From: a virus
Virus record (IMG/VR): IMGVR_UViG_3300031963_000566
Coordinates: 1 to 33,256 of that record
Length of the DNA: 33,256 bases
Direction: 5' to 3' (one strand)
The translations under genes were made by a program, and so were the position numbers. Shown piece after piece: positions 1-33,256 of the stretch. Below the pieces are notes generated by a model. That model saw only the letters and a list, made by a program, of their open reading frames with translations, was not told the DNA's origin and ran no database searches. The first letter of the stretch is position 1; each line of letters opens with the position of its first letter.

Positions 1-423
1 AACATCCACAGTATGTGCATCTGTATTTACAAAATTATAATTGATGCCATCAATTGCTTCTGAAAGAAAGTTTGTATATTTTGGTAAAGTTATAGTCGAA
101 TCTGTTACACCATTTATTCTCAAATTGATTGTGGCTGATGGTGCAATTGCTGATTTCGGTGTATAATTTAATAGTTTTGCTTGAGAAACCACTGAATTTC
201 TTTGCAATGCAGTATCCAAAAACATTTCATTTGCAACCATGTTCAAGTAATATGCATTATACTGCGTATTGTATGCTAATACATCTAGGAGTGTGGAAAT
301 TGCAGAACCTTCATAATTATAATCATTAAGGACACCATTGTCCTTCATATAGTTCTTTAAACTGTCTTTGATTGAACCAAAATCTAGTTCGGTTATGTTG
401 AAGTTTGAATTAGCACCTGCCAT
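1..423 (-). CDS. 6: Baseplate wedge protein gp6, N-terminal part (cut by window edge)
   Basis: The first 141 residues of a T4 gp6-type baseplate wedge protein; the rest lies beyond the left edge. In T4, gp6 dimers join neighbouring wedges into the inner baseplate ring. The call rests on the family's N-terminal pattern: a D-F-G-S-I-K-D-S-L-K stretch, then NYEGSAISTLLDVLAYNT, then YNAYYLNMVANEMFLDTALQ, followed by a conserved SVVSQAK segment. The start is the ATG at 423-421, one base after the gp25 stop. The gp25-gp6 order is the same as in T4. Late structural gene; family assignment is secure, full length cannot be seen. Confidence 0.9.
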   Translation of the reverse strand, partial: MAGANSNFNITELDFGSIKDSLKNYMKDNGVLNDYNYEGSAISTLLDVLAYNTQYNAYYLNMVANEMFLDTALQRNSVVSQAKLLNYTPKSAIAPSATINLRINGVTDSTITLPKYTNFLSEAIDGINYNFVNTDAHTVDV

Positions 424-424
424 T

Positions 425-826
425 TTATCTGTTTCTCTCTAAAAAAACTGTTACAGTAGTTGGTTGTGTTGCATTTGCTATATAAAATGTTAGTGTAACA
501 TCATAAGCATTTTTGTCGATGTATGGTGTCACCACTACATTTTTCATATTTACCCTAGGTTCATAGTTTTCAATTGCAACTGAAATCTCTTTTTCTAAAG
601 CCGCAGCCGTAACACTGGAGATATTTTCAAATAAAAGGGTGTCTATATTAGATCCAAAATCTGGATTCCATAGTTTCTCAAACTTTTTTGTTGATAATAT
701 GTTTCTCACTGAACGGATGATGGCCTGATTATCATAACTTAAAGCGATATCATTCAACACAGGTCTCTTGGCGAGTGTGAAGTCTATATCGGAGTAGAGT
801 TTTTGTAAAGTTTGTATGGTTGCCAT
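425..826 (-). CDS. 25: Baseplate wedge protein gp25
   Basis: 133 residues, the usual size for T4 gp25, the small wedge component that joins gp6 and gp53 and helps start sheath assembly. The core motif RSVRNIL...NPDFGSNIDTLLFE at about residues 38-67 is the gp25 signature, followed by the EKEISVAIENYEPRV segment shared with type VI secretion TssE. The family is called lysozyme-like in databases, but the fold is structural and no catalytic residues are claimed. It sits directly upstream of gp6. No strong Shine-Dalgarno precedes the ATG, only an A-rich tract. Confidence 0.9.
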   Translation of the reverse strand: MATIQTLQKLYSDIDFTLAKRPVLNDIALSYDNQAIIRSVRNILSTKKFEKLWNPDFGSNIDTLLFENISSVTAAALEKEISVAIENYEPRVNMKNVVVTPYIDKNAYDVTLTFYIANATQPTTVTVFLERNR

Positions 827-923
827 CTTTTATTTATGTCTAGGAGTAAAACGCTTTTTTGGACTTTTGAAGCTGTGGGAGAAAATTCTTGGGCCGGAAC
901 GCAAAAATTCGAAATTTCGGCAA

Positions 924-1754
924 TTATGCAATTCTTGTCTTGGCCTTTTCGGTACCAATCAAATTCATAATCAAGTATTTCTCAGTTTCACCCATATTAT
1001 TCAGTTTCTTGGTTTTATTGTATCCTTCAATGAAATATTTTACATTATTGTAGAAATTAATATCAGCTATTCTTCTGGTTTGCATGTAATTATTCAAATT
1101 ATTAATATGTGTGTTTATAGTTGTAATTTGTTGATTTGTCAAATTTGAATTGTGTACATTTTCTTGCAAAACTATGTCAAATGACACATTAATGCTGCCT
1201 TGAATTTGATTTTTGTAGGTTAACAGTGTGTTATTGTTTGCAATGAGTTGTGGTTCAATCATCAAACTAGTAAAACTACCCATAATAGGTGCATTGTTTG
1301 TGATACCATCGGTTTGTTGAGTGATATACATTGCTGTTCTACCAAAACTCATGGCCATATCAAGGTAGGGATTAATATCATCTGTTCCAACATATGGAGT
1401 TAAACCAGACAGTCTACTTGTGTGTGATAAAAACTCTTGTGCATTACTTCTTAATTGTGTTGCTGAATTGCGAACAGTTACTAAATTTAATACTCCGTTT
1501 CCGGTATTTGCAAGTTCACTAATTGCATTGGCATTTTGATATATTAACATAGTGATGCTTTGCATAGGATTTTGATAATAACCATCGAAATCTTTATTTG
1601 CAATATCTTGTGCTTGCCAATCCGTAATAAAAGGAGGCATAGCATCCAAATGTTCTATTGTGTCTTGTGATAGTTCTTGTATGTGTCCATTTGGATCATC
1701 AAAACTGTATCCAAAAGAGTGAAAAACTCCCGCTGCATTTGCCACTGCTGTCAT
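924..1754 (-). CDS. Probable virion/baseplate protein, unknown
   Basis: 276 residues, no family recognised. It lies between the spike-type protein (2 bases upstream) and gp25, inside the baseplate operon, so a structural or baseplate-assembly role is likely. The sequence is rich in Asn, Gln and Thr, with no signal peptide and no clear membrane segment. A helical middle (about residues 70-120) is followed by an Asn-rich region and a basic C-terminus. A 97-base gap separates its stop from gp25, the largest gap in this operon; I see no clear hairpin or gene in it. Confidence 0.65.
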   Translation of the reverse strand: MTAVANAAGVFHSFGYSFDDPNGHIQELSQDTIEHLDAMPPFITDWQAQDIANKDFDGYYQNPMQSITMLIYQNANAISELANTGNGVLNLVTVRNSATQLRSNAQEFLSHTSRLSGLTPYVGTDDINPYLDMAMSFGRTAMYITQQTDGITNNAPIMGSFTSLMIEPQLIANNNTLLTYKNQIQGSINVSFDIVLQENVHNSNLTNQQITTINTHINNLNNYMQTRRIADINFYNNVKYFIEGYNKTKKLNNMGETEKYLIMNLIGTEKAKTRIA

Positions 1755-1756
1755 AA

Positions 1757-2620
1757 TTATACTCCTACAAAGGGCGTGAATGGGTTTGTTGTTGGAAATC
1801 CGTTATTGCCGTTTCCATGAATGTGTGTGTCAAATATAGCTGTATTGATTTTATCTGACATTAATACTGCATCCATAACACCAATTCTTGCCAATGAGAA
1901 ATTGGCCAAAGGCGCATTTACTGAAACCGCAGCATACACACTACCTAGTGCATTAATTTGACCAGGAACTGCAATAGGTGTCGCTGGTGTTGGAAATCCA
2001 GCAGATACACCACCAGATGTTGTGAATCCATCAAATCCTGCAAAAACACCTGTGCCTGCGGTAACTCTAGATTCAGCATTAATCATGTCTGCATGTATCG
2101 AACCACCAACGTTCAAATCGGATGCTATGGATATATGGTCAGCAGCACCAAGATACATGGTACCACCAAAATTTTCATCAGCCGTAATTCTTACATCAGC
2201 ATCACCTAAAATATCTACATCACCAACAGACCTAATGTTTGTCTCACCTCTGACTTGTAAGTTATAATTTCCACCTACCTGTACATTCATGTCTTTTAGA
2301 ACGTTCAGGTTGCAGTTACCTTCAATCTCAATATTACAATCACCACCAATTAATATGTTTTTATTTGAAACGATGATTGTGAATCCGTTGCCATAAACTT
2401 TGTGTACTTCATCACCATTCGGATGCATCTCTATAAATGTTCCTGACCTATGCGATAAACACACACGTTCTCTGGTCGGCGTGTCGTCCATTTCAAATTT
2501 ATGTCCAGCTTCAGTTTGCTGTACATTATTGTAAGGATATATTGGTTGGTAATATGTGTTTGCAGCAGACTCTGGTTCTGTCCACGTATTTTCTATTGGG
2601 GGTGAATTAATTTCAGACAT
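1757..2620 (-). CDS. Central spike protein, gp5 C-terminal beta-helix type
   Basis: 287 residues. Residues about 80-170 contain repeated turns such as GGDCNIEIEGNCNLNV and VGGNYNLQVRG. These match the VxGxxxxx octads of the T4 gp5 C-terminal triple-stranded beta-helix, the membrane-piercing needle. The N-terminus contains a short SHRSGTFIEMHPNGDEV strand pair typical of spike entry. Near the C-terminus, H266-I-H268 could form the iron-binding HxH tip known from P2 gpV and phi92 gp138. There is no lysozyme domain and no OB-fold; the latter is a separate gene at 3456-3782. Probably trimeric and sitting under the gp27-like hub. Confidence 0.8.
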   Translation of the reverse strand: MSEINSPPIENTWTEPESAANTYYQPIYPYNNVQQTEAGHKFEMDDTPTRERVCLSHRSGTFIEMHPNGDEVHKVYGNGFTIIVSNKNILIGGDCNIEIEGNCNLNVLKDMNVQVGGNYNLQVRGETNIRSVGDVDILGDADVRITADENFGGTMYLGAADHISIASDLNVGGSIHADMINAESRVTAGTGVFAGFDGFTTSGGVSAGFPTPATPIAVPGQINALGSVYAAVSVNAPLANFSLARIGVMDAVLMSDKINTAIFDTHIHGNGNNGFPTTNPFTPFVGV

Positions 2621-2623
2621 AAT

Positions 2624-3454
2624 TTAAGGTGTAGATTTGTTTTGGTTCGGTACAACTGCCTGAGCGGATACATTTTCTGCTGTTGGTAAAGTTGCATTGT
2701 AATTTGCAATCGTTCTATTTGCTGCCGAAACTTCTGCAGCAGAAGTTGGCACCAATAATCCTGTTGTCGCTGCTCCAGCAATAACAACTACTCCCGCAGC
2801 TGCTGTGCCTGCTAATTGAACAGTTTTAATTGTTTCGTTTGCGAGTGTTTTTGCTGAACTAACTAACTCTCCCAAACCACTGTCTGATCCGGCTGTCAAT
2901 TCTTGCCAGAAATCTGTCAAAACACTACCAACCAGTTTTAGGAATTTGGCCAAACATTGTGCTAATAATGCTAAGAATCTAGCGGGCAAAGAACGTATCC
3001 AAGCAATAATGGCTCTAATTTTTGTAACGTATGCTAGTACATATCTCTCAAAATCAATAACGTCTTTTAAGAATTTCTGCACCGTTTTCAACCAACGAGC
3101 CGCTTCTTTGAGTTTGGCTGAAATTGCTGCAAATGCACCCGATTTATCACTCAAACCAAGTATCTTCAAAATATTACGGATTTGTTCTCTAATTGCTTGT
3201 GCTGTAGATTTGATGAATTTTTTCAGATATATGTTTTTTCTCATTTCATCAATAAAACTACAAACGTGAGCCAATTTTTTATTGTTGTTACCTCTACTTG
3301 TTCCAGTAACAACACTTCTTGCACACATCGGTATTGTTGGTGTTCCTGGAACACGGCCATCATTCTCTGCACCAGGAGGTGGTTTCAGATTTTCATTACC
3401 AACTATTGGTAAATCTTTTGCTTCTGGTCCTGTTGGTTCTACTGTATCTGCCAT
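2624..3454 (-). CDS. Hub-associated helical protein, unknown
   Basis: 276 residues between the OB-fold gp5 piece and the beta-helical spike, 1 and 3 bases from its neighbours. Residues 1-50 are Pro/Gly-rich. Residues about 60-185 are strongly helical and basic, with Lys/Arg and Ala/Leu alternation. A Gly/Ala/Val-rich hydrophobic stretch at about 212-235 could be a membrane-interacting helix or buried coil. It occupies the place where T4 gp5 has its lysozyme domain, but no glycosidase motif is visible. It may be a spacer or hub component that bridges OB-fold and spike, or a membrane-acting tail-tip protein. Function not recognised. Confidence 0.65.
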   Translation of the reverse strand: MADTVEPTGPEAKDLPIVGNENLKPPPGAENDGRVPGTPTIPMCARSVVTGTSRGNNNKKLAHVCSFIDEMRKNIYLKKFIKSTAQAIREQIRNILKILGLSDKSGAFAAISAKLKEAARWLKTVQKFLKDVIDFERYVLAYVTKIRAIIAWIRSLPARFLALLAQCLAKFLKLVGSVLTDFWQELTAGSDSGLGELVSSAKTLANETIKTVQLAGTAAAGVVVIAGAATTGLLVPTSAAEVSAANRTIANYNATLPTAENVSAQAVVPNQNKSTP

Positions 3455-3455
3455 T

Positions 3456-3782
3456 TTAAATATACTCTTGTGTTGTTTGGTCTGGTTCTTTTTCTAATCC
3501 AGGTAAAACACCCATCATCACCGGTGCCTGACCTGATTCACCATCCATAAAAAACCCTACAATCCATTCACCCAACATAGGTGCTGAAAATGATTTTGAA
3601 TGATTAATAGGATACATTGGAAGAGCCCAAGGCAAATCTTCCGTTGGTAAATCTATTTTGTTGTCGGTGTGCCAACCAAAAATTCTAACCTTGCATCTAC
3701 CTAGGCCCAACGGATCACCTCTGAATTCATTAATGCCTATCCACCAAATAAATCCATCTTTGCCTATAAAATTACTACTCAT
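3456..3782 (-). CDS. gp5-type OB-fold hub protein (stand-alone N-terminal domain)
   Basis: 108 residues matching the N-terminal OB-fold of T4 gp5. The text FIWWIGINEFRGDPLGLGR at residues 11-29, then CKVRIFGWHT and PTEDLPWALPMYP, then WIVGFFMDGESGQAPVMMGVLPG, is the family pattern. In T4 this domain attaches the lysozyme and needle to the gp27 hub. Here the protein ends after the OB-fold and the spike is encoded two genes downstream. It overlaps the gp27-like gene by 8 bases, which fits a stoichiometric hub complex. Confident as an OB-fold hub domain. Confidence 0.85.
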   Translation of the reverse strand: MSSNFIGKDGFIWWIGINEFRGDPLGLGRCKVRIFGWHTDNKIDLPTEDLPWALPMYPINHSKSFSAPMLGEWIVGFFMDGESGQAPVMMGVLPGLEKEPDQTTQEYI

Positions 3783-5124
3783 TCACTGCTCCCAAGTATG
3801 ATTGGTCTTGATATTTCAATTTAGTGTTTTCTTTTGCTAATTCCAAAACAGTTTGATATGTACCTTGTGTTTGTATAATATGCCTAACAGCAGTTACAAG
3901 ATATATGCCTGAAAAATATTCATCTTTCTGTCTTGTGGCTGCTGTTGGTGTGCCTTCCGTGCCTAAAGAATATAACAAAATATTAACTGTTCTTCCTGCT
4001 GTTATACTACTGTCTCCAGGTATTATTGCCTTCATCAACGTGTAATTCGACAAGGCAATTTGTGCAGTCCTATTAGGCACGTATGTCTCTATGTATATGT
4101 CTTTGGCCACGCCATCCGGTTTTTGACTTATATATTCTTGGTCGATTTGATTTGCATTACTAAATGCCAATTTCAAAGAACTTTCATACATTTGTGTTTG
4201 GTGTTTACCAAATCTATTGATTGCTGAACCTGATTGTGTATATCCCAATTCATCTTTACTAAAATTTGTAACCGTCTTTGTTCTTTTAATTGGATCAATT
4301 GAAATCAATCTGTTGGCATACATACCAGAATTTGTTGCTTCTAGAGTGTCATATGTTTTTACGAATTCATAATCCAGAATGTTAAACATATTTTCAGCTC
4401 TGCTACCATAATTCAGGTCCGATGGTTGATATTTGTATGTTGCATAAGGAGTATCCGCAAACATTGATTGTATTGATTGAAAGTAAAATCCATCGTTTGT
4501 CTCATAGAATAACATATCTGCACCACCATTAATATCTGGCCTTGCATATGTTGATAACCAACTTATTGCTTCAAATGGTTTTATTCTAGGTATAACAAAA
4601 TCATAAACACCATATGTTTGTTGTATGTATTTGACTTTTTTGGGATTAACTTTTAATCCATTGAATTCATCCAAAAGTAAACTACTTATAATGTCGGATA
4701 TTACTGTTCCTTTGAAAGATTTAGAAATCTTCAGTTGTTCCGACAAAAACAATTCTTCCGATGAAAAATACATTGTAAAGAATTCGGAGTTTTTATTGCC
4801 AGCTGGTTTTCTATTACCAACCTTATATAATCTATATTTTCTTGAATTTTTATATTCTGATGATTGATTTTTTGATTTTCCGTAGATAATCTCAATAAAT
4901 TCTGAACCATCTAATCTGAGTTTTTCGATAATACCGACAGCATCACGTAAAACAACATTACCAGAACAAGCAAAAGAGTATATGTCCTCAAAAAAAGACA
5001 ATTCAATTACCAAATGCTTTAATTTAAAAACATCACCATAATCGGTAATAATATCCACTGCTTCTAAATTGAAGTCTTGTGCATATCTTGGTCCACCTGC
5101 TGGTGCGCTATTATCTTCAGCCAT
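3775..5124 (-). CDS. Baseplate hub protein, gp27-like
   Basis: 449 residues, close to T4 gp27 (391) with extra loops. gp27-type proteins form the trimeric hub ring that adapts the sixfold tube to the threefold spike. Support comes from the neighbouring gp5 OB-fold gene, the N-terminal beta-rich domain (HLVIELSFFEDIYSFACSGN), and the C-terminal GIYLVTAVRHIIQTQGTYQT segment typical of gp27/VgrG-N/gpD hub domains. It starts at the ATG at 5124, 1 base after gp53. The assignment rests on motif memory and context rather than alignment. Confidence 0.75.
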   Translation of the reverse strand: MAEDNSAPAGGPRYAQDFNLEAVDIITDYGDVFKLKHLVIELSFFEDIYSFACSGNVVLRDAVGIIEKLRLDGSEFIEIIYGKSKNQSSEYKNSRKYRLYKVGNRKPAGNKNSEFFTMYFSSEELFLSEQLKISKSFKGTVISDIISSLLLDEFNGLKVNPKKVKYIQQTYGVYDFVIPRIKPFEAISWLSTYARPDINGGADMLFYETNDGFYFQSIQSMFADTPYATYKYQPSDLNYGSRAENMFNILDYEFVKTYDTLEATNSGMYANRLISIDPIKRTKTVTNFSKDELGYTQSGSAINRFGKHQTQMYESSLKLAFSNANQIDQEYISQKPDGVAKDIYIETYVPNRTAQIALSNYTLMKAIIPGDSSITAGRTVNILLYSLGTEGTPTAATRQKDEYFSGIYLVTAVRHIIQTQGTYQTVLELAKENTKLKYQDQSYLGAVNE

Positions 5125-5125
5125 A

Positions 5126-5722
5126 TTACTTCATCAATTCTAAAAATTGTGCTTCTAATGTATCAGCATAAATCTTATTCAATATCTTTATGTTTCTTTT
5201 TGATTCATTTAAAGTAGTTTCATATTCATAATTTGTAACTACCTTTTTTGCAACATTTACCTGAATTATTTCTGAACCTAATGTATATGTACTTGTTGTA
5301 TTAGGTTGCAAACTGTTGTAAACTTCTTGTGAAATTGTTTCAGTTTCAACGGTTGTTGTATTTGTGTTTATATTTGTTTGTGTGGTAATTTTTTCATAAT
5401 GATGTGTAAAATTTAAATTATTAGTATTGTATTTGTTTAAAATATATTTTTGAAATTTATTTGAACTTAATGGCCAGTCCCATTGTGGATCATTTAATTG
5501 ATTACAATATAAAACAATCCAAAAACGATTGATATCTCCGTAATATTTGTAAGCAATAATTTCAGGAGTATCACCGTCTTGTACATCATAACTATAATAA
5601 ACCAGAGCATTATTTAATACACTTGGTATTACACTTGCTCTTGCCATCAAATTTGTATAGACTGTGGTAACGTTGTTTTGGTCCACGTATCTTATTTTTG
5701 GTAAAGAATTAAAGTATTGCAT
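5126..5722 (-). CDS. 53: Baseplate wedge protein gp53
   Basis: 198 residues, matching T4 gp53 (196). The N-terminal half carries the conserved tract DVQDGDTPEIIAYKYYGD followed by INRFWIVLYCN at about residues 46-75, a LysM-like module, then DPQWDWPLSS. gp53 clamps neighbouring gp7/gp6-gp25 wedges together when the baseplate closes around the hub. The C-terminal half is Asn/Thr-rich and more variable. Its ATG overlaps the gp48 stop. Late structural gene; family call is strong. Confidence 0.88.
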   Translation of the reverse strand: MQYFNSLPKIRYVDQNNVTTVYTNLMARASVIPSVLNNALVYYSYDVQDGDTPEIIAYKYYGDINRFWIVLYCNQLNDPQWDWPLSSNKFQKYILNKYNTNNLNFTHHYEKITTQTNINTNTTTVETETISQEVYNSLQPNTTSTYTLGSEIIQVNVAKKVVTNYEYETTLNESKRNIKILNKIYADTLEAQFLELMK

Positions 5723-6762
5723 TAGTATCCTGCCTCGATTGATGCTCTGTCAACCAAGATAATTTCTTTAAATGTGATGTTCACAATACTTTGTACCGGT
5801 GCACCATCTGTATGTGCTGTCCATCCATTTGGTGCATAGTTTACATCAATTGATTCAACCACACATTTTTGCAATCTTGGTAGATTCGTATTTGTTTTGC
5901 CTTGGAAACGGAAATCAATATTAAAATATGCAGGTGGCACCCAAAACATACCTGCAAAAGCAGTTGATGCAGCTGGTGCAGCCCACTTTCTAAACATTTT
6001 GATAATTTGTTTAACATCTTCAGCTTCTTTTGCTGAATATGGTGTAAATGTAAATGACATATCGAATGTTCTAAAGTCAATACCTTGAAACAACATTTGT
6101 TTCTGTGGATTGAAAACGTAACCAGCTTTGTTCAATATAACTTTTGATGCATCGTTGTTTACAACATCTGTAAATTTACTAACAACTTTACCTAAAAGTG
6201 GTATTGCACCTGCAGCTGATGCTAATGTTGTACTATCATCATAAGATGCAGCAGAACTTAAAGAAAAGTTTTCTGGCATGTACAAAGATATGTAACCGAC
6301 TGGTGTACCTTTCCTCTCACTAAAAAAGTTTGTAACACCAGCAATTTTTCCAGCTATACTATCAAGTGCTCCAAAACCTGCGTTTAATGTGCCAGTTGCG
6401 GCTCCTCTAGGATCATCAACAACTTTTGTTACACCGTCTTTAACGGTTGATGTGAAACTATCCCATGTGCTGCTTAATGAATCAAACGAGAGACCGTTAA
6501 TTGCATCTAGGCCTACTCCTGCAGCGTCAAATCCCATGTCCACAAAATTTCTATTCAAAACATATATGCCTTCCAAACCAATTTCTTTGACTTCTTCGAT
6601 TGTAAAGAATACTGAATGTGATTTAGTTGAACTACCTAAGTCTCTTGGATACTGCACAAAGTCCAGTCCTCCACTTTCATACAATGATCCAAGTGGACCG
6701 CCTAGTAATCCACCTGGTATATTAATGCCGCCAATTGATGTTGGTATTGAAATAAGTGCCAT
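5722..6762 (-). CDS. 48: Baseplate tail-tube junction protein gp48 (gp48/gp54 family)
   Basis: 346 residues; T4 gp48 has 364 and gp54 320. These tail-tube-fold proteins sit on the hub and start tube polymerisation. Residues 1-60 show a Gly-rich start, then FVQYPRDLGSS and HSVFFTIEEVKEI. The C-terminal half has FRTFDMSFTFTPYSAKEAED followed by VKQIIKMFRKW, typical of this family, and ends in a tube-fold strand pair. A Gly/Ala-rich variable segment separates the halves. It is the first gene of the minus baseplate run, diverging from gp4. gp54 remains possible. Confidence 0.72.
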   Translation of the reverse strand: MALISIPTSIGGINIPGGLLGGPLGSLYESGGLDFVQYPRDLGSSTKSHSVFFTIEEVKEIGLEGIYVLNRNFVDMGFDAAGVGLDAINGLSFDSLSSTWDSFTSTVKDGVTKVVDDPRGAATGTLNAGFGALDSIAGKIAGVTNFFSERKGTPVGYISLYMPENFSLSSAASYDDSTTLASAAGAIPLLGKVVSKFTDVVNNDASKVILNKAGYVFNPQKQMLFQGIDFRTFDMSFTFTPYSAKEAEDVKQIIKMFRKWAAPAASTAFAGMFWVPPAYFNIDFRFQGKTNTNLPRLQKCVVESIDVNYAPNGWTAHTDGAPVQSIVNITFKEIILVDRASIEAGY

Positions 6763-6792
6763 CGTTTTGTTTTCTGAAAGAGTGATATATAG

Positions 6793-6800
6793 TATTTATG
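6793..6800 (-). promoter_or_regulatory. Candidate T4-type late promoter for the baseplate operon
   Basis: The minus strand reads CATAAATA here, 30 bases before the gp48 start. It matches the NATAAATA form of the T4-type late promoter recognised by gp55/gp33/gp45-dependent RNA polymerase. The expected start is near 6787, leaving a short leader. It overlaps the divergent gp4 start codon, so the sequence is shared and the match could be chance. Confidence 0.4.
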
Positions 6801-7232
6801 GCATATTCAGGAACGTTTCGACCCTCAAATCCCCAGAAATACATGGGAGACCACAAAAACATCATATATCGCTCATCATGGGAATGTCGAGTGATGAATT
6901 GGCTCGACAAAAATCCAAGTATTGTGTCTTGGGCCTCAGAAGAATTGATAATTCCATACAAATCACCAGTTGACAATCGTATGCACCGATACTTTCCAGA
7001 CTTTGTTGTTAAAGTTAAAGACAAAAATGGCCAAACTAAAACGATGATGCTTGAAGTAAAACCAAAAAAACAAACAATGGAACCAGAAAAGAAGAAACGT
7101 GTCACTAAACAATATATACAAGAGGTTGTAACATGGGGTGTCAATCAAGCCAAATGGAAGGCTGCAACAGAGTATTGTTTGGATAGAGGTTGGGAATTCA
7201 AGTTGATAACGGAAGACCATCTTGGACTGTAA
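6798..7232 (+). CDS. 4: Head completion nuclease-fold protein gp4
   Basis: 144 residues, close to T4 gp4 (150), which is needed to finish packaged heads before tail joining. The sequence has a PD-(D/E)xK nuclease layout like TnsA: E29 in the helix RSSWECRVMNWLD, D68 in RYFPDFVV, and E86-V-K88 in MLEVKPK. A C-terminal basic helix and a Trp-rich end follow. It opens the plus-strand run; the intergenic 6763-6797 is shared with divergent gp48. No clear Shine-Dalgarno is visible. Nuclease activity is inferred from residues only. Confidence 0.85.
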   Translation: MAYSGTFRPSNPQKYMGDHKNIIYRSSWECRVMNWLDKNPSIVSWASEELIIPYKSPVDNRMHRYFPDFVVKVKDKNGQTKTMMLEVKPKKQTMEPEKKKRVTKQYIQEVVTWGVNQAKWKAATEYCLDRGWEFKLITEDHLGL

Positions 7233-7243
7233 CTAAATATCCG

Positions 7244-7861
7244 ATGACGACAAAATCCATACTCACCACACTATCTGAAGAAAAGGTAGCGGCTCAATAT
7301 CCAACAATGAGCCGTGAATCTTTGCGTTGGTTGTTGCAAAAAGTTGCAGCACTCAGAAATCCAACACGTTTATCTGTTCCAATCACAAAAGAACAAAATA
7401 GATGGACAAGACCAGGAGACAGACAGAAATTTTTAATGGGTGGTATGTATTATTTTGTGTATGATCCAAAAGGTAAGGCAAATTTACCATATTATGACAG
7501 ATTTCCACTGGTATTACCACTTAAAAGACAATCTGATGGGTTTATCGGGTTAAACCTACATTATTTGCCGTTAAAGTACAGGGTTCTTTTCCTGCGTAAA
7601 TTATTGAATTTCGCAATCTATGATGAGAACGATGAAATAAAGCGAATCCGTATCACCTATCAAATTCTGGAGGCTTCTTCCAAGTTAAAAGAATTTAGAC
7701 CTTGCATCAAACACTACCTATACAGTCATATAAAATCCAGAATTCTGGCTGTAGAACCTAATGAATGGGATATTGCAACATATTTACCAATTCAGCAGTT
7801 CAAAAAGGCAAAACCACAAGAAGTCTGGAAAGATTCGGTCCAAGAAATAAGGAATTCTTAA
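7244..7861 (+). CDS. Conserved T4-like protein next to gp4, unknown
   Basis: 205 residues with the ATG at 7244; a longer TTG start at 7190 would overlap gp4 by 43 bases and is less likely. I recognise the central FVYDPKGK...PYYDRFPLVLPL, GFIGLNLHYLPLKYR and PCIKHYLYSHIKSR blocks as conserved in T4-like cyanophages and pelagiphages, but no function comes with them. The neighbours are head completion gp4 and a tube-fold protein, so it is probably structural or assembly-related. A gp2-like DNA-end role has been suggested for genes in this position; I cannot support or exclude it. Confidence 0.7.
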   Translation: MTTKSILTTLSEEKVAAQYPTMSRESLRWLLQKVAALRNPTRLSVPITKEQNRWTRPGDRQKFLMGGMYYFVYDPKGKANLPYYDRFPLVLPLKRQSDGFIGLNLHYLPLKYRVLFLRKLLNFAIYDENDEIKRIRITYQILEASSKLKEFRPCIKHYLYSHIKSRILAVEPNEWDIATYLPIQQFKKAKPQEVWKDSVQEIRNS

Positions 7862-8533
7862 ATGGCACGTACACTCAACGATTTTAAATCAAGTTTCTCT
7901 GGTGATTTGGCTAGAACCAGTAGGTTCGATGTTGAAATACCTCTACCATTAACTTTGATACCATATATAAAGTCTGCACGTAGACTCAATTACAGATGTG
8001 AAGTTGCAAATTTACCTGGTAGAACATTTGCAACCACAGAACAAAAGACGTATGGTCCAATTGAAAAACATCCATATCTTACAACATACAATGATATTGA
8101 TTTGACTTTTATTGTTGATGATGATATGCAACAAAGATTGCTTTTTGATGGATGGTTGAATTACATCAATCCAACATACAATTACAATATGCGTTACAAA
8201 GAAAATTACGCAACAACTTTGACAATCAATCAATACAACGTTTCAAACGAAAAAACATATGCTGTCAGTTTGATGGATGCATATCCAGTTTCTATGAATC
8301 AGTTGGACTTAGATTGGAACGGAGATGGGTATCATAAACTGACAGTAACATTTGCATACACATACTGGAAAAACTTGTCTCTACAAGCTTTGGGTATGGA
8401 CCTTTTGGATGCAGGTTTAGATTCTATTGCAAGTGGAGCGGGTGGATTAGGTGGTTCTATAGGAAATGCTGTTTCGAGTGGATTTAGCGGCATAGCAGAT
8501 TCAATATCATCACCAATAAATTTTAATGAATGA
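7862..8533 (+). CDS. Tail-tube-fold protein (gp19/gp54-like)
   Basis: 223 residues, starting right after the preceding stop with AAGGA about 8 bases upstream. The tube-protein pattern SRFDVEIPLP...RCEVANLPGRTF, then YNDIDLTFIVDDD, then LFDGWLNYINP and NMRYKENYATTLTI, is that of the T4 gp19 family. A Gly/Ser/Ala-rich tail at about 185-215 extends beyond the 163-residue T4 gp19. It could be the tube monomer or a tube initiator of gp54 type; the position between gp4 and gp26 rather than beside a sheath gene favours the initiator or a second tube protein. Confidence 0.72.
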   Translation: MARTLNDFKSSFSGDLARTSRFDVEIPLPLTLIPYIKSARRLNYRCEVANLPGRTFATTEQKTYGPIEKHPYLTTYNDIDLTFIVDDDMQQRLLFDGWLNYINPTYNYNMRYKENYATTLTINQYNVSNEKTYAVSLMDAYPVSMNQLDLDWNGDGYHKLTVTFAYTYWKNLSLQALGMDLLDAGLDSIASGAGGLGGSIGNAVSSGFSGIADSISSPINFNE

Positions 8534-8547
8534 ACTAAGGAGTTATT

Positions 8548-9273
8548 ATGGCTTTACCAAAACTTGAAGTGCCAACATATGAACTGGAATTACCACTTTC
8601 TAAAAAGAAAATTAAATATAGACCGTATCTAGTCAAAGAACAAAAGGCCTTGATGATGGCCTTGGAATCTTCTGATGCGAAAACAATTCAACACAATGTC
8701 AGAGAAATTTTGACTGTGTGTACTTTGTCTAAAGATGTGGACATTGATGAATTGCCAATCGTAGATATTGAATATTATTTTCTACAGTTGAGAGCAAAAT
8801 CAGTCAGTGAAATCTCCGAATCAAAATACCGTTGTAACAATGAAGTCGATGATAAAGTCTGTGGCAACATCATGGAAGCCAAGATTGATTTGACTGAGAT
8901 ACAACCAGTGCAAGAAGAATATGTGGATCCAGAAATTCAATTAACAGAAAAAATCACCGTTAAAATGAAGTATCCACCATTTAAGTTAATCAAAGATTCG
9001 GTTGATATGGATGACATTACAGAAGTTACCTTCAACATGTTGGCTCAGTCAATTGAATATGTTTATGATGGTGAACAATTCCACTATGCAAAAGAAGTTC
9101 CTGTAGAAGAATTGGTTGAGTTTATTGAACAACTAAACCAAGAACAGTTTGAGAAACTGGAAAAGTTCTTTAATAGTATTCCTAAACTGTCTAAGAAAAT
9201 TGATATGACTTGTTCCAAATGTGGTTTTGAACACCACTTGGATGTGGAAGGGCTCGAAAGTTTTTTCGGCTAA
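8548..9273 (+). CDS. 26: Baseplate hub/tail chaperone gp26 (PF12322-type), 0-frame product
   Basis: 241 residues of the T4 baseplate gp26 type, with AGGAG 6 bases before the ATG. Conserved parts are the start LPKLEVPTYELELPLSKKK, the helix ILTVCTLSKDVDIDELPIVD, and four cysteines (C96, C105, C222, C225) that probably form a zinc ribbon joining the two halves. In T4, gp26 acts in hub assembly. It sits directly before a long repeat-rich tail gene, where many phages place tape-measure chaperones. The last codons contain a slippery heptamer leading to a 63-residue extension in the -1 frame, so two products are likely. Confidence 0.85.
   Translation: MALPKLEVPTYELELPLSKKKIKYRPYLVKEQKALMMALESSDAKTIQHNVREILTVCTLSKDVDIDELPIVDIEYYFLQLRAKSVSEISESKYRCNNEVDDKVCGNIMEAKIDLTEIQPVQEEYVDPEIQLTEKITVKMKYPPFKLIKDSVDMDDITEVTFNMLAQSIEYVYDGEQFHYAKEVPVEELVEFIEQLNQEQFEKLEKFFNSIPKLSKKIDMTCSKCGFEHHLDVEGLESFFG
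9261..9267 (+). promoter_or_regulatory. Programmed -1 frameshift site (TTTTTTC)
   Basis: T-TTT-TTC in the gp26 frame is a canonical X-XXY-YYZ slippery heptamer placed two codons before the 0-frame TAA. After a -1 slip the next codon is CGG and an open frame continues to the TGA at 9456-9458. A purine-rich GGAAGGG at 9246-9252 lies about 9 bases upstream and could act as the internal Shine-Dalgarno stimulator seen in dnaX-type sites. Frameshifting itself is inferred. Confidence 0.75.
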
Positions 9274-9458
9274 TACTTGGTTATGATGACTTAAAAAATT
9301 ACTACAAGACTAACTTTTCATTGATGCAACACCATAAGTATAGTCTTACCGAACTTGAAAATATGATACCTTGGGAACGAGATATCTATGTCGCCATGTT
9401 GATTCAATATTTGGAAGAAGAAAACCAAAAACTAAAAGAACGACAAAGAAATAAATGA
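9267..9458 (+). CDS. -1 frame extension of gp26 (G/GT-like tail chaperone long form)
   Basis: 63 codons with no ATG near the beginning, filling the gap between gp26 and the next gene. The protein text LGYDDLKNYYKTNFSLMQHH, then SLTELENMIPWERDIYVAML, then QYLEEENQKLKER, has normal amino-acid composition and a helical, charged end, unlike a chance frame. Joined to residues 1-240 of gp26 it gives a 303-residue product. The layout (short chaperone, slippery site, long chaperone, then tail gene) copies lambda G/GT. The stop TGA overlaps the ATG of the next gene (ATGA). Translation by an internal start is a less likely alternative. Confidence 0.75.
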   Translation, partial: RLILGYDDLKNYYKTNFSLMQHHKYSLTELENMIPWERDIYVAMLIQYLEEENQKLKERQRNK

Positions 9459-11176
9459 AGTTATTCGGAAATAAAAAAGAAAACAGTGGCGATAAATCGT
9501 CAAGTCCTGTTGCGTCTGAAAAAACAAAAAGTTCTGTTAGTTTTCTAAAAAGAACTGTAAGTAAAATCGGCAGTCTTTTTTCTAAAACAAATACCGAAAA
9601 TACTGCTGAACCCATGTCTAACGCCAAATATCTCGGTGAAATTTATAAATTGATGGTGCAAAACAGTGTCGATATAAAATTAGAACGTGAACAACAGGTT
9701 AACTTTAGAGAAGAAGAAGATTCTGAGGAACAAAAAAGACACTCTGAAATAATCAGAGCTTTGACTATACGTAGAAGACCGAAACCTAAAGCAGTTATAC
9801 GCCGTGAGAAGAAGGCGGAAGAAAAGGCCAAAGAACCGCCTAAGAAAACTGGTGAACCACCTAAGAAACCAGCAGATCCAGCTAAACCAGCTGAAACACC
9901 TAAGAAACCAGCAGATCCAGCTAAACCAGCTGAAACACCTAAGAAACCAGCAGATCCAGCTAAACCAGCTGAAAAACCAGTTGAAAAAGCCAAAAAAGAA
10001 GTTGATGACGGAGTTAAAAAAGCTGCTGAGGAAAAGGCTAGAAAAGATGCTCAAGAGGCAGCCAAAAAAGAAGCTGAAACGAAAGCCAAAAAAGAAGCTG
10101 AAGAAAAGGCTAAGAAAGCTGCTGAGGAAAAGGCTAGAAAAGATGCTCAAGAGGCAGCCAAAAAAGAAGCTGAAACGAAAGCCAAAAAAGAAGCTGAAGA
10201 AAAGGCTAAGAAAGAAACAGCAGAAAAATTAAAGAAAGAGGAACAAGAAAAATTAAAACGTGAGGCTGCGGAGAAAGCTAAAGCTGATAAACTAAAAGAA
10301 CAAAATAAACCAGACACCGCAACACAACAACCACCAACGCCATCTAAACCTGTACCTAATCTATCAACTGCTCAAAAAATTGCACTAGGTACTGCCCCCG
10401 CTATTATTGGTGGTTTATTAATGCCATCTCAATCTGTGGCCAGCGCAATTGATAAAGCTTCAACTCTTGTTGGTGTGTCTAGACCATTAATGTATGCTAT
10501 GGCAAACCAGGAAAGTAAATTTAATCCGAATATAAAAGCAGACACATCTTCAGCAACAGGTTTATATCAATTCCTTAAAGGTAGTTGGTCGGACATGGTG
10601 AAAAAATATGGTAAAGACTATCCAATTTTAGAACAAAAAGGTGTAACTGATCCGGAAGCTAATGCTATTGCAGGTGCATTGTTTATAAAAGAAAATTCCG
10701 AAGTATTGAAAAAAGCAGGTATACCAATAAATGCATCAACAATATACACTGCTCATTTTTTAGGTGCTGGCGGTGCAAGAAGTTTCTTTAAATTGAATGA
10801 TGATGATATTGCTGCAAAGAAATTACCCAAGGCAGCTGATGCAAATAAATATGTTTTCTATAAACTTAAAAAAGACAAAACAGGTAAAAAATTAATACCG
10901 GATTTGGATAATCCAAAAACAGTAAAAGAAGTTAAAGAATTTCTTTTTCAAAAAGTTGGCCAATATGAAGAAAAATATGCAAAAGGTTTAGAAAATATTT
11001 CAACATCAAATTCAGGTAGTCAAGTGAACCAATCATCCATACAAAATAACGATATGAAAAAACAGGACACTCCTGCACCAATAAACATACAACAAAATAC
11101 AACTAACGTGAACAATACAACCGAATCATCAAATGCACCAAAGGTTGATGATAGACCAGCACATCAAAGAAAGTAA
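9455..11176 (+). CDS. Repeat-rich tail protein with lytic transglycosylase domain (possible tape measure)
   Basis: 573 residues. Residues 1-110 are basic and include a coiled-coil-like EIYKLMVQNSVDIKL...EEEDSEEQKRHSEII segment. Residues 128-176 hold 13-residue Pro/Ala/Lys repeats, and 190-253 hold two identical 32-residue Ala/Glu/Lys helical units, as in TolA. A hydrophobic stretch lies at about 308-332. Residues about 338-450 are an SLT-type lytic transglycosylase: catalytic E353 in NQESKFNP, ATGLYQF at 367-373, then AHFLGAGGA. It follows the chaperone frameshift, where tape measures usually lie, and is near gp29 size (590). It may replace the missing gp5 lysozyme. Confidence 0.75.
   Translation: MKLFGNKKENSGDKSSSPVASEKTKSSVSFLKRTVSKIGSLFSKTNTENTAEPMSNAKYLGEIYKLMVQNSVDIKLEREQQVNFREEEDSEEQKRHSEIIRALTIRRRPKPKAVIRREKKAEEKAKEPPKKTGEPPKKPADPAKPAETPKKPADPAKPAETPKKPADPAKPAEKPVEKAKKEVDDGVKKAAEEKARKDAQEAAKKEAETKAKKEAEEKAKKAAEEKARKDAQEAAKKEAETKAKKEAEEKAKKETAEKLKKEEQEKLKREAAEKAKADKLKEQNKPDTATQQPPTPSKPVPNLSTAQKIALGTAPAIIGGLLMPSQSVASAIDKASTLVGVSRPLMYAMANQESKFNPNIKADTSSATGLYQFLKGSWSDMVKKYGKDYPILEQKGVTDPEANAIAGALFIKENSEVLKKAGIPINASTIYTAHFLGAGGARSFFKLNDDDIAAKKLPKAADANKYVFYKLKKDKTGKKLIPDLDNPKTVKEVKEFLFQKVGQYEEKYAKGLENISTSNSGSQVNQSSIQNNDMKKQDTPAPINIQQNTTNVNNTTESSNAPKVDDRPAHQRK
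9866..9982 (+). repeat. 39-bp coding tandem repeats, about three units
   Basis: Units begin at 9866, 9905 and 9944 and each encodes K-P-A-D-P-A-K-P-A-E-T-P-K. The first two are identical at DNA level and the third diverges only at its end, which points to recent duplication or selection for an extended Pro/Ala/Lys linker. Confidence 0.9.
10022..10213 (+). repeat. Two 96-bp coding tandem repeats
   Basis: The unit at 10022-10117 recurs essentially unchanged at 10118-10213. Each encodes 32 residues (AAEEKARKDAQEAAKK plus EAETKAKKEAEEKAKK), a single long charged helix. Near-identical DNA indicates a recent in-frame duplication that lengthens the helical shaft by 32 residues. Confidence 0.92.
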
Positions 11177-11179
11177 AAA

Positions 11180-12643
11180 ATGGCAGATAATAAACTAAAT
11201 TATCAACAGGCTAGAAGTGTCAGAAAAGCAAATTTTTCTGACATATTGCTTGACCAACTAGCACAAAGTGATACGGGTGTACTTGGTGCTATTGGTAAAA
11301 CCATTTCATTGAAAGGTCAAGCTAGAGTTAAAGGCATCAAAGCGAAATTTGATCCTTTGAATATTGTAAGATTCATGACTATGGGATCCAGGTTTGGTCC
11401 GGCTTTGTTTGGTAAAATGACTGGTCGTAATCAAAAAGATATTGACTATTTTACTGGTCGTACTAAAAGTGTTGTTGGTACCAGAAACACTGCTGAGAAA
11501 TTAAAAAAAGTTGGCGGCACCGGTGATTCACAAGGTATGAATGAACAGTTATCCAAAATATATTCTTTCTTACAAACGAACCGTGAAGAAGATATTAAAT
11601 TAAAACAATTGGCCAAAAATTCTGAAGAAGAAATTGCCTTAGAAAAAGGTAAACGTCATAAAGAATTGGTTGATACACTACAGAAGTTAATGAAACAAAT
11701 TAATTCTGGTGGTAAGATAACTGCTGAACCAGTTAAAGAAAATTCAATGTGGAGTGATATGTGGGAGAAACTAAAAGGTTTGGCTGATTTGGTTTCGGTA
11801 ATGAGAGGCACTCTACTTGAAGTAGCCAAAAAGGTTGGATTGAAAGGCCTTGAAGTATTATCTAAAGCCGGTAGATTTGGTTTGCAAGCGGCAACTGCTG
11901 CGGCCGCCAGCGGTAGTTTAACTGTTGGCGGTGTTGGCCTCGCCGGTGTTGCTATTACTGTTGGTGCAACAAATGTTTTGTCTAATATGACGGATAAACA
12001 ACGTGACCAAATATCCACTGACGTTGGTAGTGATACAGCTTTAGCAGCTCAAGCATTAAATTCTGCTAAGTCGGAAGAAGAATTACAATCATATGAGAAG
12101 TCACTTACAAAATATAGAAAATATATTGATGATGCACCATTCACAACACGAGCAGCAGCACTTTATAATCCTGCAGCTGCTGGAAATTATTTAAGAAATC
12201 AACCAAAAGTTCCAAAAAGTGACATAGATGAATTTGAAAAATTTGGTATAATACCTCCTGCACCAACCGCTGAGCCTGTTAAAAAACAAAACGTAACACC
12301 ACAAGCACCTGTTGGCCAAGAATTTGATGCTGAAGGTAATTTAACATCTGCACCAGTACAAACCAAACCAGTAAATAAACCAATCACACCAGTTGTGCCA
12401 CCTGCAGCCAGTCCTGTTGCACCGGCACCAAAGTCTGCACCTGTTTCATCATTATCAAATACCAATGCTGATTTGAATTTACCTATACTTGCATCTAATG
12501 ATATGAAACCTATTATTAACAAGACGGTCAACAATGTTTCACAGAAACAGGAAAGAACCGGATTGAGACCTAGTCAAATATCTGTGCGTAACGATGAACC
12601 AACATTCATGCAATTGATTGTTGAATCAACAAGAGTTGTTTAA
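11180..12643 (+). CDS. Large tail/virion protein with shared coiled-coil module
   Basis: 487 residues, starting 3 bases after the transglycosylase gene. Residues about 123-167 (LSKIYSFLQTNREEDIKL...EEEIALEKGKRHKELVDTL) resemble residues 60-103 of the upstream protein, suggesting a shared interaction module. A Gly/Ala/Val-rich hydrophobic segment lies at about 232-265 (possible membrane helices, as in tape measures), and a Pro/Ala/Val-rich linker at about 360-430. No enzyme motif seen. Probably a second tape-measure or tail-interior protein. The gene is last in the plus run and ends just before a terminator region. Confidence 0.65.
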   Translation: MADNKLNYQQARSVRKANFSDILLDQLAQSDTGVLGAIGKTISLKGQARVKGIKAKFDPLNIVRFMTMGSRFGPALFGKMTGRNQKDIDYFTGRTKSVVGTRNTAEKLKKVGGTGDSQGMNEQLSKIYSFLQTNREEDIKLKQLAKNSEEEIALEKGKRHKELVDTLQKLMKQINSGGKITAEPVKENSMWSDMWEKLKGLADLVSVMRGTLLEVAKKVGLKGLEVLSKAGRFGLQAATAAAASGSLTVGGVGLAGVAITVGATNVLSNMTDKQRDQISTDVGSDTALAAQALNSAKSEEELQSYEKSLTKYRKYIDDAPFTTRAAALYNPAAAGNYLRNQPKVPKSDIDEFEKFGIIPPAPTAEPVKKQNVTPQAPVGQEFDAEGNLTSAPVQTKPVNKPITPVVPPAASPVAPAPKSAPVSSLSNTNADLNLPILASNDMKPIINKTVNNVSQKQERTGLRPSQISVRNDEPTFMQLIVESTRVV

Positions 12644-12645
12644 CC

Positions 12646-12670
12646 AATAAAAAACCCCGCCGAAGCGGGG
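12646..12670 (-). terminator. Rho-independent terminator of gp32
   Basis: On the minus strand CCCCGC-TTCG-GCGGGG forms a GC-rich stem with the very stable UUCG tetraloop, followed directly by six T residues. It lies 33 bases after the gp32 stop and blocks read-through into the convergent tail gene. T4 also ends gene 32 with a terminator. Confidence 0.9.
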
Positions 12671-12677
12671 TCTAAAC

Positions 12678-12703
12678 AAAGTTCTGAGAAAGGAGCTTTT
12701 GTT
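12678..12703 (+). terminator. Possible terminator of the plus-strand tail operon
   Basis: On the plus strand AAAGTTCT-GAGAAA-GGAGCTTT forms an 8-bp stem with two G-U pairs, followed by TTTTGTTT once the stem end is included. It lies about 35 bases after the stop of the 487-residue protein and abuts the gp32 stop. Weaker than the neighbouring minus-strand terminator. Confidence 0.45.
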
Positions 12704-13584
12704 TAATCTTCAGCCAACTTGGCAAAGTATTCCATATCGTCATCATCAGTATCTGCGATATCTACTTCAACTGGCTTCTTAGGTGCAGCCTTAGCTTGTT
12801 CAACTGTGGTACGTGCTCGAGGAGCATCACCATCATCATTCAAACCAAGTACTTTATCCAAACGTGTTTTCAACATATCATAAGACTTGAATTCTTTGTC
12901 AGCTGTCAACTCAGTCAATGAGTATTCAGACTTCCAAATTTTCTCCAACTTCTCATCGTCATCCAACAATGCAGATGGTGACATGAATTCAGACTTATCA
13001 TAGTTTTGATAACCTGCAACCTTAGTAATCTTCAACTTGAAGTTAGCACCTTTCCACAAATCAAATGGATTGATTGGTGTTTCATCTTCAAACTGAGGGT
13101 TCATCGCCTCTGTAACCTTCTCAAAAATCTTGGCACCGAACTTGAACAATTTAACTTGTCCTTCATTCTCTGGATGCTTAGGATCAGAAACGATATACAC
13201 GTTTGCAATGTAACTTAGTTTACGTTTTTGTTTACGTACAATGTCCTTGTTTGCTTCAATGCCTGAGTTCCACAATTTGTTGTTGTGTTCACATACGGGA
13301 CATTGTTGGTTTTTGGTTGTCAAACATTTGTCGATTAACCAACCACCAGGACCTTGGAATCCATGTTCGAAAATCTTAGCCCAAGGAAGACCATCTTCAC
13401 CATCAACTGCTGCTGCGGGTAGAAAACGAATCGTAGCCATGCCGTTGCCAGCTTTGTCTACTTCTGGTCGCCAAAAGTTTTCTTTATCGGATTTACCTTC
13501 TGTGGAGGCGTTGAGCTCTGCCACTTTTGCTTTCAATGTGTCCAGATTGCCTGAACTCTTTTTAAGATTTGAAAAATCTACCAT
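12703..13584 (-). CDS. 32: Single-stranded DNA binding protein gp32
   Basis: 293 residues (T4 gp32: 301). gp32 coats single-stranded DNA in replication, recombination and repair. The zinc site is visible as H74, C87, C95 and C98, matching T4 H64/C77/C87/C90. The core includes WRPEVDKAGNGMATIRFLP and the FGAKIFEKV strand. The C-terminal tail is acidic (DIADTDDDDMEYFAKLAED), the part that contacts partner replication proteins. The start has AAAGG 8 bases upstream. It has its own near-consensus promoter, a leader with three 11-nt repeats and a strong terminator, so it is an independent, probably autoregulated unit. Confidence 0.96.
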   Translation of the reverse strand: MVDFSNLKKSSGNLDTLKAKVAELNASTEGKSDKENFWRPEVDKAGNGMATIRFLPAAAVDGEDGLPWAKIFEHGFQGPGGWLIDKCLTTKNQQCPVCEHNNKLWNSGIEANKDIVRKQKRKLSYIANVYIVSDPKHPENEGQVKLFKFGAKIFEKVTEAMNPQFEDETPINPFDLWKGANFKLKITKVAGYQNYDKSEFMSPSALLDDDEKLEKIWKSEYSLTELTADKEFKSYDMLKTRLDKVLGLNDDGDAPRARTTVEQAKAAPKKPVEVDIADTDDDDMEYFAKLAED

Positions 13585-13599
13585 GATTTACCTTTCTAG

Positions 13600-13632
13600 T
13601 ATAAACGGAATATTAACGGAATATAAACGGAT
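13600..13632 (-). promoter_or_regulatory. Three contiguous 11-nt repeats in the gp32 leader (candidate operator)
   Basis: The plus strand reads TATAAACGGAA, TATTAACGGAA, TATAAACGGAT without spacing. Relative to the predicted start near 13640, the repeats occupy about +8 to +40 of the gp32 mRNA, ending about 15 bases before the start codon. T4 gp32 represses its own translation by binding cooperatively to its leader; an AU-rich repeat array would suit such binding. Operator function is inferred. Confidence 0.6.
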
Positions 13633-13646
13633 TGTCCACATGATGC

Positions 13647-13675
13647 ATTATATAATATTATTTAGGCCTCGTCAA
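13647..13675 (-). promoter_or_regulatory. Sigma70-type promoter of gp32
   Basis: Minus strand TTGACG (13675-13670), 17-base spacer, TATAAT (13652-13647): 11 of 12 consensus bases with ideal spacing. The -35 lies within the last codons of the HAD gene. Transcription would start near 13640. Confidence 0.85.
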
Positions 13676-14156
13676 GTATAAACTTCAACTGTGCCAAGGT
13701 ATCGGGAACATTCTTATGTAAGATTGCCACTCCACCTGAGTCACGCCAATCAGTGATAACACTTTCGGTATCGTCAATGATTAACGTGTCTGTTCTTGCG
13801 TATTTTTTCTTTAGATGTTTGCCTGGTACAAAGTTACGTTGAAAGTCAATCTCATTTGTTTCCAACCACTTTATCTTTTGTTTAGACACCGCATCATGTC
13901 GTTTCTCACTCGCTGTAGAGGATAGAATCTGAGTTGGTGGAAGTGCATTACGCAAAGCACGTACCAAATCCATTGCATCAGGCATCAACTCTAGTGTTTC
14001 AAAATTACCATCAGCAATAAACTTATCAAAATATTTATTGAATTCTTTATATTCTCTTGTTGAACTTGGTGCAACCTTAAAAAGTTCCACATACCTCTTT
14101 TCAAAGTTGGCAATAACGCCATCCATGTCCAAATAGATGCAGTTAATTTTATGCAT
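13662..14156 (-). CDS. HAD-family phosphatase, 5'(3')-deoxyribonucleotidase-like
   Basis: 164 residues with the HAD motifs in order: D10-x-D12 in YLDMDGVIANFEK (nucleophile and acid/base), ILSSTAS at 77-83, K113 within the PGKHLKKK stretch, and D128-D129 in TLIIDDTESVI. Size and the start resemble phage deoxyribonucleotidases (NT5C type) that adjust nucleotide pools; a role on other phosphates cannot be excluded. It overlaps gp59 by 8 bases, so it is translated with replication genes. The gp32 -35 lies in its 3' end. Confidence 0.8.
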   Translation of the reverse strand: MHKINCIYLDMDGVIANFEKRYVELFKVAPSSTREYKEFNKYFDKFIADGNFETLELMPDAMDLVRALRNALPPTQILSSTASEKRHDAVSKQKIKWLETNEIDFQRNFVPGKHLKKKYARTDTLIIDDTESVITDWRDSGGVAILHKNVPDTLAQLKFILDEA

Positions 14157-14757
14157 ATTCTTTCAAACTTTCTTTTAAAATTTCTTTGAACTTTTCTTTA
14201 TCATAAACAATGAACGGTGTGTACTTTTCAATTTTTCTCTTGTATGTTGGCCAAACAACATCATCTGTTATTTTTTTAGACCACATTGGTAAGAAATTCA
14301 TAATATCATTTAATATACACACCGTTTCAATGCTTATAGTGTTCTGAGCCATTTCTTTTAACAATACTGGATATTGTCCATCGTTAACCATCAACATTTC
14401 ATTTGGTGATTGTGTTGCGTTAAGTAGACCTATTATATCTTGTTCGAAGCGGTATGTCAAGCTCTGGTTTCTTTTTTGCCATTTCTTGTAGTTTTCTTCA
14501 CCTTCAATACCAGATATATCACCGACCCAATTCACATTGGTTTCCAGGAAATTGGCAATATAAAACGACCGTAATTCGTCTATGTTGTACTTTCTGGAAA
14601 GTTTATAAAAAGAATATTTGGCTTTGTTGTTTGCGAAGTTGTCCTTTGATACGTTGGTCTTTCCGTTATAACGAAAAAAATTGTAAGTATCAGAAGTAAA
14701 ATGAAGTTTAATGCTTTGATATAGGGCATATGCTTCAAATCCTGTCGTTTCGGTCAT
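14149..14757 (-). CDS. 59: Helicase loader gp59
   Basis: 202 residues (T4 gp59: 217). gp59 loads the gp41 helicase onto gp32-coated forked DNA. The match rests on the all-helical pattern: N-terminal FEAYALYQSIKLHFTSDTYN, then KYSFYKLSRKYNIDELRSFY and IANFLETNVNWVGDIS, aligning with T4 YFFQKLSEKYKLKELALIFI and NLVANQDAWIGDIS. The C-terminal half retains TISIETVCILNDIMNF like T4 IISFETFILLDSFLNI. It overlaps gp33 as ATGA; gp32, gp59 and gp33 lie together as in T4. Confidence 0.88.
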   Translation of the reverse strand: MTETTGFEAYALYQSIKLHFTSDTYNFFRYNGKTNVSKDNFANNKAKYSFYKLSRKYNIDELRSFYIANFLETNVNWVGDISGIEGEENYKKWQKRNQSLTYRFEQDIIGLLNATQSPNEMLMVNDGQYPVLLKEMAQNTISIETVCILNDIMNFLPMWSKKITDDVVWPTYKRKIEKYTPFIVYDKEKFKEILKESLKEYA

Positions 14758-15020
14758 AGAGGCAATTTAGAACTTTTCTTCAATAGATTTAAGTCTTGTG
14801 CTTCTTCTCTAATCTTTGCTTTCAATGCACTGGAGATTAAGGAAGAAGCCACATCAACTTCCATGCCTGTTTGTTCACAATGATGTATGATTGCATCCAT
14901 ATGGGTACCACCCATTTCACTGACGCTTTTACTAATCATTTCACTAAATTCATTAATTTCGGTTTTTGTTGGCACTTTAAGCTTTCGTATAGAACAAATG
15001 GTTTCCAATTTTAGCAACAT
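14754..15020 (-). CDS. 33: Late transcription co-activator gp33
   Basis: Up to 88 residues. gp33 links RNA polymerase to the gp45 sliding clamp so that gp55 can direct late transcription. The recognisable part is EINEFSEMISKSVSE, then DAIIHHCEQTGMEVDVASSL, then the C-terminal LNLLKKSSKLPL clamp-binding tail. The ATG at 15020 forces a 44-base overlap with the SleB gene. A GTG at 14975, one base after that stop, gives 73 residues beginning VPTKTEINEF and covers the whole conserved part, so it may be the real start. It fits the NATAAATA late motifs seen here. Confidence 0.8.
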   Translation of the reverse strand: MLLKLETICSIRKLKVPTKTEINEFSEMISKSVSEMGGTHMDAIIHHCEQTGMEVDVASSLISSALKAKIREEAQDLNLLKKSSKLPL

Positions 15021-15465
15021 ACTTCAATTTCCACGCCGGATTTACCGAAGTGTTATGATAGAACATTGATTTTGTTCTGTATATTGTATCATGTAATTTT
15101 GGTTCTGTCAAGGCTTTCCTTGCAACAATTAGGCATTCTTCCCATGCATACTTACTTCTAATCGGACCGACCTTCTCACCAACCCAGCTGAATTGGTATG
15201 TGTTGCCTGTTTTTTGGTACACGACCTCACAAATTGTGGATGGAAACTTTGGACTATTTGCACGATTCATTGTAACTTGTGCTACCGCTAATTTACCTTC
15301 AAATGATTCACTTGCGGCTTCATAGTAAATATTTTTAGCCATGCAAAGAAGTTGTTTATTCACATCTTGTGAAACAGCATGTTCAAGTGAAAGTGTTTGC
15401 TGTTGTGATGATAAAGGTATAATTAATATTGATAAAGAAAATAATAAAGTTGGTAAAAACTTCAT
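14977..15465 (-). CDS. SleB/CwlJ-type cell wall hydrolase with signal peptide
   Basis: 162 residues of the Hydrolase_2 (SleB) family. Residues 1-20 form a signal peptide or N-terminal anchor (MKFLPTLLFSLSILIIPLSS), so export by the host Sec system is likely. The domain begins at LLCMAKNIYYEAASESFEGK with E49 as probable catalytic acid, then VAQVTMNRANSPKFPSTICE, and ends with FYHNTSVNPAW and GNHLFYTKA. It probably cuts peptidoglycan during lysis, as a signal-endolysin. AAGGAG lies 5 bases before the ATG. No holin was recognised in the window. Confidence 0.85.
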   Translation of the reverse strand: MKFLPTLLFSLSILIIPLSSQQQTLSLEHAVSQDVNKQLLCMAKNIYYEAASESFEGKLAVAQVTMNRANSPKFPSTICEVVYQKTGNTYQFSWVGEKVGPIRSKYAWEECLIVARKALTEPKLHDTIYRTKSMFYHNTSVNPAWKLKYVAKIGNHLFYTKA

Positions 15466-15483
15466 TGGTACTCCTTGTGTGTG

Positions 15484-15506
15484 TTAAAGGGGGAAACCCC
15501 CCTTAA
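15484..15506 (-). other. Strong G/C hairpin upstream of the SleB gene
   Basis: TTAAAGGGGG-AAA-CCCCCCTTAA forms a 10-bp stem with one mismatch between the 92-residue ORF stop and the SleB Shine-Dalgarno. No T-run follows on either strand, so it is more likely an attenuator, RNA processing or stability element than a simple terminator. Confidence 0.6.
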
Positions 15507-15509
15507 TCC

Positions 15510-15788
15510 TCAGGTAGTTTTTCTGGTGACCTTGATTTCAGGTGCCGTGGAAATATTCGATACAAAACCATTCAAGGTTTGGGCCTTGTTAATAATGTCT
15601 GTTTCTGAGGGGATTGTTGGCAGTGCCGGATGTTCAGGTGGTGTTTCACCTTTGGCTTTTGCCGTATCGCATTTGATGTGCCAGTCTTGTTGTAGACGGT
15701 CTCGTTCTGCGTTGTATGAATCATATAACATGTCTCTGGCCATTTTTAGTAGTTCAAGACGTATTTCAAAGGGTGTCATGTTTGACAT
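15510..15788 (-). CDS. Small helical phage protein, unknown
   Basis: 92 residues, charged and helical at the N-terminus (EIRLELLKMARDMLYDSYNA, then ERDRLQQDWHIK), then a Pro-rich ETPPEHPALPTIPSE linker and a short helix. Similar short proteins occur in T4-like phages of marine bacteria, with no function known to me. AGGAG sits 7 bases before the ATG, and a perfect TATAAATA late motif lies 70 bases upstream, so it is probably a late gene cotranscribed with the lysin downstream. Confidence 0.7.
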   Translation of the reverse strand: MSNMTPFEIRLELLKMARDMLYDSYNAERDRLQQDWHIKCDTAKAKGETPPEHPALPTIPSETDIINKAQTLNGFVSNISTAPEIKVTRKTT

Positions 15789-15832
15789 AGTTTTCTCCTG
15801 TGTTGTGTAAAGTGTGTTGGTGGATTATTTAA

Positions 15833-15852
15833 ATGGGTCCCACCGAACCCAT
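15833..15852 (-). other. Hairpin after the outer-membrane protein gene
   Basis: ATGGGT and ACCCAT pair around an 8-base loop, and a TTTAAAT tract follows on the minus strand. It could be a weak terminator for the outer-membrane protein gene, but it also lies at the 5' end of any transcript from the late promoter at 15858-15865 and may stabilise that message. Confidence 0.4.
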
Positions 15853-15857
15853 ATACT

Positions 15858-15865
15858 TATTTATA
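15858..15865 (-). promoter_or_regulatory. T4-type late promoter TATAAATA
   Basis: Perfect TATAAATA on the minus strand in an 81-base intergenic region, upstream of the 92-residue protein and the SleB lysin. The expected start is near 15852. The presence of a gp33 gene nearby supports use of T4-type late promoters. Confidence 0.7.
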
Positions 15866-15869
15866 CGTA

Positions 15870-16412
15870 TTAGAAACTACGTGTGTACTGTAGACGCCAT
15901 GCATCTTTTTCTTCGTCACCGTATGTACGGCTCCAACGAACTGCAACAGAATCTTTTTTAGTCAAAGGATAACCAACTGCTGCATGAACACGGGTTGTTT
16001 GATAGTTGTTTGCAGTGTCAAACGCATTACGATAACGACCACCAACATCACCAGTCAAACCAGCAACCAATGGGAATTTCACACCAGCATCAACTGCATA
16101 ATGTGAGAAGTGTGTAGAACTACTAATTCTTTCACCCAAACGACCACCAATGTAAAATGCACCGATAGATTGTTTCACACGAACTTCCAAACCTTGTGTA
16201 ATGGAACCACTGCCGAGTGCAGCTTGGCTGTTTTCCATTTTAAGGCTATAGTCAGTAGAACCAACTTTAGTACCAATGACAACAGCTTCTTTGATGTTTT
16301 TCGCATCTGTTGCACGATTTGTTTCATCTGAATATTCCAATGAACCATAACCTTGTGCCATTGCTGAAGCACTGATGACCAAAGAGGCCAAAATAAAACT
16401 GATTTTCTTCAA
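15870..16412 (-). CDS. Phage-encoded outer-membrane beta-barrel protein
   Basis: 180 residues. Residues 1-19 are a signal peptide (MKKISFILASLVISASAMA, cut before QG). The mature part of about 161 residues alternates polar and hydrophobic residues in about eight strands (GLEVRVKQSIGAFYIGGRLG, HYAVDAGVKFPLV, GDVGGRYRNAFDT, RVHAAVGYPLTK, DSVAVRWSRTYG) and ends WRLQYTRSF with the C-terminal Phe needed for BAM insertion. The start is a TTG, decided by AGGAG 6 bases upstream; no ATG fits. Small barrels of this type include OmpX and PagP. It may alter the host surface (receptor masking, superinfection exclusion) or be a bacterial acquisition. Confidence 0.82.
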   Translation of the reverse strand: MKKISFILASLVISASAMAQGYGSLEYSDETNRATDAKNIKEAVVIGTKVGSTDYSLKMENSQAALGSGSITQGLEVRVKQSIGAFYIGGRLGERISSSTHFSHYAVDAGVKFPLVAGLTGDVGGRYRNAFDTANNYQTTRVHAAVGYPLTKKDSVAVRWSRTYGDEEKDAWRLQYTRSF

Positions 16413-16448
16413 AATTAACTCCTAGTTGTTAAACAAAATGATAGGTAT

Positions 16449-17054
16449 TCAGGAACCTAACGAACCTATTCCAAATGCTGGAATTCCTAAAAAAGACCGT
16501 GTTATATCTATGATATAAATTAAACGTCTTTTTTGTGATTTGTTGTGAGCACTATGTAACTGCCCGTTATCGAATCCAAATAAATCGGACCATTCCAATT
16601 CTTTACCATCCACTTCAAAATAAACATCACCCTCAGGTACTATTAATGGTATATGTATTCTTATTGTATTGTGTGATTTATTTTCTATATCTGCATGTCG
16701 ATTAATAACACCACCTGCTTCAAGTACACTATAACCACTGCAACCAGCATGAGCAATGTATTGTTGTGTCAATGTTGAGGCTGTTGGGAATATACTGCGT
16801 ACTCTTGGTTCAAGGAAAAAGTTTTGTTCAATACGTTGTTCCGGCAAGGCATAACGTAATCCTTCAACCTTCCAATCATTCTTTTCTTTTTCATCTAATA
16901 TGGCCAATGGATTTGTTGCTGCGTATGATGTGCCGCCTTTGAATGTGGTGTGAAAGTCTTTGTGATATTCTAAAAATTCGTCACGCAATTTTGGTACCAG
17001 TTCCATTAATTCATCTGCGATTCTAATTTCTTTTCTATACCAAATTGATTGCAT
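16449..17054 (-). CDS. Aspartyl/asparaginyl beta-hydroxylase-like 2OG-Fe(II) oxygenase
   Basis: 201 residues with a double-stranded beta-helix core. Iron ligands are H120-x-D122 in NRHADIENKS and H167 in FDNGQLHSAHN; R176 or R177 would bind 2-oxoglutarate. The RIHIPL strand at 132-137 after the first ligands and the FDNGQLH segment are typical of the Asp_Arg_Hydrox (AspH) family, which hydroxylates Asp/Asn side chains of proteins. GGAGG lies 5 bases before the ATG. It is directly downstream of the tmRNA and may be read from the tmRNA promoter. One of five related oxygenases between 16449 and 22315. Confidence 0.8.
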   Translation of the reverse strand: MQSIWYRKEIRIADELMELVPKLRDEFLEYHKDFHTTFKGGTSYAATNPLAILDEKEKNDWKVEGLRYALPEQRIEQNFFLEPRVRSIFPTASTLTQQYIAHAGCSGYSVLEAGGVINRHADIENKSHNTIRIHIPLIVPEGDVYFEVDGKELEWSDLFGFDNGQLHSAHNKSQKRRLIYIIDITRSFLGIPAFGIGSLGS

Positions 17055-17118
17055 TATACCTCCACTAAGTGGTTGGTTATTCTGTTACGAGGAAACCAAC
17101 CGAAACCCTAAGCGGCGT

Positions 17119-17151
17119 TTAGGCTGCTAATGCGAACTGTGAGTCGTTTGC
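17119..17151 (-). CDS. tmRNA-encoded proteolysis tag ANDSQFALAA
   Basis: GCA AAC GAC TCA CAG TTC GCA TTA GCA GCC TAA inside the coding piece gives a 10-residue tag with the AND start and ALAA end of known tags. LAA is recognised by ClpXP. The same resume context (GCAAACGAC) occurs in E. coli tmRNA. Tags of the ANDxxxALAA form are typical of beta- and gammaproteobacteria. Confidence 0.9.
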   Translation of the reverse strand, partial: ANDSQFALAA

Positions 17152-17233
17152 GTTTACTTGATTTAGTTTTAACATCTTCTCTGATGAGTTGTCCACTTCT
17201 GTACTATTTGCCCTGTCGAAACTATGCACCCCC

Positions 17234-17352
17234 ATCAAAAACATCTCATATCGGCGTAAGTATTTGCAATTACCACTACAGTAAAAGGTGACTTACCGTG
17301 TATCCTCATATGAGTGAGGCCGCTAGTTAGGCGACTTTCTCTGCCATGTTTT
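17234..17352 (-). other. Intervening segment of the permuted tmRNA precursor
   Basis: 119 bases between the CCA of the acceptor piece and the first G of the coding piece. Its ends pair (AAAACAT with ATGTTTT), extending the acceptor stem across the CCA so that the precursor folds as one stem-loop. A CCTCA/TGAGG hairpin lies inside. In bacterial permuted tmRNAs the matching loop is removed by tRNA-processing enzymes; excision here is inferred. Confidence 0.8.
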
Positions 17353-17424
17353 TGGTGGAGGTGGGGAGATTCGCACCCCCGTCCAGAACACATTTCTAGT
17401 TGCTTCGTACAACCATAAAAACAC

Positions 17425-17453
17425 ATTATAACATATCTTATTTATTGTGTCAA
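17425..17453 (-). promoter_or_regulatory. Perfect sigma70 promoter of the tmRNA
   Basis: Minus strand TTGACA (17453-17448), 17-base spacer, TATAAT (17430-17425): all 12 consensus bases. Start expected near 17418, exactly at the beginning of the acceptor piece. The TGA stop of the upstream nuclease gene is embedded in the -35 hexamer. Confidence 0.93.
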
Positions 17454-18109
17454 CTGTTTTTGTGATAAAAATCAATTGCCTTAACCAGACCTTCAATGTG
17501 GTCTTGTGTTTTTTCTCTAAAAACTAATGGTGGTGCATCTTGCACAGCCATAATAATTACCAGTTCATCAATTGGTTGGCCAACCAATTCTTCATACATC
17601 AATGCATATGCAGTTGTTTGCCAGAAATAATCCAAAATAGAATCACGGTCTTTAGCCTTCTTTGATGTTTTAAAATCAATTACAGACAGTTTACCCTCAT
17701 ACTCACCAATACAGTCTACACGACCTGCCAGTCCAAGTTGGGAGGACCACAATCCAACCTCTTGGTAGTGTATATTGTTGATTTTGTTTAGTAATGGTTT
17801 GATTGATATGAACATCTCTTTGGCATCAGGCATAACAGTTCCTGGTGGTTTAGGTTCATTGTTCAAATAGTATTCACACAACGTATGCATATTGGTGCCA
17901 CGGGATGTGGCCTGTCTGGAGATTTTGTTTGCAACTTCATCACCAACTCTACGGCGCCATGCCATGATGGCTTCTTTTTTCTGTGCTCCCACCACTGTGG
18001 TCACCGATGGTAATTTCTTGCCGTCAGGTGTGACATAATATCTTTTCCCGTCAGGAAAAGTTTGAGATTCAATTTTTGGAATCTCTTTTGGTGGGCAATA
18101 AACAAACAT
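17450..18109 (-). CDS. RecB/Cas4-like PD-(D/E)xK exonuclease
   Basis: 219 residues with RecB-family nuclease motifs in order: H75 in SRGTNMHTLCEYYL, D132 in GLAGRVDCIGEY, D145-x-K147 in LSVIDFKTSKK, and Q164-xxx-Y168 in WQTTAYALMY. A catalytic single-domain nuclease, of the type T4-like phages use in DNA degradation or recombination; a stand-alone Cas4-like role is possible. No cysteine cluster for an iron-sulphur site is visible. Start and upstream stop overlap as TAATG with the radical SAM gene, so the two are translationally coupled. Its stop lies in the tmRNA promoter. Confidence 0.82.
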   Translation of the reverse strand: MFVYCPPKEIPKIESQTFPDGKRYYVTPDGKKLPSVTTVVGAQKKEAIMAWRRRVGDEVANKISRQATSRGTNMHTLCEYYLNNEPKPPGTVMPDAKEMFISIKPLLNKINNIHYQEVGLWSSQLGLAGRVDCIGEYEGKLSVIDFKTSKKAKDRDSILDYFWQTTAYALMYEELVGQPIDELVIIMAVQDAPPLVFREKTQDHIEGLVKAIDFYHKNS

Positions 18110-19626
18110 TATAATCCTAACTTTAATCTTTTATATTCAAGGATAGTTTGATCCGCTTCTTCAATTTTTTTATTCAAAAAAGTTTTGTCGAATGTTCCAT
18201 CAATGATATCTTTAATATCAACTCCCATACCAACCAATTCAAATACATCATGGTTGATACTGACACCTTTATCAGCATTACCATAAATTGATTTGCCTGC
18301 TTTAATTCGGTGTTGTTCTGTTTCCACATTTAAATCGGTTGTAATTTTTCTTGAATTGAAATAGTTTAAGTATTTATTTTTCCAAATTAACAAATTACTG
18401 TCATCGTTGTGATATCGTGTATCATCATCACCTTCTGGTATCGTATATTCTCCGGGTAATAATTCACTATAACCCCACTTCTCATATTCCTTTTCAAATT
18501 CACTTAGGCGACTAACAGAATTTTTTCTGATAACCAAGGGCCACCAATCCCAATTGTCAAACACTTCAAAATTTTGGTCCAATAACATTTTCTGACTCTT
18601 GTATACACTAGATAGGGGTTCACCAGGTAAACCACAAATCATTCCTGTATAAGTGTAGGTTGGTTTGTACTTCTTTAACTGTCTAATCGCTTCAAACTGT
18701 CTTTCATTATCTAGGCCTTTACCGATGGCCTTCTTTGCTTCAGGATGAAATGTTTCCAAACCAAATGTTGCAGCAACCAAACCAGTGTCAGCCAACATAG
18801 GTATAGTTTCTGGAAAACGTTCAATCAAATCTGCACGTAAGAATGCTGTGTAAGTAATCTTAATACCACTCTTTGCAATAGCTTCAGCAACATAATCCAA
18901 TTTAACCACATTGTCATTGAATGTATCATCATTGAACCAATAGTTATTCACACCAAACATTTCATAATTTCTACGCAACTCTGCGGCTAAATTATCCACA
19001 TGGCGAATATAATCATTTTTCTTTTTGCCTAACAATGGGAAGGCACAGAATCGGCATCTGAATATACATCCTCGACTAATTTCAATCGGCAAGAAATTGT
19101 TTTTGATTAAATCACTTTCTAACCATTTGATTGTTAAATCACTATCATCATTTTTATATAGCATTTCTGCATTGATAGATAGTGTTCCTTTGTATGGTAC
19201 CCATTTCAAATCATCCAAACGTTTTTTGTTTAGAAATTTAAGGTAGTGTAATACGGCTTCTTCAGCATAACCCCAAAAAACTCTATCAACTTGTGTTAAA
19301 TCTACACCATCAATTGGTGTCTCATTACCACCAATCAATGTTTTCACTTGTGGATATTTTTCTCTGATGTATTTGAATAAATGATTCAATTTATCAAAAG
19401 CATATATGAACGTAATACTGATACCAACAAACAAAGTTTTTGGTCCAATAAATCTATCACAAACTCTTTCAATTTCTTCTTCAGTGAAGTTACCAAAGTA
19501 ATCAACGACCTCAAGGTTATAACCATGTGGTTCTAAAAAAGTTCTTAATCTTGCTGCACCGGCCGGCCGACTAATTGTTCTAGTTCGTTCCATACCGGTA
19601 AAAACAATACCATGTATATCGGTCAT
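18109..19626 (-). CDS. Radical SAM protein with B12-binding-like N-terminal domain
   Basis: 505 residues. Residues about 5-130 look like the Rossmann-type domain of B12-binding radical SAM enzymes (strands FVGISIT and VKTLIGGNETP), but no DxHxxG cobalamin motif is visible. The radical SAM core starts at ISRGCIFRCRFCAFP with C187-xxx-C191-xx-C194 for the 4Fe-4S cluster, followed by NNYWFNDDTFNDN and YTGMICGLPGE. The C-terminal 180 residues are unrecognised. In this superfamily such enzymes do methylthiolation, methylation or rearrangements; the substrate is unknown. Located among five 2OG oxygenases, four of them upstream in transcription order. Confidence 0.82.
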   Translation of the reverse strand: MTDIHGIVFTGMERTRTISRPAGAARLRTFLEPHGYNLEVVDYFGNFTEEEIERVCDRFIGPKTLFVGISITFIYAFDKLNHLFKYIREKYPQVKTLIGGNETPIDGVDLTQVDRVFWGYAEEAVLHYLKFLNKKRLDDLKWVPYKGTLSINAEMLYKNDDSDLTIKWLESDLIKNNFLPIEISRGCIFRCRFCAFPLLGKKKNDYIRHVDNLAAELRRNYEMFGVNNYWFNDDTFNDNVVKLDYVAEAIAKSGIKITYTAFLRADLIERFPETIPMLADTGLVAATFGLETFHPEAKKAIGKGLDNERQFEAIRQLKKYKPTYTYTGMICGLPGEPLSSVYKSQKMLLDQNFEVFDNWDWWPLVIRKNSVSRLSEFEKEYEKWGYSELLPGEYTIPEGDDDTRYHNDDSNLLIWKNKYLNYFNSRKITTDLNVETEQHRIKAGKSIYGNADKGVSINHDVFELVGMGVDIKDIIDGTFDKTFLNKKIEEADQTILEYKRLKLGL

Positions 19627-19629
19627 AAT

Positions 19630-20424
19630 TTAAATGAATTCGTTATCTCTAACTTTTTTGGTAACATATCTTTCTCTAATTGCCTCAAAAAAATCAATAT
19701 CTTCATCTGTTAATTCAGCATCATCAATTTTTTGTCGGAACCCTCTTACAAAATTTTGTAATTGTTCGAATTCTCCGTCATAATTAAAATGTTTTGTTAC
19801 CTTTTTGGTGTCATATGCATCCATGATGATATGATATCGGTCTTCATCCGAGTCATTTCGAATTTGGTGCCATTGATTCACCCAAAGAATCCAGACACTA
19901 CCATCAGCAGGCATATGCAAATTTTTACCTTGGGATATATGCACACATTTCTTGTTTGTGAATAATGGAATATGAATACGAGCCATATATTCCGTTTCAT
20001 CAGCATCTCTATGCACCAAAGATTTTGAGTGTGCTTTCAAACAAGTAACCCTTGCTCTTGTAGGATAAAAACCCATCTCACGTATATCGTCCAGAACTTT
20101 TTTAATTTCACCAACATATGCTTCGGTAGGTTTATCATGTTCTAGACCATGTGATATATTAAAAAATTTGTATGCTTTTGCGACTAATTCATTTGTTGGT
20201 AAGAATGATTCTAATGATTGTCCTTTTTCTAATTGAACAGCTTCCCAACCGCCAGTCCATGTGGCTTCTTTGCACAGTAAACTCCATCCACCAAATCCAT
20301 TATATTTCGGTGTTTCGTATTCTTCGCCTTGAATAACTTGGTCACCCAAAGTGAAAACACTATCTTTCACTTCTTGTTTTAATTTTTCAATATCTACTGT
20401 ATAGTTTAATTTTTCGAAAAACAT
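19630..20424 (-). CDS. AspH-like 2OG-Fe(II) oxygenase (264 aa)
   Basis: 264 residues. The iron site is H138-x-D140 in SLVHRDADETEYMARIHIPL and H186 in WVNQWHQIRNDSDEDRYHII, with R196 as the probable 2-oxoglutarate anchor. The order HxD, RIHIPL, then H...RN...R is the same as in the 201-residue oxygenase beside the tmRNA, so both belong to the Asp/Asn beta-hydroxylase-like group, though the remainder differs. The N-terminal 130 residues contain aromatic-rich text (GFGGWSLLCKEATWTGGWEA) that may shape a substrate pocket. Three bases separate it from the radical SAM gene downstream. Substrate unknown, probably a protein. Confidence 0.78.
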   Translation of the reverse strand: MFFEKLNYTVDIEKLKQEVKDSVFTLGDQVIQGEEYETPKYNGFGGWSLLCKEATWTGGWEAVQLEKGQSLESFLPTNELVAKAYKFFNISHGLEHDKPTEAYVGEIKKVLDDIREMGFYPTRARVTCLKAHSKSLVHRDADETEYMARIHIPLFTNKKCVHISQGKNLHMPADGSVWILWVNQWHQIRNDSDEDRYHIIMDAYDTKKVTKHFNYDGEFEQLQNFVRGFRQKIDDAELTDEDIDFFEAIRERYVTKKVRDNEFI

Positions 20425-20434
20425 TTCTTATCCT

Positions 20435-21106
20435 TTATAAGTTTCCAGTTTCTTGTAACATTTCATACACCTGACTATATTCATATAATTTGGTTCTAAG
20501 TGCAAAAGCCTTTCTAAGTTTTGCATCGCCACCTAATGGTTCAACATTATGTGCAACTCTAACGTCCAGCATATATGCTTCTCCAGTTTGAGCCACAAAA
20601 GATCCAATTTCATAAACATCATCAAATGTGTATACCGCATCAACGTATGTTATTTCTTCACAAGTTGGCATATTTTGTTTTTCAGACACAAATTCTTTAA
20701 CTCTTGTTTTTAATTCCTCAACATTAACATTTTGGTCTATAATTGTTCCCCCATCAACACCATGGTGTCTATCTTCTTCTGTCTTCCAAGAATTTGCTCC
20801 TGGTTTTGGTTTGAAGAAAACTGTCCTGTAATTCTGTGGGTCATAATAAAAATTGATTGTTGTTATAAAATCATTATCAACGTGTGGTAACAACAAACTA
20901 TTAATAGACATTCTTGTTACTTGAAAATCTTTCCAATACCTTTCAGGTATAACTTTATACAACACTTCTTTTTCAGGTTCTGGTGTCCAAATTGTACTGT
21001 GTCTTACACCTAGTCCATATTTTCCAGCAAATGAATCAGCCTTACCTTGTGGTATAATGGTGTGTGGCATATATTCATATGTATGTTTTAATTTAACAAA
21101 CGACAT
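20435..21106 (-). CDS. 2OG-Fe(II) oxygenase-like protein, paralogue A
   Basis: 223 residues. H75-x-D77 in LLLPHVDNDFITTINFYY, H186 in MLDVRVAHNVEP and R198 in KLRKAFALRT suit a 2OG-Fe(II) site. It is a clear relative of the next gene: MSFVKL, IPERYWKDFQVTRMSI, PHVDNDFITTINFY and LRKAFALRT align with MMFTKL, LPKRYWQDFHLTVMTI, PPHTDTEIITSINFY and LRKAITLGT. It carries an insertion of about 45 residues (104-150) that the paralogue lacks. It overlaps that gene by 14 bases. Activity is predicted from residues only. Confidence 0.7.
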   Translation of the reverse strand: MSFVKLKHTYEYMPHTIIPQGKADSFAGKYGLGVRHSTIWTPEPEKEVLYKVIPERYWKDFQVTRMSINSLLLPHVDNDFITTINFYYDPQNYRTVFFKPKPGANSWKTEEDRHHGVDGGTIIDQNVNVEELKTRVKEFVSEKQNMPTCEEITYVDAVYTFDDVYEIGSFVAQTGEAYMLDVRVAHNVEPLGGDAKLRKAFALRTKLYEYSQVYEMLQETGNL

Positions 21107-21626
21107 TATTGGTTTCCTTTAACATTTCTAGTACGTCCTGATACTTATGAACAAAAGTTCCTAAGGTAATGGCTTTACGTAAATTAAATTTACCCTTAAC
21201 GCCATGTATTTGACTTACATCAAGTAACCAAATATCATAATCTTTAGCAACAAAACTACCAACTTCAATTAAATCTTCTTCAAAATATATATGTCCATTG
21301 GTTTGATTCTCAACCTGTACAGTTTTTGGAATCTCCACCTTCGGTTTATAAAAAGTTGTTGTGCAACCTTCGGTTTGCATATAGAAATTTATAGAGGTGA
21401 TAATTTCAGTATCTGTGTGTGGTGGGATTATACAATCAATTGTCATAACTGTCAAGTGAAAGTCCTGCCAATACCTTTTTGGTAATACAGCATAAATCTT
21501 TTCTGCTTCAGGTGACCATATTTTCTTATAGTCAATACCTTTACCATCAAATTTGAAATTTTTTAATGGGTCGGTAATTGCATATATTGGTTTTTCAAAA
21601 GATTTTTCCAGCTTGGTAAACATCAT
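21093..21626 (-). CDS. 2OG-Fe(II) oxygenase-like protein, paralogue B
   Basis: 177 residues from the ATG at 21626, chosen because it overlaps the upstream stop as ATGA and aligns with the start of paralogue A; an ATG at 21632 would add two residues. The iron site is H70-x-D72 in IIPPHTDTEIITSINFY and H141 in LLDVSQIHGVKG, with R150 in NLRKAITLGT. It is the shorter copy of a tandem pair produced by duplication. The neighbours on both sides are further oxygenase genes, so the block may act on one substrate or on several sites of one. Confidence 0.7.
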   Translation of the reverse strand: MMFTKLEKSFEKPIYAITDPLKNFKFDGKGIDYKKIWSPEAEKIYAVLPKRYWQDFHLTVMTIDCIIPPHTDTEIITSINFYMQTEGCTTTFYKPKVEIPKTVQVENQTNGHIYFEEDLIEVGSFVAKDYDIWLLDVSQIHGVKGKFNLRKAITLGTFVHKYQDVLEMLKETNNVVC

Positions 21627-22315
21627 TTCCATTCTTTAATCTTTGCCATGCGACCAGCCCAAGATTTTAAAATTACCGTATTTTGTGCATTTTTATCTAC
21701 CACTTTTCTTAGGTCGGTTGATAGTGAAATACGTAGGTCATCGGATTTATTTTCGTCAACTCCATGCAACACATATGACGGAAAGAATATCAATCTACCT
21801 TCAACCGGTTTATATCTACGTTCTCTTAATTTTGGTGTACTACTTAGTGTATTGTTTAACCAATCAATGGCCTGTGCGGAATCAAATAATACAAGGTCAC
21901 CACAACCTTCTTTAACTTTGATATAATACGTTGCTGCAATTGCTGATTCGGTGTGTCCATGCACCTCTAAGCGTTCTCCTGGTTCACGCACATTGACCCA
22001 ACCCATGAAGTGTTCACAACCACGAATGTTTAACATCCTGAGTTGTGGAATATTTTGCACAATCTTCTTGGTTACAATGTCTATAATTTCTTGTTTGAGT
22101 ATATCTAAGTTGGGTCTACTGTAGTCCCATATACTGTTGTTTGGATCCTTATCTTTACCCAATACAATATCTTTACCAATACCATAAATTTCATCCAATA
22201 ATGTCTCATTAAATTGTTCATCGAATTTAGTTTGCACTTCCCACACCGGACTTTGCCAAAACATATTCTGTGCATTTTGGTACCAATGGTACGCATCTCT
22301 GTCATCTTTTGTCAT
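21623..22315 (-). CDS. 2OG-Fe(II) oxygenase (PF13759-like)
   Basis: 230 residues with the phage-type putative 2OG-Fe(II) oxygenase layout: MGWVNVREPGERLEVHGHTE with H119 and H121, then the AATYYIKVKEGCGDLVLFDS strands, then EGRLIFFPSYVLHGVDENKS with H184 and R195 in LRISLST. The HxH-T-E spacing at the first ligand pair differs from the HxD of the neighbours, so which residues bind iron needs a structure. Similar single genes are frequent in T4-like cyanophages. First of four consecutive oxygenase genes in transcription order. Confidence 0.8.
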   Translation of the reverse strand: MTKDDRDAYHWYQNAQNMFWQSPVWEVQTKFDEQFNETLLDEIYGIGKDIVLGKDKDPNNSIWDYSRPNLDILKQEIIDIVTKKIVQNIPQLRMLNIRGCEHFMGWVNVREPGERLEVHGHTESAIAATYYIKVKEGCGDLVLFDSAQAIDWLNNTLSSTPKLRERRYKPVEGRLIFFPSYVLHGVDENKSDDLRISLSTDLRKVVDKNAQNTVILKSWAGRMAKIKEWK

Positions 22316-22323
22316 AATAAAAA

Positions 22324-22710
22324 TCAGTAATTTTGTTTTTCAAACCATTCTTTAAATTGTCTTAGGTGTTCCAATTTCAACTGATGTTCCTCATCTGTCA
22401 AATCAGCATCTTTCGGTAAAGATGCATAATTTTCATATTCTTCTGTTGGATTTCTAAAAATTGGATCATTTGCCGTTGTCCAACCAGCTTCCGTGAATTT
22501 CTGAATCTGTCCGTCAAATAGTTCCACTAATACATCCTCATACTCATAACTCATGCGGAAAAATTCATCTTTTTCTTCTTCACTTAAAGCAGCAACTCTT
22601 TCGAAGAATGTTTTTTTTACAAAATTTGGTATTAATGTTTTATCGTATAAAATATTTTCATTATTATATGTTTTTATTGTTGGAAGTAAAGTATGTGAAT
22701 ATTTTTTCAT
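22324..22710 (-). CDS. Small acidic protein with a C-terminal FKEWFEKQ motif
   Basis: 128 residues from the ATG at 22710, which overlaps the upstream TGA as ATGA; a start at 22725 adds five residues and is less likely. The protein is rich in Glu, Phe and Tyr (SEEEKDEFFRMSYEYEDVLV) and ends RQFKEWFEKQNY, resembling the end of the upstream neighbour (REYKEWLEKQ). No family recognised. Position between the Cys/Asn-rich protein and the oxygenases suggests an adaptor, or a second member of the same system. Confidence 0.65.
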   Translation of the reverse strand: MKKYSHTLLPTIKTYNNENILYDKTLIPNFVKKTFFERVAALSEEEKDEFFRMSYEYEDVLVELFDGQIQKFTEAGWTTANDPIFRNPTEEYENYASLPKDADLTDEEHQLKLEHLRQFKEWFEKQNY

Positions 22711-22997
22711 TGTTTTTCCAACCATTCTTTATATTCTCTAACATATGCATTATCAACATTATCTCTAGTCAATTTTGGAACAAAAACCGCACTTTCGGCC
22801 AAAGCGTTCCCAAAAATTTTTGTTAGTAAATTTTCATGTTTTGTTAACAGTTCAAAAACACGTTCTTTTTTTTGTTGCGTCATTGAGTCAAAGGCATTTG
22901 AACTATATGTGTTAAAAAAATGTCTCAGATGTTCATCTGTATAATCCAGATTGTTAATCAATATTTTAACCGGTCTTATACTAGAATATGTCGTCAT
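22707..22997 (-). CDS. Small helical protein related to its downstream neighbour
   Basis: 96 residues, helical and charged, with YTDEHLRHFFNTYSSNAF in the first half and KKERVFELLTKHENLLTKIF in the middle, ending REYKEWLEKQ. The C-terminal motif and the E-R-V/V-A...F layout recall the 128-residue protein downstream, so the two may be diverged copies. Its start overlaps the stop of the Cys/Asn-rich gene as TAATG, a sign of coupled translation. Function unknown. Confidence 0.65.
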   Translation of the reverse strand: MTTYSSIRPVKILINNLDYTDEHLRHFFNTYSSNAFDSMTQQKKERVFELLTKHENLLTKIFGNALAESAVFVPKLTRDNVDNAYVREYKEWLEKQ

Positions 22998-23887
22998 TAT
23001 GCCACCTTTTTCTTTGGAATAAATCTCTCAATAAAACGACCTAGTTCTGCAACCAATTTGAACATTACAAAAATTACAACAAGGCCAGCACCTTTTAAGA
23101 AACCAGGTTCTTTTTTACTTGGTCCAAACCAACGTTGCCATACACCAATTACCTTACAGATTGGTGTGCCAAACACAAACATCATTTTACCTGTCAGACT
23201 GCCTGTTTCCTTTTCACCCATCAAGTATGCCATTTCTTCTGCCCAAGGTGTTGCAATATCGTGAGCCCAAGTGATGGACCATTTCTTTGCAGCTGCACTA
23301 AATTCTTCATCGGACATCCAAGGCATCATCTTAGGACCTTTGCCATCCATCCAATCAACAACAATTTCTGCCCATGCACGATAACCATTGTAGATATCTG
23401 GATTAGTTTTTTGCAAACGTTCACCAAATGCTTGGTCTGCTTCAAAAATGTTTTTCTTCATCAATCCCAAATCAAACAACTTGGTACAAATAATCTTTGA
23501 ACAATTGCAATTATAAGAAAAACAATTTTGGTTTGATGTGCAGTTGTATACGGGTGTTGTTGATAACTGACAGTCTCCAGTTTGTAACCAAGCCTGAGTA
23601 TCACAGTTTGCACAATTTACTGCGGTACAATTATTGGTTTTATTACATTGAATATTACCACAATTACAATTTTTTGCGGTATTGTTTACGTTATTACAAT
23701 TTCCAGCATTATTCTGTCTATAATATCTCAACCCACCAAAAGAACCTAAATTTGATGTACCTGGTCTTATAGCTGGTTTTATAAAACCATTTAAAAAAGT
23801 CAATTCCGTAGGAACGGTATATATTCGGCCAAGTTCTGCATTAATGTTTGAAAATCCGATAGGTTGACCTGGTGCTGGTAGTGGCAT
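22997..23887 (-). CDS. Virion-type protein with a Cys/Asn-rich segment
   Basis: 296 residues in three parts. Residues 1-57 (PGQPIGFSNINAELGR...GTSNLGSFGGLRYY) resemble the short N-terminal motif of T4-like phage fibre or collar proteins. Residues 58-136 hold 13 Cys (64, 74, 76, 81, 87, 92, 95, 106, 116, 122, 127, 129, 134) and a very high share of Asn, in patterns like NCNCGNIQCNKTNNC. Residues 137-296 (DLGLMKKNIFEADQAFGERL, NGYRAWAEIVVDWMDGKGP, TPWAEEMAYLMG) form a conserved helical domain of phage structural proteins, with a hydrophobic helix near the end (GLVVIFVMFKLVAEL). It lies beside a SPASM radical SAM gene and may be its substrate. Confidence 0.7.
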   Translation of the reverse strand: MPLPAPGQPIGFSNINAELGRIYTVPTELTFLNGFIKPAIRPGTSNLGSFGGLRYYRQNNAGNCNNVNNTAKNCNCGNIQCNKTNNCTAVNCANCDTQAWLQTGDCQLSTTPVYNCTSNQNCFSYNCNCSKIICTKLFDLGLMKKNIFEADQAFGERLQKTNPDIYNGYRAWAEIVVDWMDGKGPKMMPWMSDEEFSAAAKKWSITWAHDIATPWAEEMAYLMGEKETGSLTGKMMFVFGTPICKVIGVWQRWFGPSKKEPGFLKGAGLVVIFVMFKLVAELGRFIERFIPKKKVA

Positions 23888-23920
23888 TTTTTCTACTCTC
23901 TATAATGTTGTTGTAGTTAT

Positions 23921-25372
23921 TTAGTTTTCTAAACGAGATTTACCATAAACCAAAACTTCATCAACTTCACCAATAATCTCTTTAATTACCTTGATTGGTA
24001 TAATTTTTTTCTGTTTATCTTCTTCGTGCGTGAATATATTACCAAAGATATCTTGTCGGTCAAGAGGTAGAGTATCACTCTTAATTAGTGTCGGAATATA
24101 ACCACCTGTCATGACTGTGAATCCGGCCGCAAATAATGCCACGTTATCAGAGTATGCATTAGCACAAGAAACATCCCAAAACTTTTCGTCCAAGAACATA
24201 CATGCACCTTTACAGACATGTAACACTGGACACTCTGGACATTCTTTTCGGTTAGACCAATGTGTAACAGACTTCAATTCAACTTTCGCATAATCTTCCA
24301 AGTTTCCACCATGGTGTGATTCACCGTTTTTGGAAATTTCCAAAGAACTCACATTCTGGCAGGTCATAACGTTACCACGTAAATCGACAGACAAAGTGTG
24401 TTCATCATCCATACCACACTTTTGACCCAAATATTTAGATTCTCTATGAGACAATACACCAGTCACAAAATCATCAATTTTACCTAATTGTGCTCTGAAA
24501 CCAATTTGACCTTCTGTGCCATACAACTCACCAAAGGCACGTTGTCTAAAATCAAAATGTTCTTGTTTTGTGATTAGTGAGTATGATATACCTTCTTCGT
24601 CATAGGCATCAACCATTGAACCTTCACCCAAGATAACATTTTCGTCACCAGTAAGATTTACGAACCAATCATAGATTTCTTTACGACTTTGATTTTTAGA
24701 GTTCAACATTGAATTGAAACTAAAACTTTTACCAAGTCTAGTCATCATACGATAGAATCCCAAAATACGTTCTTTCTGTTCAGGATCATCAAACGGATCA
24801 GGACCACGTACAAATTGACCTGGTCCATCATGTGAAATAGACACAGCAAAATCCATCATCATTAACCAATCAATAATTTCATCAGTTAGTATCGAACCAT
24901 TGGTGATAACACTGAATTGTGGTTTGGTTTTCCAACCATCAAATTTTTCAGCGATGGCCTCAGCCAATGGTTTCATTGTTTTCCAATAAACAAGAGGCTC
25001 ACCACCCCAAAATTCAATTTTCAGACCAACATCTTCATCAAAGTGTAATACATTTAATTTTTCCATAAAAACATCAATGTCTTTTTTGGAAGTTTCTGGC
25101 TGACGTTCAACAAATTTCTGTGAACAATAATCACAAGAATAGTTACAACTCAATCCCATTTGAATTTTTAAATGACTAATTAATTTAGATTTCTTGAGTG
25201 GTCTATTCTTATCAAAAGATTTGTATGGTTTGAGTCTATGTTGAGGCATTTGGTCCTGTGGATATTCAAAAAGATTACCATCGGAGTCCTTCAACACATT
25301 AGCCATGTTGTCATAGAAAAATGTTTGTGTATCACCGTCTTCGAAACGTGTGGCTTGAATTTCAAAAATCAT
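23921..25372 (-). CDS. SPASM-domain radical SAM protein (peptide-maturase type)
   Basis: 483 residues. Radical SAM core: C76-xxx-C80-xx-C83 in MGLSCNYSCDYCSQ, GGEP at 123-126, and SISHDGPG at 178-185. The C-terminal SPASM domain has C319, C338 (after G333), C378-xx-C381-x5-C387-xxx-C391 and C403, the complete signature for two more iron-sulphur clusters. This family includes sulphatase maturases and RiPP enzymes that form thioether or carbon crosslinks in proteins and peptides. AGGAAAG precedes the ATG and GATAAATA lies upstream. The next gene encodes a Cys/Asn-rich protein, a plausible substrate. Confidence 0.87.
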   Translation of the reverse strand: MIFEIQATRFEDGDTQTFFYDNMANVLKDSDGNLFEYPQDQMPQHRLKPYKSFDKNRPLKKSKLISHLKIQMGLSCNYSCDYCSQKFVERQPETSKKDIDVFMEKLNVLHFDEDVGLKIEFWGGEPLVYWKTMKPLAEAIAEKFDGWKTKPQFSVITNGSILTDEIIDWLMMMDFAVSISHDGPGQFVRGPDPFDDPEQKERILGFYRMMTRLGKSFSFNSMLNSKNQSRKEIYDWFVNLTGDENVILGEGSMVDAYDEEGISYSLITKQEHFDFRQRAFGELYGTEGQIGFRAQLGKIDDFVTGVLSHRESKYLGQKCGMDDEHTLSVDLRGNVMTCQNVSSLEISKNGESHHGGNLEDYAKVELKSVTHWSNRKECPECPVLHVCKGACMFLDEKFWDVSCANAYSDNVALFAAGFTVMTGGYIPTLIKSDTLPLDRQDIFGNIFTHEEDKQKKIIPIKVIKEIIGEVDEVLVYGKSRLEN

Positions 25373-25399
25373 CGTCTTTCCTCTTATGTATTGGAATAA

Positions 25400-25407
25400 T
25401 ATTTATC
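25400..25407 (-). promoter_or_regulatory. Candidate late promoter GATAAATA upstream of the SPASM radical SAM gene
   Basis: GATAAATA on the minus strand in the 35-base gap after PhoH fits the NATAAATA late motif; the start would fall near 25394, about 22 bases before the radical SAM ATG. If real, the modification genes and the Cys/Asn-rich protein would be late genes, expressed with virion proteins. Confidence 0.45.
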
Positions 25408-26172
25408 CTAGTAACCTAAGTCTTCACAGGCCACGATCCATTGTTTTACTAGACTTGAACGAACAATATCGTCTGGTGTAAAGTATATTTCCTGAAAGGA
25501 TGGCATCTTTCTTGCCACTTCTAAGAAACTATGGAATGCTGTTTGGTCTTTGTTACTCTTAATTAAATCTGTCTGTTTAAAATCACCCGAAAATATAATT
25601 TTTGACCTGTGTCCGACACGGGTAATAATTGTATTCACCTCTGACCAGTTCAAGTTTTGGTTCTCATCTACAATAATAATTGCATCATCAATAGAGATAC
25701 CACGAATCGCTGTAGTAGATATAAATCGTACATGGTTTTGTTCTTTTAATCTATCCCATGCATCAGAACGACCAAATAGTGTGGCCGCAATTTCTTTGTA
25801 AGGTAATTCATAGATTTCTTGTTTTTCTTCAAGATTACCAGGCAAATAACCAACATCACGTAATTGAACAAGTGACCTAACAACCACCACTTGTTTGAAT
25901 GAATTCGATTTATCCAAAACTTCTTCTATTGATTTATATAGTGCCAAAAAGGTTTTGCCTACTCCAGGACTACCGAATAGTCCCATGAAGTAGGCACCGC
26001 CTTTATACATCTCAAAGAATAATCTTTGATTCTCTGTTAATGGTTCAAACGTCTTTAGATGGTCTGGTTTAATCTTTAATGAATTGTTTACTGCGGGTTG
26101 ATGCCTCGTCTTATTTTCATCCTCTTGTAGTTGTTCCGCTGCGTATCTGGCCGTTGTTTTTTTTGTAACCAT
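25408..26172 (-). CDS. phoH: PhoH-like ATPase
   Basis: 254 residues from the ATG at 26172, with AGGGG about 6 bases upstream; a TTG one codon earlier is unlikely. Walker A is GSPGVGKT at 67-74, Walker B is IIIVDENQN with VDE at 168-170, and SGDFKQTDL follows as the sensor region. The pattern LVQLRDVGYLPGNLEEK is typical of PhoH. PhoH is widespread in marine phages; its exact role (RNA-linked ATPase, phosphate-stress association in hosts) is not settled. A 35-base gap with a late-type motif separates it from the radical SAM gene. Confidence 0.92.
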   Translation of the reverse strand: MVTKKTTARYAAEQLQEDENKTRHQPAVNNSLKIKPDHLKTFEPLTENQRLFFEMYKGGAYFMGLFGSPGVGKTFLALYKSIEEVLDKSNSFKQVVVVRSLVQLRDVGYLPGNLEEKQEIYELPYKEIAATLFGRSDAWDRLKEQNHVRFISTTAIRGISIDDAIIIVDENQNLNWSEVNTIITRVGHRSKIIFSGDFKQTDLIKSNKDQTAFHSFLEVARKMPSFQEIYFTPDDIVRSSLVKQWIVACEDLGY

Positions 26173-26311
26173 CAATTCCCCTTTGAAATAATGCTGAAAC
26201 TTTTGTGGTAGAATCGGGTTTCTTTTTCTTCCGATTCTTACCGGAATTCTTTACTTGAGGTTTCTCCTCAGTTTTCTTTTTAGGTAGAAATAGTGCAGGT
26301 ACTTGGGCCAT
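26117..26311 (-). CDS. Small basic protein overlapping phoH
   Basis: 64 residues from the ATG at 26311, which forms a TAATG overlap with the upstream stop. It fills the 138-base gap before phoH and continues 56 bases into phoH in another frame. Very basic in the middle (KKKTEEKPQVKNSGKNRKKK), suggesting nucleic-acid or ribosome binding, or a disordered linker. The coupled start argues that it is translated; the long overlap argues for caution. Confidence 0.5.
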   Translation of the reverse strand: MAQVPALFLPKKKTEEKPQVKNSGKNRKKKKPDSTTKVSALFQRGIDGYKKNNGQIRSGTTTRG

Positions 26312-26586
26312 TACCATTCCCTTGGTCGTTTTGTTTTATGACCAGACATGGTATTTCCTGGAATGGTTTCTTTCATTCTTTGAATGACACCGGTTTCAAA
26401 GGCCGAATGTGGTTGACCGATACCAGGAACACTCATGCGCTGGCCATCACCAAAACCTGGAATGCCATCAACTGAAAAATATCGTTCTAAGTGGGGATTG
26501 TTTGTTTTAAACTCATCATACTCAGCAAGGCGCATGGTATGTTCTTCAATTTCATCTGTATTCTTATTCAAAAATGTATAAATCAT
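26311..26586 (-). CDS. Conserved small phage protein, FmdB-like start
   Basis: 91 residues. The start YTFLNKNTDEIEEHTMRLAE plus EFKTNNPHLERYFS resembles the short regulatory FmdB-type proteins frequent in T4-like cyanophages, which read YxFxNxxTGEEFE...NPxIxQ. No zinc cysteines are present. The C-terminal half (GVIQRMKETIPGNTMSGHK) matches the usual basic end of that group. Its start overlaps the upstream stop as ATGA. Function unknown. Confidence 0.65.
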   Translation of the reverse strand: MIYTFLNKNTDEIEEHTMRLAEYDEFKTNNPHLERYFSVDGIPGFGDGQRMSVPGIGQPHSAFETGVIQRMKETIPGNTMSGHKTKRPREW

Positions 26587-27143
26587 GCGGTTTGAAACCA
26601 GTTAGGAATGTTACGGGAATTTACCTTGCCTCGCCACGATGCAAGATGCATCTTATTATTTATATAGTAATTACGGTAAGACTTGATTGAATCGCCTGCC
26701 ACTTTTACATCATCGGGCATTGCTGGTGTTGGCTCTGTGAAAGCTACGTGATGAGGAATGTTTGTTGGTGGATACATCAATTCTTCTTCAAGACCAGATA
26801 ATTCAACTTTGTGAACTTTACCATAACGATAAGTGTACTCACGACACAATTCTGTCAATAGCTTAGACAACCAAACATAGTTGGCATATGATTGTCTACA
26901 CCAAATTGCTGATGGATGGTTGATATGAGTAGCCTTATACAATGTATAATCACGACTATCGCCTAGTGTCCAGAATTTCCTTTTTCTACCTGAAGCAGAA
27001 ATACCTTCAAGTTCCACGCCATCAATAACACGATGAGCAGTAGAAAGTAACTGAGCATATTCGAGAATCATTTTGATACAATGCTTGTCGTTGTGCATTT
27101 CAGCACAAGTTTTGGGGTCATTGTGTAGATAAAAGATATTCAT
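26583..27143 (-). CDS. Conserved phage protein, unknown (186 aa)
   Basis: 186 residues. The N-terminus NIFYLHNDPKTCAEMHNDKH, then CIKMILEYAQLLSTAHRVID, belongs to a widespread phage family of unknown function that I recognise by the CA..HNDKH..KM..E..QLL.TA pattern; clustered His, Asp and Lys suggest an enzyme. It ends in a basic MHLASWRGKVNSRNIPNWF segment. It is the last of a chain in which two tiny membrane-protein genes overlap it and each other by start/stop fusion. Confidence 0.75.
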   Translation of the reverse strand: MNIFYLHNDPKTCAEMHNDKHCIKMILEYAQLLSTAHRVIDGVELEGISASGRKRKFWTLGDSRDYTLYKATHINHPSAIWCRQSYANYVWLSKLLTELCREYTYRYGKVHKVELSGLEEELMYPPTNIPHHVAFTEPTPAMPDDVKVAGDSIKSYRNYYINNKMHLASWRGKVNSRNIPNWFQTA

Positions 27144-27271
27144 AGGAACAAATGTTTAAAGAAAGCAAACAATAAACCAAAAATTAATGCAGGTGCAATT
27201 ATACCCCAAATTAATATGATTGCCAGATAAAAAGGCAATAATAATATATGTTTTATGATTTCACCTAACAT
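27140..27271 (-). CDS. Tiny membrane protein (43 aa)
   Basis: MLGEIIKHILLLPFYLAIIL starts at the ATG at 27271 and the protein ends FAFFKHLFL. Almost the whole protein is hydrophobic and forms one or two membrane helices. The start overlaps the previous stop as TAATG and the stop TGA overlaps the ATG of the next gene. This double coupling within a gene chain makes it likely to be real despite its size. Function unknown; a small membrane effector or lysis-related role is conceivable. Confidence 0.65.
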   Translation of the reverse strand: MLGEIIKHILLLPFYLAIILIWGIIAPALIFGLLFAFFKHLFL

Positions 27272-27420
27272 TACCAATGCCTTATGACGCCTGCAATTAT
27301 AAAAAGGTTTGTGATGATGTATGATAACACAATAATGGTTCTAATGCAAGCGATCCTGTTGGCTTCGCTGTCATTGTTACCACTTTTCTCACCTAAAGCT
27401 TTACACCACAGGCGCCACAT
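27271..27420 (-). CDS. Small conserved membrane protein (49 aa)
   Basis: 49 residues beginning MWRLWCKALGEKSGNNDSEA at the ATG at 27420 and ending IIVLSYIITNLFIIAGVIRH-W. A cytoplasmic, charged first half and one C-terminal membrane helix. The pattern W..ALGEKSG...A..IA.IRT...LSY..TN.FI.AGVIRHW is one I recall from small proteins of T4-like cyanophages. It overlaps the upstream gene by 20 bases and its TAA forms TAATG with the next start. Function unknown. Confidence 0.72.
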   Translation of the reverse strand: MWRLWCKALGEKSGNNDSEANRIACIRTIIVLSYIITNLFIIAGVIRHW

Positions 27421-27655
27421 ACGGTAATTTAATCCTAGGAACATCTACCCACAAACCATGGGTTTTTATGTTGCCATACTGGTCATGGATATTTTTTTTC
27501 ACCTGTAATGAAACCTTCGTTATCTTGTCATTCTCCATATACTCAACGACCTGAAATTCATAACTGATTGGTTCAGTCATTACGAATGACAGAGCATGCC
27601 ACTGTTGTTGCACTGAAGTGCCATAGAAGGTGTTGGTTGTTAATACTAAACTCAT
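27401..27655 (-). CDS. Small phage protein, unknown (84 aa)
   Basis: 84 residues, mainly beta-strand-like (YEFQVVEYMENDKITKVSLQ, then VKKNIHDQYG), ending with a hydrophobic KLPYVAPVV. The ATG at 27655 overlaps the upstream TGA as ATGA. It lies in a long run of small overlapping minus-strand genes, typical of early host-takeover regions. No family recognised. Confidence 0.6.
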   Translation of the reverse strand: MSLVLTTNTFYGTSVQQQWHALSFVMTEPISYEFQVVEYMENDKITKVSLQVKKNIHDQYGNIKTHGLWVDVPRIKLPYVAPVV

Positions 27656-27963
27656 GTTAACATCCTAACCAAACCAATAGTATCAATAGTTGTCAACAAG
27701 ATATAGTTAACCAACATCCCAAATGATTTCCTAGTATAAGCAGCCCAAGCGTACATAGCGCAACCAGCAATCCATACAGGATAGAGAACAAGTAAGGGTG
27801 GATGTGGTACCGTGGCAGCCATCGTAATACTACACCCGATAGATACAGCCCAAGCAAGCAACTCAATACAAAAGCGAAAGCGATTAGAATGCCAATCATT
27901 CTTAATCCATTGAATTGTCGGTGCGAATATTCGTTCCATAAATTTCTTCGTCCGGTACAACAT
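27652..27963 (-). CDS. Conserved small membrane protein (103 aa)
   Basis: 103 residues with about three membrane segments: IELLAWAVSIGCSITMAATV, PPLLVLYPVWIAGCAMYAWA and FGMLVNYILLTTIDTIGLVR. The text ATVPHPPLLVLYPVWI...GCAMYAWAAYTRKSFGM.VNY..L..ID is shared with small membrane proteins of T4-like cyanophages. The start at 27963 overlaps the upstream gene by 62 bases; the second ATG (27939) shortens this to 38. Function unknown. Confidence 0.7.
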   Translation of the reverse strand: MLYRTKKFMERIFAPTIQWIKNDWHSNRFRFCIELLAWAVSIGCSITMAATVPHPPLLVLYPVWIAGCAMYAWAAYTRKSFGMLVNYILLTTIDTIGLVRMLT

Positions 27964-28132
27964 CTAATGTGCCGTCAATTTGAAAACCACAACCTTCCAA
28001 GAACATTTGAAATTCTTCCAAAATTTCCATCAAAGTCACTGCATTGGTTGTATGAACAACTGTGCGTGTGGTATTATATGATTGTTTTAGTTTAAATTCT
28101 AGTTCCATGGTATGATCCATAATATAATTCAT
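27902..28132 (-). CDS. Small acidic phage protein (76 aa)
   Basis: 76 residues. A strand-rich first half (ELEFKLKQSYNTTRTVVHTT), a helix (LMEILEEFQMFLEGCGFQI) and an acidic tail (TLDVVPDEEIYG). Similar short proteins occur in the early regions of T4-like cyanophages. It is followed by, and overlaps, the membrane protein gene. An alternative ATG five residues in (MDHTM) cannot be excluded. Function unknown. Confidence 0.6.
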   Translation of the reverse strand: MNYIMDHTMELEFKLKQSYNTTRTVVHTTNAVTLMEILEEFQMFLEGCGFQIDGTLDVVPDEEIYGTNIRTDNSMD

Positions 28133-28134
28133 TG

Positions 28135-28446
28135 TTACTCACCGAATTTAGGGATGTCGAATTCTTCTAGTTTTTTAGTTTTCTTAGATGTTACTTCAGC
28201 TGGTGCAGTAACTTTAGGGAAACGGCGTGCAATATCTTCAGCGGATACAGTTTGCATAGCAAATTGCTTGAACTGGTCATAACTATCAGTAACACGCATA
28301 GCATTCTTTGAATTCATACCTGCACCATCAAGTGTAAACAATGCACAACCACCAGAGGCCAACGGTGCAATTTCGATAATGTGGTCCAAGTTGATGATAA
28401 CTGGACAACCTTTTTCAACTGAATTAACTTCAACAAACAAACTCAT
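28135..28446 (-). CDS. Small protein, distantly FlbD-like (103 aa)
   Basis: 103 residues. The first 60 (VEKGCPVIINLDHIIEIAPL, CALFTLDG, then MRVTDSYDQFKQF) follow the strand order of FlbD-type small regulators, where a conserved site for residue supply and a V.ES.EE end occur; this is a weak resemblance. The C-terminal 35 residues are charged and probably flexible. AAGGAG lies 5 bases before the ATG, one of the better ribosome sites here, so it may be well expressed. Function unknown. Confidence 0.55.
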   Translation of the reverse strand: MSLFVEVNSVEKGCPVIINLDHIIEIAPLASGGCALFTLDGAGMNSKNAMRVTDSYDQFKQFAMQTVSAEDIARRFPKVTAPAEVTSKKTKKLEEFDIPKFGE

Positions 28447-28455
28447 AGTGACTCC

Positions 28456-28695
28456 TTATTTTCTATCACAATCTTCCACACGAACCAAATAAACTGTTTT
28501 CTCTGTCTGTGGTCTCACAAAGAAACATTCACCTTTGATAGACCACAATAGGTGATTTTGTACACCATCTTTAAATTCTTTAAAATCTGGTGCCTTAGTA
28601 TCTAGGTTGTATACTTGGTAAATTATAACACAAGCCAATAAGGTTGTCAACCATGTACTCAAATTAGTTTTAATAAAATCAAAAATCTTTTTCAT
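28456..28695 (-). CDS. Small membrane-anchored protein (79 aa)
   Basis: 79 residues with one N-terminal membrane helix (LSTWLTTLLACVIIYQVYNL, about 12-31) preceded by a positively charged end, so the C-terminal part is probably periplasmic. Two cysteines there (GECFFV and EDCDRK) could form a disulphide. Overlaps the upstream stop as ATGA. No family recognised. Confidence 0.6.
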   Translation of the reverse strand: MKKIFDFIKTNLSTWLTTLLACVIIYQVYNLDTKAPDFKEFKDGVQNHLLWSIKGECFFVRPQTEKTVYLVRVEDCDRK

Positions 28696-28931
28696 ATTTT
28701 TCCTAGTTGTAAAAGTATAGCATACACTGTGATGCCAATAATGGCAACGACAAACAAATAAACCCCTAGTTTGATGGATTCATCTTGGTAGTATTCGACC
28801 TCATTTTTAATCATGTCCCGTTGCGCCAGGATCATTGGTGGTGCCTCATGAGGACCACCCAGCATATGTACAGTCTTTTCGGATTCCTTCAACCTACGCA
28901 ATGCTGAGACATAATGAATGAATGATAACAT
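28692..28931 (-). CDS. Small C-terminally anchored membrane protein (79 aa)
   Basis: 79 residues. A charged, helical first part (VSALRRLKESEKTVHMLGGP, and AQRDMIKNEVEYYQDES) is followed by one membrane helix near the C-terminus (LGVYLFVVAIIGITVYAILL). Start and previous stop overlap as TGATG, and its stop overlaps the next start as ATGA. Together with the following gene it forms a pair of small membrane proteins. Function unknown. Confidence 0.6.
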   Translation of the reverse strand: MLSFIHYVSALRRLKESEKTVHMLGGPHEAPPMILAQRDMIKNEVEYYQDESIKLGVYLFVVAIIGITVYAILLQLGKI

Positions 28932-29113
28932 CAGCAGGTCACCTTATATGGCGGTCCATAAGGATCGGGTTGATAAGGTGCAGGCCTTGATGCAAGGTGG
29001 TGAACCAACTCACGCAAATACACATTTTCTTTTTCGATGCGTTCCAATTCAGCAAGGCGGAGTTTAATTTCCACCATTTCCTTTTCGATGCGTTCCAATG
29101 CAGTAATAATCAT
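28931..29113 (-). CDS. Small coiled-coil protein (60 aa)
   Basis: 60 residues from the ATG at 29113, which lies one base after the upstream stop; a longer frame to 29161 would overlap that gene and is less likely. Residues 5-42 form a leucine-rich coiled coil with the repeat LERIEKE twice, whose DNA is also repeated. The end is Pro/Tyr-rich (PAPYQPDPYGPPYKVTC). A dimeric adaptor or lysis-type spanin fragment could look like this, but no membrane segment is present. Function unknown. Confidence 0.6.
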   Translation of the reverse strand: MIITALERIEKEMVEIKLRLAELERIEKENVYLRELVHHLASRPAPYQPDPYGPPYKVTC

Positions 29114-29114
29114 A

Positions 29115-29777
29115 TTAATCCCACAGTGATTGATAATATTTACCAAACAAACGCAAACCATTAGTGATGCGTTCTTGATGTTTGTTACGACCTTCCCAGT
29201 CTATCTCATATGTATGATTTGGTCCATGACGCATTTCACTATATCTTTGTTCACCTTTAGACACTTCATTACCTTCCGCATCAACAGGCACAAATTTCCA
29301 ATCACATACTCCCGAAGTGTATTGTTCTTCCCAATCATTATCTGGTTGTAGTTGTTCAAAAGCCCAAATCATTTCATCCATGACCCAATCAAAACGTTTG
29401 AAATGGTTAGCATCTATATCATATACATTTTCTTTTGGTGGTGCCGATGTAGACTTCAATTCTTCTGGTACATCTGCATCATCAACATTGGGCGAACCGT
29501 GTTTGGTTGCATGTAATTGTTTCAACATTGGAAGAATGATTGGTGACAATGTACCATCCATATTCCATGTATCCCATCTGTCGAGTTTTACATAACGAAT
29601 ATGTGGATGAATAAAGTCCATGAATTTCATGTATGCATTTGACAATGGCATCAGACGATTAGACCACTTTTCAATGATTGGTTCATCATAGTCAATCTCA
29701 CGCCAAAAGAAAATCTTCTCCAAAATTGTATATGGAGAAATCCAGTGGTTACGATAATTTGAGAAATAAACTTTCAT
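29115..29777 (-). CDS. Conserved T4-like phage protein, unknown (220 aa)
   Basis: 220 residues. The tract YVKLDRWDTWNMDGTLSPII, then LPMLKQLHATKHGSPNVDDA, is widely conserved in T4-like cyanophages, with no function attached that I can name. Rich in Trp, Asp and Tyr, and ending in ITNGLRLFGKYYQSLWD. The ATG overlaps the GalE-like stop as ATGA. Soluble, with no signal peptide. Confidence 0.75.
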   Translation of the reverse strand: MKVYFSNYRNHWISPYTILEKIFFWREIDYDEPIIEKWSNRLMPLSNAYMKFMDFIHPHIRYVKLDRWDTWNMDGTLSPIILPMLKQLHATKHGSPNVDDADVPEELKSTSAPPKENVYDIDANHFKRFDWVMDEMIWAFEQLQPDNDWEEQYTSGVCDWKFVPVDAEGNEVSKGEQRYSEMRHGPNHTYEIDWEGRNKHQERITNGLRLFGKYYQSLWD

Positions 29778-30595
29778 ACTTTTAACATTTCTTCCAATGT
29801 AAATTGTTTTTGCATATAAGGTGACACATCATGTAGAACGGAGTGAGCCAAGTCACCTTTTCTACGAGGTTTCACATTAACATTAAAATCACAACCATTT
29901 ACCTTTTTAAATGTGTCTATGATTTGTTGTACTGTATAACCTCGGCCACTGCCTAGGTTTTCCAACAAGAGATTTGAAGGTCGCTGAATAGCAAGTTTAA
30001 TGGCCTCACATATTTCAAGTACGTGTATATAATCACGCACGGCGGTACCATCAAGTGTATCGTAATCATTACCGTATAAATTAAACTCACCTGTTTCCCT
30101 CGCTTTCATTAGATTGTACATCAACCCATCATGGTTCGTTGGATCAATTTCGTATGCAGAACCAATCACATTATAAAACCTGAAAATAGTGTAATCTATA
30201 TTATTTAAGGTACAATAATTTCGCACCAATGATTCAACAACCTTTTTTGATAGACCATATGGACTATCAGGATTAGATGCTGCACCTGTAGAAGCAAAAA
30301 TGAAATGGTCATAACTAACTTTTTCCATAACATTCAATGTACCAGTAACATTCGTTTGATAGTATCGCATCGGCCATTTCATAGAATCACCAACATTCAC
30401 TAATGCAGCTAAATGAACCACAACATCATAATGGTCATCCAAACAATTCAGGCTGTTAATATCTTCTTGGATAAATTTTTCCGCATGTTGAGGTTTAAAT
30501 ACACGATCCAAACCAACAACATATTCACCAGCTAACACCCTACAGAGGTGTTGGCCAATGTATCCAGAACTGCCAGTGATTAGAATCCTTTTCAT
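29774..30595 (-). CDS. NAD-dependent sugar epimerase, GalE-like
   Basis: 273 residues of the extended short-chain dehydrogenase family. NAD-binding TGSSGYIG lies at 7-14, catalytic Y113-xxx-K117 in SPYGLSKKVVESL, and RDYIHVLEI and NLGSGRGYTVQQI give the GalE pattern. GalE is about 338 residues; this one is shorter, lacking part of the C-terminal substrate domain, so a 4-epimerase or 4,6-dehydratase on a nucleotide sugar is likely but the substrate is open. It may supply sugars for surface or DNA modification. No glycosyltransferase is seen in this window. Confidence 0.82.
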   Translation of the reverse strand: MKRILITGSSGYIGQHLCRVLAGEYVVGLDRVFKPQHAEKFIQEDINSLNCLDDHYDVVVHLAALVNVGDSMKWPMRYYQTNVTGTLNVMEKVSYDHFIFASTGAASNPDSPYGLSKKVVESLVRNYCTLNNIDYTIFRFYNVIGSAYEIDPTNHDGLMYNLMKARETGEFNLYGNDYDTLDGTAVRDYIHVLEICEAIKLAIQRPSNLLLENLGSGRGYTVQQIIDTFKKVNGCDFNVNVKPRRKGDLAHSVLHDVSPYMQKQFTLEEMLKV

Positions 30596-30876
30596 TCTTT
30601 ATAATCAATAGAGTTGATTGATTTCATCTTGTCGGCAATGTCCCAGTTCTTACAGTAATCATTATCTGTATCAAACAATTTCAAATAATCTTTTGCGGAC
30701 AATTCACGACTAGATACAATCACCTCATCAATGTGGTGTTGTGAGAATTCTTTGAAAGACTCTTTGCCAATTTCCATAATGAATTCATCATGTGCATGAG
30801 ATTCTTCACGAGCCTCAATCACATAACGCATACGAAACATTGATACAGTTTCAACCAGATACAGTTTCTTTTCCAT
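30592..30876 (-). CDS. Small conserved phage protein (94 aa)
   Basis: 94 residues starting KKLYLVETVSMFRMRYVIEA, a start I recall from small proteins of T4-like cyanophages, followed by an acidic helical part (EESHAHDEFIMEIGKESFKE) and DYCKNWDIADK. The start overlaps the upstream gene by 26 bases and its stop overlaps the galE-like ATG. Possibly a single beta-alpha domain. Function unknown. Confidence 0.65.
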   Translation of the reverse strand: MEKKLYLVETVSMFRMRYVIEAREESHAHDEFIMEIGKESFKEFSQHHIDEVIVSSRELSAKDYLKLFDTDNDYCKNWDIADKMKSINSIDYKE

Positions 30877-31096
30877 CTTCAGTCACTCCAAAAGTTTTAT
30901 CAATTTCATATAAACACACATTGGCCAACTCAGAGGCCGGCCATTTATGCTCACTGGCATATTTTCTATTCTGCACAATAATGTCCATACATTGCTTAAC
31001 AAGCAACTTGGCGAACAATTCTAACTGTTTACTATTCACCTCTGGATAGTGACTACCACCAGCTTGCAAAGCAATCGTTTTAATTTGTTCGTTCAT
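30851..31096 (-). CDS. Small conserved phage protein (81 aa)
   Basis: 81 residues. QAGGSHYPEVNSKQLELFAK, then CMDIIVQNRKY, resembles a group of short phage proteins of unknown role with the GGSHYP motif. Start and the upstream stop overlap as TAATG with the metallophosphoesterase, so it is coexpressed from the consensus promoter upstream. Soluble. Confidence 0.65.
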   Translation of the reverse strand: MNEQIKTIALQAGGSHYPEVNSKQLELFAKLLVKQCMDIIVQNRKYASEHKWPASELANVCLYEIDKTFGVTEDGKETVSG

Positions 31097-32022
31097 TAAA
31101 TCTCCACAAATTTCAATTGAAATCTATCAGCACGGTCTTCGTATGCATCATAACCACGGGGATTACAAACAATACGAGTAGAACCAACCATATAGTCGAA
31201 ATCTTCATGTGTATGACCATGAGTCCACAATTTGATTTGTGGATGATCCATGATGAATTCATCTAATGCAGTACTGTAACCACCATTCATAATGACCTCA
31301 TCAGCATAACGAGGATGAGTTGACGATTTGCTTGGTGCGTGGTGACCCACAACAACAAACTTTTGGTCAAACTTACCTTCAATCATTATACGAATGTAGT
31401 CCAACATTTCTTTGTGGTCAACAACCGCATCTTCTGGTGTAAAACGACCAACACGTTGCTTGAATTCAAAACCATCTTCAATCAATGAATTTACTTCACC
31501 AATTTTTTGCATGATGTACTCACCATTCTCATCTTTTTTATAGACTGGTGCCTTGTATGTAACCATGCGATTACTATTATCTACACAACGAAAGTCATTC
31601 ATCATGCCTTTCATGTGCAACAATGTGATTGGATCCTCATTGTTCATATCAGTCCACAATGTACCACCAATGAATGTTACATCATCAACAGTTAAAATTT
31701 CTTTGTCTAAGATATGAAGATTGCGTAGATAACCAAGCTTATCACGAAGCCTTGTAATAGTATCCCTAAAATCACCGTGATAATGTTCGTGATTTCCAGC
31801 GATGTAGATAACATGAGGGAATCTAGCAGAGCATTCTTGAAAGAAAGTATGCCACGCCTCAGAGCGGCCAAAGCGGTCAGCAAGCGCATATTCATCCCTA
31901 TTGTTTAAATCTCTAGCAACACAAATATCACCACCAAGGATAAGCACATCAGCACCTTCGGTATTGTCGAGGCTGATAGTACCAAATTCTAGGTGAATAT
32001 CTGAACAAACTGCAATTTTCAT
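31096..32022 (-). CDS. Calcineurin-like metallophosphoesterase
   Basis: 308 residues. All dinuclear metal motifs are present: D8-x-H10 (CSDIHLEFG), GGD at 30-32, GNHE at 76-79, VVVGHHAPS for the second histidine block and WTHGHTHEDFD near 265. Substrates of such phage enzymes include phosphodiesters, cyclic nucleotides and nucleic-acid ends; none can be chosen here. AAGGA lies 10 bases before the ATG, and a perfect sigma70 promoter starts transcription about 16 bases upstream, so it is probably an early gene and the head of an operon. Confidence 0.88.
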   Translation of the reverse strand: MKIAVCSDIHLEFGTISLDNTEGADVLILGGDICVARDLNNRDEYALADRFGRSEAWHTFFQECSARFPHVIYIAGNHEHYHGDFRDTITRLRDKLGYLRNLHILDKEILTVDDVTFIGGTLWTDMNNEDPITLLHMKGMMNDFRCVDNSNRMVTYKAPVYKKDENGEYIMQKIGEVNSLIEDGFEFKQRVGRFTPEDAVVDHKEMLDYIRIMIEGKFDQKFVVVGHHAPSKSSTHPRYADEVIMNGGYSTALDEFIMDHPQIKLWTHGHTHEDFDYMVGSTRIVCNPRGYDAYEDRADRFQLKFVEI

Positions 32023-32044
32023 AGTATTATTTCCTTATGATGTT

Positions 32045-32073
32045 ATTATAACATAAGCAGTTATATATGTCAA
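32045..32073 (-). promoter_or_regulatory. Perfect sigma70 promoter of the metallophosphoesterase operon
   Basis: Minus strand TTGACA (32073-32068), 17-base spacer, TATAAT (32050-32045): full consensus. Start expected near 32038, 16 bases before the ATG. The TGA stop of the upstream gene is embedded in the -35, as in the tmRNA promoter. Confidence 0.93.
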
Positions 32074-32390
32074 TAACCAATGTTGTTTATTTGCGACAAA
32101 CGTAGGATTTTTACCTGGTCATCAGGTACGGCAAACATCCGTGCTCGGAAATATGTAAGGCCATGGCTGTGGTGAGGCATCTTTGTGAATTCGACACTTC
32201 TAGTTTTCATTATTTCATCCAGCAGAACCATTAACAACCTTTGTTTAATATCATCCTGAAATGTTGCAGGATTCATCTGCACCTGTTCCAAGTCACTAAC
32301 AATAAGTTGCGCTTTAATCATATTGCCTTTGATGGCATATTGCATTTCTTTGATATCAATAGGCGCATTCCACGGATCAATGATAGTCAC
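32070..32390 (-). CDS. Small phage protein, unknown (106 aa)
   Basis: 106 residues from a GTG at 32390 overlapping the upstream gene by 14 bases; an ATG at 32345 gives 91 residues. Mixed helix and strand, with FQDDIKQRLLMVLLDEIMKT in the middle and HGLTYFRARMFAVPDDQVKI near the end. No family recognised. Its stop codon is part of the -35 of the downstream promoter. Confidence 0.55.
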   Translation of the reverse strand: MTIIDPWNAPIDIKEMQYAIKGNMIKAQLIVSDLEQVQMNPATFQDDIKQRLLMVLLDEIMKTRSVEFTKMPHHSHGLTYFRARMFAVPDDQVKILRLSQINNIGY

Positions 32391-32598
32391 TACTGTCCAT
32401 TCCCGTAATGAGTGTTTTTTGCATGTGTGGAAGCATCTTCAACATGATTTCTTCACCACCAGATACTTGTGCTAAGACAACCATTCTGGCCATAATAATA
32501 CCAACCAAACCGGCATAACTGACCTCATAATTTGAAACTACTTTTTTGAGAAAATCATCAAAATCATCCGTAATATCTATTAATTTTTGGTCAATCAT
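32377..32598 (-). CDS. Small helical phage protein, unknown (73 aa)
   Basis: 73 residues, acidic N-terminus (LIDITDDFDDFLKKVVSNYE) then hydrophobic helical VGIIMARMVVLAQ and MLKMLPHMQKTLI. Starts by TAATG overlap with the upstream gene and overlaps the next by 14 bases. Function unknown. Confidence 0.6.
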   Translation of the reverse strand: MIDQKLIDITDDFDDFLKKVVSNYEVSYAGLVGIIMARMVVLAQVSGGEEIMLKMLPHMQKTLITGMDSSDYH

Positions 32599-32975
32599 TA
32601 GTCTACTCTTTCAATGGACATTTCACAATCAATAATCATTTCACAATCACCTGGATTCCAACCGTGTTCTTCAAGGTCAAACACTGAATTTTCTTCCAAG
32701 AATTCTTCTAACCATTCAACAGTTTCAGAATCACATTCATCATAAAGATGTTCTTCCCAACAACCATCGTTTGTCTCAATCATTTCACATTCATAACCAC
32801 AGTCGAACATATCAACGCCTGGTTCCAATACAGGTGGTGTGTCATCATCAGTGTGTACCTCAAATTCACCCCAACGCCAACCTGTTTCAACAATCAAACG
32901 TTGGTCATCTTTCAACCATTCTTGGCGTTCAATGATGGACTTTTTCCATAGTGGTGTAACTTTCCACGTTGCCAT
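32598..32975 (-). CDS. Acidic phage protein, unknown (125 aa)
   Basis: 125 residues, highly acidic in the second half (EEHLYDECDSETVEWLEEFL, DLEEHGWNPGDCEMIIDCEM) with five or so Cys. The start has a WKVTPLWKKSIIERQEW basic helix. Similar acidic proteins with the FDLEEHGW motif occur in T4-like cyanophages. DNA-mimic or inhibitor roles are conceivable for such charge but unsupported. Overlaps both neighbours as TAATG. Confidence 0.65.
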   Translation of the reverse strand: MATWKVTPLWKKSIIERQEWLKDDQRLIVETGWRWGEFEVHTDDDTPPVLEPGVDMFDCGYECEMIETNDGCWEEHLYDECDSETVEWLEEFLEENSVFDLEEHGWNPGDCEMIIDCEMSIERVD

Positions 32976-33256
32976 TATTTTTTCTCCTGAATTGGTTCAA
33001 TTTTTGGTTCTTCGTATGTCAGTTCTTTTTCATGCCTAGGTATTTCACCAGTAAATGCACCACTAAGTGATTTACGAAACGCATACAATGGGAAGAACAC
33101 TAGAGCCAATACAACTGTAATTCCGATACCAATTGCAACAAATGTTTTCACGTAGAAAATATATGTGACTTCCAGTAACAGGTTCCAAAAACCTGCTGTG
33201 CCAAAGTTTTCGGCTGGGTCACCATCATTAAATGTGCGAATATGTTTTACAAATTG
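32975..33256 (-). CDS. Membrane protein, C-terminal part (cut by window edge)
   Basis: The last 93 residues of a frame open to the right edge, ending at the TAA at 32975-32977, which overlaps the next ATG as TAATG. One clear membrane helix (FVAIGIGITVVLALVFFPLY, about residues 40-59 of the visible part), then basic FRKSLSGAF and an acidic Pro/Glu-rich tail (EEPKIEPIQEKK), probably cytoplasmic. The N-terminus lies outside the window. Function unknown. Confidence 0.65.
   Translation of the reverse strand, partial: QFVKHIRTFNDGDPAENFGTAGFWNLLLEVTYIFYVKTFVAIGIGITVVLALVFFPLYAFRKSLSGAFTGEIPRHEKELTYEEPKIEPIQEKK

Follow-up and report, generated by a model that had tools for sequence, protein, structure and literature searches.

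A phage cluster of 2OG oxygenases and radical SAM enzymes with an Asn-Cys tract protein as its probable substrate

Gene content of the cluster

The window, a 33,256-nucleotide stretch of the IMG/VR virus record IMGVR_UViG_3300031963_000566, is a fragment of a T4-like phage in which five Fe(II)/2OG oxygenases and two radical SAM enzymes are encoded in one dense minus-strand cluster (Table 1). An earlier note on this DNA had claimed these seven enzymes within about 9 kb, and Pfam, motif or orthologue evidence recovered every one of them; the note had overlooked the exonuclease, the two small genes and the Asn-Cys tract protein (NCP) that lie in the same span. Spacing is tight: B12rS and OxyB are 3 bp apart, while OxyC and OxyD overlap by 14 bp, OxyD and OxyE by 10 bp, the two small genes by 19 bp, and a small gene and NCP by 1 bp. 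OxyA is set off from its cluster neighbor by 395 bp. The exonuclease is probably not a member of the tailoring system proposed below. The 96-aa small gene has no PHROG match, and the 133-aa one has no Pfam match above cut-off.

Table 1. Genes of the cluster, with window coordinates and the evidence for each assignment
Feature	Coordinates	Strand	Evidence
OxyA, Asp/Asn beta-hydroxylase family	16449..17054	-	PF05118, 54.5 bits
PD-(D/E)XK exonuclease	17450..18109	-	phrog_298, 2e-72, 245 bits
B12rS, probable cobalamin-dependent radical SAM enzyme	18109..19626	-	PF04055, 72.3 bits
OxyB, Asp/Asn beta-hydroxylase family	19630..20424	-	PF05118, 38 bits
OxyC, 2OG-Fe(II) oxygenase	20435..21106	-	conserved residues; predicted fold
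OxyD, 2OG-Fe(II) oxygenase, OxyC paralogue	21093..21632	-	conserved residues; aligned with OxyC
OxyE, 2OG-Fe(II) oxygenase, PF13759/phrog_81 type	21623..22315	-	PF13759, 66.5 bits
Small gene, 133 aa	22324..22725	-	ORF; tblastn relatives in 22/74 rSAM1 loci
Small gene, 96 aa	22707..22997	-	ORF; tblastn relatives in 24/74 rSAM1 loci
NCP, 296 aa, probable substrate	22997..23887	-	Asn-Cys tract; in 74/74 rSAM1 loci
rSAM1, radical SAM/SPASM, 483 aa, probable tract maturase	23921..25372	-	phrog_1802, 1.2e-58; PF04055, 6.2e-9

OxyA and OxyB exceed the PF05118 cut-off (22.6 bits) and OxyE exceeds that of PF13759 (27 bits). The nearest named match of OxyA is LpxO, at 37.7 bits far under that model's cut-off of 500. 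OxyC and OxyD have no Pfam match, and the His-x-Asp pair, distal His and Arg are invariant across 24 aligned OxyC/OxyD sequences. The 2OG-Fe(II) oxygenase motif, His-x-Asp/Glu followed by a distal His and an Arg, is present in OxyA (H120-x-D122, H167, R177), OxyB (H138-x-D140, H186, R196), OxyC (H75-x-D77, H186, R198) and OxyD (H72-x-D74, H143, R152). OxyE has His rather than Asp in the third place (H119-x-H121, H184, R195), yet passes the PF13759 cut-off. These residues are kept in orthologues (between 18 and 54 distinct sequences for each gene), so the loss of catalytic residues that the earlier note had named as a refutation is not seen. OxyC, the one oxygenase whose fold was predicted, is mostly beta (pTM 0.83); its model gave nothing below E 0.001 in a Foldseek search of the PDB, and when the candidates were re-aligned with VIA-align, 2OG oxygenases came top (Z 9.8 for proline 3-hydroxylase and 8.5 for AspH).

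rSAM1 matches PF04055 (36.7 bits, cut-off 29.5). Its CxxxCxxC motif (C76, C80, C83) is invariant in 16 aligned sequences, with identity down to 32%, as are C319, G333, C338, C378, C381, C387, C391 and C403 toward the C-terminus. We take the spacing of these seven further cysteines to be the SPASM pattern, so that rSAM1 carries both the cluster motif and the C-terminal seven-Cys pattern of the radical SAM/SPASM enzymes. Its best NCBIfam match is PapB (6.7e-22, 78.2 bits), and all matches to peptide maturases, including QhpD (TIGR03906, 1.1e-17, 63.9 bits, cut-off 453), lie far below the curated cut-offs. B12rS is best matched in NCBIfam by the PhpK-type model TIGR04479 (1.3e-27, under cut-off); its residues 20-126 match the B12-binding family PF02310 (E 1e-6, 29 bits, under the cut-off of 32.1). 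A tblastn search of cultured phages with B12rS gave no match.

NCP, the probable substrate of the cluster, consists of an N-terminal domain, an Asn-Cys tract (residues 62-130) and a C-terminal helical domain (131-296) that we name KIIC. Ten of the 12 tract cysteines are preceded by Asn, compared with a mean of 3.1 and a maximum of 9 in 20,000 shuffles. Conservation within the tract is highest for Cys (0.88) and for Asn before Cys (0.80), and lower for other Asn (0.54) and other residues (0.47). In the predicted structure the tract is mostly below pLDDT 50, and the KIIC domain is helical, its pLDDT averaging 85-95 in every ten-residue block but the last. Foldseek found no PDB match to the KIIC domain at E 0.001; at the same threshold it found five in BFVD (two uncharacterised proteins, one DUF4815 protein and two unnamed phage proteins). 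The domain also terminates Gly- or Pro-rich proteins, with a DUF4815 type among them. NCP itself matched no tail family in PHROGs, and a tblastn search of cultured phages returned one record, with the match limited to the KIIC domain.

Pairing of the radical SAM enzyme with Asn-Cys tracts

Among loci related to the window, NCP lies on the same strand in 74/74 rSAM1 loci, and in 70 of them no more than 150 bp separate the two genes. OxyB and an OxyC/OxyD-type gene are kept in all 56 rSAM1 loci that extend at least 7 kb downstream, and B12rS and OxyA in 20 each of the same 56. OxyA directly follows B12rS in L010, L012, L014, L015 and L019. B12rS and OxyA are thus restricted to part of the family. 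By this neighborhood comparison the homologues are not scattered; scattering was the outcome that the earlier note had said would count against it.

Loci fetched through NCP alone comprise 29 with both tract and rSAM1-type gene, 41 with neither (23 of them flanked by 6 kb or more on each side), none with the enzyme and no tract, and one with a tract and no enzyme, on a contig that starts inside the gene. At one tract-less locus, L150, a weak match to radical SAM enzymes (33.8 bits) lies more than 7 kb away; it was not scored as rSAM1 type. These counts bear on an alternative in which the tract forms a tip that binds metal or is held by disulfides, while rSAM1 and the oxygenases modify something else. 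Metal sites often show C-x-C spacing, and conservation of the tract cysteines would fit this alternative equally. However, the enzyme is missing beside all 41 tract-less KIIC proteins and present beside 29 of the 30 tract-bearing ones, and conservation extends to the Asn that precedes Cys, which neither metal binding nor disulfides alone would require. We consider a metal or disulfide tip unlikely.

Two DNA pattern scans for Asn-Cys repeats, blind to enzymes and each with at least 120 stretches, extend the comparison to other proteins. In the first (pattern NCNCNCN), an rSAM1-type gene was found at 41 of 58 in-frame loci (E below 1e-5; 40/58 at more than 40 bits) and at 0 of 62 out-of-frame loci; related contigs entered the Fisher test as separate observations. 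The second scan, counted over its 112 newly fetched loci, gave 85/109, or 84/106 when ORFs had to reach 60 aa; 32 of these 106 encode proteins of the NCP type seen in the window. It carries no control value because it has only three out-of-frame loci, one of which has the enzyme (L377, match at the contig end). When tract genes without the KIIC domain are limited to those with at least 4 kb downstream, an rSAM1-type gene is nearby in 66/69 over both scans (26/28 and 40/41; 21/23 and 28/29 distinct C-terminal 30-mers); with KIIC types included, the figures are 26/28 and 52/54. These last two figures together have four misses (L242, L286, L389, L454), of which the three without the KIIC domain also account for the shortfall in the 66/69. 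We judged the tract-pattern genes of L242, L286 and L389 not to be tail genes; the contig of L454 begins inside the gene, in a type where the enzyme lies upstream. All were kept in the counts.

In bacterial genomes, a tract lies on the same strand at 62 of 80 loci with rSAM1 relatives and on the opposite strand at none (best 80 of 147 relatives). The tract pattern used here is looser, chosen after inspection of the C-termini had shown short tracts such as NCNCNCRC; in controls it matched 3/41 out-of-frame viral loci and 2/41 KIIC loci without the enzyme. An initial filter (50/80) was dropped, as it called several Rhodobacteraceae loci negative and admitted some spurious ORFs. Of the same best 80, 61 reach 5 kb or more upstream, and at 10 of these the looser pattern finds no tract to go with the rSAM1 relative. 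Chance pairing was rejected, the controls being near-empty for out-of-frame matches (0/62), opposite-strand ORFs (0/80) and tract-less KIIC relatives (0/41).

The tract lies within 15 residues of the C-terminus in 51/57 and 67/74 non-KIIC tract genes of the two scans. There are 41 distinct tract proteins that reach 150 aa and have the enzyme; of ten drawn at random from these, all from other loci, seven match tail families in PHROGs. rSAM1 also matches 16 cultured-phage records; 13 are partial matches, mainly to Campylobacter and faecal phages, and the tract check covered the other three. In two cultured Achromobacter phages an NCNCDCNC tract is encoded upstream of the enzyme, at a distance of two genes. 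The pairing of an rSAM1-type enzyme with an Asn-Cys tract holds across differing tail-fibre-like proteins. The core of the system is a SPASM-type radical SAM enzyme and an Asn-Cys tract protein, elsewhere mostly without OxyB, OxyC and OxyD.

OxyE-type oxygenases are also enriched at these loci. They occur within 5 kb of the radical SAM gene in 123/207 distinct loci (ten members of the OxyE cluster were drawn and nine taken further). PF13759 was found in 22 of 39 tract records (12 above cut-off) and in 1 of 41 control records. The tract set is the 41 enzyme-bearing in-frame loci minus two: L193 shares its contig with L020, a member of the window's family, and L194 has a radical SAM score below 40 bits. 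The controls are the first 41 of the 62 out-of-frame loci.

A proposed system for tailoring the tract

We consider it likely that the cluster is a phage-encoded system tailoring the Asn-Cys units of NCP, a probable particle-tip protein. That the enzymes act on the tract is our inference, as are their order of action, the reactions, where NCP sits in the particle and what the system is for. rSAM1 would act on the disordered tract, most likely making thioether cross-links from its cysteines to neighboring residues. The 2OG oxygenases would hydroxylate tract residues, with Asn/Asp beta carbons the obvious candidate targets for the PF05118 members OxyA and OxyB, and B12rS may add methyl groups at unreactive carbons. 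The outcome could be a rigid, chemically unusual tip suited to host binding or to survival outside the cell. Against a place in the particle, there is no recognised tail operon around NCP in the window, and no search named it a virion protein. The earlier note's suggestion of a biosynthetic or protein-tailoring operon stands in part, as to protein tailoring, recurrence in phages and retained residues, while the substrate, NCP, had gone unseen within its span.

Another possibility is that rSAM1 turns the tract cysteines into formylglycine by oxidation, in the manner of the anaerobic sulfatase-maturating enzymes (anSMEs), placing reactive aldehydes at the fibre tip. The JWF homologue is labelled as such an enzyme in one of two records, and both anSME structures (4e-13, profile positions 71-382) and the sulfatase-maturase model TIGR03942 (residues 72-392) align to rSAM1. 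However, TIGR03942 scores 42 bits against 78.2 for PapB, the best match among solved structures is to a different radical SAM protein (8vpo, 5.6e-21), and the sulfatase motif C-x-P-x-R is absent from the NCP tract. We regard formylglycine formation as quite unlikely.

NCP could also be the precursor of a released RiPP-like peptide, a toxin or signal made during infection, and no component of the particle. Proteusin pathways bring radical SAM, B12 radical SAM and Fe/2OG enzymes together, and in the window NCP adjoins PhoH and oxygenase genes rather than fibre genes. Against a released peptide, other tracts are mostly C-terminal, in proteins that match tail families in seven of ten cases, and the KIIC domain ends the Gly- or Pro-rich proteins noted above. 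This makes a released peptide very unlikely. Phage DNA is modified by 2OG oxygenases and radical SAM enzymes in known cases, but base modification is highly improbable here given the PF05118 and PF13759 types, the relation of rSAM1 to peptide maturases, the pairing with a protein tract and the lack of a base-modification partner among the window genes scanned; protein rather than DNA as the target, which the earlier note had preferred, is the better reading.

For the proposed tailoring of Asn-Cys tracts, the presence of the same kind of enzyme beside tracts at tail-fibre ends in many phages suggests that phages chemically remodel the part that touches the host. We lean toward a widespread, undescribed class in which dedicated radical SAM/SPASM enzymes turn (Asn-Cys)n fibre tips into cross-linked, hydroxylated non-standard material, on fibre bodies of different families, in T4-like phages, other kinds of phage including JWF and presumed prophages of Alpha- and Betaproteobacteria. 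The surface that meets the receptor would then no longer consist of ordinary amino acids. Radical SAM maturation has been known for peptides and for a small number of enzymes; the loci described here link it to an apparent structural part of viruses, in many phages. If this is right, receptor recognition by these phages could not be understood or engineered from sequence alone, and a large set of candidate enzymes with an obvious substrate motif would become available.

Comparison with known systems

In T4-like phages, the gp38 gene sits after the long-tail-fibre gene. Similarly, two tract proteins (L199, L206) are encoded right after a long-tail-fibre-like gene (L199 was tested: distal subunit, 3e-24). 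The L199 tract protein has no PHROG match at E 0.001, and no sequence relation to gp38 was seen. Modification of gp38 by radical enzymes is not known. gp38 is described as the receptor-binding fibre tip (PMC12892980). The host-recognition cluster of pelagimyophages, compared by description only, includes radical SAM proteins, and the passages available name neither a Cys-rich partner nor protein tailoring, nor any link between them (PMC7029224). Descriptions of Asn-Cys tracts or of radical SAM-modified tail fibres were not found in the mainly open-access literature covered, which included PMC7029224 and PMC10783043 and no bioRxiv preprints, a weak absence.

SPASM peptide maturases such as PapB, a ranthipeptide enzyme, likewise combine a radical SAM core, SPASM-type cysteines and a Cys-rich partner, but rSAM1 reaches 78 bits against PapB's curated cut-off of 340, and the phage partner is large and often tail-fibre-like. 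Ranthipeptide substrates have Cys-X3-Asp/Glu spacing, which in NCP is seen for one of the 12 tract cysteines (C92). RiPPs in general have a short precursor whose leader is cut off by a protease, and are exported, whereas NCP has 296 aa and no gene for a protease or exporter was identified among those scanned in the cluster. Polytheonamide-type proteusin pathways apply a radical SAM enzyme, a B12 radical SAM methylase and an Fe/2OG oxygenase to an Asn-rich chain; no proteusin precursor, export or protease genes were identified among the scanned genes, and the phage substrate differs in being part of a larger, probably structural protein. QhpD, the quinohemoprotein amine dehydrogenase maturase, modifies a whole protein subunit and not a short peptide; its model matches rSAM1 below cut-off, and its substrate and setting are unrelated. 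Finally, AspH shares its Pfam family with OxyA and OxyB and acts on Cys-rich EGF domains, whereas the phage enzymes retain the His-x-Asp pair and their targets are putative.

A tract of asparagine-cysteine pairs beside a radical SAM enzyme

The 33,256-base window derives from a T4-like phage, with matches to baseplate wedge and hub proteins, a DNA end protector, gp32 and gp59, and a weak, below cut-off match to a gp19-like tail-tube protein. An earlier note had described five 2OG-Fe(II) oxygenases (OxyA to OxyE) and two radical SAM enzymes in one cluster; all seven are confirmed, with conserved catalytic residues. Transcription runs on the minus strand from the radical SAM/SPASM enzyme rSAM1 through NCP, an Asn/Cys-rich protein that the note had missed, two small proteins, OxyE, OxyD, OxyC, OxyB, a probable cobalamin-dependent radical SAM enzyme (the B12 enzyme) and an exonuclease to OxyA. 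Neighbouring genes overlap or lie at most 35 bases apart, except for OxyA, which is separated by a gap of 395 bases. The ORF adjoining OxyA (180 amino acids) has a signal-peptide-like start and looks like a small outer-membrane barrel; a PHROG search gave no match to it.

Coordinates of features in the window and in the fetched loci (L numbers)
Feature	Record	Positions	Strand
Gene cluster, rSAM1 to OxyA	window	25372-16449	-
rSAM1	window	23921-25372	-
NCP	window	22997-23887	-
B12 enzyme	window	18109-19626	-
ORF adjoining OxyA	window	15870-16412	
Tract followed by Hint-like domain	L171	3811-5262	
Tract followed by Hint-like domain	L486	1820-3262	
VKVGFKYFSG-like family member	L236	4013-4879	
VKVGFKYFSG-like family member	L133	13843-14676	
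VKVGFKYFSG-like family member	L447	6363-7205	

In NCP, an N-terminal stretch leads into a tract of Asn-Cys pairs at residues 62-130, which is followed by a helical C-terminal domain, named KIIC after its own first residues. Asn precedes 10 of the 12 tract cysteines (shuffle mean 3.1). Among 57 aligned NCP sequences, conservation is 0.88 for the tract cysteines and 0.80 for the Asn directly before them. Other tract residues are less constant (0.47), which makes the Asn-Cys pair the conserved unit of the tract. Most of the tract is modelled by AlphaFold with pLDDT below 50, and the ten-residue means of the KIIC domain, the last one excepted, are 85-95. KIIC also occurs without a tract, ending Gly- or Pro-rich proteins, of which one kind is a DUF4815 protein and one is located after a fibre gene; some of these tract-less proteins look like tail proteins. 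It is a modular C-terminal domain (L128-L170, L172 and NCP itself), usually behind a poly-Gly or poly-Pro stretch, and its carriers look like fibres, a gp5-type hub and DUF4815 proteins. A Foldseek search of the domain against the PDB returned no match at E 0.001.

Pairing of tract and enzyme in phages and bacterial genomes

When viral contigs were searched with rSAM1, 74 loci were obtained, several of them on near-identical contigs. NCP is present in each of the 74, always on the strand of rSAM1, at a distance of up to 150 bp in 70 and up to 1.5 kb in the other four. OxyB and an OxyC/OxyD-type gene are present in every one of the 56 loci with at least 7 kb downstream, OxyE in 50, and the B12 enzyme and OxyA in 20 each. 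When 71 loci were fetched with NCP alone, 29 had both tract and enzyme and 41 had neither (23 of these flanked by 6 kb or more on each side); the tract occurred without the enzyme once, on a contig that begins within the gene, and the enzyme never occurred without the tract. Among these 41, L150 shows a weak radical SAM match (33.8 bits) farther away, which was left uncounted.

The pairing extends to other phages. Viral contigs were scanned for DNA encoding NCNCNCN, blind to the enzyme, and 120 stretches were taken. An rSAM1-type gene accompanies 41 of the 58 in-frame ORF loci, on the same strand every time, versus none of the 62 out-of-frame control loci (Fisher p 9e-19, with related contigs counted separately). 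A second scan, for NCNC(A/D)CNC, included 32 tract genes of the window's own KIIC type and found the enzyme in 85 of 109 in-frame loci (85/85 on the same strand); it provides no useful control, because just three loci were out of frame, one of them with an enzyme match at the contig end. With KIIC types removed and at least 4 kb downstream required, the enzyme accompanies the tract gene in 26 of 28 loci (first scan) and 40 of 41 (second), or 21/23 and 28/29 when distinct C-terminal 30-mers are counted.

Among non-KIIC tract genes, with no flank required, the tract lies at most 15 residues from the C-terminus in 51 of 57 (first scan) and 67 of 74 (second). Ten randomly drawn tract proteins were compared with PHROGs: seven matched tail or tail-fibre families and one a family without assigned function; the other two had no match. 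Of four hand-picked earlier, three had tail-family matches, one of them weak. In L199 and L206, a long-tail-fibre-like gene (identity tested in L199) and the rSAM gene flank the tract gene, and several short tract proteins adjoin one another in L133 and L239. The L188 contig has three ORFs that match the radical SAM profile, together with a short protein bearing a CNCNCNC tract close to its end.

Among the isolated phages matched, two encode near-full-length relatives of rSAM1, Achromobacter phages JWF and 2-1. Two genes upstream, both have an NCNCDCNC-tract protein with a Hint-like domain directly after the tract (by annotation in JWF, from the sequence in 2-1). Self-processing by this domain would put the Asn-Cys tract at a new C-terminus. 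This arrangement was recorded at L171, L486, L299, L329, L362, L364, L369 and L455, with the domain annotated for JWF gp028 and recognized by eye in the others.

In bacterial genomes, where Alpha- and Betaproteobacteria are prominent by record title, the best 80 of 147 rSAM1-relative loci, presumed to be prophages, have a same-strand tract within 6 kb in 62 cases and never one on the opposite strand. Restricting this set to loci with at least 5 kb upstream gives a same-strand tract in 51 of 61. Among the controls, out-of-frame viral loci show this pattern in 3 of 41 cases and KIIC loci lacking rSAM in 2 of 41. The ten exceptions, which include Variovorax and Ramlibacter loci, may have a different substrate or a tract that escapes the pattern used; one (L341) is on the same contig as a tract-bearing locus (L367). 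Three radical SAM loci (L345, L347 and L373) occur in the genome of Thalassobacter stenotrophicus CECT 5294, and a short NCNCNCRC tract gene accompanies every one.

Oxygenases and other companion genes

The oxygenases belong to the tract-rSAM system. A gene of the OxyE cluster, built by single linkage, lies within 5 kb of the rSAM gene in 123 of 207 distinct loci (42/52 in the window's family, 41/77 in other viral loci and 40/78 in genome loci). Of nine members sampled, PF13759 (at E 0.05) matches six and phrog_81 one more. Searched over whole records, PF13759 is found in 22 of the 39 with a tract (12 above cut-off) and in 1 of 41 control records. The OxyC/OxyD and OxyB clusters are mostly limited to the window's family (47/56 and 41/49 loci, respectively). 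A multi-enzyme version in another phage (L192) has two relatives of the B12 radical SAM enzyme and three PF13759 oxygenase genes. Of the 207 rSAM loci, 90 also contain a family of unknown function with a terminal VKVGFKYFSG-like motif, in most cases on the upstream side of the radical SAM gene; none of the 52 loci in the window's family has it.

Proposed modification and its relation to known systems

Besides the radical SAM motif, rSAM1 contains seven invariant cysteines with SPASM-like spacing. Of the named models, those closest to it are peptide maturases, matched far below their cut-offs. On the simplest reading rSAM1 would act on the tract, most likely making thioethers from its cysteines. 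Formation of formylglycine instead is a serious alternative, because sulfatase-maturating enzymes align across most of the chain. The oxygenases would hydroxylate and the B12 enzyme would methylate. Lying as it does at the ends of fibre-like proteins, the tract may serve in host binding or particle toughness.

Maturation by radical SAM/SPASM enzymes is known. In the open-access literature searched, we did not find a phage structural tract partnering such an enzyme in so many phages. The nearest published description found is the host-recognition cluster of pelagimyophages, for which the parts of the source consulted report radical SAM cassettes and a core Asp/Asn beta-hydroxylase without a link between them (PMC7029224).
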